From the NCBI GenBank assembly GCA_903835065.1, contig CAILLO010000077.1, positions 112,621 through 176,620 of the forward strand: a DNA stretch of 64,000 nucleotides, in the 5' to 3' direction. This DNA comes from an uncultured Eubacteriales bacterium (GTDB lineage Bacteria > Bacillota > Clostridia > Saccharofermentanales > UBA5734). Positions within the stretch are counted from its first letter, which is position 1; each line of letters opens with the position of its first letter. The position numbers were made by a program, and so were the translations under genes. Below the pieces are notes generated by a model that was not told the origin of the DNA, ran no database searches, and saw only the letters and a program-made list of their open reading frames with translations. Positions 1 to 64,000 of this stretch are shown here, one piece after another.

Positions 1-41
1 TCGTATTCATAGCCGCAGACGTCGCATACATACTTGTCCAT
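1..41 (-). CDS. Rubredoxin (N-terminal fragment, truncated by window edge)
   Basis: Reverse complement encodes MDKYVCDVCGYEYD, a typical rubredoxin N-terminus with CxxCGY. Confidence 0.75.
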   Translation of the reverse strand, partial: MDKYVCDVCGYEY

Positions 42-146
42 GTCGTCCTCCCGGTTTCTTCTTCGATTCCCATTGGGCCGAAGCCTGCTCGTCATCGGGG
101 TCGCGGGTTCCGCGTCCCCTTCCGGCGGCATCTTCCTGATTATACA

Positions 147-449
147 TCATGGGATGCGAATCGAGCGACCTTCCTTCCGGAGCTTGTCGGACGGGCGGTA
201 CAGGACGAACCGACGGCCCACGACGGCCACGACGTCGGCGCCGACGGCGGCCGCCGCGCTGTCCGCGAGCGTCCGCGCGTCCTCGGACGCCGACCGGAGG
301 ATGCTGACCTTGATCAGCTCCCGTGCGGTCAGCGCCTCGTCGAACTGGCGGCAGGCCATCTCGGAGAGGTTGCCCTTCCCGATCTGGTACAGGGCGTCGA
401 TCGGGTTCGCGAGGGCACGGAGATAGGCGCGTTGACGGCTGTCGAGCAT
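147..449 (-). CDS. yhbY: YhbY-type RNA-binding protein (CRS1-YhbY domain)
   Basis: MLDSRQRAYLRALANPIDALYQIGKGNLSE...; downstream of obg as in Bacillota. Start set at the internal Met of the listed ORF. Confidence 0.85.
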   Translation of the reverse strand: MLDSRQRAYLRALANPIDALYQIGKGNLSEMACRQFDEALTARELIKVSILRSASEDARTLADSAAAAVGADVVAVVGRRFVLYRPSDKLRKEGRSIRIP

Positions 450-462
450 ATCGGGTTTCTCC

Positions 463-1737
463 TCAGGGTACGAATTCGAATTCGAGCTCTTCCATGCGGA
501 CGAGCTGGCCTTCCTTGATTCCGGCGGCGAGCAGCGCATCCACCAGTCCCTTCTTGCGGATCACCCGCTGGAAGTACTGGAGCGATTCGTGGTCGTCGAA
601 GTTGGTCGAGGCGACGAGGTGCTGCGTCCAGGGACCCTTGACCTCGTAGGCGCCGTCGGAGGCGCGGGTGATCTCGTAGCCGGCCTCCTCCTCGAACGTG
701 TATTCCACCGCGGAGGTCGCGGGCGTCTCGACGAGGACCGTCGCCGGCAGCACCGCGAGGTCGGCGGCGACGCGCTTCATCAGCGCGTCCACGCCCTCGC
801 GCAAGGCGGCGGCGATTGGAAACACGGGGTACCCCTTCGCCTCGATCGCCTTCGTGAAGCGCTCGATCGCCTCGGGCTCGGCCTGGTCGGTCTTGTTGGC
901 AGCGACGATCTGCGGGCGCGACGCGAGCTTCGGGTTGAAGAGCCGCAATTCCTCGTTGATCCGGTCGAAATCGGTGAGCGGGTCGCGGCCCTCGCTGCCC
1001 GACACGTCCACGACGTGGATCAGCAGGCGCGTGCGCTCGACGTGCTTCAGGAACTCGATGCCGAGGCCCAGGCCGTCGTGGGCGCCCTCGATCAGGCCGG
1101 GGATGTCGGCCAGCACGAAGCTCGTGTCGCCGACGGCGACGACGCCGAGGTTGGGCTCGATCGTCGTGAAGGGGTAGTCGGCGATCTTCGGCCGAGCGGC
1201 GGACACGACGGAGAGCAGCGTCGACTTGCCGACGTTCGGGAAGCCGACGAGCCCCACGTCCGCGAGCAGTTTCAGCTCGATCCGGACCCAGCGCTCCTCG
1301 CCGGGGATTCCGGCGCGGGCGAAGCGCGGTGCCTGGCGGACGGAGTTCGCGAAGTGCGAATTCCCCTTGCCGCCCGTCCCGCCTTTGCAGACCACGGCTT
1401 CCTGGCCCTCGGTCGTCAGGTCCGCGAGTGTGCGTCCGGTCTCGTCGTCGATCAGCAGGGTACCGACGGGCACCCGGACCCGGAGGTCCTCGCCGCCCCG
1501 ACCCGCCTTGTTGCGCGTGCCGCCCTTCTCGCCTTCGTCGGCCACGAGCTTGCGCTTGTAGCGAAGGTCCTGCAGCGTGCTCACATCGGCGTCCGCGAAG
1601 AACACGACGCTGCCGCCGCGACCGCCGTCTCCGCCGTCCGGGCCGCCGTTCGTGACGTATTTCTCGCGGTGGAAGGAGACGTGGCCGTCTCCGCCGTTCC
1701 CGGCCTTGATGAAGAGGCGGGCGTTATCGATGAACAA
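463..1737 (-). CDS. obg: GTPase Obg/CgtA
   Basis: MFIDNARLFIKAGNGGDGHVSFHREKYV Obg fold; GFPNVGKST G1 motif; OCT-like C-terminal domain. Confidence 0.97.
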   Translation of the reverse strand: MFIDNARLFIKAGNGGDGHVSFHREKYVTNGGPDGGDGGRGGSVVFFADADVSTLQDLRYKRKLVADEGEKGGTRNKAGRGGEDLRVRVPVGTLLIDDETGRTLADLTTEGQEAVVCKGGTGGKGNSHFANSVRQAPRFARAGIPGEERWVRIELKLLADVGLVGFPNVGKSTLLSVVSAARPKIADYPFTTIEPNLGVVAVGDTSFVLADIPGLIEGAHDGLGLGIEFLKHVERTRLLIHVVDVSGSEGRDPLTDFDRINEELRLFNPKLASRPQIVAANKTDQAEPEAIERFTKAIEAKGYPVFPIAAALREGVDALMKRVAADLAVLPATVLVETPATSAVEYTFEEEAGYEITRASDGAYEVKGPWTQHLVASTNFDDHESLQYFQRVIRKKGLVDALLAAGIKEGQLVRMEELEFEFVP

Positions 1738-1827
1738 ACTGGTGTTCCTTTCTATACAAGACAGGAGGGCCGGCCTTCGAACCGGCCCGACCCTCCCGTG
1801 TCATGCTGTGGTCCTGCGGGTCTCCCG

Positions 1828-2109
1828 TCACTCGGCCGGGTAGACGCTGACCTGGGTGCGGTCCCTGCCGAGACGCTCGAACCGGACCTTGCCGTCGACG
1901 AGTGCGAAGAGCGTATCGTCGCTGCCGATCCCGACGTTCGTTCCGGGGTGGATCTTCGTGCCGCGCTGGCGGTAGAGGATATTCCCGGCGAGGACGAGCT
2001 GGCCGTCGGCCCGCTTGGCCCCGAGACGCTTGGCGGCGGAATCGCGGCCGTTCCTCGAGCTGCCGACGCCCTTCTTGTGGGCGAAGAGCTGCAGATTGAC
2101 CTTGATCAT
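1828..2109 (-). CDS. rpmA: 50S ribosomal protein L27
   Basis: [37 protein letters not shown]. Confidence 0.98.
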
Positions 2110-2125
2110 CGCGTATGCACCTCCC

Positions 2126-2470
2126 TTAATCCAAGGTTTCGTCCGTCACACGGACGTATTGGCTTCCGTAGCTGTCCTCGACCTGCCGGCAGCCGAGGGC
2201 GAAGGTATCGAGTATGGTGCGCGCCTTGTCGGAACCGCTTTCCGGCATCCGTTCCGGGTCCGGCACGAGGCACTCCATGTGCCCGTCCTCTTCGGTCCAT
2301 CGGGGCGATATGCCCGCCAGGTCCTCGAGGGCCCCCACCGCCGTGTAGGCCAGCACCGAAATCGCGGAGCAGATGATGTCGCTGCCCTTCTTCGCGTATC
2401 CCGAATGCCCGTCCACTTCGAACCGCCGGACGAATCCGGACGGGTCTCTCCGCAACGTGACGGAGATCAT
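2126..2470 (-). CDS. prp: Ribosomal-processing cysteine protease Prp
   Basis: [43 protein letters not shown] (conserved HSGYA and C/S motifs); between rplU and rpmA. Confidence 0.93.
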
Positions 2471-2483
2471 CTCCCGGTCCTTC

Positions 2484-2801
2484 TCAGGCCCCGGTCACGA
2501 TCCGGCTGATCCGGACTCTCGTGTACGGCTGCCTGTGGCCCTTCTTGTTCCGATATCCCTTCTTCGCCTTGTAGGTGAAGACGATGATCTTCGGACCCTT
2601 GCCCTGCTTCACGACCTCGGCCTCGACGACCGCGCCGTCGACCAGCGGAGCGCCGACCTTGAGCCCCGATTCGTCGGAGACCATCAGCACCTGGTCGAAC
2701 TTGACCGTTTCGCCGGAATATCCTTCGATCTTCTCGATGAAGACCTCGTCTCCGACCTGGACGCGGTACTGCTTCCCGCCCGTCTCGATCACTGCGTACA
2801 T
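2484..2801 (-). CDS. rplU: 50S ribosomal protein L21
   Basis: [25 protein letters not shown]...; [12 protein letters not shown]-terminus. Confidence 0.98.
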
Positions 2802-2888
2802 GTTGCGTTACCTCCTGAAAACAGACTCGCCGGATCCATCAGGCTATCCCGCCTTGAAGGCGCGATATTGAAAGCCCGATCCGCGCGG
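2802..2888 (-). promoter_or_regulatory. Candidate L21 leader region (5'UTR of rplU)
   Basis: About 90-nt leader between the predicted promoter and rplU, with a small CGCCTTCAAGGCG hairpin. The location suits an autoregulatory L21 leader; family membership was not verified. Confidence 0.3.
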
Positions 2889-2898
2889 CTACCGAAGC

Positions 2899-2927
2899 AT
2901 CATAGCACGGGGCCTCCGGCCTGTAAA
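2899..2927 (-). promoter_or_regulatory. Sigma70-type promoter for the rplU operon
   Basis: Minus strand TTTACA-17 bp-TATGAT. Confidence 0.65.
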
Positions 2928-2934
2928 GAGGAAC

Positions 2935-2956
2935 GGGCGGCCCTTCCGGGCCGTCC
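2935..2956 (-). terminator. Hairpin terminator downstream of the M6 protease gene
   Basis: GGACGGCCC-GGAA-GGGCCGCCC on the minus strand, followed by GTTCCTCTTT. Confidence 0.6.
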
Positions 2957-2997
2957 GCTCCCTGGTGGCACGCTTCATGGGCCATTCGGGACGGGCG

Positions 2998-4385
2998 CTA
3001 TTCGAGGCCGGCCTGGACGACGACGCTGCCGTCCGCGTTCTGTGCGAGGACCTTGACGAAGAGGCGGGGTAGGTCTTCGGTGTGAAGGACTGCCCGGCCT
3101 TGTAGAGGTCGTTCGGTCCGTAGTACGTGGTGCCGCGCTCGAGGTCCCACTGGCCGTCGGCCTGCAGGATCGAGATGCCGTAGTGCCACTCGCCGTTCGC
3201 CTTGTCCACGCTCATGTTCCACTGGGTCTTCTGGGAGATCGCGGGCGCTTCGTCGGCCCTCCAGAAGTTGCGGGCGAGGACGTTGTCGTCGATGTGGTAG
3301 ATTGCGACGCCGTAGATGCCGTCACCGGAGGCGCCCCGGTCGAGACCCTGGTCGAAGCCGATCTGCTGGCGGTTCTCGACGAGGAAGTACTCCTTGCCGT
3401 TCGTACCGGGAACGACGATGCGGATCATGTCGTTGTATTCGGACGATGGCCGGAGCGTGACGGGGTCGGAAGCGATATGGGTCGTGATGTTCGCCTTCAG
3501 GTTGGCGAAGCCGAGGTAGTACTTGCCCCACGCATCGAGCATGACCGGCGTGTTGCCGGAGTACTGGACCGCATTCGGCCAGCGGGTCCAGGATCCGCTG
3601 GACTTGAGCGAGTAGATGCCGGTGCCTTCGGACTCGTAGCCGTAGTCGTATTCGTCCGGGACACCCATCACGTGCGAGAACTCGTGGGCATACACGCCGA
3701 CTTCCGGTGGGAACGGTCCGGACTTCGCTCCGGCATAGCCGGTCAGGTCGCCGCCGACCTCGGGCTCGATCGAATACGGATCGACGTATACGCCATCGAA
3801 GACGAACTGCGTCTTGGCGAAATTGTATTTTTCACCGGTCTCGAGCCAGCTGATATCCTTCGTCTGCGCAAACATGGAGTAGCAATAGGCGGACGCGCAG
3901 TCCCAGCTGTGGGACCGGATCAGGTCGGGCGTCCCGCTCCACTCTGCGCCGGTGCCGTCGTGGACGAAGAACACGTTGTCGAGGGTCGAACCCACATCTG
4001 CTATTTTCGAGAAATCCACCTTTTTATCGGCGGCATTGAGCGCATCCAGGAGGAGCTCGCCCATGGAGTTGTCGCCGTTGGCGGACGACGTGTAGGTCGC
4101 GTAATCCTTGAACAGAGGGAGGCTGTCGGGGTCGAGCGAATCGTAGGTCACGCCGGGGACCGGGTCGGTCGTCTCGTCCGCGAAGTGGAACAGGATCACC
4201 TGGGCTTCGAGATCCGGTTCGACCGTCAAGGGCGTCACGTCGGTCGCCTCGGGCTTGAAGACCCTCTTCGCGCCGGTGAAGTTCCCGTTCGGTAGGTGGT
4301 ACGTCTTCGAGTTCTTGTGCAGGGCGAGCAGCGCGGACTTCGCCTCCTCCTGCAGGGCGCGAAAAAGGCCCAGCCACACGAACAC
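2998..4385 (-). pseudogene. M6-family metalloprotease, apparently frameshifted and possibly N-terminally truncated
   Basis: HEFSHVMGVPDEYD zinc motif (HExxHxxGxxD). The plausible C-terminus RLFVKVLAQNADGSVVVQAGLE is in another frame ending at 2998. GTG start with no visible RBS or signal peptide. Confidence 0.7.
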
Positions 4386-4564
4386 GTGCGGTCAAGGCCG
4401 GTTGCGCCTCAAGCTCCGATCCGTCCAGGCGCCCAATCGGGGGCGGATCCTCGTCGCTTCCTTGCAACAGGATGGCAGCACGACCGACACGGGCCCGCAA
4501 TATGGCGCTTGTGCGATCCGACGGGAATCAGGGGGATCCGGCCGATTCCCGTCGTCAGGACAAG

Positions 4565-4598
4565 AAAAAAGGGAAGTCTTTCGACTTCCCTTTTCTTT
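4565..4598 (-). terminator. Intrinsic terminator (potentially bidirectional)
   Basis: AAAAAAGGGAAGTC-TTTC-GACTTCCCTTTTCTTT; downstream of the 4620-4811 gene. Confidence 0.85.
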
Positions 4599-4619
4599 GA
4601 CGTCAGGTGGGCGTGATGC

Positions 4620-4811
4620 CTACCAGCGGGAGCCGTAGCCGCCGCCGCCACCGCCGCCGCCGTTGTTGCGCTGGGCCTTGCGGGCTCTGCGGCAATCGGG
4701 GCAACGCTGGGGCTCGTTCTCGAAGCCCTTTTCCTTGTAGAAAGCCTGCTCGCCTTCAGTGAAGACGAATTCGCTTCTGCAGTCCTTGCACGTCAGTGTC
4801 TTGTCTGGCAT
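4620..4811 (-). CDS. Small zinc-ribbon protein with Gly-rich tail
   Basis: 63 aa; two CxxC motifs (CKDC, CPDC); tail GGGGGGGGYGSRW; RBS aaggagg. Confidence 0.8.
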   Translation of the reverse strand: MPDKTLTCKDCRSEFVFTEGEQAFYKEKGFENEPQRCPDCRRARKAQRNNGGGGGGGGYGSRW

Positions 4812-4978
4812 ATGATTTGCCTCCTTGTATTACGGACCGTGGTCTTGTCATTTCCCAAACACAAGGAGAACGATCAAGCAATCAGTCCAGCCGCCTTCCG
4901 AGCGACCTTCCTCACATTATCACGAGTCGGGCCACAATGCAAATGCTTTTTTGTTACCGTTTTCACAAAAGGTCCTCG

Positions 4979-7456
4979 TCAGACGCCTTCGCGATTGCGG
5001 CGGAGCATCTCGACGTCCGCGTACGACGCCTGTGCGACGTGGCCCGGCAACGGAAGGATCCGCTGGTGGATCGCGTCGAGGAACCAGGACGGCTGGGGGA
5101 AGAAGAACTCCTCGAGTTCGTAGGCGGGCGTGATCCAGTTGCGGGAGCCGATGACGACCGGGGGCGCGTCGAGGTCGTCGAAGCAGAGGTCTCCGATCGT
5201 CCGGGCGATCTCGGAGAGGTATGAGCCGCGCTCGCAGGCGTCGCCCGCGACGAGCACCCGGCCGGTCTTCCGGACCGATTCGCAGACCTTCTCGTAGTTG
5301 AACGGGACCATCGAGCGCGCGTCGATGACTTCGGCCGACAGGCCGTACTTCTCCTCGAGGAGCTTGGCGGCGTCGAGCGCGCGGTAGAGCGTGGCGCCGA
5401 TCGTGACGATCGTCACGTCCTTGCCGGCGCGCTTCACGTCGGGCTCGCCGATCGGGATCTCGTAGCTCTCCGCCGGCACGCCGCCTTCGTGGAACTGCTC
5501 GCCGATGTCGTAGAGACGCTGGCTCTCGAAGAAGATCACGGGGTCGGTCCCGTTGAGCGCCGTGGCCATCAGTCCCTTCGCGTCGTAGGGGGTCGCCGGG
5601 AAGACGACCTTGAGGCCCGGGATCTGGGCGACCAGGGAGGTCCAGTCCTGGGAGTGCTGGGCGCCGTACTTGGAGCCGACCGACACGCGCAACACCACGG
5701 GCATCTTCAGGATGCCGGCGGACATGGCCTGCCACTTCGGCAACTGGTTGAAGACCTCGTCGCCGGCGCGGCCGAGGAAGTCGCAGTACATCAGCTCGGC
5801 CACCACGCGGCCTCCGGCCATCGCGTAGCCCACGGCGGAGCCGACGATCGCGCCTTCGGAAATCGGCGTGTTGAACAGGCGGTGGTAGGGAATCGCCTCG
5901 GTCAGGCCGCGGTAGACGGCGAACGCGCCGCCCCAGTCGCGGTTCTCCTCGCCATAGGCGACGAGGGTCGGGTCCTCGTAGTACTTGTCGAGCATGGCCT
6001 CGAAGATGCCGTCGCGCAGCTGGTAGAGCCTGTTCTTGGACACGGGCTTCCCTTCGGCGTCGAACGCGAAGCGCGACTTGCCGGCGAGCTGCTTCGAGCG
6101 CGGGTCCTCTCCCTTGGGCAGCAGGACGTCGACGGGGCGGTCCTCCATGCGGACGACGTGCCGGTTGGAGAACATGATGCGCTCGATGGCCCCGGGGTCC
6201 TTGCGGAGGTCCATGCGGGGCGACAGGACCGGGTCGGAGGAGAGCTTCACGGCCAGCGTGATCAGGGAGACCGCCTTCTCGTCGATCGCGGCGAAGTCGC
6301 CCTCGTCGGCGACGCCCGCGGCCAGCAGTTTCAGGCGGTATTCCCGGAGCGAATCGTTGGCCTCCCAGGCCTCGAGTTCCTCCTTGGTGCGATAGGACAT
6401 GGCGTCGGAGGGCGAGTGGCCGGAGTAGCGGTAGGTCAGCGTGTCGAGCAGGACGGGGCCCTGCTTGCCGCGCAGGACCTCGAGCTTGCGGCGCATGGCG
6501 TCGACCACGGCCAGGGGGTTGTAGCCGTCGATGCGCTCGGCGTGCATCTGCTCGGGGTTGATGCCGGCGCCGATGCGGGCCAGCCTGTCGTAGCCCATCG
6601 TCTCGCCGCGGGTCTGGCCGCCCATGGCGTACTGGTTGTCCATGATGTTGAACAGGAGCGGCAGGCCGCCCTTCATGTCGCCTTCCCACAGCGTCCGGAA
6701 CTGGTCCATGGCGGACATCATCATGCCCTCCCAGACCGGACCGCAGCCGAGGGACCCGTCGCCGATGTTGCAGACGACGACGCCGGGCTTGCGGTTGACC
6801 TTCTTGAACAGGGCCGCACCGACGGAGATGTCGGCCGAGCCTCCGACGATCGCGTTGTTCGGGTAGATGCCGAACGGCAGGAAGAAGGCGTGCATCGAGC
6901 CGCCGAGGCCCCTGTGGAAGCCGGTCTCCTTCGCGAAGATCTCGGCGAGGGCGCCGTAGACCAGGAAGTCGACGGCGAGGTCCTTCAGGGACTTGCCGCT
7001 GCCCTTGGCCGCGTTCTCGACGACCCGGAAGGTCGCGCCGCCGAGGAAGTTCTCCATGACCGAGAGGAGCTCGGGCTCGGACAGCTTGTCGATGGCGGAG
7101 AGGCCCTTGGCGAGGATCTCGCCGTGGCTGCGGTGGGAGCCGAAGATGTAGTCGTCGACGCCGAGCAGGTACGCCTGGCCGACGGCCGACGCCTCCTGGC
7201 CCATCGACAGGTGCGCCGGGCCCGGGTTGTTGTACCCGATGCCGTTGTACGCGTTGGTCGTCTTGATCAGGTAGAGCATCGTCTCGAATTCGCGGATGAT
7301 CCGCATGTCGCGGTAGATCCGCAGGAAATCCGACTTGGAGAAGGCGGCCTTCTCCTGCTCGACGGACTTCGCGTACTGGTTGACGGGGATGTTCTGGAAC
7401 TCGATCCAGCCGGGCTGTCTCATCTGGGCGGGGTCGATGTGCAATGCCTTGGTCAT
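4979..7456 (-). CDS. Fused E1 alpha/beta subunit of a 2-oxoacid (pyruvate/acetoin-type) dehydrogenase
   Basis: 825 aa; N-terminal E1-alpha with TPP motif [32 protein letters not shown]-terminal E1-beta with [27 protein letters not shown]. Confidence 0.92.
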
Positions 7457-7520
7457 GTCTCTTCTCCTTGCGTTCCCTCAGGAACCCTTCGATGCGGCCG
7501 CGGTCCGCGGTCCGTTGCGG

Positions 7521-8885
7521 TCAGTCCAGCTGGAAGACGGCCTCGCGCAGGACCTCGACGACCGACGGGTGCGGGAAGACGAGTTCCTGGATGTCCTTCA
7601 CGCGCATTTCGGTCTCGATCATCATCGCGGCGGTCATCACGATCTCGGAGGCGTATCCGCCCAGGATGTGGCACCCGATCACGCGCGCGCCGGCCTCGTC
7701 GAAGAGCATCTTGCAGATGCCGTCGCCGCGCTCGTTCTCGGCCATGTAGCGGCCGCTGAAGTTCATGGGCAGCACGACCTTGCGGAACGGCAGCCCCTTG
7801 GCCCGGCAGGTCTCCTCGGTCTCGCCGACGGCGCCGACCTCGGGGTTCGTGTAGATCACGGACGGCATGGCGGCGTAGCGCACGGCGTCCCGCTGGCCCA
7901 GCATGTCCTTCACGGCGACCTCGGACTCGCGGTAGGCGGCGTGGGCGAGCATCCACTGCCCGTTCACGTCCCCCGTCGCCCAGACGCCCGGGACGCTGGT
8001 GCGTCCGCGCGCATCGGTCACGATGCGGCCGCGTTCGGTCAGGACGCCCAGCGATTCGAGCCCGAACCCGGTCGACACGGGCCGGCGGCCGATCGACAGC
8101 AGCACGGCGTCGGCGGCGACCGTCTCGGCCTGTCCGGCGGTCTCGAAGCCGACCGCACCCTTCGAGACGGACGTCACCTTCGCGCCGAGGCGGAACACGA
8201 CGCCCTTGCGCTCGTAGTTCTTCTGGAGCAGCGCCGAGATCTCTAGGTCGGTGGGGCCGGCGATGTGGTCGAGCATCTCGACGACGGTGACCTTCGATCC
8301 GACCGAATTGAAGTAGCTGGCCATCTCGAGGCCGATCACGCCCCCGCCGACGACGACGAGCGAGGCCGGGATCTCCAGCAGGTCGAGGATCTCGCGGTTC
8401 GTGAGCACGTACCCTTCCGCGAGCCCCTCCTTCACGCCGGGGATCGGCGGGACGACGGCCTCGGAGCCGGTCGCCACGAGCAGGCGGGCGGCCTCGAGGA
8501 CCTCCTCGCCGACCTGGACGCGGAAGGCGTCGCCCGAGCGGCCGAGGATCGTACCGAAGCCGTCCTTCACCGTCACGTGGCAGGTGCGCAGCGAGCCCTT
8601 GATGCCGGCGACGAGGTTGCGCACGACCTTGTTCTTGCGGTCGACGACCGCCTTCTGGTCGATGCGGGCGCCTTCCGTGAAGACGCCGTACTTCTCGCCG
8701 TGCTTCGCATAGTCGAAGATCTTGGCGCTGTTGAGCAGCGTCTTCGAGGGGATGCAGCCTTCGTTGAGGCACACCCCGCCGATCGCGCGCTTCTCGACGA
8801 GCACGACGGAAAGCCCGGCGTGACCGGCGCGCTCCGCCGCGAGATATCCGGCGGGTCCGCCGCCGAGGACGAGGAGGTCGTACAT
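7521..8885 (-). CDS. lpdA: Dihydrolipoyl dehydrogenase (E3)
   Basis: GGGPAGYLAAERAGHAG; GGVCLNEGCIPSKTLL redox-active disulfide; C-terminal HPSVVE. Confidence 0.95.
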   Translation of the reverse strand: MYDLLVLGGGPAGYLAAERAGHAGLSVVLVEKRAIGGVCLNEGCIPSKTLLNSAKIFDYAKHGEKYGVFTEGARIDQKAVVDRKNKVVRNLVAGIKGSLRTCHVTVKDGFGTILGRSGDAFRVQVGEEVLEAARLLVATGSEAVVPPIPGVKEGLAEGYVLTNREILDLLEIPASLVVVGGGVIGLEMASYFNSVGSKVTVVEMLDHIAGPTDLEISALLQKNYERKGVVFRLGAKVTSVSKGAVGFETAGQAETVAADAVLLSIGRRPVSTGFGLESLGVLTERGRIVTDARGRTSVPGVWATGDVNGQWMLAHAAYRESEVAVKDMLGQRDAVRYAAMPSVIYTNPEVGAVGETEETCRAKGLPFRKVVLPMNFSGRYMAENERGDGICKMLFDEAGARVIGCHILGGYASEIVMTAAMMIETEMRVKDIQELVFPHPSVVEVLREAVFQLD

Positions 8886-8901
8886 GCGCGTTCTCCCTTC
8901 C

Positions 8902-10329
8902 CTACTTCATGAGCAGCTGCGGGAAGTTCTCCAGCGCCGCTCGCAGGTCCTTGAGGAATCGGGCGGCCGGCGCGCCGTCGACGGCCCGGTGGTCGAAGGT
9001 GAGGGACAGGGTCATCGCCTGGTAGGGCACGACCTTGCCGTCCACCTCGCGGACGCGGGTGACGAGCGTGTTGACGCCGAGGATGCAGGTCTGGGGCGGG
9101 TTGATCACGGGCGTGAAGGCCTCGATGCCGAGGGTGCCGAGGTTGGTGACGGTGAACGTGCCGCCCTTCAGGCGGTCGGGGTCGATCGTGCCTTTCTGGC
9201 AGGCGTCCGCGAGCGACTTCGCTTCGCGCGAGATCGACACGAGGTCGAGCAGGTCGGCGTCGCGGATCGTCGGGACCATCAGGCCGCGCGGGGTGTCGAC
9301 GGCCATGCCGAGGTGCACGCGGTTGAAGAAGGTCATGCGGTCGTCGTAGAAGTGGGCGTTGCAGGCCTTGTGGTTCTTGAGGACGCGCGACACGGCGAAG
9401 AGGACGATGTCGTTGAGCGTCGGATTCGCGGCGGCGAGCGTCAGGCCGAGCTGCTCGGCGAGCCCGCTCTCCTTGGCCTTCTTCCAGGAGGCGCGCAGCG
9501 CGAGGACCGCGGTGGCGTCGAAGGAGGCGTCGAGGGTGAGCTGGGCCATCGTGGCGAGCGACTGCTGCATCGACCGTGCGATCAGCTTGCGGATGTTGGG
9601 CAGCTTCTCATCGTAGGACTCGGGGCCGGCCGCCGCAGGGGCCGTGGCCGCTGGTGCGGGAGAGGCGGGGACGGCGGCCGCGGGCGCGGCGGCGACGGGG
9701 GCCGCCAGGTCGGCGGTCGAGACGCGGCCGCCGAGGCCGGTCCCCTCGATCGCGCCGGCCATTCCGGCGTAGGCGTCGCGGGCCGCGGGGGTCGCCATGC
9801 GACCCTCGTCGACGAGGCGGCGCACGTCGCGCTCGATCACGCGGCCGGACGGGCCGCTGGCCTCCGCGAACCGGAGGTCGGCGCCGGAGCGCTCGGCCAG
9901 GTGCTTCGCGCGGGGGCTGATGCGGTCGGGCGCCGCGGGGCTGGCGTGCGCCGCGGGCTCGGCGGAGGCCGAGGGAGCGGACGCGTCGGGCGAAGGCGCC
10001 GGGTCCGCGTGCGCGGCGGCGGGGGCGGTCTCGGGAGTCGCGGTCGGCGCAACGGCGGCGCTGCCGGGGCGCAGCGAGGAGACGTCCTCGCCGGGCCGGC
10101 CGATCGCGCAGACGACCTCAAGGCAGGGCACGTCGTCGCCCTCGGCGCGGAACACGTCGAGCAGCACGCCGTCGACCTTCGAGGTCTCCTCGAAGGCGGC
10201 CTTGTCGGTCTCGTACGTGAAGAGCAGGTCGCCCACGGCCACCTTGTCGCCCTTCGCCTTGTGCCATTTCCCGATGATGCAGCTTTCCACGGACTGCCCC
10301 TGGCGGGGCATGATCACGGCAGTCGCCAT
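8902..10329 (-). CDS. Dihydrolipoamide acyltransferase (E2)
   Basis: Lipoyl domain with ETDKA; Ala/Pro-rich linkers; peripheral subunit-binding domain; catalytic LTFDHRAVDGAPAARFL. Confidence 0.94.
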   Translation of the reverse strand: MATAVIMPRQGQSVESCIIGKWHKAKGDKVAVGDLLFTYETDKAAFEETSKVDGVLLDVFRAEGDDVPCLEVVCAIGRPGEDVSSLRPGSAAVAPTATPETAPAAAHADPAPSPDASAPSASAEPAAHASPAAPDRISPRAKHLAERSGADLRFAEASGPSGRVIERDVRRLVDEGRMATPAARDAYAGMAGAIEGTGLGGRVSTADLAAPVAAAPAAAVPASPAPAATAPAAAGPESYDEKLPNIRKLIARSMQQSLATMAQLTLDASFDATAVLALRASWKKAKESGLAEQLGLTLAAANPTLNDIVLFAVSRVLKNHKACNAHFYDDRMTFFNRVHLGMAVDTPRGLMVPTIRDADLLDLVSISREAKSLADACQKGTIDPDRLKGGTFTVTNLGTLGIEAFTPVINPPQTCILGVNTLVTRVREVDGKVVPYQAMTLSLTFDHRAVDGAPAARFLKDLRAALENFPQLLMK

Positions 10330-10354
10330 TTCCGGTTCTCCTTCCGATCTTCCG

Positions 10355-11620
10355 TCAGATCCGGTTCGCGTGAGCGAGCAGGTACTTCTCCGCCTCGAAG
10401 CTCCAGAGGCCGTTGTTGGCCTCGACGAGGTCGGCGAGCTTGGTGTACATGGGGTCGTCCGCGCCGAGCCTGCGGAAGTCGGCGATCGCGGTCAGCGGCA
10501 TCGAGAGGTCGACGTACATCAGCTTCTTGCCACCGGGAATCTTCGGCAGGTCCAGGATCGTCCGCGCGACGGCGTCGAGGCCGCCGACGTGGGTGACCAT
10601 GGAAGAGGGGTCGATGCGTCCGTCGGCCATCATCGCGAGCGATTCGACCATGTCGGAGGTGTTGCCGCCGCTGGTGCCGACGACGTGCGTCGCGTTGTAG
10701 TGGACGTCGTAGAAATTGAATTCCGCGGAGAAGGCGGCGTTGGTCGGGCCGGCGAAGAAGTTGAGGCAGCCGTCGTAGCCGAGGATCCGGTCGCCCTGCT
10801 CGACGACGGGCTTGACCGGAGCGAACACGAAGACGTCGTCGTAGCCCTTGCCGCCGATCAGCGACTTCAGGTGCGCCGGGACGTCCTCGAGGCCGGACGT
10901 GTTGACGTAGAACAGCTCGACGCCGTTGCGTGCGGCCTCCGCGACGGTGTAGATCGAGGCGGCGCGGGCGAGGCGGGCGGGGTCGATGTCGGTGACGACG
11001 AGTTTGCCGGGCCTGCGGTCGCAGTGGATCGCGTAGTCGATCGCGCCGATGCCCATGGGGCCGACGCCCGCGAGGAGGGCCATGTTCCCGCCCTCGACGA
11101 TGCCCATCACGTGCTCGTAGCTGCCGGCCTTCGTGTGGTAGCTCGCGTGGAAGGCGCCCACGATGCAGGACATCGGCTCGGACAGGGAGCCGTGGAAGAA
11201 GGCCTCGGACTTGTAGTCGAGGAGGCATCCGCGCTCCATGACCACGTTCGGGATCACGACGTACTGCGAGTCGCCGCCGATGTACTGGAAGGAGTAGCCG
11301 GGCGCCGCGTAGACGTTCGACGGCTCGTTGATCGCGGGCTGGATCGAGAAGCGCCGGCCGGGCTGGAACTGTCCGGCCCACTTCTTCCCGACCTCGACGA
11401 TCTCGCCGCAGAACTCGTGGCCGACGATCACGGGGTGCAGCGCGACGTCCTTCGGAACGCGCTTGTGGTCGGTTCCCTGGAGCGCGGCCTTGTGAGACGA
11501 CATGCACACGCTGTCGGAGACGATCTTCGCGAGGATCTCGTCCTCGCGGATCGGGGGCAGCTCGAACTCCTCGAGCCTCAGGTCCTCTTTCCCATAGAGC
11601 CGGACCGCCTTGGTCTTCAT
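10355..11620 (-). CDS. Zinc-type alcohol/sugar-alcohol dehydrogenase (L-sorbose-1-phosphate reductase-like)
   Basis: MDR-family features: HPVIVGHEFCGEIVEVG; Rossmann GVGPMGIGAIDYAI; 421 aa. Confidence 0.75.
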   Translation of the reverse strand: MKTKAVRLYGKEDLRLEEFELPPIREDEILAKIVSDSVCMSSHKAALQGTDHKRVPKDVALHPVIVGHEFCGEIVEVGKKWAGQFQPGRRFSIQPAINEPSNVYAAPGYSFQYIGGDSQYVVIPNVVMERGCLLDYKSEAFFHGSLSEPMSCIVGAFHASYHTKAGSYEHVMGIVEGGNMALLAGVGPMGIGAIDYAIHCDRRPGKLVVTDIDPARLARAASIYTVAEAARNGVELFYVNTSGLEDVPAHLKSLIGGKGYDDVFVFAPVKPVVEQGDRILGYDGCLNFFAGPTNAAFSAEFNFYDVHYNATHVVGTSGGNTSDMVESLAMMADGRIDPSSMVTHVGGLDAVARTILDLPKIPGGKKLMYVDLSMPLTAIADFRRLGADDPMYTKLADLVEANNGLWSFEAEKYLLAHANRI

Positions 11621-12420
11621 GCCGTGCCTTCCTTTCCCTTCTCCTCGTCCCCGGCGTTCGCCTGGACGACCGTGGTCTTCGCCTGCTTCGCGGCCTTGAG
11701 GTACGACGGGGGCAGCGGCCCGTCCGTGATCAGAATCTCCGCGTCCGAAAGGCGCGCGAAGGTGTACGGCATTCCGCGGTCGATCTTGCTCCCGTCCAAC
11801 AGCAGGACGCGGGTGCGGGCCTTACGCACGATCAGGCGCTTCAGGTCCGCCTCGGAGCGGTCGCCGACCGTGAACCCGCTCTCCAGGGAGAACGCGCTCG
11901 CGGTCAGGAAGGCGACGTCGATGTTGAGTCCTTCCATATAGGCCATCGCCTCGCCGCCCGACAGGGACAGCGTGTCGCGGTTGAGCTGTCCGCCGGTCAG
12001 GGCGACGCGCACGTTGCGGTTCTTGGACAGCTCGAGGGCGATATTGGGGGCGCTGGTGAGGATGAAGAGGCTCTCGTCCGGGATCTGCTGGGCAAGGCAC
12101 ATCGCGGTCGTGCCGGCGTCGAGGTAGAGGGAGCGGCCGGGCGTCACGAACTGGACGGCCTTCGCGGCGATGCTCATCTTGGCGTCGAGGTTCTCGCCCA
12201 CGCGCTGGGTGTAGGCGGCCTCGCGGATCATCGACAGGTGCGCGATCGACTTGGCGCCGCCGCGGGTGCGGACGATCTCGCCGTCGCGCTCGAGCTGCTC
12301 GAGGTCGCGGCGCAGGGTCATGCTCGACACGTCGGGCAGCAGCTCCTCCAGCTCGGAGAGGCGGACCTCGCCCTTGGCCTGGATGTACAGATTGAGCGTC
12401 TGCCTTCTGCCTGCGGTCAT
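11617..12420 (-). CDS. DeoR-family transcriptional regulator
   Basis: MTAGRRQTLNLYIQAKGEVRLSELEELLPDVSSMTLRRDLEQLERDGEIVRTRGGA HTH; DeoR sensor domain. Start chosen at 12420 because of the upstream GGGAGGGGG. Confidence 0.92.
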   Translation of the reverse strand: MTAGRRQTLNLYIQAKGEVRLSELEELLPDVSSMTLRRDLEQLERDGEIVRTRGGAKSIAHLSMIREAAYTQRVGENLDAKMSIAAKAVQFVTPGRSLYLDAGTTAMCLAQQIPDESLFILTSAPNIALELSKNRNVRVALTGGQLNRDTLSLSGGEAMAYMEGLNIDVAFLTASAFSLESGFTVGDRSEADLKRLIVRKARTRVLLLDGSKIDRGMPYTFARLSDAEILITDGPLPPSYLKAAKQAKTTVVQANAGDEEKGKEGTA

Positions 12421-12451
12421 CTCGTCGGCCCCCTCCCTGAGTCCGGTAAGC

Positions 12452-12493
12452 GAAAATGTCATTTTCTATCATTACAATGTGAATCATTCACAT
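12452..12493. promoter_or_regulatory. Two inverted repeats (candidate DeoR operators)
   Basis: GAAAAT-GTC-ATTTTC (12452-12466) and ATGTGAAT-C-ATTCACAT (12477-12493), both perfect. Confidence 0.6.
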
Positions 12494-12619
12494 CTTGTAC
12501 TCGCATTCTACCACCCGCGACGGAAAATGCAACAGGTGGAAAACGTACCTTCCGCCCATGGGAATGAGGGCCGCGGAATGCTACCATGGAGGCATATCCC
12601 GCCCCGCAAGGAGGTCCCC

Positions 12620-13843
12620 ATGCCAGCATCCGCATCGGTCCCGGACCCCATCCTCGTCGTCGGCGGCGGAATCGCCGGCCTCTCCGCGGCGGAGGCCGCG
12701 CGGGAGCGGTCGCCGGGCACGCCCGTCGTCCTTCTCTCGAAGGAGTCGGCGCCCCCCTACTTCCGGCTGCGCCTGATCGAGCTCTTCGACGGCACGTCCG
12801 ACCCCGCTGCCCTGCGCCTTCACCCCAGCGAATGGTACGCCGAGCGCGGCATCGACCTGCGTCTCTCGACCACCGTCGCGTCCGTCCTGCCCGCCGAACG
12901 CCGCGTCGTCCTCGCCGGCGGCGAAAGCCTTGCCTATTCCACGCTCGTCCTCGCGAGCGGAAGCACGAGCTTCCTCCCGCCGGTCGAGGGCGCCCGCCTG
13001 CCGGGCGTCTTCACGCTGTGGACGCTCGACGACGTCCTGGCCCTTCGCACGGCGCTGACCGGCGCCAGAAGCGCCGTCGTCGTTGGCGGCGGCCTGCTCG
13101 GACTCGAGGGCGCGTATCAGCTGTCGCGCCGCGGCATCGCCGTCACGATTGTCGAGATGGTCCCGAGGCTGCTCCCGAACCAGCTCGACCTGGAGGGCTC
13201 CCGGTTCTTCGAGGCCAAGGTGAAGTCCCTCGGCATCGGGGTCCGCACCGGGGCGGGCGTCGCCTGCCTCGAGGGCGGGGACCGCGTCCGCCGGGTCGTC
13301 CTGCAGGACGGCGACGTCCTGCCGGCCGACCTGGTCCTGTTCGCCGCCGGGGTTCGCCCGAACCTCGGGTTCCTCGAGGGCAGCGGCATCGCGGTCGGGA
13401 AACGGATCTCGGTCGACGCGGCGCTGCGCACGAACCTACCGGGCGTGTTCGCGGCCGGCGACGTGGCCGAAGTGGACGGACGCTGGGACGGCGTCTGGCC
13501 GGCGGCCAAGGCGCAGGGGCGCGTGGCGGGCCTGAACGCCGCGGGCGGCGACGAGCGCGTCGCGCACGAGGCCGCGCCGTATTTTCTCAACACCATGGAG
13601 ACCCGCGTGGCCTCGATCGGCTCGATCGGCGCCGCGTCGACGGTGCCGGCCGACCCGGGGGCCGCCTTCGAGTACGAGTCGTGCCGCGACGAGGAGAAGC
13701 TCGTCTACAAGAAGCTGATGTTCCAGCACGGGACGCTCGTGGGCGCGGTGCTCGTCGGCGACACGTCCGCCTTCCAGAAGATCAACGCGGGCGTCAAGGC
13801 GGGGATGACCCGGGCACAGGCCCTGGAGGCCGGATTCCTCTAG
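12620..13843 (+). CDS. NAD(P)/FAD-dependent oxidoreductase (rubredoxin/nitrite-reductase-like)
   Basis: ILVVGGGIAGLSAAEAA; second nucleotide-binding site SAVVVGGGLLGLEGA; GVFAAGDVAE; RBS AAGGAGG. Confidence 0.88.
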   Translation: MPASASVPDPILVVGGGIAGLSAAEAARERSPGTPVVLLSKESAPPYFRLRLIELFDGTSDPAALRLHPSEWYAERGIDLRLSTTVASVLPAERRVVLAGGESLAYSTLVLASGSTSFLPPVEGARLPGVFTLWTLDDVLALRTALTGARSAVVVGGGLLGLEGAYQLSRRGIAVTIVEMVPRLLPNQLDLEGSRFFEAKVKSLGIGVRTGAGVACLEGGDRVRRVVLQDGDVLPADLVLFAAGVRPNLGFLEGSGIAVGKRISVDAALRTNLPGVFAAGDVAEVDGRWDGVWPAAKAQGRVAGLNAAGGDERVAHEAAPYFLNTMETRVASIGSIGAASTVPADPGAAFEYESCRDEEKLVYKKLMFQHGTLVGAVLVGDTSAFQKINAGVKAGMTRAQALEAGFL

Positions 13844-13850
13844 GAGGCGC

Positions 13851-14165
13851 CTAGTCCCGGTCCTTGCCGCGTCCGCCGCGGCGCCGGAAGAACGCGAGGC
13901 CGCCGAAGCCGCCGACGATGGCCAGATAGAAGCCGAAGTCGTACCACCACCCGGTGTTCGCGACCTCGTACACGCGGATTTCGTGGTTGAACAGCCCGAT
14001 GACCAGCGTCACGGGCGCGATCCAGCCGTGCCAGATGCCCCAGAGGAAGCTCGCGGGGTGGGCCGCGGTCGCCGTGCCGTCCCCCGGCGCGCAGCCGGTG
14101 AGCAGCAGGACGGCGGACGCCGCGAGGGCGACGAGCAGAACGATGCGGAGCGCCTTCCTGTTCAT
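13851..14165 (-). CDS. Small membrane lipoprotein
   Basis: Lipobox LLLTGC, then a hydrophobic segment and an Arg-rich C-terminus; overlaps the upstream gene. Confidence 0.65.
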   Translation of the reverse strand: MNRKALRIVLLVALAASAVLLLTGCAPGDGTATAAHPASFLWGIWHGWIAPVTLVIGLFNHEIRVYEVANTGWWYDFGFYLAIVGGFGGLAFFRRRGGRGKDRD

Positions 14166-15514
14166 GTGGGCACCTTCTTCCCTTCCATGGAGCGCAGCAG
14201 CGCCACGAGGTACTTCGACTTCATCTGTTCACTGGCCATGATCTGCTTGGCCGGCGGCAGGCGCAGGATCGCGCCGAGCAGGGCGGCCATGGCCCGGTGG
14301 CTCACGTGCGCCTGGTTCTCGAACACGAGGTTCTGGAGCTTGCCGCGCTCGATGGCCATCAGCACCGTGCGGTGCGCCGAGCTGACGGGCGTGATCACGC
14401 GCTTCGCCCGCGACTGCAGGAACAGCGCCGCCATGTCGCACTTGCGCACGCACACGCCGCACCCGAGGCACATCGACTCGTCGACCTTCGCCTTGCGGCG
14501 CTTCGGGTTCTTCGGGTCGTTGGCCGACACGAGGGCGATCGCCTCGACGGGGCAGGCCTGCACGCACTTGCCGCAGCCGGTGCAGTTCGACTCCGTCACG
14601 ACGGGCAGGAAGTTCGTCGTGTTGACCGTGTTCGGCGTGCCGAAGCGGCGGATCGCGAGGATCGCCTCGCAGCAGCAGCCGCAGCAGTTGCAGATGAACG
14701 GGAGGTCCTCCTGCTCGTTCTCGCCGAACTGCACGAGATCGTGGTCGTAGGCCGTCTCGAGCAGCGTCAGCCCTTCGGAGACGGACATCTCGCGGGCGTG
14801 CCCGTGGCGGATCAGCGAGTCGGCGACGGTGCCGAAGGTCATGCAGATCTCCATCGGGGCGTCGCAGTTCTTCCCGACGTGCATCATCTTGTGGCGGCAG
14901 TAGCAGGTGCCGACGCCGCGGTACGGGGCGGTGCGGATCAGGTGGCTGACGCGCTCGTAGTCGAGGACGGTCAGCTCGTCCGAGCCCGGGAGCGGCGGCG
15001 CGGCGGGGTCGGCGCCGGCGCCGGCGCGCGGGGCCGGGCGGACGCCGAGTGCGGACTCGTTGACGAACGCGCGGCCGAGGTGCGTGTCGCCGACGGCGAA
15101 AAGCTCGCGGACGAAGTCCTCCTCGACGTTCAGGTATTGGTAGAAGAGTTCGGAGAGGAGCTTCTGGTCGATGTCCCCGCGCGTGCGCATCAGCGAGAAC
15201 TCGAAGAACCCCGCCATCGGCGGCGGGAACATGTAGATTTTCCCCTCGGGTTTCTCGATATCGAGCAGCACGGCGCGCGAGCAGAGCTCGTCGAGGGCCG
15301 CGGCGGTGTCGACGAGGGACCAATTTAGGATACCGGCCGCCTTCTCCGCGGAGAAGGGCAGGATCGGCATCTTCGAGAGGATCGCGGCCTCTCGCTCGGA
15401 GACGAGCACCTTGAGGATCGCGTCCAGCGACGCGGAGGGCGGGGCGCCCTGCGGCATGAGGTTCAGCCGGTCGTTCAGGGCGCGGTAGGACGTCTTGAGC
15501 GTTCTGTGGGCCAT
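14162..15514 (-). CDS. 4Fe-4S ferredoxin-domain protein with CxCR/CNCCGCCC cysteine motif
   Basis: TCYCRHKMM, ICNCCGCCCEA, CTGCGKCVQACPVEAI, CLGCGVCVRKCDMAAL. Confidence 0.85.
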   Translation of the reverse strand: MAHRTLKTSYRALNDRLNLMPQGAPPSASLDAILKVLVSEREAAILSKMPILPFSAEKAAGILNWSLVDTAAALDELCSRAVLLDIEKPEGKIYMFPPPMAGFFEFSLMRTRGDIDQKLLSELFYQYLNVEEDFVRELFAVGDTHLGRAFVNESALGVRPAPRAGAGADPAAPPLPGSDELTVLDYERVSHLIRTAPYRGVGTCYCRHKMMHVGKNCDAPMEICMTFGTVADSLIRHGHAREMSVSEGLTLLETAYDHDLVQFGENEQEDLPFICNCCGCCCEAILAIRRFGTPNTVNTTNFLPVVTESNCTGCGKCVQACPVEAIALVSANDPKNPKRRKAKVDESMCLGCGVCVRKCDMAALFLQSRAKRVITPVSSAHRTVLMAIERGKLQNLVFENQAHVSHRAMAALLGAILRLPPAKQIMASEQMKSKYLVALLRSMEGKKVPT

Positions 15515-15532
15515 CGGGGCATCCTCCTCGTG

Positions 15533-15572
15533 CGGTCGGGCGGGCGGTCGGGCGGGCGGACGGGCGGCGGGG
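15533..15572. repeat. 12-bp GC tandem repeat (about 3 copies) with G-quadruplex motif
   Basis: CGGTCGGGCGGG x2 followed by CGGACGGGCGGC. Confidence 0.8.
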
Positions 15573-15583
15573 TTGAGCCGATT

Positions 15584-16018
15584 CTACGGCAGGGCCTCCG
15601 CGATGTTTACGGCGTCGGCGATCGCGCCGTTGCACACGGCCGGCATCTTCCCGGCGGCCTTCAGGCGGTCGACGGCGCCGGGCGCGCCCGGGTCCTCGCC
15701 GAGCAGTTCGCGGCAGAGCAGGGTGCCGTGCCGCTTGCGGAACTCGGCATGGAAGGCGCGGGCCACGGCGGCTGCGCGGGCCTTGCCGTCGAGGTCGGCC
15801 GCATCGTCGAAGCCGCGCGCGACGCCGAGGCCCATCAGCGCCCCCGTGACCGCGCCGCACACCTCACCGCAACGCATGCCGCCGCCGAAGCAGGCGGAGA
15901 CGCGCAGGGCGGCCGTCCGGCCGATGCGGGGCGACCCGTCGACCAGCGCCGTGAAGACGGCCTGGGCGCAGTTGAATCCGGCGGCGTGCGTGTCGAGGGC
16001 GAGTTGCTTGCGGTCCAT
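15584..16018 (-). CDS. C_GCAxxG_C_C family redox-type protein
   Basis: FNCAQAVFTAL; CFGGGMRCGEVCGAVTGALMGLG; late single Cys residues. Confidence 0.85.
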   Translation of the reverse strand: MDRKQLALDTHAAGFNCAQAVFTALVDGSPRIGRTAALRVSACFGGGMRCGEVCGAVTGALMGLGVARGFDDAADLDGKARAAAVARAFHAEFRKRHGTLLCRELLGEDPGAPGAVDRLKAAGKMPAVCNGAIADAVNIAEALP

Positions 16019-16070
16019 GGGGTCCTCCTTGGGAGCTGCGCCGCATCGCGGCGGCCGGCGGCTTCTGCGG

Positions 16071-17165
16071 TCAGGTCCAGCTGCGGGTGGCCTCGAAGAG
16101 GCCGAGTTTCGTGAATCCTTCGGCGCGGACCTTCGCCCGGTCGCCCTCTGCGGCCGCGCGGAAAGCGGCGGCGACGGCGGCCCGGTCCTCGTCGGACTTC
16201 ATGCGGATGAAGTCGACCAGTACGATGCCCTGCAGGTCTCGCAGGCGCATCTGGCGCGCGGCCTCGCGCGCGGCCTCGAGGTTGGTGCGCAGGGCGAGCG
16301 GGTCGCCCGGGCGGTTGCGGACGTCCTTGCCGCTGTTGACGTCGAGGACGTGCAGCGCCTCGGTGCGGTCGAGCACCAGCGACCCGCCCGAGGGCAGTCG
16401 GACCGTGCGCCTGCGCACCGCGTCGTCGAGCCCCGCGAGGCCGAGGGCCGCTTCGAGGCCGTACCCGCCGACGGGGACGGACAGGGAGAGGAGCGGCAGC
16501 GCGTCCGGCAGGATCCGCGCGGCCTCGGCGTGGACGAGGGCGAGGAGCTCGGAACCGTCGGCGCGGACCGAGGTGACGGCGGGGCCGGCGAGGCCGCACA
16601 ATGCGCGGTAGAGCGGGGCGCCGTAATCGCCGAGGTGGCGCGGGGCGGAGCCCGAGGCGGCCTCGGCGGCGAGCGCGGCCCATTCGCCGGCGAGACGCGC
16701 GAGGTCGCGGTCGAAGGCGGCGGCGGCGGCGGCCGGGTCCATGGATTTCAGGCGCGTGCGCCGCTTCGGCTCGGCGTCCGGGCGGAAGACCGCGAAGGGG
16801 CCGGGCAGCGCGATGCGCGCGTCGACGCGGTGGCCCTTGCCGTCCGGCATCCGGCGGTCGAGGAGCACCGGCAGGCGCTGGCCGGCCTTGCAGCCGGGCG
16901 GCGCGTCGGAGAGGGGCAGGAAGCCGTCGTGCTCCTCGCCGATGTCCACGAAGGCGGCGGAGAGGTCCGCCACGACGCGGCGCACGACGCCGAGGACGAG
17001 GTCGCCCTCGCGAAGCGGACGGTTCGCGGCGGCGGCAGGGTCGAGCGGGTCGGGGCCGTCGAGGACTTCGCAGGGGCGGTCGTCCTGCAGCAGGACGATC
17101 CGGAGTCGTCCGGCCGCGGTCCGATAGACCGCGAGGGTCTCCGGCGGCCGGGCGGGCGCGTTCAT
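16071..17165 (-). CDS. Ribonuclease E/G family protein (short form)
   Basis: S1-like N-terminus AFVDIGEEHDGFLPLSD; catalytic LHVLDVNSGKDV..NLEAAREAARQMRLRDLQGIVLVDFIRM. Confidence 0.92.
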   Translation of the reverse strand: MNAPARPPETLAVYRTAAGRLRIVLLQDDRPCEVLDGPDPLDPAAAANRPLREGDLVLGVVRRVVADLSAAFVDIGEEHDGFLPLSDAPPGCKAGQRLPVLLDRRMPDGKGHRVDARIALPGPFAVFRPDAEPKRRTRLKSMDPAAAAAAFDRDLARLAGEWAALAAEAASGSAPRHLGDYGAPLYRALCGLAGPAVTSVRADGSELLALVHAEAARILPDALPLLSLSVPVGGYGLEAALGLAGLDDAVRRRTVRLPSGGSLVLDRTEALHVLDVNSGKDVRNRPGDPLALRTNLEAAREAARQMRLRDLQGIVLVDFIRMKSDEDRAAVAAAFRAAAEGDRAKVRAEGFTKLGLFEATRSWT

Positions 17166-17893
17166 GCGAGGCGGATCCGGGCGCCGTCCGGCCCGGTCGT
17201 GTAGAGGGCGGTGCGCAGGGTCTCCGCGTCGTCCGCGGCGTCCTGGGGGAGTCCGGCGTGGTCGACGAGCGCCTGCAACAACAGGTCGGGCCGCAGGTTC
17301 TCGCGGCTGCCGGCCTTGACGAGGGCCTCCAGCGCGTCGTCGTCCTTGGCCGCGAGCTCGACGAGCAGCGGGCGCACGTCGACGATCTTCGACCCTTCCT
17401 TGCCCTTCTTCGCGACGGGCAACGGGCCGGCGGCCGGAAGCCGCGCGACGGCCGCGCCGACGCCGGGGCCGCGCAGCACGTAGGACGCCTCGTGGACGGC
17501 GGCCATCAGGCTCTCCCCGCCCTCCGGGGCGATGCGCGCGCCGAGAATCCGGAGCCCTTCGGGCAGCGTCGCGTTCATCTTCCCGACGAACTCCTCGGGC
17601 GCGATGTCGGCGTCGAGGGCGAAGTCCGCGACGTCGTCCCCTGCGTCGATGCCGACGCCGAGCGGCAGCGCGAAGGTCATCACGGGGTGCGGGCTGAAGC
17701 CCTGCGTGAATGCGAGCGGCAGGCCCGTGCGGCGCAGCGTGCGTTCGAAGACGCGCATCAGGTCGAGGTGGGCGAGCCAGGACGTCGCGCCCGTGCGGGA
17801 GAAGCGGGCCCGCATCGTGCGGCCCGGCGTCATGTTCGGACGGTTGGAAGCGTTCTCGGGGCGCCTCGGTCTCGGGTTCGGCCGGTCACTCAA
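17162..17893 (-). CDS. TIGR03936-type radical-SAM-associated protein (DUF2344)
   Basis: MRARFSRTGATSWLAHLDLMRVFERTLRRTGLPLAFTQGFSPHPVMTFALPLGVG. Confidence 0.88.
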   Translation of the reverse strand: MSDRPNPRPRRPENASNRPNMTPGRTMRARFSRTGATSWLAHLDLMRVFERTLRRTGLPLAFTQGFSPHPVMTFALPLGVGIDAGDDVADFALDADIAPEEFVGKMNATLPEGLRILGARIAPEGGESLMAAVHEASYVLRGPGVGAAVARLPAAGPLPVAKKGKEGSKIVDVRPLLVELAAKDDDALEALVKAGSRENLRPDLLLQALVDHAGLPQDAADDAETLRTALYTTGPDGARIRLA

Positions 17894-19755
17894 AGCAGAC
17901 GCCTCCTCCGAAGACCGTGGCTCCGCAGCCCGCGCAGCCCTCCCGGCAGTTCGTCGTCGTTTCTCCGGCTTCCGCGGCGCGGCTCTCCCGTACCAGGAAG
18001 TCGCGCTCGACGCCGACGTCGATGTGGTCCCAGGGCGTCGTTTCGTCGTACGGACGCTTCCGGTTCGCGTAGAAGGCCGGGTCGAGGCCCTGTTCGGCCA
18101 TGATTCCGAGCCAAGCGTCGAGCCGGAAATGGTCGTCCCACGAATCGAACCGGCGGCCGCGCTTCACGCCCTCCTCGAGCACCGCGCCCAGGCGGCGGTC
18201 GCCGCGGGCGAGGACGGCCTCGAAGAAGGACTGGTGCGTGTCGTGCCACTGATAGCGGATGGCCTTGCTGCGGAGGAGGTTCCGGAGGTGCTGCTGCTTG
18301 GCGCGCATGCCGTCCATCGATTCCTGCGGCTCCCACTGGAAGGCCGTGAAGGGCTTGGGGACGAACATGGAGGTGGAGATGTTCAGATCGAGCGGTCGCA
18401 GGCGGAGTTCGCGCGGGATCGTTCGCCACAGCGCCTCGATCTGGTGCGCGAGCGCGGCGATGCCCTCGACGTCCTCCATCGTCTCGGTCGGGAGGCCGAG
18501 CATGAAGTACAGCTTCGCGCCGTTCCAGCCGCCCTCGAAGGCCAGCTTCATCGAGCGCATCAGGTCGCCTTCCTCGACGCCCTTGTTGACGACGTCGCGC
18601 AGGCGCTGCGTGCCGGCCTCGGGTGCGAACGTCAGGCCGCTCTTGCGCACCTTGGACGCCTTCTCCATCAGCTCGAGCGAGACGGAGTCGACGCGCAGGG
18701 ACGGGAGCGACAGGTTGACGCGCTGCCCGTCGAGATCGTCGACGAGGTGCGCGGTCAGTTCGGCGAGCCCGGTGTAGTCGCTGGTCGACAGGGACAGGAG
18801 GCCGACCTCCTCGTAGCCGGTCGCGGCCGTGGCGGCGAGCGCCTGCTTCCGGAGCGACTCCGGGCTGCGCTCGCGGACGGGGCGGTAGATGTAGCCGGCC
18901 TGGCAGAAGCGGCAGCCGCGGATGCAGCCGCGGAAGAGCTCAAGGAAGACGCGGTCGTGCACGGTCTCGAGGTTCGGGACGAGGTCGTCTTCGGGGTAAC
19001 CCGCCGCGTCGAGGTCGAGCACGATGCGCTTCAGGACGCGGGCGGACGCCTCGGGGCGGTTGGGGGCGACGGAGGCGACCGTGCCGTCCTCGTTATAGGA
19101 GACTTCATAGAAGGAGGGCACGTAGATGCCCGGAATCCGGGCGGCCCTGGCGAGGAATTCCGTGCGCGGGCCCTTCCCGGCCTTCTTCCAGGCGCCGTGC
19201 AGGTCCAGCAGCTCCCCGAGTACCTCCTCCCCCTCGCCCATCACGACGAGGTCGAAGAAGTCGGCCATCGGCTCGACGTTGTACGCGCAGGGGCCTCCGG
19301 CGATCACGAACGGGTCGTCGTCGGCGCGGTCCGCCGTGCGGACCGGGATGCCGCCGAGGTCGATCATGTTGAGGACGTTGGGGAACGAGAGTTCGTACTG
19401 CAGCGTGAAGCCGACGAAGTCGAACTCGCGGAGGGGGGTCTTCGATTCGAGCGAGAAGAGCGGGATCCCCTCGCGGCGCATCGCGTCCTCCATGTCGGTC
19501 CAGGGGCGCGAAGACGCGCTCGCACCAGGTGTCGGCGCGCTGGTTGAGGACGTGGTAGAGGATGCGCAGGCCGGGGTGCGACATGCCGATCTCGTAGATA
19601 TCGGGGAAGCAGAAGGCGAAGCGCTGGAAGGCCTGCGCCTCGGGCGTGCCGGGGGGCGGGACGCTCTTGGTCACGGCGTTGCGCTCGCCGCCGACGTAGC
19701 GCGCCGGTTTCTCGACCTTGCGCAGGATCCTGCGCGGGATTTCGATCGTCGTCAT
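17886..19755 (-). CDS. TIGR03960-type B12-binding-domain radical SAM protein, split by an apparent 1-nt frameshift
   Basis: MTTIEIPRRILRKVEKPARYVGGE... in one frame, ..MEDAMRREGIPLFSLESKTPLREFDFVGFTLQYEL.. in another; CRFCQAGYIYRP radical SAM region. Confidence 0.88.
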
Positions 19756-19835
19756 GGGGTCCCTTTCGTCCGGGGCGTTCCTTTGTCCTTGCCCGACGAT
19801 TATACACGAGGCGGGCGACATGGGGAAACGAGGGC

Positions 19836-19868
19836 TTGACTTTCATATTATGAAAGTTCATATTGAAC
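19836..19868 (+). promoter_or_regulatory. Overlapping palindromes in the DUF2089 promoter region
   Basis: ACTTTCATA-T-TATGAAAGT (19839-19857) and GTTCA-TAT-TGAAC (19856-19868); TTGACT -35-like at 19836. Confidence 0.6.
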
Positions 19869-19921
19869 TTATCGAATCATTTTATCGAACCTTCGACCCG
19901 TTTTATGAAAGGAGACCCGTC

Positions 19922-20224
19922 TTGTCGATCGAAGTCGTCCCGGACTGGATGGCCGGACTGGAGGAAGAGGACGTCGCGTTCGTCCGCAAGTTCCTCCTCG
20001 CGTCCGGTTCGCTCAAGGAAGTCGCCTCCCTCTACGGCGTGACCTACCCGACCGTCCGGCTGCGCCTCGACCGCCTGATCCAGAAGATCCGGATCGGCGA
20101 GGAGAACGCCGGCGAACCCTACATTTCCCTGATCAAGCGGCTCGCGGTCAACGAGAAGCTGGACGTCGACACGGCCAGGGTCCTGATCGCCGAATACAAG
20201 AAGGCGAAGGAGAAGAACCCATGA
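19922..20224 (+). CDS. DUF2089-like helix-turn-helix protein
   Basis: WMAGLEEEDVAFVRKFLLASGSLKEVASLYGVTYPTVRLRLDRLIQKI; TTG start after AAAGGAG. Confidence 0.75.
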   Translation: MSIEVVPDWMAGLEEEDVAFVRKFLLASGSLKEVASLYGVTYPTVRLRLDRLIQKIRIGEENAGEPYISLIKRLAVNEKLDVDTARVLIAEYKKAKEKNP

Positions 20225-20553
20225 GCCTGCTGAGCGGTCTGGCCGTCCTGTTCCTGATCGGAATCCCGGTCTTCGTGGCGCTTTGCGTCGGCGAGGTCTT
20301 CCTGTCCCTGACGAAGCCCTTCTGGCCGGGTCTGGTTCTCCCCGCGCTCTCCCTGCTCGTCTCCCTGTCCGGGACCTTCGTGCTTCTGCGCCAGCTCGGA
20401 GTCAAGGGCGCGCTGCTCTTCATCGTGCTGTGCCTGGCCGCCTCCGGCCTGCTGTTCCTGGTCTACGGGATCTGCCGCGCGGTCCGCGGGCGCTCCGCAC
20501 GGCTGAGCAAGGCCGAGGAGCTGAAGAGCATGGCGATCCAGGACCTCGACTGA
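20221..20553 (+). CDS. Small multi-pass membrane protein
   Basis: 110 aa with three hydrophobic segments; ATGA overlap with the DUF2089 gene. Confidence 0.7.
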   Translation: MSLLSGLAVLFLIGIPVFVALCVGEVFLSLTKPFWPGLVLPALSLLVSLSGTFVLLRQLGVKGALLFIVLCLAASGLLFLVYGICRAVRGRSARLSKAEELKSMAIQDLD

Positions 20554-20587
20554 GCCGGCGGCGCGTTCGGCGGTCCCTCCCCCACGA

Positions 20588-20615
20588 AGAAGGCGCCCTC
20601 CACGGGGCGCCTTCT
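20588..20615. terminator. Bidirectional intrinsic terminator
   Basis: AGAAGGCGCC..GGCGCCTTCT followed by CTTGT; between convergent genes. Confidence 0.75.
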
Positions 20616-20654
20616 CTTGTGTCCGGTGCGGGTGCGTGTGCGGCGGGATGGCCC

Positions 20655-21977
20655 TTAGGAGTACTTCGGGATCCAGCTCCCGTGCGCCTCGAACAGGTCG
20701 TCGCACAGCGCGACGATGTCGTCCATCGACAGCTCGGCGGACGCGTGCGGGTCGAGCATCGCGGCCATGTACACGAGTTCCTTCTTCCGCTTCGTCGCGG
20801 CCTCGAGGGTCATCACCTGCACGTTGACGTTCGTGCGGTTGAGCGCGGCGCACTGCTCGGGCAGGTCGCCCACGAAGCAGGGCTGGATGCCGTTGCGGTC
20901 GACCAGGCAAGGCACCTCGACGCAGGCGTTGGAGGGCAGGTTGGTGATCAGCCCGGTGTTGAGGACGTTGCCGTGCACGCGGTAGGGCCGGTCCGTGACC
21001 ATCGCGGAGATGATGTAGGACGCGAACTCGTGCGTCTTCATGTGCGCCAGCGCGTGGTCCTCGACGAGTTCGGCCCGCATCTTCTTCCACTCGTCGATCT
21101 GGCGGACGCAGCGGCGCGGGTATTCGTCGAGGGGGATCGCGAACCGGTCGATCAGTTCCGGATATCTCGACTTGATGAAATAGGGCAGGTACTCGGAAGT
21201 GTGCTCCGAGGACTCGGTGATGTAGTAGCCGAAGCGGCGCATCATCTCGTGGCGCACTAGGTCCCAGCGGCCGTCGTACTCCTCCCGGCCCTCGCGGTAG
21301 GCGCAAGCGCGGCGCTTGATCTCGGGGTAGAGGTCGTGGCCCTGCGCGTCCTCGATCTCCAGCAGCCAGGCCTGGTGGTTGATGCCGGCGATCTCCCAGC
21401 GGCAGGAGCCGATATGCTCGTCCATGCGGAAGGTCTTCAGCAGGTCGCGGGCGCAGGTCTGCACGCTGTGGCAGAGGCCGACGGCCTTCACGGGCGTGAA
21501 GCGCTGCAGATAGCCGCTCAGCATGGCCATCGGGTTCGAGTAGTTGATGAACAGCGCGTCGGGGCAGATTTCCGCGACGTCGCGGGCGAAGTCCTCCAGG
21601 ACGGGCAGCGTGCGCAGGGTGCGGAAGATGCCGCCGATGCCGAGCGTATCGGCGATCGTCTGGCGCAGGCCGTACTTCTTCGGGATCTCGAAGTCGGTGA
21701 CGGTGCACGGTTCGTAGCCGCCGACCTGGATCGCGTTGACGACGAAGTCGGCGCCCTGCAGGGCGGCGCGGCGGTCGAGGGTCGCGGAGACCGGCACGGC
21801 GCGGCCGGCGTTGCGGGCGATGTTCTCGATCATCCGCTTCGAGTCGTCGAGGCGGACGGGGTCGATGTCGTGCAGGGCGATCGAGAGGTCGGGGATCTCG
21901 GGCGTGAGGATGCAGTCGCCGAGGACGTTCTTGGCGAAGATTGTGCTGCCGGCTCCGAGGAACGCGATACGGGCCAT
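20655..21977 (-). CDS. melA: GH4-family alpha-galactosidase
   Basis: MARIAFLGAGSTIFAKNVLGD; GGYEPCTVTDFEIPKKYGLRQTIADTLGIGGIFRTLRT; GLCHSVQ. Confidence 0.9.
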   Translation of the reverse strand: MARIAFLGAGSTIFAKNVLGDCILTPEIPDLSIALHDIDPVRLDDSKRMIENIARNAGRAVPVSATLDRRAALQGADFVVNAIQVGGYEPCTVTDFEIPKKYGLRQTIADTLGIGGIFRTLRTLPVLEDFARDVAEICPDALFINYSNPMAMLSGYLQRFTPVKAVGLCHSVQTCARDLLKTFRMDEHIGSCRWEIAGINHQAWLLEIEDAQGHDLYPEIKRRACAYREGREEYDGRWDLVRHEMMRRFGYYITESSEHTSEYLPYFIKSRYPELIDRFAIPLDEYPRRCVRQIDEWKKMRAELVEDHALAHMKTHEFASYIISAMVTDRPYRVHGNVLNTGLITNLPSNACVEVPCLVDRNGIQPCFVGDLPEQCAALNRTNVNVQVMTLEAATKRKKELVYMAAMLDPHASAELSMDDIVALCDDLFEAHGSWIPKYS

Positions 21978-22191
21978 GGGGGGTCCTTCCTTTCCAGCAT
22001 CGGCCTCTCGGCCGGACGGCGGCCGGAGTCCCGGCTTCCTACGCTTCGAGGATAGACCCGTCGCGGCGCGCGCGCGACGCCCTGGTGTTGCGGTTTCCAT
22101 CGTTCATGTTGCATGGTATTCTGTAAAGGCTTGATTCAGCGTCCGTTTCCTTGCAGATATGATTCGAGCGAAGTCCGGGAGGTGCGCCGGG

Positions 22192-23022
22192 ATGGCCCAT
22201 GTCGAAAGGATCTACACGTCCGGCCTGCGCGCGGGCGCCGAACTGTCCGTCCGCCACTGCGGCGAGGAGGACTGCGAGCCGGGGCATTCCTACGGACCCG
22301 CCGTCCGCGACCACTTCCTGGTCCACGTCGTCCTCTCCGGGCGCGGCGCGTTCCGGTCCGGCGGCACGGATGCGCGCCTCGCCCGGGGCGACGGCTTCCT
22401 GATCCGCCCCTCCGAGGTGACCTGTTACGAGGCCGACCGCGACAACCCCTGGACCTACTGCTGGGTCGGCTTCGACGGCACCCGCGCGGCAGCGCTGCTG
22501 GAGCTGGCGGGACTCGCCGAGTCCTCCGTCTTCCGCCACGACCGCCCCGACGCCCTGCACGGGTGCCTCCGGGACCTGCTCGAAGCCGGACGTGGCGCGG
22601 CCTGCGAGGAGGTCGCGACGGTCGGGCACCTCTACCGGTTCCTGTCCCAGCTGATCGAGGCGCGCGGAGCCTCCTCCCCCTCTCCGCGGGCCATGTCCGA
22701 GGAGTACGCCCTGCGCGCGGTCCGCTACATCGAGGGAGCCTACGGCACGCCGGTCTCGGTCGGGGCCATCGCCGCGCACCTCGGCATCGACCGCACGCAC
22801 CTGTTCCGGGTCTTCCGCCGTCACCTCGGCCTGTCGCCGCAGGAGTACCTGCTCGAGTTCCGCATCCGCAAGGCGTGCGAGCTGCTGCGCCATACGGCGC
22901 TCGGCGTGGGGGAGGTCGCCTGCTCGGTCGGGTTCGACCGGCCGGCGCACTTCTCCGCGGTGTTCCGCGCCCGCCGCGGGGTGTCTCCACGGGAGTTCCG
23001 CGCGAAGGGGGATGCGGAGTAG
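22192..23022 (+). CDS. AraC-family transcriptional regulator
   Basis: Cupin-like sensor; C-terminal double HTH IAAHLGIDRTHLFRVFRRHLGLSPQEYLLEFRIRKAC..FDRPAHFSAVFRARRGVSPREFR. Confidence 0.9.
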   Translation: MAHVERIYTSGLRAGAELSVRHCGEEDCEPGHSYGPAVRDHFLVHVVLSGRGAFRSGGTDARLARGDGFLIRPSEVTCYEADRDNPWTYCWVGFDGTRAAALLELAGLAESSVFRHDRPDALHGCLRDLLEAGRGAACEEVATVGHLYRFLSQLIEARGASSPSPRAMSEEYALRAVRYIEGAYGTPVSVGAIAAHLGIDRTHLFRVFRRHLGLSPQEYLLEFRIRKACELLRHTALGVGEVACSVGFDRPAHFSAVFRARRGVSPREFRAKGDAE

Positions 23023-23026
23023 GAGT

Positions 23027-23368
23027 CTAGCAGGCGACGATCCGATGGATCGAGAACTCGCGGCCGCCGTGGAGCTCCCATTCCTTCCCGCCGCAATCCG
23101 GGCAGGTCCTCCGGTTCGCGACGACGTCGGCGACGGCTCCGCAGGCGCGGCACCGGCCGTTCGCCGGCGGCACCTCGATCTCGAGGCGCGCGCCTTCGAG
23201 CAGGGTTCCGTGGGTGGCGGCCGGAAAGCACTTCTCCACGTAATGCGGGACGACGGGTGACAGGGCGCCGATCCGCAGCACGACGGCCTCGATCTTCGTC
23301 AGGCCCTGTTCGCGGGCGACGTCCTCGACGATGCGGACGACCTCGACCACGAGTCCCAGTTCATGCAT
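23027..23368 (-). CDS. hypA: Hydrogenase/nickel maturation protein HypA
   Basis: MHELGLVVEVVRIVEDVA; zinc motif CRACGAV..CPDCGG. Confidence 0.92.
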   Translation of the reverse strand: MHELGLVVEVVRIVEDVAREQGLTKIEAVVLRIGALSPVVPHYVEKCFPAATHGTLLEGARLEIEVPPANGRCRACGAVADVVANRRTCPDCGGKEWELHGGREFSIHRIVAC

Positions 23369-26103
23369 GCGACGGCGCCCGGCCCCGCAGCGACTTCCGG
23401 ATCTTCTTGATGCCGATCCGGACCTTCCGCCGGAGCACGTGCGGCACGATGGCCTTCTTCATCTCCAGCAGCGAGACGCCTTGGCCGTCGTACCGGCGGA
23501 CCAGCGAGATCGCGTCGAAGCGGCACTGCGTCGTGCACTGGCCGCACCCCACGCAAAGGAACTCGTCCACGACGGTCGCGCCGCAGCCGAGGCAGCGCTC
23601 CGTCTCCTTGCGGACCTGTTCCTCGGTCAGGGTGCCGCGGTCGTCGCGGAACGCGCCGTCCGGTGCCTTGTGGGCCGGTCGCTGGCGCGGCGCGCGGTCG
23701 TAGCCGTCCAGCAGGAGCGCCGTCCTGTCGAGCGCCCGGTAGTCGCGGCGGTCGCGTCCGAGCACGAGGCTCTGTCCGGGTTGCACGAAGCGGTGGATCG
23801 AGATCGCGGCCTGCTTGCCCGCCGCGATCGCGTCGATGGCGAAGCGGGGACCCGTGAGCGCGTCGCCGCCCGCGAACACGTCCGGTTCGGCCGTCTGGTA
23901 CGTGAACGGGTCGGCCTTCACGGTGCCGTTCCGTTGGAGTTCGATCCGGGAGCCGGCCGCCAGCTCTCCCCATTCGACCGTCTGGCCGATGGCGAGCAGC
24001 ACCCGGTCCGCGTCCAGGTCCAGAATCTCCGCCTCGTCGAACGCGGGGGCGAACCGGTGGTCCGCGTCGAACACGGACGTGCACCGGCGGAACCGGACGC
24101 CCTTCACGCGCCCGCCCTCGACGAGGATGCGGGCGGGGCCCCAGCGGTGGAACACCCGGATGCCCTCCTGTTCCGCCTCCAGGACCTCCTCCGGCGAAGC
24201 GGGCATCTCCTCCGCGCTCTCGAGGCAGACCATGACGGCCTCCGTCGCCCCGGTCCGCGCCGCGGTGCGCGCGACGTCGACGGCGACGTTGCCGCCGCCG
24301 ATGACGACCACCCTGCCCTGCAGCGCGACCGATCCGCCCAGGTTCACGCGCCGGACGAAATCGATGCCGGACAGCACGCCTTCCGCGTCCTCTCCGTCCA
24401 CGCCGAGGCTTCGCCCGCCCTGCGCGCCGATGGCGAGGTAGGTCGCCACGTATCCGGAGGCACGCAGGTCCGCGAGGGTCACGTCCCGCCCGACCTCGAC
24501 GCCGGTCCGGAATTCGATGCCCAGCTCCCGCAGCACGTCGATCTCCGCCTCCATGACGTCCTTCTCGAGACGGAACGAGGGGATCCCGAAGGCCAGCATC
24601 CCGCCGGGCTTCGGCAGTTTCTCGAACACCGTCACCCGGTATCCGTCCACGGCGAGATAATAGGCGCACGACAGACCGGCCGGGCCGGCGCCGACGACGG
24701 CGATCCGCTTCCCGTAGTCGTGCCGCTTCGCAGGTATGTAACGGGTCGCACGGTTCATGTCCTGCTCGGCGATGAATCTCTTCACATCGTCGATGGCGAT
24801 CGGTTCGTCGACGTCGCCGCGGGTGCACGCGGACTCGCACCGCCGGTTGCAGATGCGGCCGCAGACGGCCGGGAACGGATTCTCGCGCTTGATCGTCTCG
24901 AGCGCATCGGCGTAGCGCCCCTGCGCGGCCAGCTTGAGGTAGCCCTGCACGGCGATGTGGGCAGGGCATTCCGTTTTGCAGGGTGCGGTTCCCGACGCCA
25001 CGACGTTGCGTCGGTTCGTGCGGTAGTCCGGGTTCCAGCGGTCCGGCGTCCAGTCGGTGTCACGCGGCGTGTCCTCGCGGACGATGCGCTCCGGCGGAGG
25101 TTCGGCCCCGCAGACCTTCTGGCCCAGCTGCAGCGCGTTGACCGGGCAGTTCTCGACGCACGCCCCGCAGGCGACGCACTTTTCGCGGTCGACCCGGGAG
25201 ACGTAGTTGGAGCGGACCATGTCGACGTTGAGGTACATCTCCGCCGTCCGCATCGAGAAGCAGCCGCACCCGCAGCAGTTGCAGATCGCGTGGGTCGTGC
25301 CGTTCCCGTCGAGGTTGGGGATCTCGTGCATCAGGCCGTTCTCCTCGGCCCGGCGGAGGATCGCGTAGACCTCGTCCTTCGTGACCGCGCGGCCGCGGCC
25401 GGTCCGGACGTAGTACTCCGCGGCGTGCCCCATCTGGATGCACATGTCCTCCTTGAGGTGCCCGCAGCCTTCGCCCATGATCTCGCGCGCCGTCCGGCAC
25501 GAGCAGTTCGACACCGAGAAGGCGTCGTGCTCCTCGATGTGCTTCGACAGCTCCTCGTACGATGCGCGGCGGCTGGTCCCGTCGATGGCCCGCTCGATGG
25601 GGATCACGCGCATCAGGCCGATTCCGACCGGCGTCATGCCGACCGTCATCGAGCCCCGCACCCGACCGTACGCCTCGAACGCCTCGGCGATCTGGGGGAA
25701 CCGCTTCGCGTTGGTCGGGTGGTTGACCATCATTTCCATGATGCCCGGCACCCAGGTGTCGTACCAGAAGGTGTCCACCCCGTCGATCTCGTTCACGAAG
25801 CAGACGCCCCGCGTCCGCGAGCTCCAGCAGCAGCCGCCGGCATTCCTCCTCCGGGCGTCCGGTGCGGGCGGCGACGGTCGCGGCGGTCCCCTTCTCCCGG
25901 ATCGCGAGGGCCATGCAGGCCGCGGCCATGTCGTCCGACACGACCGGCTCCAGGATCCGGTACTCCGGCGCGTCGTAGTCGTACGCGTCCTTCGCGCCCG
26001 GCTTCTTCCGCCCGATGTGGTTCGCCAGGGCCAGGACCGCCGGCCTGCCCGCGCAGGTCTCCGCTCCGTCGATCCCGCTCCGTGCCGTCGTCCCGTCCAT
26101 CAT
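23361..26103 (-). CDS. GltD-like FAD/NAD(P) oxidoreductase fused to an Fe-S/cysteine-rich N-terminal module; apparent frameshift
   Basis: NCSCRTAREIMGEGC, ICNCCGCGCFS, CVACGACVENCPVNAL, VVGAGPAGLSCAYYLAVDGYRVTVFEK, GGGNVAVDVART, C-terminal CVGCGQCTTQC. The N-terminal ~100 aa lie in a different frame. Confidence 0.88.
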
Positions 26104-26110
26104 TCGCTCC

Positions 26111-26782
26111 TCACCCTTCCCGGAAGGCGCGGACTTCCCGCCGCAGCCAGCCGATCCATTCGTCCAGACCCTCGCCCGTGCGGGCGCTGACGGCCATCAC
26201 CGCGGCGCAGGGATTCAGCCGGCGCACCCGCTCGCGCACCGCTTCCATGTCGAAGTCGAAATACGGCAGGACGTCGGTCTTCCCGATCAGCACGGCGTCG
26301 CAGACGCTGAACATCAACGGGTACTTGAGCGGCTTGTCGTCCCCCTCGGGCACCGAAAGGATCATCGCGTTGCGGGCGGCGCCCGTGTCGAATTCGGCGG
26401 GGCAGACCAGGTTCCCCACGTTCTCGAGGATCGCGAGGTCGAGTCCGTCCAGCCCTAGGCCGTCCAGCCCCTGGCGGGTCATCCCGGCATCCAGGTGGCA
26501 CATGCCGCCCGTGTGCAGCTGGACCACCCGCACGCCCGTCTCCCGGACCGCCCGGGCATCCACGTCCGAATCGATGTCGGCCTCGAGGACGCCGATCGCG
26601 AACTCGTCCTTCAGGCGTTCGATCGTGGCCTTCAGCAGGGTCGTCTTGCCCGCGCCGGGCGACGACATCAGGTTGAGGAGGAACACGCCCCTCTCCTTCA
26701 ATTCCCCGCGCAGCCGGTCCGCCTCGCGACCGTTGTCCTCGTACACGCTCCGCTGGATCTCGAGAATCCGGAATCCGTCCAT
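26111..26782 (-). CDS. hypB: Hydrogenase/nickel maturation GTPase HypB
   Basis: NLMSSPGAGKTTLL P-loop; IENVGNLVCP-like ILENVGNLVCPAEFD; GKTDVLPY. Confidence 0.95.
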   Translation of the reverse strand: MDGFRILEIQRSVYEDNGREADRLRGELKERGVFLLNLMSSPGAGKTTLLKATIERLKDEFAIGVLEADIDSDVDARAVRETGVRVVQLHTGGMCHLDAGMTRQGLDGLGLDGLDLAILENVGNLVCPAEFDTGAARNAMILSVPEGDDKPLKYPLMFSVCDAVLIGKTDVLPYFDFDMEAVRERVRRLNPCAAVMAVSARTGEGLDEWIGWLRREVRAFREG

Positions 26783-26794
26783 CCGGGCCGCCTC

Positions 26795-27778
26795 CTATTC
26801 CGCCAGCTGGCGGATCTTCCGGCTCGCCGGAAGGTCGGCGTAGAGCTCCGACAGATACGGATTGCGGCGGGTCCTGCGGATCCGGAGGACCATGTAGGCC
26901 GCCACGGCGACGTTGGCCGCCAGCGCGAGGAAGGAGACGACGAAGTACACCGTGGGGTCGTACGTCGAGTCGACGCGGAACCGTCCGGCATCCTGGAACA
27001 TCGGGAAGGTCTGCGCGAACATGCACCAGAGGGCCAGCGTCTGCGCCCGGTGCTGCAGCCAGGCGCCCTTGCCGACCGTGAACGCGCACAGGGTGGGCGC
27101 GATCAGCAGCGCGACGCCGCAGTACCAGGAGTGGTTCGGCAGGCAGTTGTAGGTGTAGGCGAAGTTCCACAGGTCGTACGCGATGATCCAGAACCAGAGC
27201 ATGTCCGGCCAGAGCATGTCGCGGCTGCCGTCCTTCTTCGTGGCCTTGCGGACGCAGATGCCGAACCAGCCCGTGATCGTGACGATGTTCAGGATGCCGG
27301 CGGCTGCGTTCATGAAGTTCCACGGTCCGCCCATCAGCAGGACGGCGGAATCGGCGGACTTGTCCATCCCGGCGATCGCGTACTGGACCCCGACCTCGAT
27401 GTCGCGGGCGCAGGCCTCGAGGATGTTGACCGCGAGGATCAGCGGCGGGAAGCAGAGGGCGATCCGGCTGTCCGAGAGGCGCCAGAACGTGCCGTCCCGC
27501 CTCGTGCCGTGCAGGTGCCGGATGAGCCAGAATCCGATACAGCCGGCCGTGGAGGAGTAGACCTTGGCCAGGTGGAACCAGTCGGTATACGTGCGGTCCG
27601 AAAGGACCGTGAACCAGAGAGCCGACAGCACGACCGGAAGCACGACGAACAAGGCGAATCCCACCCACTTGAAGCGCCGCGCGACCTCGTTGAAGGCGAA
27701 CAGCGCCGACAGGACGCAGAGCCAGACCAGCAACGACGAGACGACGGTCGCACCTTCGGCGAAATTGAACGTGAACAT
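26795..27778 (-). CDS. Multi-pass integral membrane protein (possibly DUF5692-like)
   Basis: 327 aa with repeated hydrophobic segments. Family name is from memory and unverified. Confidence 0.7.
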   Translation of the reverse strand: MFTFNFAEGATVVSSLLVWLCVLSALFAFNEVARRFKWVGFALFVVLPVVLSALWFTVLSDRTYTDWFHLAKVYSSTAGCIGFWLIRHLHGTRRDGTFWRLSDSRIALCFPPLILAVNILEACARDIEVGVQYAIAGMDKSADSAVLLMGGPWNFMNAAAGILNIVTITGWFGICVRKATKKDGSRDMLWPDMLWFWIIAYDLWNFAYTYNCLPNHSWYCGVALLIAPTLCAFTVGKGAWLQHRAQTLALWCMFAQTFPMFQDAGRFRVDSTYDPTVYFVVSFLALAANVAVAAYMVLRIRRTRRNPYLSELYADLPASRKIRQLAE

Positions 27779-27943
27779 CTTTCCCCCTCCAGTTCCTGCG
27801 GTCTCCGGCCCACCACCGGATTCGCGGTCGAATGTGGTCCTACCAGTTCGATTCGAGCTCCGGTTCGATTCTAGTCCCGGGTCTTGTGCGTGTCAATGAA
27901 ATCACTTCGAATGCTTAATAAAGGCGCTTTTAAGCATGTCGTC

Positions 27944-27999
27944 TTGCGAGATTCCATCGTCCAGTGGTAGAATCCCTATCGTGGTATCTGGTTGAACCA
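27944..27999 (+). promoter_or_regulatory. Promoter plus FadR/GntR-type palindrome of the divergent regulator
   Basis: TTGCGA-18 bp-TAGAAT, then TGGTT-G-AACCA (27989-27999). Confidence 0.6.
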
Positions 28000-28024
28000 A
28001 TAACAGTTCCCATGGAGGTGCCTC

Positions 28025-28729
28025 ATGGAATTCTCCCGGCTCAGCGCCCCGACCCTGAAGGAACTCTTCGTCAAGCAGCTCGAATCCATGATCCTCTCGG
28101 GCCGGCTGCCGGTGGGCACCCGTCTTCCGCCCGAGCGGGACCTGGCGGACTCCATGCAGGTCAGCCGCGCCGTCGTCAATTCGGGCGTCGTCGAACTGGC
28201 GCGCAAGGGCTTCCTCACGATCAGGCCCCGCAGCGGCACGTTCGTCGCGGACTACCGCCGCTTCGGGACAATGGAGACCTTCATCTCCATCGTGTCGTAC
28301 AACGGTGGCATGCTGGGGCGCGACGAGATCCGGTCCGTCCTCGAGCTGCGGCGCGCGCTCGACACGCTGGCGATCGAGCTCTGCGCCACTCGGATCACGG
28401 ACGAGGAGATCGGGCGCCTCCGCACCGCCGTCGATGCGGTCGGCCGGGCGAAGGACGCGGAGGAGGCCGTGGATCAAGCCTTCTCGTTCCAGCACCAGCT
28501 CGCCCTCTACTCCGGGAACACGCTGATCCCGGTGATCTTCAGTTCCTTCAAGTCGTTGACCCGGACGCTCTGGCTGCGCTTCTGCGCCCTCTACGGCATC
28601 GCGGCGCTGCACGGGAACACCGGCCGCCTCTGCGCGTTCCTGGAGGACCGGGATTTCGCAGGCGCGGTCCGCTGCCTCGACGAGACGCTGCGGGACAGCA
28701 TCGAAGGCGAACGACAGATCTACTACTGA
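28025..28729 (+). CDS. GntR-family (FadR/FCD subfamily) transcriptional regulator
   Basis: KEQLESMILSGRLPVGTRLPPERDLADSMQVSRAVV-type wHTH, then a helical FCD-like domain. Confidence 0.92.
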   Translation: MEFSRLSAPTLKELFVKQLESMILSGRLPVGTRLPPERDLADSMQVSRAVVNSGVVELARKGFLTIRPRSGTFVADYRRFGTMETFISIVSYNGGMLGRDEIRSVLELRRALDTLAIELCATRITDEEIGRLRTAVDAVGRAKDAEEAVDQAFSFQHQLALYSGNTLIPVIFSSFKSLTRTLWLRFCALYGIAALHGNTGRLCAFLEDRDFAGAVRCLDETLRDSIEGERQIYY

Positions 28730-28857
28730 CGGAAGGTGCGCCGGGGGCGCCGTAAGCTTCAACGGACCGTATCGCGCCGTTCTCGACGCTCCCCCGCTGT
28801 CTGCTCCCGCAGCCAGCGTCCGCGTTGAACGCGCTGTAGGAACTGGTGCGCCAGGGC

Positions 28858-28886
28858 TTTACAGAACATATGTTCGGGTTTATAAT
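28858..28886 (+). promoter_or_regulatory. dinB promoter with LexA/SOS box in the spacer
   Basis: TTTACA-17 bp-TATAAT; the spacer begins with the perfect palindrome GAACATATGTTC (28864-28875). Confidence 0.9.
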
Positions 28887-28978
28887 GAGGACGTAGAGCC
28901 AGTGGATTCAACGAGAGAAGGCCGCGTCCCGCAGTCCCCCTGCGAGCGAGCGGCTTTCCGCATCGAGGAGGGGCTTTC

Positions 28979-30292
28979 ATGGCGACCGATGCGTCTTCGC
29001 TCGACCTGTTCCAGAGGACCGGCGCCCCGTCCGGCCCGCCGGCCTCCGACCGCGCGATCCTGCACTGCGACCTGAACAACTTCTACGCCTCGGTCGAGTG
29101 CCTCTACCGGCCCGAGCTCCGCGACAAGCCCGTCGTGGTCTGCGGGAACCCCGAGAAGCGGCACGGGATCGTGCTGGCCAAGAACATGCTGGCCAAGCGC
29201 TGCGGGATCAAGACCGGCGAGGCGATCTGGCAGGCCCAGTCCAAGTGCCCCACGCTGGTGCTCGTGAAGCCCGACTTCACGAAGTACCTCGAGTTCTCCC
29301 GCCTCGCCCGCTCCGTCTACGAGGACTACACGGACAAGATCGAGCCCTACGGGATCGACGAGTGCTGGCTGGACGTCTCCGGCAGCGTCCGCCTGCTCGG
29401 CGGCGCGGAGTCCCTCGCGGACCGGATCCGCGAGCGGATCCGGTCCGAGCTCGGCGTGACCGTCTCCGTGGGCGTCTCCTGGAACAAGGTCTTCGCCAAG
29501 CTCGGCAGCGACCTGAAGAAGCCGGACGCCACGACCGCGATCACCCGCGAGAACTTCCACGAGAAGGTCTGGCCCCTGCCCGTCGAGGAGCTCCTGTTCG
29601 TCGGGCGCAGCACCTCCGCGAAACTCCACGGCATCGGGATCGACACGATCGGCCGCCTGGCGCGCCTCGAGCCCGCCTTCCTGCGCGGCTTCCTGGGCAA
29701 ATGGGGCGAGTACCTCTGGTACTTCGCGAACGGATACGACGCGGCCCCCGTCGAGCGCGCCGGCGTCGAGGTGCCCGTCAAGGGCGTCGGGAACAGCATG
29801 ACGACCCCGCGCGATATCCTGACCGAAGAAGACGCCCGGATCGTCTTCCAGGTCCTCGCCGAGAGCGTCGCCGAGCGCCTGCGCGACCACGGCATGCGCG
29901 GCCGCACGGTCCAGATCTACGTGCGCGACACGGGGCTGTTCTCGATCGACCGCCAGCTGCAGCTCCCCTCCCCGACCTTCCTCTCCACGGAGATCTGCGC
30001 GGCGTCGATGCGCCTCCTGCTGGAGAGCTGGACGCCGGGCAAGTCCCTCCGTTCCCTCGGCGTCCGGGTGACCGGCCTCACGCTTCCCGGCCTGCCGCTC
30101 CAGCTCTCCTTCCTGGAGCAGGAGGCCGCCCGCAGCCGCCTCGAGAATCTCGAAGGCACGATCGACGACCTGCGTCGCCGCTTCGGGCACTACTCCGTCC
30201 AGCGCGCCCTGCTGCTCAAGGACCGCGGACTCAATGCCAACCCGATCGAGGAGAACATCATCTACCCATGCGCAAGGTATTCCTCCACGTGA
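28979..30292 (+). CDS. dinB: Y-family DNA polymerase IV
   Basis: LHCDLNNFYASVECLYRPELRDKPVVVCG; YGIDECWLDVSGS; SVGVSWNKVFAKLGSDLKKPDA. Confidence 0.95.
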   Translation: MATDASSLDLFQRTGAPSGPPASDRAILHCDLNNFYASVECLYRPELRDKPVVVCGNPEKRHGIVLAKNMLAKRCGIKTGEAIWQAQSKCPTLVLVKPDFTKYLEFSRLARSVYEDYTDKIEPYGIDECWLDVSGSVRLLGGAESLADRIRERIRSELGVTVSVGVSWNKVFAKLGSDLKKPDATTAITRENFHEKVWPLPVEELLFVGRSTSAKLHGIGIDTIGRLARLEPAFLRGFLGKWGEYLWYFANGYDAAPVERAGVEVPVKGVGNSMTTPRDILTEEDARIVFQVLAESVAERLRDHGMRGRTVQIYVRDTGLFSIDRQLQLPSPTFLSTEICAASMRLLLESWTPGKSLRSLGVRVTGLTLPGLPLQLSFLEQEAARSRLENLEGTIDDLRRRFGHYSVQRALLLKDRGLNANPIEENIIYPCARYSST

Positions 30293-30501
30293 ACTGCGAG
30301 TTCGAACCGGACGGCGAGGTCCGCCCGGTGAACTTCCTCTGGGAGGACGGCCGACGCTACGACGTCGATCGAATCCTCGACCGGCGGCGCACCGTGAGCT
30401 TCAAGGTCGGCGGACAGGGCATCTGCTACACCTGCCGGGTGCTCGACCGCACGCTCCGGCTGTTCCGCGAGGGCGACCGGTGGTACCTGGAGGCGCCGTA
30501 G
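30268..30501 (+). CDS. Small dinB-overlapping protein (77 aa)
   Basis: MRKVFLHVNCEFEPDGEVRPVNFLWEDGRRYDVDRILDRRRTVSFKVGGQGICYTCRVLDRTLRLFREGDRWYLEAP; overlaps the dinB 3' end by 25 nt. Confidence 0.8.
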   Translation: MRKVFLHVNCEFEPDGEVRPVNFLWEDGRRYDVDRILDRRRTVSFKVGGQGICYTCRVLDRTLRLFREGDRWYLEAP

Positions 30502-30539
30502 GGCGAGGCCCGGCGAGCCTCGGCACGGTGCACGCACGG

Positions 30540-30567
30540 AAAAGGGCGCCCCCTCGGGGCGCCCTCC
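30540..30567. terminator. GC-rich hairpin between convergent genes
   Basis: AAAAGGGCGCCCC-CTC-GGGGCGCCCTC. Confidence 0.55.
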
Positions 30568-30595
30568 GCGTCGTCCGGAAGGGGAAGTCTCCGCG

Positions 30596-32983
30596 TCAGT
30601 CAAGGAAGTGCGCGGGCGTCCGCTCGATCTCCCAGATCTCCGAGGCGTAGTCGGCGATGGTGCGGTCCGAGCTGAAGCGGCCGGACGCACAGATGTTGCG
30701 CCAGCACATGGCGGCCCAGCCCAGGCGGTCCTTGTAGGCGACCGCGGCCTGGTCGTGGACCTTCCGGTAGTCCTCGAAATCGCCGAGCACGTAGTACACG
30801 TCGGCCGGCTGCCAGTTGACGCCGTAGAGCAGCGACGCCTGGAGTTCGTGGAACATGCCCGTGCCGCCGTCGTCCAGCGTCCCGTCGGTCAGGGCGTCCA
30901 CGGCGCGCTGAAGGCCCGGGACGTTGTGGTACTGCCACTTCGGGTCGTACACGGAGCGGATGCCGGGGAAGTGCTCGACGCGGGCGCCGAACACGAAGAC
31001 GTTCTTCTCCCCGACGGCCTCGACGATCTCGACGTTCGCGCCGTCGAAGGTGCCGAGGGTCAGGGCGCCGTTCATCATGAACTTCATGTTGCTCGTGCCC
31101 GAGGCCTCGGTGCCGGCCGTCGAGATCTGCTCGGACAGGTCGGCCGCGGGAATGATCCGGGCGGCGGCGCTGACGTTGTAGTCGTGGATGAACAGGACCT
31201 TGATGCGGCCGCGCACGTCGGGGTCGCCATCGACCAGCCGGGCGATCTCGTTGATGAACTTGATCGTCGCCTTGGCGCGGAAGTATCCGGGCGCGGCCTT
31301 GCCGCCGAAGAGGAACGTGCGGGGGACGAAGTCGGCCTTGGGGTCCGCCTTCAGACGGAAGTAGAGGTCGAGGATGTAGAGCGCGTTGAGCAGCTGGCGC
31401 TTGTACTCGTGCATGCGCTTGACCTGGATGTCGAAGATCGAGTCGGGGTCGACGACGACGCCCTCGCGGGCGAGGAGGAACTCGGCCAGGCGCTTCTTCT
31501 GGACCACCTTGACGGCCAGGAGCTCCTTGAGGACCTTCTTGTCGGTCGCGTGGACGGCCAGAACGGACAGCCGGTCGAGGTCGCGCACCCACTCGTCGCT
31601 GCCGGCGAGGCGGGTCAGCAACGCGGACAGCTCGGGGTTGCACACGCGCAGCCAGCGACGGGGGGTCACGCCGTTGGTCTTGTTGTTGAAGCGCTCCGGG
31701 AAGACGCCGTACCAATCCTGCAGCGTCTGCTCCTTGAGAATCCGGGTGTGGATCGCGGCGACGCCGTTGACCGAACGCGAGGCGTAGATCGCGAGCCAGG
31801 CCATGCGGATGCGGCCGTCACCGATCGGGGCCATGCGCGCGATCCGGTCCTGCGGCAGCCCGCGGGCGGTCATGTCGGCGCGGAACCGGGCGTCGACCTG
31901 CTCCACCATGGCGTAGACGTCGGGCAGCAGGACGCAGAAGAGGTTGATGTCCCAGCTTTCGAGCGCCTCGGCCATGATCGTGTGGTTGGTGTAGGCGAAG
32001 ATCGCGTTGGCCATGCGGAAGGCCTCCGCGAAATCCAGTCCGCAGTCCTCGGTCATGATCCGCAGGAATTCGGGGATCGCGACGACCGGGTGCGTATCGT
32101 TGAGCTGGATGCGGTTGTACTTCTCGAAGCCCGCCACGGAGCCGTCGTGGGCGTCGCGGTACTTCCGGACGAGGTCGCGCAGGGTCGCGGCGGTGAAGAA
32201 GTACTGCTGGCGCAGGCGGAGCAGTTTGCCTTCGTGCGTCGAGTCGTTCGGGTAGATCACGCGGCCGATGTCGCTGATCCGGTTGCGCTGCAGGATCGCG
32301 TCGTCGTAGCGCTGCGCGTTGAAGAGCACGAAGTCGAAATCCTGGAGGGGTTCTGGTCTCCACAGGCGCAGCGTGTTGACGTTGCGGGTGCCGTAGCCCG
32401 TGATCGGCATGTCGTGGGGGACCGCCCAGAGCGATACGTCGGGGAACTCGACCAGCACCTTCTCCTCGTCGCGGCGGATCAGCCAGGGGTAGCCCTTCTC
32501 AAGCCAGGGGTCTGGGGTCTCCTTCTGGAAGCCGTCGACGATCGTCTGCTTGAAGAGGCCGTAGCGGTAGAGGATCCCGTACCCGGTCACGGGCAGGTCG
32601 CGCGTGGCGGAGGAATCGAGGAAGCAGGCGGCAAGACGGCCGAGGCCGCCGTTGCCGAGCGCGGCGTCGGTTTCGGCCTCCTCGATCGCGGAGAGGTCCT
32701 GACCGAGTTCGGCGAGGGCCGTCTTCGCCTCGTCGTAGAGGCCGAGGTTCACGAGGTTGTTGACCAGCGCGCGCCCCTCGAGGAATTCGGCGGACAGGTA
32801 GTGCGCCTGACGCGTGGTGGCATACGATTCCCTCGTCTTCTGCCAGTCCTCCCCGATCCGGGCCATCACGGCGCGGGACAGGGCCATCCAGTATTCGAAC
32901 GGCGTCGCTTCGGCCGGACCCCGTCCCGCCTCGGCGGTGAGAAAGAGCCGGATATCCGCGCTGAGCGCCTTGCTACGGTCCAT
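30596..32983 (-). CDS. glgP: Glycogen/starch/alpha-glucan phosphorylase
   Basis: ALGNGGLGRLAACFLDS; KRMHEYKRQLLNALYI; PLP site EQISTAGTEASGTSNMKFMMNGALTLGTFDGANVE. Confidence 0.96.
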   Translation of the reverse strand: MDRSKALSADIRLFLTAEAGRGPAEATPFEYWMALSRAVMARIGEDWQKTRESYATTRQAHYLSAEFLEGRALVNNLVNLGLYDEAKTALAELGQDLSAIEEAETDAALGNGGLGRLAACFLDSSATRDLPVTGYGILYRYGLFKQTIVDGFQKETPDPWLEKGYPWLIRRDEEKVLVEFPDVSLWAVPHDMPITGYGTRNVNTLRLWRPEPLQDFDFVLFNAQRYDDAILQRNRISDIGRVIYPNDSTHEGKLLRLRQQYFFTAATLRDLVRKYRDAHDGSVAGFEKYNRIQLNDTHPVVAIPEFLRIMTEDCGLDFAEAFRMANAIFAYTNHTIMAEALESWDINLFCVLLPDVYAMVEQVDARFRADMTARGLPQDRIARMAPIGDGRIRMAWLAIYASRSVNGVAAIHTRILKEQTLQDWYGVFPERFNNKTNGVTPRRWLRVCNPELSALLTRLAGSDEWVRDLDRLSVLAVHATDKKVLKELLAVKVVQKKRLAEFLLAREGVVVDPDSIFDIQVKRMHEYKRQLLNALYILDLYFRLKADPKADFVPRTFLFGGKAAPGYFRAKATIKFINEIARLVDGDPDVRGRIKVLFIHDYNVSAAARIIPAADLSEQISTAGTEASGTSNMKFMMNGALTLGTFDGANVEIVEAVGEKNVFVFGARVEHFPGIRSVYDPKWQYHNVPGLQRAVDALTDGTLDDGGTGMFHELQASLLYGVNWQPADVYYVLGDFEDYRKVHDQAAVAYKDRLGWAAMCWRNICASGRFSSDRTIADYASEIWEIERTPAHFLD

Positions 32984-33051
32984 GGACATCATTCCTCCGT
33001 CGGCCCTGCCGGACCTCCCGCCGCACGCGAGCGCCCGACGGTGCAAGGTGC

Positions 33052-33080
33052 AGGGTAACGCAAACGCTTGCCGGGGTCAA
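33052..33080 (-). promoter_or_regulatory. glgP promoter region with cre/LacI-type operator
   Basis: Minus strand TTGACC-17 bp-TACCCT with GGCAAGCGTTTGCG (33059-33072) in the spacer. Confidence 0.55.
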
Positions 33081-33083
33081 TCG

Positions 33084-34271
33084 TCAAACCGACGACTTTT
33101 CCGGACGGGCCTCCGGGGTCCGGGGCTCGACGACCTCGAGACCGTACCGCGCCGCCATGCCCTTGATGTTGTCGACGAGGATGCCGCGGACGTCCTCGGG
33201 GCGGTCGAGGACGGCGAACTTGCCGAACGAGAGAATGTAGCGGACGAGGTCGTAGAGGCTGCCGAAGGTCGCCTTCATCTTCAGGTGCTGGGAATGCGGC
33301 CCGTTGCGGATCCACGCGTGCTCGGAGCGCTCCCCGTGGTCGGTTTCGCAAGCGTTGTACGCGAACCGGCCGAAGACCTCGAACTCCGCCTCCACCGGCG
33401 CCTCGCCGTCGGGTCCCTTGATGCCGGTGCGGGTCAGGCGCTTGTCGGCGGAGTAGCGCTCCTGGGGCGTGAAGGCGTGGTCATGCAGGACGTCGAGCGA
33501 CAGGCAGCGCATCGTGGTGATCGTGAACGGCTTGAACCGCATCGTCTTCAGGGGGGCGTCCGCACTGTGCGTCTGCACGCCGCCGAGATAGTAGGTACCC
33601 TCGCGGTAGAACACGAAGTAGGGTTCGACCTGGACGACATCCTTCACGCCCTCGCGGTCGACGTAGTGCATTCGGACAGGGTGGCAGCCGCGGATCGCCT
33701 CGGTGAGGCGCTCGACGTAGTGCCGGGTCATCGTCTCCGGGCGCGGCCGGTGCACGTTGAGGTACAGGATCTCAGGCTCGGCGACGCGGAACACGCGGCC
33801 CTCCTCGTCGATCCGGGCTTCCTCGAACTCGCGGCCCATATGCTTCTTCCGGGAGGTCTCGCTGGTGGAGAGGATGTCGTCGAGCAGGCCGAGCCAGCGC
33901 TCGCGCTCGAGCAGTTCGCCGTGTTCCGCGACGAAGGCGCGGAGCGTCCGGAGGGAGCGGAAGCCCTCCGGCGTGCGGACGCGGAATCCGGGCCCGGCGA
34001 CGGTCTCGTCAATCCAGTAGCCGCGCGACTCCTCCCACCGGATATCGCTCCCCTGGGCGCGCAGGCTCTTGAGGATCGCGTCGAGGTTGCGGACAGTGAC
34101 GTCGGCCGCCGCCGCGAGCCGCTCGCGGTTGAGGCACGGGCCGGTCCCGTCCTGTCCGCGCTCCCGGAGCGCCGCGAGCACCCGGAGACTCTTGGCCATC
34201 CGCGTGTCCGGCGCGGTTCCCTCTTCGCGCTTCCTGGCGGGACGTCCCTTCGGCCGCTTGGCGTTCGTCAT
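33084..34271 (-). CDS. WYL-domain transcriptional regulator
   Basis: N-terminal HTH region plus WYL-like HPVRMHYVDREGVKDVVQVEPYFVFYREGTYYLGG. Confidence 0.8.
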   Translation of the reverse strand: MTNAKRPKGRPARKREEGTAPDTRMAKSLRVLAALRERGQDGTGPCLNRERLAAAADVTVRNLDAILKSLRAQGSDIRWEESRGYWIDETVAGPGFRVRTPEGFRSLRTLRAFVAEHGELLERERWLGLLDDILSTSETSRKKHMGREFEEARIDEEGRVFRVAEPEILYLNVHRPRPETMTRHYVERLTEAIRGCHPVRMHYVDREGVKDVVQVEPYFVFYREGTYYLGGVQTHSADAPLKTMRFKPFTITTMRCLSLDVLHDHAFTPQERYSADKRLTRTGIKGPDGEAPVEAEFEVFGRFAYNACETDHGERSEHAWIRNGPHSQHLKMKATFGSLYDLVRYILSFGKFAVLDRPEDVRGILVDNIKGMAARYGLEVVEPRTPEARPEKSSV

Positions 34272-34387
34272 CGTCGCATCCCCCTGTCGGTGGCCCACAT
34301 GAACCGATTCTACACTTTACGGTATAATCGAGGCAACTCCGCCGCGCAGGCGGAGAGCCGCCGACGGCCCGAAAGGCAGGTACCCGG

Positions 34388-35227
34388 ATGACCCTGGACG
34401 CAGCCCTCGTCTACGCACTGCTCGGACTCTGCTCCGGAACCCTTTCGTACTTCCTGTTCCTGCGCATGCCCGAGCGCTGGATGCGTGACGTGGAGCCCGA
34501 AGGGGAGGTCGTTCCGCTGCCCTCGCCCCGCCTTCGCTTCTTCCCGCTCGGTCTGGTCTGGATCCTCGTCTGCGCCGGATTGTCGGTCCAGGCACTGGCC
34601 ACCCACGGGTCCGGCGTCGTCGCCGTGCTGTGCGCCGTCGCACTGGTCCCGCTGTCGGTCCTGTTCGCCACCGACTGCCTGACCCGGATCCTGCCGGACC
34701 AGGGCGTCGTCGCGCTGGCGGTCGTCGGAGTCGTCCTGTTCGCCCTGGACCTCGTGCCGTCCCTCGCGGGCGCCGTGCCCGGCTCCCTGTCCGCGGGCAC
34801 GCCCTGGTATCTCGAGGCGGCGAGCCGCGTCGGCGCCGGCTTGGCCGGCGGTCTGCTGCTGATCGGCGTCGGCTGGATCGGAAGCCGTCTGTTCGCCGGC
34901 GGTCGCGAGGCGATGGGGATGGGCGACGTGAAGCTCCTGGCCGCCGCAGGCCTCGTGTCCGGAATCGTCGGCCTGCTGGCCGTACTGTTGGTCGCCTTCG
35001 TGACCGGCGCCGTCTTCGCAGTCCCGGCCCTGGTCCGCAAGTACGGCCACCGCTCCGAAGAACCGGAGGAGGGGGCGGAAGCCGATGCAACCGCCGATGC
35101 CGATGCCGCGCCCGTTCCCGACGGCACCATGCCGTTCGGCCCGTTCCTCGTTCTGGGCGTGGTCGCGGTTTTGTTCTTCCAGAACGTCCTCGCAGGGATC
35201 GCCTCCTGGTATCTTTCGCTTTTCTAG
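34388..35227 (+). CDS. A24-type prepilin peptidase-like membrane protease
   Basis: FATDCLTRILPDQ and GMGDVKLLAAAG (GxGD active-site aspartates); multi-TM. Confidence 0.8.
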   Translation: MTLDAALVYALLGLCSGTLSYFLFLRMPERWMRDVEPEGEVVPLPSPRLRFFPLGLVWILVCAGLSVQALATHGSGVVAVLCAVALVPLSVLFATDCLTRILPDQGVVALAVVGVVLFALDLVPSLAGAVPGSLSAGTPWYLEAASRVGAGLAGGLLLIGVGWIGSRLFAGGREAMGMGDVKLLAAAGLVSGIVGLLAVLLVAFVTGAVFAVPALVRKYGHRSEEPEEGAEADATADADAAPVPDGTMPFGPFLVLGVVAVLFFQNVLAGIASWYLSLF

Positions 35228-35288
35228 GTCCGCCCGACCGGCTCCCGAATTGGGACGGCGCTCGCCCGCCCCGGAAAGGATGTCCCGG

Positions 35289-36338
35289 ATGAAGCACCAG
35301 GAGACGCCTTCACGCAGCCGCCCTCCCGACACGCCGCGCGAGCCCGCTCTCGAGCGGGCCCTGCCGGGGAATGCTCTCGCCGACCGCCACGTCCGGGTCG
35401 CGCCCGGCACGCTGCTGATCGTGAACGCCGTGCTCGCGACGGTACTGCAGATCGCCTGGACGTTGATGCCGGACGGCGCCTTCGGATTCTCCAAGGCCTC
35501 CCTCCAGGGCTTCGCCGTCGCCGCCGCGCTCATGCAGGGTCTCTGCATCCTGCTGCCCACGCTGGTCGTCGCCGGCGGCTACCGCATCACGCCGCGCACG
35601 ATCCTCGGCGCAGGGATGCCCCGTCCGGGCGGCCTCATCCTGGCCGCCGCGGCCGGCATCCCCGCCGCCGTGCTGTTGACCGGCCTCAACAACGTCGTGA
35701 TCTACGCCTTCGCGAAGTCGGGCTTCCTCTTCCCCGCCACATCCGCGCCGCGCGTCACGACGTCCGGGCCGGAATCGTGGATCGTCCTTCTGGTCCTCTC
35801 CGTGGTCGTCCCCGGCATCGTCGAGGAGCTCATGTTCCGCGGCCTGATCCAGGGCGCGATGGAGCACTCCGGAGCGCGCGTCTCCGCGATCGTCCTCCCG
35901 GCGCTGGCCTTCGCGCTCTTCCACGCCGACCCGCTCTTCCTGCTCGCACCGTTCGGCGCCGGGCTGCTGCTCGGCGCCCTCCGCCGATCGACCGGCGGCC
36001 TAGCCGCTCCGATCGCCGCGCACGTCTCCCTGAACCTCACGCTCATCGCGATCCGACCCCTGCTGCCGCAATGGCGCGACGCCGCGTTCTCCAGCGGGTT
36101 CGACGCCGAGTCGCTGCTCGGTGTCTCGCTCCTCGGCGCGATCGTGGCGGCCATCGCGACGGTCCCCGTCTATCTCGCCCTCCGCTCCCCCGCCTTCCAC
36201 CGGCGGTCGCCCGCCACGCGCGAAGAAGACCTCGGGCCGGAGCCGAAAGTCTTCCTCGAGTGGCGTTTCCTGCTGGGTTGCCTGCTGCTGGCGGTCTTCC
36301 TCGTCTGGCTCTACTCGTTCTCGCTGGCGCAGGGCTAG
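35289..36338 (+). CDS. CPBP-family intramembrane metalloprotease
   Basis: VEELMFRGLIQGAME; FALFHADPLFLLAPFGAGLLLG. Confidence 0.88.
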   Translation: MKHQETPSRSRPPDTPREPALERALPGNALADRHVRVAPGTLLIVNAVLATVLQIAWTLMPDGAFGFSKASLQGFAVAAALMQGLCILLPTLVVAGGYRITPRTILGAGMPRPGGLILAAAAGIPAAVLLTGLNNVVIYAFAKSGFLFPATSAPRVTTSGPESWIVLLVLSVVVPGIVEELMFRGLIQGAMEHSGARVSAIVLPALAFALFHADPLFLLAPFGAGLLLGALRRSTGGLAAPIAAHVSLNLTLIAIRPLLPQWRDAAFSSGFDAESLLGVSLLGAIVAAIATVPVYLALRSPAFHRRSPATREEDLGPEPKVFLEWRFLLGCLLLAVFLVWLYSFSLAQG

Positions 36339-37129
36339 CCGACGGCCTTCGTCAGGGCGTCGTACACCACCTTGGCGAACAGCATCACGAGGACCAGCGC
36401 GAAGACGGGCTTGATCGCTTTCGCACCCTTCCGGATCGCGATGCCGGACCCGAGCCAGTTGCCGGCGATGCCGCAGGCCCCGGCCGCGAGACCCGGGACC
36501 CAGAGGATCTGCCCCGCTGCGAGGAAGACCGCGAACGCCGCGTAGTTGGAGCTCAGGTTCACGACTTTCGCATTGCCGCTCGCGGTGCGCAGGCCGAAGC
36601 CGAGCACGAGGCTGTGGAGCATCAGGAGGAAGGTCCCGGCGCCGGGACCGAAGAAGCCGTCGTAGAAGCCGATCGTGAGGCCTATGGCCCCGCAGAGGAA
36701 CCAGAGCCGGAAGCCGTGGATCTTCGGCTCCCGACGGTCCTCGGCGTCGTCGCCGTTCTTCCGCGTGAGGACGAGGACGGCGGCGACGGGGATCATCACG
36801 AGCAGGGCGGCGCGGAACCCCTCGGACGGGAGCGCGAGCGCGGCCTTCGACCCGAGGAAGGACCCCGGGAAGGCCAGCGCGGCGCTGGTCGCGGCGGCGG
36901 CGAGGTGGACGCGGCCGTGGCGGAAGTAGCGGATCGTGGACACCGTCGTCCCGAGGGAGGCCGACAGTTTGTTCGTGCCGGCCGCGAGGTGGGGCGGAAG
37001 ACCGGCCATCAGGTACGCGGGAATCGACAGCAGTCCGCCCCCTCCGGCGATCGAGTCGACGAAGCCCGCGAGGAAGATCAGGAAGCAGAGGAGCGCGAGG
37101 GTCAGCGGCGGGATCGAGGTCCAGTCCAT
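36335..37129 (-). CDS. TauE/SafE-family sulfite exporter-like membrane protein
   Basis: FLAGFVDSIAGGGGLLSIPAYLMAGLPPHLAAGTNKLSASLGT; YDGFFGPGAGTFLLM. Confidence 0.93.
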   Translation of the reverse strand: MDWTSIPPLTLALLCFLIFLAGFVDSIAGGGGLLSIPAYLMAGLPPHLAAGTNKLSASLGTTVSTIRYFRHGRVHLAAAATSAALAFPGSFLGSKAALALPSEGFRAALLVMIPVAAVLVLTRKNGDDAEDRREPKIHGFRLWFLCGAIGLTIGFYDGFFGPGAGTFLLMLHSLVLGFGLRTASGNAKVVNLSSNYAAFAVFLAAGQILWVPGLAAGACGIAGNWLGSGIAIRKGAKAIKPVFALVLVMLFAKVVYDALTKAVG

Positions 37130-37243
37130 CGATTCAGTTCCTTTCCGGAAAGTCTTCTCCATGGTAGCAGAGGAAGGCCCCGTCTGCTACAATCGGGGGC
37201 GGATTCCGGCGCGCGGTCCGCGGGCCGGTCAGAGGAGGTTCCC

Positions 37244-37546
37244 ATGCTGAAGCACATCGTGATGTGGACGTTTCCCGAGCTGGCCGATGGCCATACCCGC
37301 GCCGAGAACATGGAGCGGGTCCGCGCCGCGTTGATGGCCCTGCCGGCCGTGATTCCCGAAATCCGACTCTTCGAGGTGCATGCGGACGTCGGAATCGACG
37401 CCAGCGCGTCGACGATGTGCCTGATTTCGGAATTCGAGGACGCGGACGCCCTGCAGCGCTACGCCGTCCACCCCGACCACCGGGCCGCATCGGCGCTGAT
37501 CGCCCGGGTCCGGTCGGACCGGGCCGTGATCGACTACAGGGTCTGA
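37244..37546 (+). CDS. Dabb-family stress-responsive alpha/beta-barrel protein
   Basis: MLKHIVMWTF..; YAVHPDH pattern. Confidence 0.85.
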   Translation: MLKHIVMWTFPELADGHTRAENMERVRAALMALPAVIPEIRLFEVHADVGIDASASTMCLISEFEDADALQRYAVHPDHRAASALIARVRSDRAVIDYRV

Positions 37547-38793
37547 TCCCCGCCGGAGCTTGCCGGAGTCGCCGCTCGGCGCGGCAGCCGCGTCAGGAAC
37601 GAGTCCGCGTCCGCCGGAACCGGCAGCGGCAATCGGACTTCCGACAAGGGGTGCAGGGCCGTCTGCAGCAGCAGCCCCTCCGCGTCCGTCAATCCCTCGA
37701 CCATGAACTCCAGCGGTCCGCCCTTCGGCCGCAGCAGCGACAGGCGTTCTCCTCGCCCGAACCGGTTGCGCACGACGACCCGCGCGAATCCGCTCGACGG
37801 GTCGGTGCCGACGACGTTGCCGACGACGTCCGCCTCCCGCAGATAGTCGGCATCGGTGGCGTGCACCTGCGCGTCGTCCATCGGCGCGCCGTAGTAGAAC
37901 CCGGTCGAGAAGGGCCGGTGGCTCGTGCGTTCCAGCAGTTCCATCCAGTCGTCCGGCGTCCCCGCGCCGGGCTTCCCTTCCAGGGCGTCGAGGGCCATCC
38001 GGTAGGCCTTCGTCGTGACGGCGGCGTAGAACGCGCTCTTCGCGCGTCCCTCGATCTTGAGGCTCGTGACGCCCGCCCGGCGCATCTCCTCGAGGTGCGC
38101 GACCATGCAGAGGTCGCGCGAATTCAGGATGTAGGTCCCCTGGCCGTCCTGCTCCACGGGGAAGGACTCGCCGGGCCGCTTCTCCTCGACCAGCGCGTAC
38201 TTCCAGCGGCAGGGCTGCGCGCATCGGCCCCGGTTCGCGTCGCGTCCCGCCATGGCCGCCGACAGGAGGCAGCGCCCGGAATGGGCGATGCACATCGAGC
38301 CGTGGACGAAGGTCTCGAGCTCGAGGTCGTCGGGGATGTCGGCGCGGATCTCCGCGATTTCGGCGAGCGTCAGCTCGCGGGCGAGGACGATCCGCTTCGC
38401 GCCTTGCGCGTGCCAGAATCGGCAGGCACGGGCGTTCACGACGCTGGCCTGCGTGCTGACATGCAGCGCGACGCCGGGTGCCTCTTCGCGGGCGAGGGTG
38501 AAGACGCCCGGATCGGAGACGATGCATGCATCGACGCCGCACGCCGCGGCGTCCCGCACGAAGCTCCGGAGTTCCTGGAAGTCGGAAGGGTGCGCGAGGA
38601 TGTTCAGGGCCAGGAACACCTTCACCCCGCGTGCGTGGGCGAAGGCTGCGCCTTCGGCCAGGTCCTCCGGGGTGAAGTTCGCGCTCGAGGCGCGTAATCC
38701 GTATCGGGTTCCCGCCAGGTAGACGGCGTCCGCGCCATAGGCCACGGCGGCCCTCAGCCTGTCGGGGGAGCCGGCCGGTGAGAGCAGCTCCAT
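37534..38793 (-). CDS. U32-family peptidase
   Basis: MELLSPAGSPDRLRAAVAYGADAVYLAG; ELETFVHGSMCIAHSGRCLLS; GRCAQPCRWKY; SLKIEGRAKS. Confidence 0.93.
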   Translation of the reverse strand: MELLSPAGSPDRLRAAVAYGADAVYLAGTRYGLRASSANFTPEDLAEGAAFAHARGVKVFLALNILAHPSDFQELRSFVRDAAACGVDACIVSDPGVFTLAREEAPGVALHVSTQASVVNARACRFWHAQGAKRIVLARELTLAEIAEIRADIPDDLELETFVHGSMCIAHSGRCLLSAAMAGRDANRGRCAQPCRWKYALVEEKRPGESFPVEQDGQGTYILNSRDLCMVAHLEEMRRAGVTSLKIEGRAKSAFYAAVTTKAYRMALDALEGKPGAGTPDDWMELLERTSHRPFSTGFYYGAPMDDAQVHATDADYLREADVVGNVVGTDPSSGFARVVVRNRFGRGERLSLLRPKGGPLEFMVEGLTDAEGLLLQTALHPLSEVRLPLPVPADADSFLTRLPRRAATPASSGGDQTL

Positions 38794-38803
38794 GGGAAGC
38801 CTC

Positions 38804-39916
38804 CTACTGGCCGTAGTACTTGGAATTCTTGATATTGGCGAGGTGCTGCGTGAAGGTCGACGCGAAGGCCGTGTTGCCGTTGCCCATCGCGACGAAGTAC
38901 AGGTAGGTCGTCTTGTCGGGCCAGAGGGTGGCGCGGATCGCGTCGGAGCCGGGGTTGCCGATCGGCCCGGGCGGCAGGCCCTTGTTCTGGTAGGTGTTGT
39001 AGGGGCTCTGGAACTTGATGTCGGCGTCGGTCGCGATATAGCGCCGCGCGAGCCCCTGCTCCTCACGAAGGTAGTTCAGGCTGGCACAGGACTGCAGGAA
39101 GTTCATCGTCGGGTCCTTGGACTTGAGGCGGTTCCAGAAGACGCTCGCCACGGTGCCCATGTCGGTCAGCTTCGCGGTCTCGTTCTGGACGATCGAGGCC
39201 AGCGTGATCACCTGGTCCATCGAGAGGCCGAGGACCTGCGCGCGGGCGTAGAACTCCGGCAGGTACTTGTTCTCGGCGTTGTTCAGGAACGTGCGGAGGA
39301 TCGTCTCCTCGTCGGCGTTCATGTCGAATTCGTAGGTGTCGGGGAACAGGTACCCCTGCAGGGTCCAATCGCGGCCAGCGGTGACCGGAATCGCCCGGAC
39401 GAAGTCGTAGTCGAGGAACAGCGAAGGGTTCTTGACCATCGCGTCGAGTTTCTTCTCGTCGAAGTACACGCCCGCGGCGGTCAGCTTCGCCTTGATCTGC
39501 TTGTACGTGATGCCCTCGGGGAAGGTCACGGTCACCGACTTCGGCTTCTGCGAGAGCATGTACATGATTTCGTCGTAGGTCATCGAGGCGGTGACGAAGT
39601 GCGTCCCCGCCTGGTACTGCCCGTCGAAGCCGTTGACCTTCGAGAGAAGCGTGAACAGGAACGGGTTCGCGATCACCTTCTGGTCGGAAAGCAGCGCCGC
39701 GATCGCCTTCGTGGTCGCAGCGCGAGGAATGACCACCATCTTGGCGCCCGCGGTATCGGGACCGATCGTCGTGCCGCTCGTGGAGAACGCCTCGAATCGG
39801 GCGTTCTGGGCGATCACGTAGGAGTATCCGAAATAGACGCCGATGCCAGCGACGACGAGGGCCAGGACGAGGAAGACGACCACGGACAGGAACTTGAGGG
39901 CTCTGCGGGAGAACAT
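38804..39916 (-). CDS. mltG: Endolytic murein transglycosylase MltG
   Basis: N-terminal TM; VTFPEGITYKQI; LASIVQNETAK; GLPPGPIGNPGSDAIRA. Confidence 0.94.
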   Translation of the reverse strand: MFSRRALKFLSVVVFLVLALVVAGIGVYFGYSYVIAQNARFEAFSTSGTTIGPDTAGAKMVVIPRAATTKAIAALLSDQKVIANPFLFTLLSKVNGFDGQYQAGTHFVTASMTYDEIMYMLSQKPKSVTVTFPEGITYKQIKAKLTAAGVYFDEKKLDAMVKNPSLFLDYDFVRAIPVTAGRDWTLQGYLFPDTYEFDMNADEETILRTFLNNAENKYLPEFYARAQVLGLSMDQVITLASIVQNETAKLTDMGTVASVFWNRLKSKDPTMNFLQSCASLNYLREEQGLARRYIATDADIKFQSPYNTYQNKGLPPGPIGNPGSDAIRATLWPDKTTYLYFVAMGNGNTAFASTFTQHLANIKNSKYYGQ

Positions 39917-39921
39917 CGGAG

Positions 39922-41772
<1,851 letters not shown>

Positions 41773-41775
41773 GTG

Positions 41776-43104
41776 CTACTTGTTCTCCCTTTCTCTTTCC
41801 CGCAGGATGAAGCGGATCGGCGTTCCTTCGAAGCCGAAGCATTTGCGGAACTGGTTCTCCAGGTACCGTTCGTACGAGAAGTGCATGAGCTCCTTCTCGT
41901 TGAGGAAGAAGACGAATTCGGGCGGGCGGACGCCGACCTGGGTCGCGTAGTAGATCCGCAGGCGCTTGCCCTTGTCGTTGGGCGGCGGGGACATCGCCAT
42001 CGCCTCGGCCAGCAGGTCGTTGAGCATGCCGGTCGACAGGCGCAGGCAGGCCTGGGCGTAGACGTGGTTGATCAGCTCGAACAACTTGGGCACGCGCTGG
42101 CCGGTCTTCGCCGAGATGAACAGGACTGGCGCGTACTGCAGGAAGACGAGGCCTTCGCGGATCGACTTCTCGTACAGCTCGAGCGTACCCGTCTCCTTGT
42201 CGACGAGGTCCCACTTGTTGACGACGATGATGCAGGCCTTGCCGCTGTTGTGCGCGTAGCCCGCGACCTTGGTGTCCTGCTCGGTCACGCCGTCCTGCGC
42301 ATCGATCAGCACGACGCAGACGTCGGCCTTCTCGATGGCGGCGAGGGCGCGGATCATGCTGTAGCGCTCGATGTCGTCGTCGATGCGGCTCTTCTTGCGC
42401 AGACCGGCGGTGTCGACGAGCACGTACTTCCCGTGTTCGTTGACGAGCGGCGAGTCGATCGCGTCGCGGGTCGTGCCCGGGACGTCGGAGACGATCGTGC
42501 GCTCCTCGCCGAGCATGCGGTTGACGAGCGAGGACTTGCCGGCGTTGGGCTTGCCGATCACGGCGACGCGGATCTCGTCGTCGTCGTCGTCGTGTTCTCC
42601 GGCCGGCGGGAAGTGCTCGTATAGCGCGTCGAGCAGGTCGCCCGTGCCGAGCCCGTGCACCGACGACACCGGGAAGATCTCGCCGAGCCCGAGGTTGTAG
42701 AATTCGTAGGCGTCGGGGGCCATGGGGCCCGGTCGGTCGGACTTGTTGACGCAGACCACGATCGGCTTGCCGGACTTGCGCAGCAGCGTGCCGACGTCCT
42801 GGTCCGCGGCGGTCAGGCCGGCCTGGACATCGACCATGAAGAGGATCACGTCGGCGGTCTCGATCGCGATCTCGGCCTGCGAGCGCATCTGCCGCAGCAT
42901 CGCATCGTCCGTCTGCGTCTCGATGCCGCCCGTGTCGATCAGAGCGAACTTCCGTCCGCGCCATTCGGCTTCAGCGTACACGCGGTCGCGCGTCACGCCC
43001 GGCGTGTCGTCGACGATCGAGATGCGGCTTCCGGCGAGGTAGTTGAACAGCGTCGACTTGCCCACGTTGGGGCGCCCGACGACGGCGACGATCGGCTTAC
43101 CCAT
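41776..43104 (-). CDS. der: Ribosome biogenesis GTPase Der
   Basis: [21 protein letters not shown]; second G domain [35 protein letters not shown]. Confidence 0.97.
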
Positions 43105-44497
43105 GTCGTATCCCCTCCCTGGCATCCCGGGTCAGCGCATCCAGCGCCTCCAGCAGCCCCGATCCGGTCGGCGGGGCCACGGCGATCCTGCATCCCAGGG
43201 TCGCTTCGGCCTCCTGAAGCGTCACACCGTCGAGGAAGACCTCCTCGTCGGCCTTGAGCATGCAGGCGGGAATCAGCAGGTGCGGCGCCTCCCCGGCGCC
43301 TTCCTTCAGGCCCGCGTCCGCGAGCGGGGCGCGCAGGGTGGCGACGAGGTCGGCTCCCGTCACGAGGCCCGCGACGGTCACGGTCTCGCCGAAGAAGCGG
43401 TTGGCGACCGGGTGCACGCGGAACTCCACCCCGTAGGCCGGCCCGGCGCGGCGGCCCGCCTCCTCGAGGAAGGGGGCGGCGTCGGTCCCCGTCGCGATGT
43501 GCACGACGGCGCCGAGCGGCGCGACCGGCAGGCTCCTGCGGCGGCGGCGGGCGGCGAGCCCCTCGCGGAGCTCGCGGCGGAAGAGGGCGATAAGCCCCAC
43601 GCCGTTCTCGAGCTGGGGGTAGTCCTCGTAGTAGCCCTCGCCCGGTATCGGCAGACCGGCGCGCAGGTACAACTCGTCGGCGGCGTGGACGGTCGCGGTG
43701 CCGCGGCTCTCCGTGAAGGCCGTCCGCCAGCGGTCGACGCGCGCGATCGTCTCGCGGGCGGAGTCGCGGTCGTACGGCAGGAGGCCCGGCAGGCCCTTCA
43801 GGTCGCGGTAGCGCGTCAGGCCGACCGGCACGGCGGCGACGCTGCCGAGGGCCGCGCCCAGCGTGTCGAGGTCGCGCATCGTCCGGTCGAAGGCCTCGCC
43901 GTCGTTCCAGCCGCGGCACAGGACGATCTGCGCGTTGACGCGGATGCCGGCGTCGACGAGGCGGCGGAGCTGCTCCATGATCCGGCCGGCGAAGCGGTTG
44001 CCCATCATGCGGACGCGCAACTCGGGGTCGGTCGTGTGCACGGACACGTTGATCGGCGACAGGCGCAGCGCGATCAGGCGCTGCATCCCGGCTTCGTCGA
44101 GGTTGGTCAGGGTCACGTAGTTGCCGGAGAGGAAGGACATGCGGAGGTCGTCGTCGCGGAAGTACAGCGTCGGGCGCATGCCGTCGGGGAGCTGGCGGAT
44201 GAAGCAGAAGACGCAGTCGTTGCGGCAGCTCCCGCAATCGTCCATCAGCGCGTCGTCGAACGCGAGTCCGAGATCCTCGTCCTCGTCCTTCTCGATCTCG
44301 ACCTCGAGCTCCTCTCCGTCGGCCTGGCGCACGAGCACCGTCAGGGCCTCCACGGCCGTGCGCGTGCGGTAGTCGAAGCGGTCGAGGACGGGCTTCCCGT
44401 CGATCGACACGAGGACGTCGTCCGGCTGGATGCCGGATTCTTCGGCGATGCTGCCGGGTGCGACCTGCGCGACGGTCCTGTGGGCATCGGACGACAA
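43097..44497 (-). CDS. PDZ-containing DUF512 radical-SAM-like protein
   Basis: VAPGSIAEESGIQPDDVLVSIDGKPV; CGSCRNDCVFCFIRQLPDGMRPTLYFRDDDLRMSFLSGNYVTLTNL. Confidence 0.92.
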   Translation of the reverse strand: MSSDAHRTVAQVAPGSIAEESGIQPDDVLVSIDGKPVLDRFDYRTRTAVEALTVLVRQADGEELEVEIEKDEDEDLGLAFDDALMDDCGSCRNDCVFCFIRQLPDGMRPTLYFRDDDLRMSFLSGNYVTLTNLDEAGMQRLIALRLSPINVSVHTTDPELRVRMMGNRFAGRIMEQLRRLVDAGIRVNAQIVLCRGWNDGEAFDRTMRDLDTLGAALGSVAAVPVGLTRYRDLKGLPGLLPYDRDSARETIARVDRWRTAFTESRGTATVHAADELYLRAGLPIPGEGYYEDYPQLENGVGLIALFRRELREGLAARRRRRSLPVAPLGAVVHIATGTDAAPFLEEAGRRAGPAYGVEFRVHPVANRFFGETVTVAGLVTGADLVATLRAPLADAGLKEGAGEAPHLLIPACMLKADEEVFLDGVTLQEAEATLGCRIAVAPPTGSGLLEALDALTRDAREGIRHG

Positions 44498-44603
44498 ACT
44501 TCGGTTCTCCTTTCAAACGAAAAGCAGCGCGTCTTCTTTGCCGAAAACCCGCTGCCTATCGTCTTCTCAAGCGGACGGAACCCCTGGGCCTTCCGGCTTC
44601 GGG

Positions 44604-44798
44604 CTACTTGGACTTCTTGTCCTCCGCCATCTTGACGATTTCCTTGCCGTCGTAGAAGCCGCAGCTCTTGCAGACCTTGTGCGGCATCTTCAGGGTATGG
44701 CACTTCGGGCAATCGACCAGACCGGGGACGCTGAGCTTCCACTGCGACCTGCGGAGGCCGGTTCTCGCCTTGGACCATTTGCGTTTCGGATTCGCCAT
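44604..44798 (-). CDS. rpmF: 50S ribosomal protein L32
   Basis: MANPKRKWSKARTGLRRSQWKL; CPKCHTLKMPHKVCKSCGFYDGKEI. Confidence 0.97.
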   Translation of the reverse strand: MANPKRKWSKARTGLRRSQWKLSVPGLVDCPKCHTLKMPHKVCKSCGFYDGKEIVKMAEDKKSK

Positions 44799-44841
44799 CT
44801 TACGTTCCCTCCATCATGGACCGCACCGCCCTGTCCGGACG

Positions 44842-45372
44842 CTACAGCAGTTCCCTCAGTCGTCCGAACGGCGACTTCTCCGAGTCGTCCCGTTCGTCGT
44901 GCCCGCAGTCCCGTTCGTTCCGGTCCGCGAAGCACACGGTGCAGAGTCCCCTGCAGTCCTCCCTGCACAGCACGCGGGCCGGCAGCGCCAGGAGCAGGTC
45001 GTCCCGGAGCGCCTCCGAGACATCGATCGACCATCCGTCGAAGCGATATCCCGTTCCGTCGTCCTCTTCCTTTTCCTCCCGACGGCCGACATCCGCGTGG
45101 TATCGGCTGCGATAGGTCTCGACGACCGGCACGGAGAGCGCTCCATGCACCGGACGGAGGCACCGTCCGCAGTCGCTTTCGTAGGAAGCCGCCACGGTCC
45201 CCGAGAGGACCAGCAGCCCGTCGCCCGTGTTGGCGACCTTTCCCGTGAAGGTCACCGGTTCGGAAAACCGGAATCCCGGGAAGGCCAGGGCGATCGAGTC
45301 CGGCGTGCCGGAGAGCTCGACCGGAAGGGATTCTCCGGTGCTTCGTGCGATCGGTTTGATATCGACGAGCAT
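44842..45372 (-). CDS. YceD/DUF177-family protein
   Basis: CGRCLRPVHG; CREDCRGLC; adjacent to rpmF. Confidence 0.92.
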   Translation of the reverse strand: MLVDIKPIARSTGESLPVELSGTPDSIALAFPGFRFSEPVTFTGKVANTGDGLLVLSGTVAASYESDCGRCLRPVHGALSVPVVETYRSRYHADVGRREEKEEDDGTGYRFDGWSIDVSEALRDDLLLALPARVLCREDCRGLCTVCFADRNERDCGHDERDDSEKSPFGRLRELL

Positions 45373-45399
45373 GAGGCCCCTTTCACAGACGCGAATCGT

Positions 45400-45428
45400 A
45401 TTATATTCAGAAGCGCCCGTCGTGTCAA
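45400..45428 (-). promoter_or_regulatory. Consensus sigma70 promoter for DUF177-rpmF
   Basis: Minus strand TTGACA-17 bp-TATAAT, an exact match in both hexamers. Confidence 0.85.
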
Positions 45429-45430
45429 TG

Positions 45431-46630
45431 TCAGCGGGCGGAAACCAGCCTCTCGGTCTCGATCGCGATCGCGAGCTCCTCGTTGGTCGGAATCGTGAAG
45501 ACGCGCACGGTCGCGCCTTCCGCGGAGATGTCGGCCTCCTTGCCCTTGACGCGGTTCTTCTCGGGGTCGACGGCGATGCCCATGAACGCGAGACCTTCCG
45601 TCGCGCCCTGGCGGACGTACGGGTTGTTCTCGCCGATGCCGGCCGTGAACACGACCGCGTCGACGCCGCCCATGGCGGCCGCGTACGCGGCGATCAGCTT
45701 GCGGCACTGGTAGGTGAACATCTCGAGGGCGAGCTTCGCGCGCTCGTTGCCCTGCTCCATCGCCTCGTCGAGGTCGCGGAAGTCGGAGCTGACGCCGGAG
45801 ACGCCGGCCACGCCGGACTTCTTGTTCATCAGGTCGTCGACGCCCTTCATGTCGAGGCCCTCGCGGTCCATGATCATGGTCACGAGCGCCGGGTCGATGT
45901 CGCCGCAGCGGGTACCCATGCAGATGCCGGCGAGCGGGGTCATGCCCATCGACGTGTCGACGGAGCGGCCGCCGTCGATCGCCGCGACCGAGGAGCCGTT
46001 GCCGAGGTGGCAGGTGACGATCTTGGTCTCCCCGATCGGCTTGCCGAGCATCTGCGCCGCGCGCTGCCCGACGAAGCGGTGCGAGGTCCCGTGGAAGCCG
46101 TAGCGGCGGATGCCGTGCTTCTCGTACAGCTCGTACGGAAGGGCGTACATGTACGCGCGCCCGGGCATCGTCTGGTGGAAGGCGGTATCGAACACCGCGA
46201 CCTGGGGGACGCCGGGGATCGCCTCTTCGCAGGCTTCGATGCCGGTCATGTTCGGGGGGTTGTGCAGTGGGGCCATCCGGAAGCAGGCGCGGATCGCCTG
46301 CTTGACTTCGGCGGTGATGATCGCGGAGCTCGAGAACTTCTCGCCGCCGTGCACGACCCGGTGCCCGACCGCGTCGATTTCGCCCATGTTGGCGATCACG
46401 CCGTGGTCTTCACTGGTCAGGACGGCGAGGACCTCCTTGATCGCGGTGCGGTGGTCGGGCATGCGCGCGAGGATCTTGACGGCCTCCTCGGCGCGGCGCT
46501 GGTGCTTGATCAGGGAGCCTTCGATGCCGATGCGCTCGGCGCCGCCCTTCGCGAGGACCTGGGCGGTGTGGACGTCCAGCAGCTGGTACTTGATCGAGGA
46601 GCTGCCGGCGTTGATGACGAGGACGATCAT
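45431..46630 (-). CDS. ackA: Acetate kinase
   Basis: [56 protein letters not shown]. Confidence 0.98.
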
Positions 46631-46644
46631 GTCTTGTTCCCTTC

Positions 46645-47670
<1,026 letters not shown>

Positions 47671-47684
47671 TCAGAAACTCAATC

Positions 47685-47713
47685 ATTATAACGAACGGGG
47701 GGGGAATCCACAA
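47685..47713 (-). promoter_or_regulatory. pta-ackA promoter with 8-nt homopolymer spacer
   Basis: Minus strand TTGTGG-17 bp-TATAAT; the spacer contains C8 (G8 on the plus strand). Confidence 0.6.
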
Positions 47714-47745
47714 GAAGAAACGAACCGTGCCGGGACCTGCGGGCA

Positions 47746-48351
47746 TCAGGGCCTTCGGGCCGGTCTCGGCCGGCGGACGAGATACCAGGCGAACAGGAAG
47801 GCGCCGAGGGAGATGAGGAAGTCGCCGGCGCTGACCATGTAGGGAGAGAGCAGGCGGACGGGCAGCAGGTCGCCGAGGAAGCCGAGCGGTGCGCCGTCCG
47901 GCGCGTATACGTAGTTGGGGGACGCGGCGATGCGGGCGATGGCGGCCGAGAGCCCCGCCGGGTCGTCGCGGAAGCTCCGAGCGAGCAGCGGACCGACCGG
48001 CATGCGCCCGCCGTTCGCGAGGATGGAGGCGGCGTTGAGCAGGCTGCCGACCAGGATGAGCCGCAGGCCCGGTTTCGCGAAGTTGAGCAGCAGGAAGGCG
48101 GACAACGTGGCGTACTGCAATGCGGCGAACGCGACGAGCGGCAGGGTCTCGTGGGCGACCAGCGCGGCGCTGCCGTCGGCGCCCGGCGAAAGCAGGAGGC
48201 GGCCCATGAGGCCGGTCGAGACGAACAGTTCGCAGGCGATGGACACGAACACCAGCCACAGGTGGCGGAAGCGCTTGTGGAGGATCGAGCGGAAGGAGCC
48301 CTTCGCGAACAGCCCGACGACCAGGCCGAGGACCGCGGCTTCGAGGATCAC
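47746..48351 (-). CDS. DUF5317-like membrane protein
   Basis: 201 aa, multi-[16 protein letters not shown] motif. Confidence 0.75.
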
Positions 48352-48352
48352 G

Positions 48353-49708
48353 TCACGAGGCCTCGGCCTTGTGGGCCGGCGTCAGCTCCTGCGGGGCCGG
48401 CGCGGCGGCCGGCAGCGGTTCGATCCGGTGGATGGCCCGCTCGAGGGCGTCGACGACCGTGGGCGAGAACTGGGTGCCCGACAGGCGCCGGATCTCCGAG
48501 AGGGCCCGCTCGCGCAACATGGCGGGCCGGTAGGGCCGGTCGGTCGTCATGGCGTCGTAGGAGTCGGCGGTGCAGATGATCTGCGCCTCGAGAAGCTGGC
48601 CGTCCGCGGAGGCCGTGGACGGATAGCCCGACCCGTCGTAGGCGATGTGGTGGGCGCGGATGATGCGCACCGCGTCGGCGAGGAACTCGATGCCGCCGAG
48701 CATGTGCGCGCCGATCTCCGGGTGGCGGCGGATCTGCTCGCGCTCCTCCTTGTTCAGGGGACCCGGCTTGTTCAGGATGGCCTCGGGGATGCCGATCTTG
48801 CCGACATCGTGCAGCAGGGCGGCGTACCGCAACGTCTCCATGCGCTTCGCCGAGAGGTCGAGCACGGTGGCCATCCCTTCGCACAGTTCCTCGACGCGCT
48901 TCGAGTGGCCGACCGTATAGACGTCCTTCGCCTCGATCGAGGACGAGAGCGCCTTGATCGTGTCGAGGTAGCCCTTCTTGAGGGAGCTGTAGAGGACGAA
49001 CGTGTATCGGGCGAGCATCAGCGGGCCGAAGAAGAGCACGACGGCGACCCAGCCGAACTGCTGGTACATCAGCGTGATGATGATCCCGAGCACGCCGATC
49101 ACGAAGAGGCTGGGGATCGACCAGAGGAACTGGCCGAACCACTGCCGGATCGTGTTGCGTCCCGTGAAGAAGGTCAAGTAGAGCGCGACGGTCCCCGTGT
49201 TGACCAGGATGTACGCGAGGATGGCCACGACCAGCGGCGCGAGGTTGGCGCCGATGAACGCGAAGAGCGCCGCGAAGCCGGCGAACGCGCGGCCGGCGAG
49301 GAAGCCGCCGCCGAGGGCCGCATAGGCGTAGCCGCCGGCGATCATCGACAGGATGTAGCTCGCGGAATTGAAGAGCGTCTTGTGGACCGGGGTATTGAAG
49401 ATGTGCTCCCGCTTGCCGTGCCCGAAGTCCGAGACGGCGCCGAGGACGGAGACCAGCGCGACCCAGGCGGCCGGCACGGGGCCGAACATCAGGAGGGCGC
49501 AGAGATTCACGGCGAAGGCGACGGTGATCGCGCGGTCCTTGGAGATCACGACGGCCTGGGATTCGGCGATGGCGCCCATGGCGGCGAGGAAGAGCAGGGC
49601 CTTCCAGTTGGCGAGGACGGCGTCCCGGGCGAACCACGTGAGGACGCCGAGGGCGACGAGCCCCACGGCGACCGTGATTCCGAGGTAGAGGACCCAGATC
49701 CGTCTCAT
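48353..49708 (-). CDS. HD-GYP domain protein with N-terminal multi-TM region
   Basis: AALLHDVGKIGIPEAILNKPGPLNKEE; RAHHIAYDGSGYP. Confidence 0.93.
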   Translation of the reverse strand: MRRIWVLYLGITVAVGLVALGVLTWFARDAVLANWKALLFLAAMGAIAESQAVVISKDRAITVAFAVNLCALLMFGPVPAAWVALVSVLGAVSDFGHGKREHIFNTPVHKTLFNSASYILSMIAGGYAYAALGGGFLAGRAFAGFAALFAFIGANLAPLVVAILAYILVNTGTVALYLTFFTGRNTIRQWFGQFLWSIPSLFVIGVLGIIITLMYQQFGWVAVVLFFGPLMLARYTFVLYSSLKKGYLDTIKALSSSIEAKDVYTVGHSKRVEELCEGMATVLDLSAKRMETLRYAALLHDVGKIGIPEAILNKPGPLNKEEREQIRRHPEIGAHMLGGIEFLADAVRIIRAHHIAYDGSGYPSTASADGQLLEAQIICTADSYDAMTTDRPYRPAMLRERALSEIRRLSGTQFSPTVVDALERAIHRIEPLPAAAPAPQELTPAHKAEAS

Positions 49709-49812
49709 GCTTCCGACGCTTTCTCCGACGCGACGTCCGCGCCGGAAGGGCCAGGGGGTTCAGGAGTACGACAGGCCGGCAGGAAATCCTGGTTCGTTGC
49801 ATTCTGACCCGA

Positions 49813-49890
49813 TCAGATGATCTTCCAGTTCGCGCCGCTGGCGAGAACGAGGGCGAGAAGAGCCACGAGAACGCCGATGATCTTCTTCAT
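49813..49890 (-). CDS. 25-aa signal-peptide-like micropeptide MKKIIGVLVALLALVLASGANWKII
   Basis: ATG 12 nt after AAGGAGG; Lys-Lys N-terminus, hydrophobic core, candidate S-G-A cleavage site; below the ORF-track length cutoff. Confidence 0.6.
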   Translation of the reverse strand: MKKIIGVLVALLALVLASGANWKII

Positions 49891-49896
49891 TTGTGC

Positions 49897-49949
49897 TGAC
49901 AACCTCCTTGTCGAGGACTCTACCCCTCCGCTAAGCAGGTAGGTTGTCA
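49897..49949 (-). promoter_or_regulatory. RBS-sequestering hairpin
   Basis: Perfect 9-bp inverted repeat TGACAACCT/AGGTTGTCA; the 3' arm (transcript sense) overlaps the AAGGAGG of the micropeptide. Confidence 0.55.
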
Positions 49950-50070
49950 CGCTCCGCTACGCCGGCCTGTCGTCCAGTCGGTGCGCGTACGCCTTTCCGC
50001 GGTGGCGCGCCGCTTCTCCTGCGCTGAATGTATCACGCGCGGAAGCGCCGCAGAAGCGGTTGCGCGGAAA

Positions 50071-50118
50071 TGTAATCCGCTTCGTCGAGTTGTAATCCTG
50101 GGACGGGAACTGTAAAGA
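50071..50118. repeat. TGTAA direct repeats at exact 20-bp spacing
   Basis: TGTAATCC at 50071 and 50091, TGTAAAGA at 50111. Confidence 0.7.
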
Positions 50119-50143
50119 TAAAGGGCCCCGAGGGAGCCCTCCG
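50111..50143 (-). terminator. Intrinsic terminator of the 50145-50840 gene
   Basis: Minus strand GGAGGGCTCCCTCGGGGCCCTTTATCTTTA. Confidence 0.65.
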
Positions 50144-50144
50144 G

Positions 50145-50840
50145 TCATTCCTGGGCGGCGCGCCCCGCGCGGCCGAGCATGCGGTTCAGGGCGTCGAGCA
50201 CGGCGCGGACGACGGCGTCCTCTTCGCCGACGCCGGCGCGGATCGTAGAGGAGCCGAGCAGGACGAGCTCGCGGTCCCCGTCCTGGAAGGCGACCGCGGC
50301 GTCGATCGCGTCGAGGCCGGCGATCCGGTTCTTCTGGATCTCGAGGACCTGCAGCAGCCCGTCGGCGCCGAAGTAGGCGTGGACGGCCTCGAGGCAGGCG
50401 GCGGCCGCGGCGGTGCGACGGCCGCGCTCGGACGCGGGTCCGCGGGCCTGTCCTTCGAGGGACTGGCCGTCGAAGGACAGCGTGACGGTCGTCTCGACGG
50501 AAGCGTGGTCGACGCGCACGGAGGTCGCGGCGAGCAGGAGGCGCGGCGCGGACCGGATGACGGTGGGCGTCGGGGAGGCGACGGCGACGGTCGGCTCCAT
50601 GTCGCGCTGGATCTGCGCGATGCTGATCGTCTTGTAGTCGACGGGGACGCCGAAGGCGGCCATCGTGCAGGACTGGATATCGCGGACGAGCTGCTTCGGG
50701 GAGCGGGAGGTGTCGGCGAGGACGTGGATCTCGACGATCCGGCCCTCGTCGTCGGTGACGACCTTGGAGGCGGAAACGCCGGCGATCGCGGAGATCAGCC
50801 GCTCGATGTCGGACGTCAGGACGGTCGCGTTCTCGGCCAT
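50145..50840 (-). CDS. Conserved hypothetical; C-terminal half resembles a LeuA dimer/allosteric domain
   Basis: SVRVDHASVETTVTLSFDGQSLEGQARGPA..; LLGSSTIRAGVGEEDAVVRAVLDALNRML. Confidence 0.6.
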   Translation of the reverse strand: MAENATVLTSDIERLISAIAGVSASKVVTDDEGRIVEIHVLADTSRSPKQLVRDIQSCTMAAFGVPVDYKTISIAQIQRDMEPTVAVASPTPTVIRSAPRLLLAATSVRVDHASVETTVTLSFDGQSLEGQARGPASERGRRTAAAAACLEAVHAYFGADGLLQVLEIQKNRIAGLDAIDAAVAFQDGDRELVLLGSSTIRAGVGEEDAVVRAVLDALNRMLGRAGRAAQE

Positions 50841-50927
50841 CTCGGAACTCCTTCTCCCTTGCGGGACCCTACGACCCGATTCTACCACAACCCGGTCGCG
50901 GCGAGGGCTGCAGGGGCGGGCGCGGGA

Positions 50928-52241
50928 TCATTCGAGCGCGAGCATCGCCCAAAGGTTGTCCACGGCGAACACGAGCACCCGGCCGGTCGCGTCCTTGCGG
51001 AAGACGGCGCCGTCGGCGAGGCTGTTGACGTCGGTCGCGAGGTTCCAGTCGATCCGGTCGATCGCGGCCTTGTAATAGACGGCATCCCCGGTCATCCGGG
51101 CGATGCGGGCGGCGATCGCATAGGCCGGCACGCACTCGTCGGTCGAGACGGGCGAACCGGTTGCGAGGTCGTATGCGGCATAGACGGCGCCGGTGTCCAT
51201 CACCTGCGTCCGCAGCCAGGCGAGGCTGCGCGGGTCGGCCTGTCCGACTTCGCAGAGGTGCAGGACGACCCGCAGGGACTCCAGCGTGTCGACCCAGGCA
51301 TGCTCGCCCGTGAACGGAAGGTAGCCTCCGGACGCGGTGGAATACGCTTCGGCGTAGAGCGGCAGGTCATCTCCGAGGAGGCCGCCCTGCACGACCGCGA
51401 GATTCGCGGCGTAAACGGCCTTCCAGCGGCCGTCGAGGAGGGACAGCTGGCGCATCGCCTCGAAGTCGGCCTGGGACAGGCCGAGCGCCGCCACGGTGTC
51501 CAGGGGGCGCGGCGTCGGCGTCGGCAGGGGAGTCGACGTCGGGCCGGGGGTCGGGGTCAGGAACGTTTCGTCGGTCGGGGACGGGGCGGGCGAAGGCAGC
51601 ACCGCCGTGCGGTCGGGGGCGAGCAGCCCCTGCGCGTCGAGCGTCGCGAGCAGCGCGTCGGACGTCGCGCGGCAGGCGGCCAGCAGGCGGGCGTCGTGCC
51701 AGTGGGCGTACCCTTCCGCGAGGAGTCGCGCATAGAGGAGCGAGTCGGCGGGCGAGGAAACTGACTGCGTCCCGGAATCGGACGGGCGGACGAGTCCGTC
51801 GCTCTCGACGAAGACCGAGGCGAAGGCTTTCTGGAGCGAGAGGAAGGACGACCGGCGGTCCTGCTCGAGTTCGTGCTGCAGGCGGAGCAGCTGGTCGGAG
51901 GCGGACATCGTGTCGGACGTCTCGAATGGCAGTGTGCCGTCCTTCGACGCCAGGAGGGCCTCGGACAGCAGGAACCCGTTCTTGCCGAGCAGCGCCTGCG
52001 AGGTCTTCCAGGCGTCGGCCGCGAGGGTGGCGTAGGAGGTCGTCGACAGGCCTCCGGCCGCGGAGGTCCGGCTGCCGGGCAGCGCGGCGTCGAATGCCGG
52101 TGCATCGCCGGTCGTCGCGCGGAAGAATCCGAAAGCATAGAGGACGGCGGCGGCCAGCAATCCCAGGCCGACGACGGCCACGAGGACGACCGGCAGCAGG
52201 CGGACCTTCTTCTTCCTGCGGAACACGTACGCGTCGGGCAC
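50928..52241 (-). CDS. Membrane-anchored glycosyl-hydrolase-like (alpha/alpha-barrel) protein
   Basis: N-terminal KKK + TM; internal Pro/Thr linker TPTPGPTSTPLPTPTPRP; GH8-like helical repeats. GTG start after GGGGGA. Confidence 0.5.
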   Translation of the reverse strand: MPDAYVFRRKKKVRLLPVVLVAVVGLGLLAAAVLYAFGFFRATTGDAPAFDAALPGSRTSAAGGLSTTSYATLAADAWKTSQALLGKNGFLLSEALLASKDGTLPFETSDTMSASDQLLRLQHELEQDRRSSFLSLQKAFASVFVESDGLVRPSDSGTQSVSSPADSLLYARLLAEGYAHWHDARLLAACRATSDALLATLDAQGLLAPDRTAVLPSPAPSPTDETFLTPTPGPTSTPLPTPTPRPLDTVAALGLSQADFEAMRQLSLLDGRWKAVYAANLAVVQGGLLGDDLPLYAEAYSTASGGYLPFTGEHAWVDTLESLRVVLHLCEVGQADPRSLAWLRTQVMDTGAVYAAYDLATGSPVSTDECVPAYAIAARIARMTGDAVYYKAAIDRIDWNLATDVNSLADGAVFRKDATGRVLVFAVDNLWAMLALE

Positions 52242-52321
52242 GGCGAATCCCCCTATTCCGCCCCAGTATAGCATCCCGGAAGGGTGCGGCGGCGCGGCCC
52301 CCGGAGTATAATCGGTCCATC

Positions 52322-53668
52322 ATGAAGACGGTAGGCATCATCGCCGAGTACAACCCCTTCCACAACGGGCATGCACACCAGCTGGCCGAGGTGCGCCGCG
52401 CGTTCGGCGAGGACGCCGCGGTCGTCGTCGCCATGAGCGGCGACTTCACGCAGCGTGGCGAGCCCGCGATCGCCGACAAGTGGGTGCGCACCGAAACGGC
52501 CCTGCGCTGCGGCGTCGACGTCGTCCTCGAGATCCCCTTCGCCTTCGCCTGCGCGAGCGCCGAACGCTTCGCCTCCGGCGGCGTCGCGCTGCTCGCAGCG
52601 ACGGGCGTCTGCGGACGCCTCGCCTTCGGCAGCGAGTCCGGATCGCTCGACGGCCTGCTCCCGCTCGTCGACGTGCTCGTCCGGGAACCGGACGCTTTCC
52701 GGACCCTCCTCCGGGGCCGCCTCGACGAGGGTCTCTCCTTCCCCGCCGCTCGCCAGGCCGCGCTCGCCGCCTACCTCGCCGACGAAGGCCTTCCGGGAGA
52801 CGCGTCGCTGCTCGGGGGTCCGAACGACATCCTCGCGGTCGAGTACCTGAAGGCCCTCCGCCGCCTGGGCGCCCGCGCTCCCGCCCCTTTCGCCGTCCTC
52901 CGCGCCGGCGCGGGCTACCACGACCCCGACGTCCCGGACGGCGCAAACGGCGAAGGTCCCGTCGTCGCTTCTGCGAGCTCCCTGCGCGCGGCCTTCCTCC
53001 GCCCCTTGTCCGTCGGCGGCGCGGGTACGGTCGATCGCGCCGGCCTCGGCGCGGCCTTCGCGGCCGTCCGCCGCGCGATGCCCCCCGCCTCGGCGGGCGC
53101 GCTGCTTGAAGCCGCCTCCTCCGGGTCCGCCCCGGTCGGCCCCGAGTCCCTCGCGCCCCTGCTCGTCACGCTGCTGCGCACGCTGCCGGCCGAGCGGCTC
53201 GACCGGATCTCGTCCATGGGCGAGGGCCTGTCCCGCCGCCTGCAGGACGCCGCCGCCGCGCTCGACCGCGAGCCGCGCGAACCCGGCGCCGGTCTCTATG
53301 CGACGCTGCTCGAGAAGGCCGCCACGCGACGCTTTCCCTCGACGCGCATCGCACGGGCTCTCGCGGCCCTCGCGGTCGGCCTCTCCGAGGAAGACCTCGC
53401 GTCGTTCGACGCGGCCGGCGGTCCGCGCTACCTGCGTGTGCTCGGCTTCACGAAGAAGGGCCGCTACCTGCTCAAGAAGATGCGGGACAGCGCGACGCTG
53501 CCCCTTGTCACCAAGGCCTCCGACTTCCTCGAGCACGGGAGCGACCCCGTCCTGCAGCGGATGGCCGCGCTGGACCTCGCCGCGGCCGACGTGCGCGCCC
53601 TGGCGGTGCCGGACCCCGCCCTCCGACGGTGCGGCGCGGATTTTGACACGCCGGTGCGGATGCTGTAG
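52322..53668 (+). CDS. tmcAL: tRNA(Met) cytidine acetate ligase-like nucleotidyltransferase (YlbM/TmcAL)
   Basis: [48 protein letters not shown]. Confidence 0.92.
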
Positions 53669-53699
53669 TATTTTCGAAAAACCCGAAGGGAGGCCCGCC

Positions 53700-54923
53700 A
53701 TGAACGTCTTCGATGTCCTCGAGTCCCGCGGATTCATCGCGCAGGTGACCGACCGCGACGCGGTCCGGGAACTGCTCGGAAAGCCAGGTGCCACGTTCTA
53801 TATCGGCTTCGATCCGACGGCGGACAGCCTCCACGTCGGGCACTTCCTGCAGCTCGTCGTGATGGCCCACATGCAGCGCGCCGGACACCGCCCGATCGCC
53901 CTGCTCGGCACGGGCACCGCGATGGTCGGCGACCCGTCGGGCAAGACCGACATGCGCAGGATGCTGACGCAGGAGCAGATCCAGCACAACGCGGAATGCT
54001 TCCGCTCGCAGATGGCCCGCCTCGTCGACTTCACGGACGGACGCGCGCTGATGCCGGACAACGCCGAGTGGCTGCTGAAGCTCAACTACGTCGAGTTCCT
54101 GCGGGAGATCGGCTCCTGCTTCTCCGTGAACCGCATGCTCGCCGCCGAGTGCTTCAAGTCGCGCCTCGAGACCGGCCTGTCCTTCCTCGAGTTCAATTAC
54201 ATGCCGATGCAGAGCTACGACTTCCTGCACCTTTTCCGGACCTACGGGTGCCGGCTCCAGCTCGGCGGGGACGACCAGTGGTCGAACATCCTCGGCGGTA
54301 CGGAGCTGATCCGCAAGAAGGAGGGCGTCGACGCCTTCGGCCTGACCTTCCGGCTGCTCACGACCAGCGAAGGCAAGAAGATGGGCAAGACCGAGAAGGG
54401 CGCCGTCTGGCTCGACCCGGAGAAGACCTCGCCGTTCGACTTCTACCAGTACTGGCGCAACATCGACGACGCCGACGTCGCGAACTGCCTGCGCCTGCTG
54501 ACCTTCCTCCCGCTGGAGGAGATCGCCGAGCTGACGGACCGCAAGGACGAGTCGATCAACCAGGCCAAGAAGGTGCTGGCGCGCGAAGTGACGGCGCTGG
54601 TGCACGGCGCGGAGAAGGCCGACGAGGCCCTCCGGCTGGCCGAGGACCTGTTCGAGAAGGGCGGCCGGAGCGGCTCCATGCCGACGACGACCCTGTCCGA
54701 AGCAGACCTGGCGAAGGGCGTCCAGCTGGTCGACCTGCTGGTCGCGACGGGGCTCGCGCCGTCGAAGGGCGAGGCGCGGCGGCTCGTGCAGCAGGGCGGC
54801 GTCTTCGTGAACGAGGCGCCGGCCGGGGACGTCGCACGGACCGTCGGGACGGCGGACCTGACGGGGGACGAGATCGTCCTGCGCAAGGGCAAGAAGAGCT
54901 GGCACCGCATCGTCGTCGGCTGA
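53700..54923 (+). CDS. tyrS: Tyrosyl-tRNA synthetase
   Basis: [39 protein letters not shown] (KMSKS-like); S4 domain. Confidence 0.97.
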
Positions 54924-54955
54924 GGCGGATGGCGCAAGCGTCAGGGCGGACATGC

Positions 54956-54985
54956 AAAAGGGACGGTCGAAGGACCGTCCCTTTT
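54956..54985 (+). terminator. Intrinsic terminator after tyrS
   Basis: AAAAGGGACGGTC-GAAG-GACCGTCCCTTTTT. Confidence 0.9.
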
Positions 54986-55027
54986 TCTCGTGTCTGGGAG
55001 CTCTGGAGGCGGGTGCCTCGGAAGGAC

Positions 55028-55288
55028 CTACTTCGCGGCGTTGTTCGCCTTGGCGATGCGGGATTTCCGGCGGGCGGCCGTGTTCTTGTGGAGGTATCCC
55101 TTCGCGACGGACTTGTCGAGAACGACCTGGGCGGTCTTGACGGCTTCGTCCTTCGCGGGGTCGGACGCGGCGACGGCGGCCTTGGCCTTCTTCACCACGG
55201 TACGGATCGCGCTCTTCTGCATCTTGTTGGTCTCGGTCTTCTTTTCGGTGACGCTCACGCGCTTGATGGCGGACTTGATGTTCGGCAT
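55028..55288 (-). CDS. rpsT: 30S ribosomal protein S20
   Basis: MPNIKSAIKRVSVTEKKTETNKMQKSAIRTVVKKAKAAV...LHKNTAARRKSRIAK. Confidence 0.95.
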   Translation of the reverse strand: MPNIKSAIKRVSVTEKKTETNKMQKSAIRTVVKKAKAAVAASDPAKDEAVKTAQVVLDKSVAKGYLHKNTAARRKSRIAKANNAAK

Positions 55289-55429
55289 TTCTTCACCTCC
55301 TGTCCAGAACTCCATGAATGATACCACGGGCCTCCGCGTCTGTGCAAGACCGAGATGCAGGCGTTGCAGGACAATCGGCCAGGATGTGGTATAGTGGGGT
55401 CGATGAACAAACGAATCAAGGAGGATTCC

Positions 55430-57520
55430 ATGGCCGACCAGAAACCGGCGCGTCGATTTGGCGCGTCCAATCCCCAACCCCGCAACCAGGGCGCAGAAGG
55501 CGCCGAAAGACCCGCGAACGCAGCAGCAAGAGCGCCCTCGGGGCGCTCCCCGCAGCCCCCCCGCCAGCCCCGCCGCACCGACGGCACCCCCGGAGCGCAG
55601 CCGCAGGGCGGCTCCGCCCGCCCCCCCCAGCGTCCCCAGGGAGCCCGTCCGCCGCAGGGTGGTCGCGCCCCGCAGGCGCCCCGCCCCCCCCGGTCTCCCC
55701 AGGCCGGCGCCGGAGCCCCCCGCCCGACGCCCCGTCCGCAGGGCGAAGCCCGCAAGCCGGCTCCCCGCCCGAGCGCCACGCGCCCGCAGCCCCGTCCCAG
55801 CGCGGTTCCCCGCATCGCGGCGGGACAGGCGTCCGTCCCCGCCGTCGACGGCGCGGCGCCCCGCCTCAAGGTGATCCCGCTCAGCGGACTGTCCGAGATC
55901 GGCAAGAACATGACCGTCTTCGAGTACGGCAACGACATGATCGTCGTCGACTGCGGACTCGGCTTCCCCGAAGAGGACATGCCCGGCGTCGACCTCGTGA
56001 TCCCCGACATGTCCTACGTCTTCAAGAACCGGCAGAAGGTCCGCGGCGTCTTCCTGACGCACGGCCACGAGGACCACATCGGTGCCCTCCCCTGGCTGAT
56101 GAAGGAGGTCAAGGCGCCTCTCTACGGCCTGCCGCTGGCCCTCGCGCTCGCGAAGATCAAGATGGAGGACAAGCAGCTCGCCTCCTCCGTCAAGTTCATG
56201 AAGACGCTGCCGGGCGACATCATCCAGGCCGGCGCCTTCTCCGTGGAGTTCATCCACGCGACGCACAGCATCGCCGACGCCGCCCACCTCGCGATCCACA
56301 CGCCCGTCGGCACGATCGTGCATTCGGGCGACTTCAAGATCGACTACACGCCGATCGACGGCGGTCCGCCGGACCTCGGCCGTCTCGCGGCGCTCGGCGC
56401 CGAAGGCGTGCTCCTCCTGATGTGCGAGAGCACGAACGTGGAGAAGCGCGGCTACACGATGTCCGAGAGCAAGGTCGGCGAGACCTTCATCGACCTGTTC
56501 CAGAACGCGACGGGCCGCATCATCATCGCCACCTTCTCGTCGAACGTCCACCGCATGCAGCAGATCTTCACCGCGGCGGAGCGCTACGGCCGCAAGGTCG
56601 CGCTGGTGGGCCGCAGCATGCTCAAGGTGTTCGGCGCGGCGAACGAGCTCGGCTACATCAAGATGCAGCCCGGCACGCTGATCGACATCGAGCGCATCGA
56701 CGACTACGACCCCGACGAACTCGTGATCCTGTCGACGGGCAGCCAGGGCGAGCCGATGTCCGCGCTGACCCGAATGGCCTTCTCGGAGCACAAGAAGGTC
56801 GAGATCGTCCGCGGCGACACCGTGATCCTGTCCGCGAGCCCGATCCCCGGCAACGAGAAGGCGATCTACAAGGTCGTCAACGAGCTGTTCCGCCGCGGCG
56901 CGGACGTGGTCTACGAGTCGCTCGCCGAAGTGCATGTCTCCGGGCACGCCTGCCAGGAGGAGCTCAAGCTCATGCACCAACTGGTGAAGCCGAAGTTCTT
57001 CCTCCCCGTCCACGGCGAATACCGCCACCTGTCGCGCCACGCACAGCTCGCGAACCGCATGGGCACGCCCTGGGAGAACATCTTCCTGCTCGGCAACGGG
57101 GATATCCTCGAGCTGTCCGCGGACACGGCGAAGATCGCCGGCTACGTCAGCGCGACCGACGTCCTGATCGACGGCACGGGCCTCGGCGAAGCCGGCAACC
57201 TCGTGCTGCGCGACCGCAAGCTCCTGGCCGAGGACGGCATGCTGTCCGTCAGCATCGCCCTCTGGGCCGACGACGGGACGCTCGCCGCCGACCCCGACAT
57301 CCAGGCGCGCGGCTTCCTGTATGAAGCCGAGGCGGAGCGCGTGATCGAGGAGTCCCGCTCCAAGATCCTCACGTTCCTGCAGCGCGCGGCGGCGGCCAAC
57401 AAGCCGATCGCCGAGATGATCCGCACGAACGCCCTGCGCGACCAGCTGCGCGACTTCCTGCACGAGCGCACCCAGCGCCGACCGGTCGTGCTGGTCAGCC
57501 TGATGGAGATCGAACCCTAG
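55430..57520 (+). CDS. rnj: Ribonuclease J with long Pro/Arg/Gly-rich N-terminal extension
   Basis: Core: VIPLSGLSEIGKNMTVFEYGNDMIVVDCGLGFPEEDMPGVDLVIPDMSYV..FLTHGHEDHIGALPWL. RBS AAGGAGG 5' of ATG. Confidence 0.95.
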   Translation: MADQKPARRFGASNPQPRNQGAEGAERPANAAARAPSGRSPQPPRQPRRTDGTPGAQPQGGSARPPQRPQGARPPQGGRAPQAPRPPRSPQAGAGAPRPTPRPQGEARKPAPRPSATRPQPRPSAVPRIAAGQASVPAVDGAAPRLKVIPLSGLSEIGKNMTVFEYGNDMIVVDCGLGFPEEDMPGVDLVIPDMSYVFKNRQKVRGVFLTHGHEDHIGALPWLMKEVKAPLYGLPLALALAKIKMEDKQLASSVKFMKTLPGDIIQAGAFSVEFIHATHSIADAAHLAIHTPVGTIVHSGDFKIDYTPIDGGPPDLGRLAALGAEGVLLLMCESTNVEKRGYTMSESKVGETFIDLFQNATGRIIIATFSSNVHRMQQIFTAAERYGRKVALVGRSMLKVFGAANELGYIKMQPGTLIDIERIDDYDPDELVILSTGSQGEPMSALTRMAFSEHKKVEIVRGDTVILSASPIPGNEKAIYKVVNELFRRGADVVYESLAEVHVSGHACQEELKLMHQLVKPKFFLPVHGEYRHLSRHAQLANRMGTPWENIFLLGNGDILELSADTAKIAGYVSATDVLIDGTGLGEAGNLVLRDRKLLAEDGMLSVSIALWADDGTLAADPDIQARGFLYEAEAERVIEESRSKILTFLQRAAAANKPIAEMIRTNALRDQLRDFLHERTQRRPVVLVSLMEIEP

Positions 57521-57545
57521 TCCCACGTTCCCGAACAACGCACGA

Positions 57546-57589
57546 AGGACCCGTCCGCTTCCGTCGATCGGAGCCGGGCGGGTCCTCTT
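57546..57589 (+). terminator. Hairpin downstream of RNase J
   Basis: AAGGACCCGTCCG..CGGGCGGGTCCTCTT. Confidence 0.6.
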
Positions 57590-57695
57590 CCGTCCCCCGG
57601 GAACCGCCGAGACTTCGCGAACGGCTGTTTTCCGGGCTTCCAACGGAATCCGGAACGCGCTATGCTTCAGGAAGGAAGACCGGAGGAGGTGTCGG

Positions 57696-58046
57696 ATGGG
57701 CCATCAACGCAGAAGTCTGGAATCCTATCGCAGGGAGTTCCGGGAGGACTGGCAGCGCGAGGACCTGGGCCGGGAGGAAGAGCGGAAGGTCTGGAAGGAC
57801 CTGAAGAAAGGCATCCCGTTGCCATCGGACGTCTTCGAGGACACCAGCGGCTTCGAGACCCACTATTTTCGCCGGAAAGTCACGGGGGAGCTCACCGAGG
57901 ACGAACTCGGGGAACTGATGCGGTACCGGAAGCTCGACTCGCTCCGGGACCTCGCGGCGTCCGCGCGGGTCGTCCGGTGCGTGCTGGTCGCCCTCCTGGT
58001 CGTCGCGGCCCTCGCCCTGTTCCTGCTCCTGGTCCACGCGATCTAG
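57696..58046 (+). CDS. Hypothetical protein with charged N-terminus and C-terminal TM
   Basis: 116 aa; upstream ggaggag; C-terminal VLVALLVVAALALFLLLVHAI. Confidence 0.65.
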   Translation: MGHQRRSLESYRREFREDWQREDLGREEERKVWKDLKKGIPLPSDVFEDTSGFETHYFRRKVTGELTEDELGELMRYRKLDSLRDLAASARVVRCVLVALLVVAALALFLLLVHAI

Positions 58047-58080
58047 GCGGCGGCCTCCGGGGCCGCGGACCGCGGGCGCA

Positions 58081-58126
58081 CGAAGCCCTCCGCACCCGGT
58101 CTTCCGGGCACGGAGGGCTTCTTCGT
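58081..58126. terminator. Hairpin between convergent genes
   Basis: CGAAGCCCTCCG..CGGAGGGCTTCTTCG. Confidence 0.65.
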
Positions 58127-58148
58127 GGAGCGAGGCGGGCTCGGGGCT

Positions 58149-58790
58149 CTAGCCGCGGGCCTTGATCGCCGCTGCGGCCGCTTCCGCGGCGGAGGCCGCG
58201 TCGGGGGCGTACAGGTCGGCGCCGATGCTCTTGCAGAAGGTCTCGTTGACCGGCGCGCCGCCGACCATGATGACGAACTTGTTCCGGACGCCGGCGGCCA
58301 CGGCGGCCTCGACGACGGCCTTCATCTCGTTCATCGTGGTGGTGAGCAGGGCGGAGCAGCAGATGACCTGGACGTTGTTCTCGATCGCGGCGGCGACGAA
58401 CTTGTCGGCCGGGACGTCGGTGCCGATGTCGATGACCTCGAGGCCCTTGCCTTCCATCATCATCGCGACCAGGTTCTTGCCGATGTCGTGCAGGTCGCCC
58501 TTGACGGTTCCGATGAGGACCTTGCCGCTGGCCTTGACGCCCTGGGAGGCGAGCAGGGGCTTCAGGATCTCGGTGCCGGCCTTCATGGCGCGCGCGGCGA
58601 TCAGGACGTCGGGGACGTAGACTTCGTTGTTCTTGAATTTGCCGCCGATGATGCCCATGCCCGCGAGCAGGCCCTGGTTGAGCACGTCGGACGCGGGCAC
58701 GCCGGCGTCCAGCGCTTCCTGCACCATGACCTTGACGTCCTTGGCCTTGCCCTTCTGCAGCGCTTCCGAGATCAGATCGAGGATTTCCAT
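58149..58790 (-). CDS. Corrinoid (B12-binding) methyltransferase-type protein
   Basis: GTVKGDLHDIGKNLVAMMMEGKGLEVIDIGTDVPADKFV (DxHxxG..GG cobalamin-binding motif). Confidence 0.93.
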   Translation of the reverse strand: MEILDLISEALQKGKAKDVKVMVQEALDAGVPASDVLNQGLLAGMGIIGGKFKNNEVYVPDVLIAARAMKAGTEILKPLLASQGVKASGKVLIGTVKGDLHDIGKNLVAMMMEGKGLEVIDIGTDVPADKFVAAAIENNVQVICCSALLTTTMNEMKAVVEAAVAAGVRNKFVIMVGGAPVNETFCKSIGADLYAPDAASAAEAAAAAIKARG

Positions 58791-58837
58791 GTCTCATTCC
58801 TCCCATATCCTGCCCCGGGTCTTCCGAGGCTGTTCCG

Positions 58838-60190
58838 CTATTTCTCGAGCCGCGCCGAAGACGCCGCCGGCTTGACCTTGCCGCGCGATTCCCGAAACTT
58901 GCCCGGGGTCACGCCCGTCATCCGCTTGAACACCTTGGAGAAGTAGCTCTGGCCCTCGAAACCGGCCAGCGTCGACACGTCGACGAGCTGGATCGAGTCG
59001 TTGAGCAGCATCTTCTTGGCGGACTCCACGCGGATCCGGTTCACGAAGACGTTGAAGTTGTCCTTCATCTCCTCCTTGAAGACCCGGCTGAAGTAGGCCG
59101 GGCTGAGGTACACGTGCGACGCGGCCTCCTCCAGGGTGATGCGGTTCATGTAGTTCTTGCGGATGTAGTCCACCGCGCGGTAGATCACGTCCGCATGCTT
59201 GACTTCCGACAGGTTGAAGACCTGGTCCGTGAAGCGGGCCATGATGCCGGACAGCCAGTAGGCGAGGTCCTCGACGTTGCGGAAGCTGTTGATGCGGTTG
59301 AGGTAGCCGTAGTTGAGGCCGAAGATCTGCTGCGCGTCTGCGCCGCCCTTGATCGCGGCGCGGGACAGTAGCACGACCAGCTCGAGCACGCGGGCGCGGA
59401 TGATGTCGAAGCTGCCGCCGCTTGCGAAGAAGATGTGGCCCAGGATCTCGTTGAGGACGCGTTGCGCGCCGGGCCGGTCGCCGATCTCGATCAGGTCGAG
59501 GAGCTCGCGCTCCTTTTCCATCGGATAGGCCTCCATGCCCTCGGGCTGGCCGATGTCCTTGATCGAGCGGATATGTTCCCAGATTTCGGCCTGCAGTTCG
59601 CCGGAGCTCTTTCGGGCGTCGACGTCGGCATAGGAATCGTCGGACAGCGACTTCGCGACGTGGGCGAGCAGGTCGCACAGGCTGTTCACGCGCTGCGGGG
59701 CGATCACGGGGACGCTCTCCATCTGGCGGCGCAGCGACGGGATGAATTCGTTCGCGATCCCGTTCTTGGCCATGATTTCGTCGATCAGGAACTCGTCGGG
59801 GTCGATCATGTGCACGGGCCCGCCGAGCAGGGCGCCGACCACGACGCCACCGGACAGGACGGGCGAGGCCCAGTGCGTCAGGCCCATCGGGCAGAAATAG
59901 ACGTACTTGCCGCCGAAGCGCTCGGCCTGGTAGGAGCCGTAGAGGTGCGAATTGGTGCAGGCGTCGGCCTCGGAGGAGCCTTCGGGGATGCGGGAGCGGA
60001 AGATCTCGCCCGCGATCTCGCACACCGTGTGGCGGCCGTGCTGCCTATCCGCGACGTGCAGGGTCTCCCCCATCGCGCTGACCACCATGCACGGGACGCC
60101 GGTCGACCGCTCGTAGTCGTCCGCGGCACGGAACAGGCGTTCCATGTCGTAGTTCGGGGCGAGCGTCTGCGGCAGCGAGAAGCGGACCAT
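58838..60190 (-). CDS. PocR-sensor AraC-family regulator
   Basis: N-terminal sensory CEIAGEIFRS..CPMGLTHWASPVLSGG; C-terminal AraC HTH EEAASHVYLSPAYFSRVFKEEM..FSKVFKRMTGVTPGKFR. Confidence 0.9.
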   Translation of the reverse strand: MVRFSLPQTLAPNYDMERLFRAADDYERSTGVPCMVVSAMGETLHVADRQHGRHTVCEIAGEIFRSRIPEGSSEADACTNSHLYGSYQAERFGGKYVYFCPMGLTHWASPVLSGGVVVGALLGGPVHMIDPDEFLIDEIMAKNGIANEFIPSLRRQMESVPVIAPQRVNSLCDLLAHVAKSLSDDSYADVDARKSSGELQAEIWEHIRSIKDIGQPEGMEAYPMEKERELLDLIEIGDRPGAQRVLNEILGHIFFASGGSFDIIRARVLELVVLLSRAAIKGGADAQQIFGLNYGYLNRINSFRNVEDLAYWLSGIMARFTDQVFNLSEVKHADVIYRAVDYIRKNYMNRITLEEAASHVYLSPAYFSRVFKEEMKDNFNVFVNRIRVESAKKMLLNDSIQLVDVSTLAGFEGQSYFSKVFKRMTGVTPGKFRESRGKVKPAASSARLEK

Positions 60191-60284
60191 CGAGTGCCCT
60201 CCGGGAAATCCTTCTTTCTGGATTGTATTCTATCCCGGAGGGTCAGGATGCAACGGTCTTGTCTCGATTTGTATTTTCTTGCAC

Positions 60285-62684
60285 TCAGTGGCCGCGATGG
60301 ACCTCGATGACGTCGCGAATGGACTTGACCCGTCCGAACACGCGGTCGAGCTGGTCCTGTCCCTGCACTTCGACGGTCATCGAGATGCTGGCGGTGAAGT
60401 CCTTGAGGACCTTCATCGAGGCCGCGACGATGGAGACCTTCTCCTCGGCGATGGCGCTGGATATGTCGGCGAGCAGGTGCCGCCGGTCGTTCGCGAGCAC
60501 GGTCATCTCGACCTTGTACGCCGCACCGGGGGACTCCCCGGCCCATGTGACCTCGATCAGGCGCGCCGCCTCCTCGGTCTCGCGGGGCGTGCGCGTGGAA
60601 TCGGAGGGGGATAGCAGCGAGCGGATGTTGGCGCAGTCGGTCCGATGCACGGCGACGCCCTTGCCGCGGGTGATGAAGCCGACGATCGAGTCGCCGTAGA
60701 CGGGGCCGCAGCAGCGGGAGAACACGACGAGGCAGTTGTCGATGCCCTTCACGACGACGCCGCCGCTCTTGTTCGTCGGGCGGCGCTGCGGGCGCTGGGT
60801 GACCATGGCGGCGGCCGCGGCGACGAGGGCCTCCTCGGTGGCCTTCTGGCCGGCCTGCGCGAGCCCGGCCGGGACGATCTGCGACGGTACGGGCGTGGCG
60901 CCGGGCACGTGCACCAGCTGTCCCTGGGCGTTCAGCCGGTACCCCAGGCGCGTGCGCTCCTCCTCGGGCAGGTAGCGGATGTATTCCTCGCGCAGTCGGG
61001 AGATCACCTTGCCGGCCGACAGGCCGCCGAAGCCGATCGCGGAGTACATGTCGTCGACGGAGGAAAGCGAGTAGCGGCGCAGCACCGGATCGAGCACATC
61101 GCCGCGTGCAAGCAGCTGGGACGGCGTGAGCGAGAGCTTGCGAAGCTCCTTCTCGAAGGCCTCCTTGCCGCGCTCGATGTTCTCCTCGCGCATCTCCTTC
61201 TTGAACCACTGGTTGATCTTGCTGCGTGCCGACGAGCTCTTCACGATCTTCAGCCAATCGCGGCTGGGCCCGTGGACCTTGTCGGAGGTCAGGATCTCGA
61301 CGATGTCGCCGTTCTGCAGCTCGTACGTCAACGGCACGATGCGCCCGTTGACCTTGGCGCCGTACATGCGGTTGCCGATGCCGCTGTGGATGTTGTACGC
61401 GAGGTCGACCGGCACGGCGCCGGCCGGCAGCGGCACGACGTCGCCGCGCGGCGTGAACACGAACACCTCGTCGGCGACCAGACCGTTGCGCAGCGACTCC
61501 ATGAACTCGCCGGCGTCGCGCATCTCCTTCTGCCACTCGAGAAGCTGGCGCAGCCAGGCGAGCTTCTCGTCGTAGGCCTCGCCCTCCTTCGCGTCCTTGC
61601 CGCCCTTGCCCTTCGCAGCGGCGCCCCCCGCGCCCTGCGCGCCCTCCTTGTACTTCCAGTGCGCCGCGATGCCGTATTCCGCCGTGCGGTGCATGTCCTT
61701 CGTGCGGATCTGCACCTCGAAGGGCACGCCCTTGGGACCGAACACGGTCGTGTGCAGCGACTGGTACTGGTTGGGCTTGGGCATCGCGATGTAGTCCTTG
61801 AAGCGGCCGGGCATCGGGCGGTACAGGTCGTGCACCGCGCCGAGCACGGCGTAGCAGTCCGCGACCGTATCGACGACGACGCGCGTCGCGAAGAGGTCGT
61901 AGATCTGGTCCAGGGACTTGGCCTGCGTCTGCATCTTGCGGTAGATGCTGTAGAAGTGCTTCGGACGGCCGTCGATGTCGCCGTGGATGCCCATCGACTC
62001 GATACGCGCGCGGATCTCGGCGATGACCTGGGCCAGCATCTGCTCGCGCTCGGTGCGTTTCTGCGCGATCGCGCCGACGAGCTCGTAGTAGGCCTCCCGG
62101 TCGATGTAGCGGAGGCAGAGGTCCTCGAGTTCCCACTTCATGCGGTAGATGCCGAGGCGGTGGGCGAGCGGCGCGTAGATGTCGAGGGTCTCGTGCGCCT
62201 TCTCCTTCTGCTTCTCCTCGGTCATGTACTGGATCGTGCGCATGTTGTGCAGGCGGTCGGCCAGCTTGATCAGGACGACGCGGATGTCGCGGGCCATCGA
62301 GAGGAACATCTTGCGGAAGTTCTCGGCCTGCACCTCCTCCTTCGAGGAGTAGGAGATCTTCTCGAGCTTGGTCACGCCGTCGACGAGTTCCGCGACGGTC
62401 TCGCCGAACTGCTCGCGGACGTCGTCGAGGGTGCGGCCGGTGTCCTCGACGGTGTCGTGCAGCAGCGCGCCGCACAGCGTTTCGGCGTCGACCTCGTAGT
62501 CGGTCAGGATCAGGGTGGTCTCGACGGGGTGGAAGATATACGGCTCGCCGTTGGCGCGGGTCTGCCCCTCGTGCGCGGTCCTTGCGAACTCATAGGCCTT
62601 CCAGAGCCGCTCGCCGACGGGCTCGCGGAGATAGGCCTCCGCCTTGGAGACCACGGTGCCCATGAGTTCCCGGATTTCAGGCAT
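60285..62684 (-). CDS. relA: Bifunctional (p)ppGpp synthetase/hydrolase RelA/SpoT
   Basis: HD domain (LLHDTVEDT); synthetase (GRPKHFYSIYRKMQ); TGS; ACT domains. Confidence 0.97.
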   Translation of the reverse strand: MPEIRELMGTVVSKAEAYLREPVGERLWKAYEFARTAHEGQTRANGEPYIFHPVETTLILTDYEVDAETLCGALLHDTVEDTGRTLDDVREQFGETVAELVDGVTKLEKISYSSKEEVQAENFRKMFLSMARDIRVVLIKLADRLHNMRTIQYMTEEKQKEKAHETLDIYAPLAHRLGIYRMKWELEDLCLRYIDREAYYELVGAIAQKRTEREQMLAQVIAEIRARIESMGIHGDIDGRPKHFYSIYRKMQTQAKSLDQIYDLFATRVVVDTVADCYAVLGAVHDLYRPMPGRFKDYIAMPKPNQYQSLHTTVFGPKGVPFEVQIRTKDMHRTAEYGIAAHWKYKEGAQGAGGAAAKGKGGKDAKEGEAYDEKLAWLRQLLEWQKEMRDAGEFMESLRNGLVADEVFVFTPRGDVVPLPAGAVPVDLAYNIHSGIGNRMYGAKVNGRIVPLTYELQNGDIVEILTSDKVHGPSRDWLKIVKSSSARSKINQWFKKEMREENIERGKEAFEKELRKLSLTPSQLLARGDVLDPVLRRYSLSSVDDMYSAIGFGGLSAGKVISRLREEYIRYLPEEERTRLGYRLNAQGQLVHVPGATPVPSQIVPAGLAQAGQKATEEALVAAAAAMVTQRPQRRPTNKSGGVVVKGIDNCLVVFSRCCGPVYGDSIVGFITRGKGVAVHRTDCANIRSLLSPSDSTRTPRETEEAARLIEVTWAGESPGAAYKVEMTVLANDRRHLLADISSAIAEEKVSIVAASMKVLKDFTASISMTVEVQGQDQLDRVFGRVKSIRDVIEVHRGH

Positions 62685-64000
62685 CCGCTTCCAGAGCCCC
62701 TTCTTCCTTGAGCCGGCGATAGGTCGGCGAGCCTTCGAGCTTCACGCGGTCGGCGGTCGGCAGGAGGCGGATCCTGCGTCGCCCTGTGCCGGCGGCCTCG
62801 AGGACGACGAGCGAGGATTCCTCCAGTATAGCCAAAACCGTCTCCAGTTCAAATCCGGAGGCCGTGCCGCAGCCGTTCAGGGGCCCGAGGTCGCGGGCGA
62901 TCGCGGTGGGGTCGTAGATCGTTCCGTCGGCATTCCGCGGGTCCTTCAGGAGGCGGTAGACGGCGCCGAACAACGACGCGCGGACCATGCGGGGCGCGCC
63001 CGGGCGCAGGTCGCGGATCTGGAGCTGGACGCTCTTCGCGCCGCGGTACTCGTTGACGTCGAGCTGGAAAAGCACGTCGATGCGGTCGCCGTCGGCGAAG
63101 GAGTCGGGTCGGGACGCGTTGCCGAAGGCGATGCCGTCGGGCGCGGGGCGGCCGTCCGCGGTCCGGAACGAGTAGCGGCGGTGCTTGCCCTCGGTCAGCG
63201 GACGCTGCGCGGCGACGCGCAGGTCCTTCGCGACGAAGAGCGGCCGGGGGTTGCCCTCGCCGAACGGGGCGAGGCGCTGGAGGGACAGGGCACGGTCGAG
63301 GGTCAGCGCGGTCGGCGGCAGGACGGCGTCGGCCTCGACGGCCGGTCCGTCGTCTCCACCCTCGGGCGGCGGGAGGGCGGCCGCGCAGGCCTCGAGCGCG
63401 GCGCGGAAGGCGTCGAGGTTTCCGGGTTCGATCACGACGCCGGCGGCCTTGCGGTGCCCGCCGAACCGGACGGTGAGAGGGGCGGCGGAGGCGATCGCGG
63501 ACAGCAGGTCGAAGTCGCCGCAGCCGCGGCCGGAACCGCGGAGCTGGCCGTTCTCGTCGGCGAAGACGATGGCGGAGCGGCCGAAGGCCTCGACGAGGCG
63601 CGAGGCGACGATGCCGACCACGCCGGGGTGCCAGCCGGCGCCCGCGACGACGAGGGGCGCAGAGGGGGGGAGGGCGGTGGTGACGGCCGGGGCGGGGCGT
63701 TCGCGCGCCGCGAGGAGCGCGCGCGCCTGGGCGGACGCCTCGTCGAAGATGCGGCCCTCGACGGCCTGCCGACGCGCGTTCTCACGTTCCAGTTCGGCGG
63801 CGAGCGCGGCGGCACGCGCGGGGTCGGTCGCGAGGAGAAGCTCGACCGCGCGCGTCGCGTCGCCCATCCGCCCCGCGGCATTGAGGCGCGGGGCGAGGCG
63901 GAAGGCGACGGAGGCCTCGTCGAGGGCTTCGGGCGCGGTGGACGAGGCGTCGAGGAGCGCGCGGACGCCGGGGCGAGGCGCGCGGCGCATGCGCTCGAGG
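62677..64000 (-). CDS. recJ: Single-stranded-DNA-specific exonuclease RecJ (C-terminal part; N-terminus beyond window)
   Basis: VAFRLAPRLNAAGRMGDATRAVELLLA; GWHPGVVGIVASRLVEAFGR; FGGHRKAAG. Confidence 0.92.
   Translation of the reverse strand, partial: LERMRRAPRPGVRALLDASSTAPEALDEASVAFRLAPRLNAAGRMGDATRAVELLLATDPARAAALAAELERENARRQAVEGRIFDEASAQARALLAARERPAPAVTTALPPSAPLVVAGAGWHPGVVGIVASRLVEAFGRSAIVFADENGQLRGSGRGCGDFDLLSAIASAAPLTVRFGGHRKAAGVVIEPGNLDAFRAALEACAAALPPPEGGDDGPAVEADAVLPPTALTLDRALSLQRLAPFGEGNPRPLFVAKDLRVAAQRPLTEGKHRRYSFRTADGRPAPDGIAFGNASRPDSFADGDRIDVLFQLDVNEYRGAKSVQLQIRDLRPGAPRMVRASLFGAVYRLLKDPRNADGTIYDPTAIARDLGPLNGCGTASGFELETVLAILEESSLVVLEAAGTGRRRIRLLPTADRVKLEGSPTYRRLKEEGALEADA

Follow-up and report, generated by a model that had tools for sequence, protein, structure and literature searches.

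Among the closest described arrangements is the odc1 motif RNA (uORF-25-1; PMC8632094), whose structure hides the ribosome-binding site of a small and strongly conserved peptide ORF lying before a main gene. The locus described here resembles it in that the Shine-Dalgarno sequence of a micropeptide lies within a conserved, covarying stem, but the odc1 peptide has a fixed length of 11 aa, occurs in alpha-proteobacteria and has two nearby start codons, whereas here the peptides are hydrophobic helices of 21-34 aa; unlike in odc1, the entire ORF is enclosed by the RNA, and in the window the main gene, coding for an HD-GYP phosphodiesterase, starts 104 nt past the micropeptide stop codon. MgtR, a 30-aa membrane peptide of mgtCBR, binds MgtC via heptad-spaced small residues forming an Ala-coil (PMC6813294). 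As judged from its sequence, the micropeptide would be like MgtR in being hydrophobic, in carrying heptad small residues and in sharing an operon with a candidate membrane target, although the likeness is one of pattern rather than of shown sequence kinship and MgtR lacks a structured RNA of such a kind. The c-di-GMP-I riboswitch (RF01051) precedes a similar-looking micropeptide in a paralogous operon of genome G186, but the RNA of the locus described here does not match RF01051. Precursors of the Phr/RRNPP type also join a signal-like body to a short C-terminal peptide; the peptide described here differs in scoring below the Phr_nterm cut-off and in having, instead of a TPR receptor neighbour, a structured RNA and a membrane HD-GYP protein. 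To our knowledge, the on/off control of membrane HD-GYP phosphodiesterases in Clostridia-like bacteria is mostly unknown, and a literature search on HD-GYP with DUF5317, on MASE9 and on structured RNA with a short ORF, which covered mainly the main texts of openly accessible papers, returned no earlier description. We propose, with a probability of roughly one half, that the structured RNA controls the synthesis of a membrane micropeptide, which in turn modulates the HD-GYP phosphodiesterase encoded next to it in a feedback on c-di-GMP.

The window, which is the whole 64,000-nt stretch of DNA analysed, contains on its minus strand a 25-aa ORF, MKKIIGVLVALLALVLASGANWKII (49813..49890), with an ATG at 49890 and a TGA ending at 49813. 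This ORF with an AAGGAGG 12 nt upstream had been reported in the preliminary description, and its sequence, coordinates and strand proved exact. The Shine-Dalgarno sequence occupies 49903..49909 on the minus strand, 12 nt from the ATG, and overlaps the hairpin P2 of the RNA; the HD-GYP start at 49708 is 104 nt past the micropeptide stop codon, in agreement with the distance of about 105 nt given earlier. A GTG at 49950 opens the same frame too (an alternative of 45 aa), and the ATG at 49890 was taken as the start because of the conservation pattern. Taken alone, an ORF of 25 codons is no evidence for a gene; what raises it above chance is conservation in the family, purifying selection and phylum-wide recurrence behind the same RNA. 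The pN/pS values of close family pairs were 0.00, 0.00, 0.00, 0.03, 0.05 and 0.11, and pairs of the window genus and G003 gave 0.31-0.34; the pooled value for the family was 0.34, as compared to 1.1 and 2.1 in the other two reading frames, and that over 13 further clades was 0.21. By these substitution patterns the micropeptide codes under purifying selection. Synteny and codon-level conservation had been proposed earlier as a check on the ORF, and both bore it out: the membrane HD-GYP gene lies downstream of the micropeptide in 63/63 evaluable loci, and the pooled pN/pS values are those just given. As far as sequence conservation can tell, the gene for the 25-aa micropeptide is real, and both it and the structured RNA that contains it are conserved. 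Neither the peptide nor the RNA matched a family in Rfam, Pfam or NCBIfam, and a search of its own genome for paralogous peptides elsewhere found none.

The RNA surrounding the ORF consists of two helices on the minus strand. The long-range helix P1, which encloses the whole ORF, is formed by the 5' arm ACGACAGGCCGGC (49961..49973), a perfect 13-nt complement of 49768-49780, and by the 3' arm GCCGGCCTGTCGT (49768..49780), whose pairing is supported by covariation. The hairpin P2 (GACAACCT...AGGTTGTC, 49898..49948), with an inner ACCT/GGGT pairing and a UAGCG loop and likewise supported by covariation, buries part of the micropeptide Shine-Dalgarno sequence, and between the two helices stands the unpaired J1/2 motif AGCGGAGCG (49950..49958) with near-invariant columns. 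The flanking inverted repeat, the Shine-Dalgarno hairpin and the conserved RNA, together with the conserved upstream gene, had escaped the preliminary description. At the family level, the inverted repeat is kept in 15/15 relatives despite sequence change, 12 of 17 P1 pairs have double-sided changes among these 15 relatives, and 93.8% of P1 and P2 cells are paired; shuffles gave 86%, and slid controls did not exceed 50%. Phylum-wide, the median P1 score was 33 as compared to 15 for shuffled sequences, and 57 of 65 loci scored above all 20 shuffles. P2 has 13 pairs, which are 95.9% paired over 66 sequences, and 11 of the 13 covary; its double-sided changes numbered 181 against 53 in shuffled sequences and at most 52 in slid controls, in a phylum alignment that was fitted to the structure and is hence biased towards P2.

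The unpaired segments AGCG(R)AG(C)G, UAGCG and GAG are 91-100% identical and the helices vary; the J1/2 columns AGCG-R-AG-C-G reach this level over 65 phylum-wide sequences, the variable R excepted. RNAs that bind a ligand or a protein usually show such constant unpaired segments joined by varying helices. A GGAGG or GGGGG is present in 59/64 loci, mostly 7-10 nt before the micropeptide start. Folded as a single sequence, the window RNA had a z of only about -1.4 relative to shuffled sequences, which gives no useful support. Covariance models of Rfam, including those of the c-di-GMP-I/II riboswitches, had no match at gathering score in the window and nine relatives, and none at E up to 1 in six relatives. 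One Rfam entry, which scored 13.8 bits where its gathering score is 45, was discarded as a chance match.

The distribution of the cassette was followed at several levels. A peptide profile search found the micropeptide in 15/23 family genomes, and the cassette precedes all family HD-GYP orthologues with enough upstream sequence. Among 85,462 species genomes, the consensus RNA pattern gave 14 matches, all of them uncultured Clostridiales genomes of the window's family; the idea of a family-only feature, drawn from the first strict RNA patterns, was rejected, the covariance model having shown their sensitivity limit. This model was built on the 5' half of the RNA and holds no peptide sequence, and since it ends before the coding region, the ORF behind its matches is an independent test. 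In the wider groups it gave 66 matches, with E-values that are rough, of which 65 are true loci across the phylum; the remaining one (L133), a gyrase-like false positive as judged from translation, was left out. One locus (L134) is truncated by its contig and so unreadable. Directly behind the Shine-Dalgarno sequence, all 64 readable true loci carry an ORF of 21-34 aa, the start codons being picked by rule and by eye, and 63 of them have [GTASC]-G-A near the peptide end. In L118, the RNA and P1 are intact, but the ORF encodes MTFLTMILDLFTRTIASISWW, which lacks the G-A motif and is possibly a degenerating or altered peptide. A peptide match in G033 was judged to be chance, as it covered the hydrophobic part only and lay inside a 185-aa open frame.

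Within the class, 33 of 243 genomes have the upstream gene, and the RNA model was positive in 29 of these 33, with no true match in the 210 genomes lacking that gene (the false L133 aside). The four genomes missed by the model have recognisable diverged copies with peptides such as MKAKLIQILMVVMTLVMAAGAGFKVV. These counts come from a sample of genomes, and the loci share ancestry, so they are not independent events. The micropeptide unit is almost always present once per genome and in the same operon; G860 carries two. This bears on the idea of a type I toxin-like hydrophobic peptide silenced by its folded mRNA. Such a toxin would be small and hydrophobic with its Shine-Dalgarno sequence in a hairpin, as found here, and toxin mRNAs show 5'-3' closing, to which the micropeptide mRNA is alike, but the single copy in one operon across the phylum and the missing signs of mobility, with no match of the consensus RNA pattern in 2.9 million viral contigs, make this explanation very improbable. 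A viral origin, or a mobile element with terminal repeats, was rejected on the same viral result and the fixed synteny.

The gene downstream of the micropeptide (48353..49708, minus strand) encodes a membrane HD-GYP phosphodiesterase with an HD_5 domain (PF13487, 113.5 bits), in which the HD and HH..DGxGYP metal/catalytic residues are intact; c-di-GMP and cGAMP are its candidate substrates. Over 30 sequences, D301, H353, H354, G361, Y362 and P363 are invariant and H300 is nearly so, and structure relatives in the PDB include 9rbz, 4mcw and 5z7c. A MASE9 sensor was found in the HD-GYP orthologues; the domain scan did not detect it in the window protein itself. With the HD-GYP protein as query, a related-locus search of genome contigs gave no matches. 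The next gene (47746..48351, minus strand) encodes a DUF5317 membrane protein (PF17248, 74.9 bits). The preliminary description had suggested that the peptide could signal to the HD-GYP protein, and a partnership of the two is supported by synteny: because the RNA-micropeptide unit precedes the same membrane enzyme in dozens of Clostridia-like bacteria that are only distantly related, the micropeptide is probably a dedicated HD-GYP partner. As a separate lead, the N-terminal MASE9 part has a weak structural likeness to the vitamin-binding S-components of ECF transporters, RibU among them (E about 0.4, target TM 0.62).

The peptides share a distinct anatomy. When the peptides are aligned on G-A, small residues occupy the core positions -12 (60%), -8 (97%), -5 (100%) and -1 (95%), followed by small-G-A, and most other core positions are large hydrophobic residues. 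The spacing 4-3-4-3 is a heptad on a single helix face, with a helical moment of 0.81, where 2000 shuffles averaged 0.39 and reached 0.49 at most, so that a short hydrophobic single helix with heptad-spaced small residues, as in the Ala-coil of MgtR, is found. The tail after G-A is 5 aa long in 45/63 peptides (range 4-10) and aromatic in 62/63, and it varies in sequence, in contrast to the conserved body. It had been suggested that cleavage after S-G-A would release the pentapeptide NWKII, which could signal to the HD-GYP protein; in such a reading, signal peptidase would cut after G-A, and the short aromatic peptide set free, NWKII in the window, would be sensed, perhaps by MASE9. The signal-peptide-like body described earlier is indeed present, with a Lys/Arg start, a hydrophobic core and small residues before the tail; a variable tail of exactly five residues in most peptides fits a secreted pentapeptide, and the window peptide weakly resembles Phr_nterm (E 0.0038, 17.6 bits against a cut-off of 25). 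However, a trace of Phr_nterm was seen in one of six other peptides scanned (E 0.14, 12.7 bits) and in none of the rest, tails of 10 residues occur, and no TPR-type pheromone receptor adjoins the micropeptide. Signal peptidase I does not require a strict Gly at -2, nor do signal peptides require a heptad in the core, and these two features favour a membrane-resident peptide over cleavage. A secreted signal is thus rather unlikely, and we prefer the membrane micropeptide, against which the shortness of the hydrophobic core for a membrane span and the aromatic, usually five-residue tail have to be counted.

The micropeptide ORF and the HD-GYP gene had been placed in one transcription unit. No promoter-like or terminator-like sites were found between them on the minus strand, and a shared unit is plausible from the sequence; what speaks against it is the U-tract that follows P1 in many relatives. 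U takes up 4.2 of the 8 bases after P1 as compared to 2.2 in the background, with at least five U in 29 of 57. The ORF could be an attenuation leader in which translation itself counts, a ribosome at the stop codon keeping P1 from terminating, so that HD-GYP expression would depend on leader translation. The distance from the stop codon to the 3' arm of P1, mostly 6-20 nt, would suit such a device, as would the U-rich stretch and the terminator-like hairpins that lie between peptide and HD-GYP in G280 and G186 too. On the other hand, conservation is phylum-wide at the amino-acid level, tail lengths of 4-10, though five in 45/63, would hardly suit a stall site at a constant distance, intrinsic terminators seldom have loops as long as the roughly 200 nt seen here, and GC-rich genomes such as that of the window have no U-tract after P1. 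We therefore regard attenuation by translation as unlikely. In the membrane-micropeptide reading, P1, with its U-tract in about half of the species, may reduce the transcription that reaches HD-GYP, as the terminators at this place in the paralogues may do.

Upstream of the RNA, a homologue of the same gene is found in 63/63 evaluable loci. In the window it spans 50145..50840 on the minus strand and encodes a soluble protein of 231 aa with a ferredoxin-like part and a fold similar to the LeuA regulatory domain. The AF2 model has a pLDDT of 89, and its C-terminal half is LeuA-regulatory-domain-like (Foldseek top match 3hps, E 1.2e-5); searches of Pfam and NCBIfam gave nothing above cut-off, the match to Pfam PF08502 reaching E 0.02-0.03. 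Binding of an amino acid or of RNA is conceivable for this protein. If it binds RNA, the structured RNA could be its binding site in an autogenous control rather than a ligand sensor, which would agree with the strict co-occurrence and adjacency of the two and with several double-stranded-RNA-binding proteins among the fold matches. Yet LeuA ranks first among the fold matches, those to dsRNA-binding proteins are weak with large rmsd, and the peptide of G280 occurs without the RNA and without the upstream gene, which leaves autogenous control doubtful, though quite conceivable. It is compatible with a membrane role of the peptide, and the confidences of the two readings therefore do not add to one. 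In several distant species (L087, L090 and L091), the upstream gene is itself immediately preceded by a gene that looks like hpf/raiA of the ribosome hibernation factor.

Two paralogous operons show the peptide in other surroundings. MASE9 was detected at E up to 1e-3 in 22 class genomes, of which G280 is the only one without the upstream gene. It encodes a related 31-aa peptide, MFKFKKVSPTLLYIITIVSLVLAGIAGMKWG (L168:1017-1112; profile E 2.5e-4), with a strong Shine-Dalgarno sequence, followed by an intrinsic-terminator-like hairpin and the MASE9-HD-GYP gene; a structured RNA of the window type was not found there. The neighbour upstream of this peptide looks like a chemoreceptor. In G186, a second MASE9-HD-GYP-DUF5317 operon has a c-di-GMP-I riboswitch (RF01051, 65.6 bits; L169:797-904) with a terminator-like platform directly before a similar-looking 32-aa peptide, MTKWGKKAIPVLFYLTTLLCLALSGVAMHKWG, and a terminator-like hairpin between peptide and HD-GYP. 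The match of this peptide to the profile is not significant (E 0.17), its kinship being judged by position and look. The pairing of peptide and MASE9-HD-GYP therefore persists where the window-type RNA does not, and the riboswitch-micropeptide arrangement of G186 hints at c-di-GMP feedback.

The membrane-micropeptide reading would describe a three-part operon module, composed of the LeuA-regulatory-domain-like soluble protein, the micropeptide-bearing structured RNA and the membrane HD-GYP. The RNA would act as a sensor or switch, opening P2 upon a signal and allowing micropeptide translation, and c-di-GMP is a first guess for its ligand from the gene neighbourhood. The micropeptide would insert into the membrane N-in/C-out and might pack through its small-residue heptad, with either the membrane-spanning MASE9 part of HD-GYP or another copy of itself as partner; by altering HD-GYP activity or stability it would close a c-di-GMP feedback loop. 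A stronger version, in which an unrecognised riboswitch class, common across one bacterial phylum (Clostridia and relatives), gates a membrane micropeptide serving the MASE9 HD-GYP as an integral regulatory subunit or as a ligand, all as one feedback module, is put forward tentatively, with the odds somewhat against it. The module offers a directly testable micropeptide together with a sensor-like RNA, neither of which is represented in Rfam, Pfam or NCBIfam. A riboswitch-like RNA class with near-invariant loops would be new, as would a micropeptide family in about 1/8 of the sampled class genomes (29/243 by the RNA model, 33 including diverged copies). Two ATTACA-type repeats, GATTACAAC and GATTACATTT, lie upstream of the RNA at window positions 50060-50120, and similar ones are present in the two nearest relatives; they are possible candidates for promoter or operator elements.
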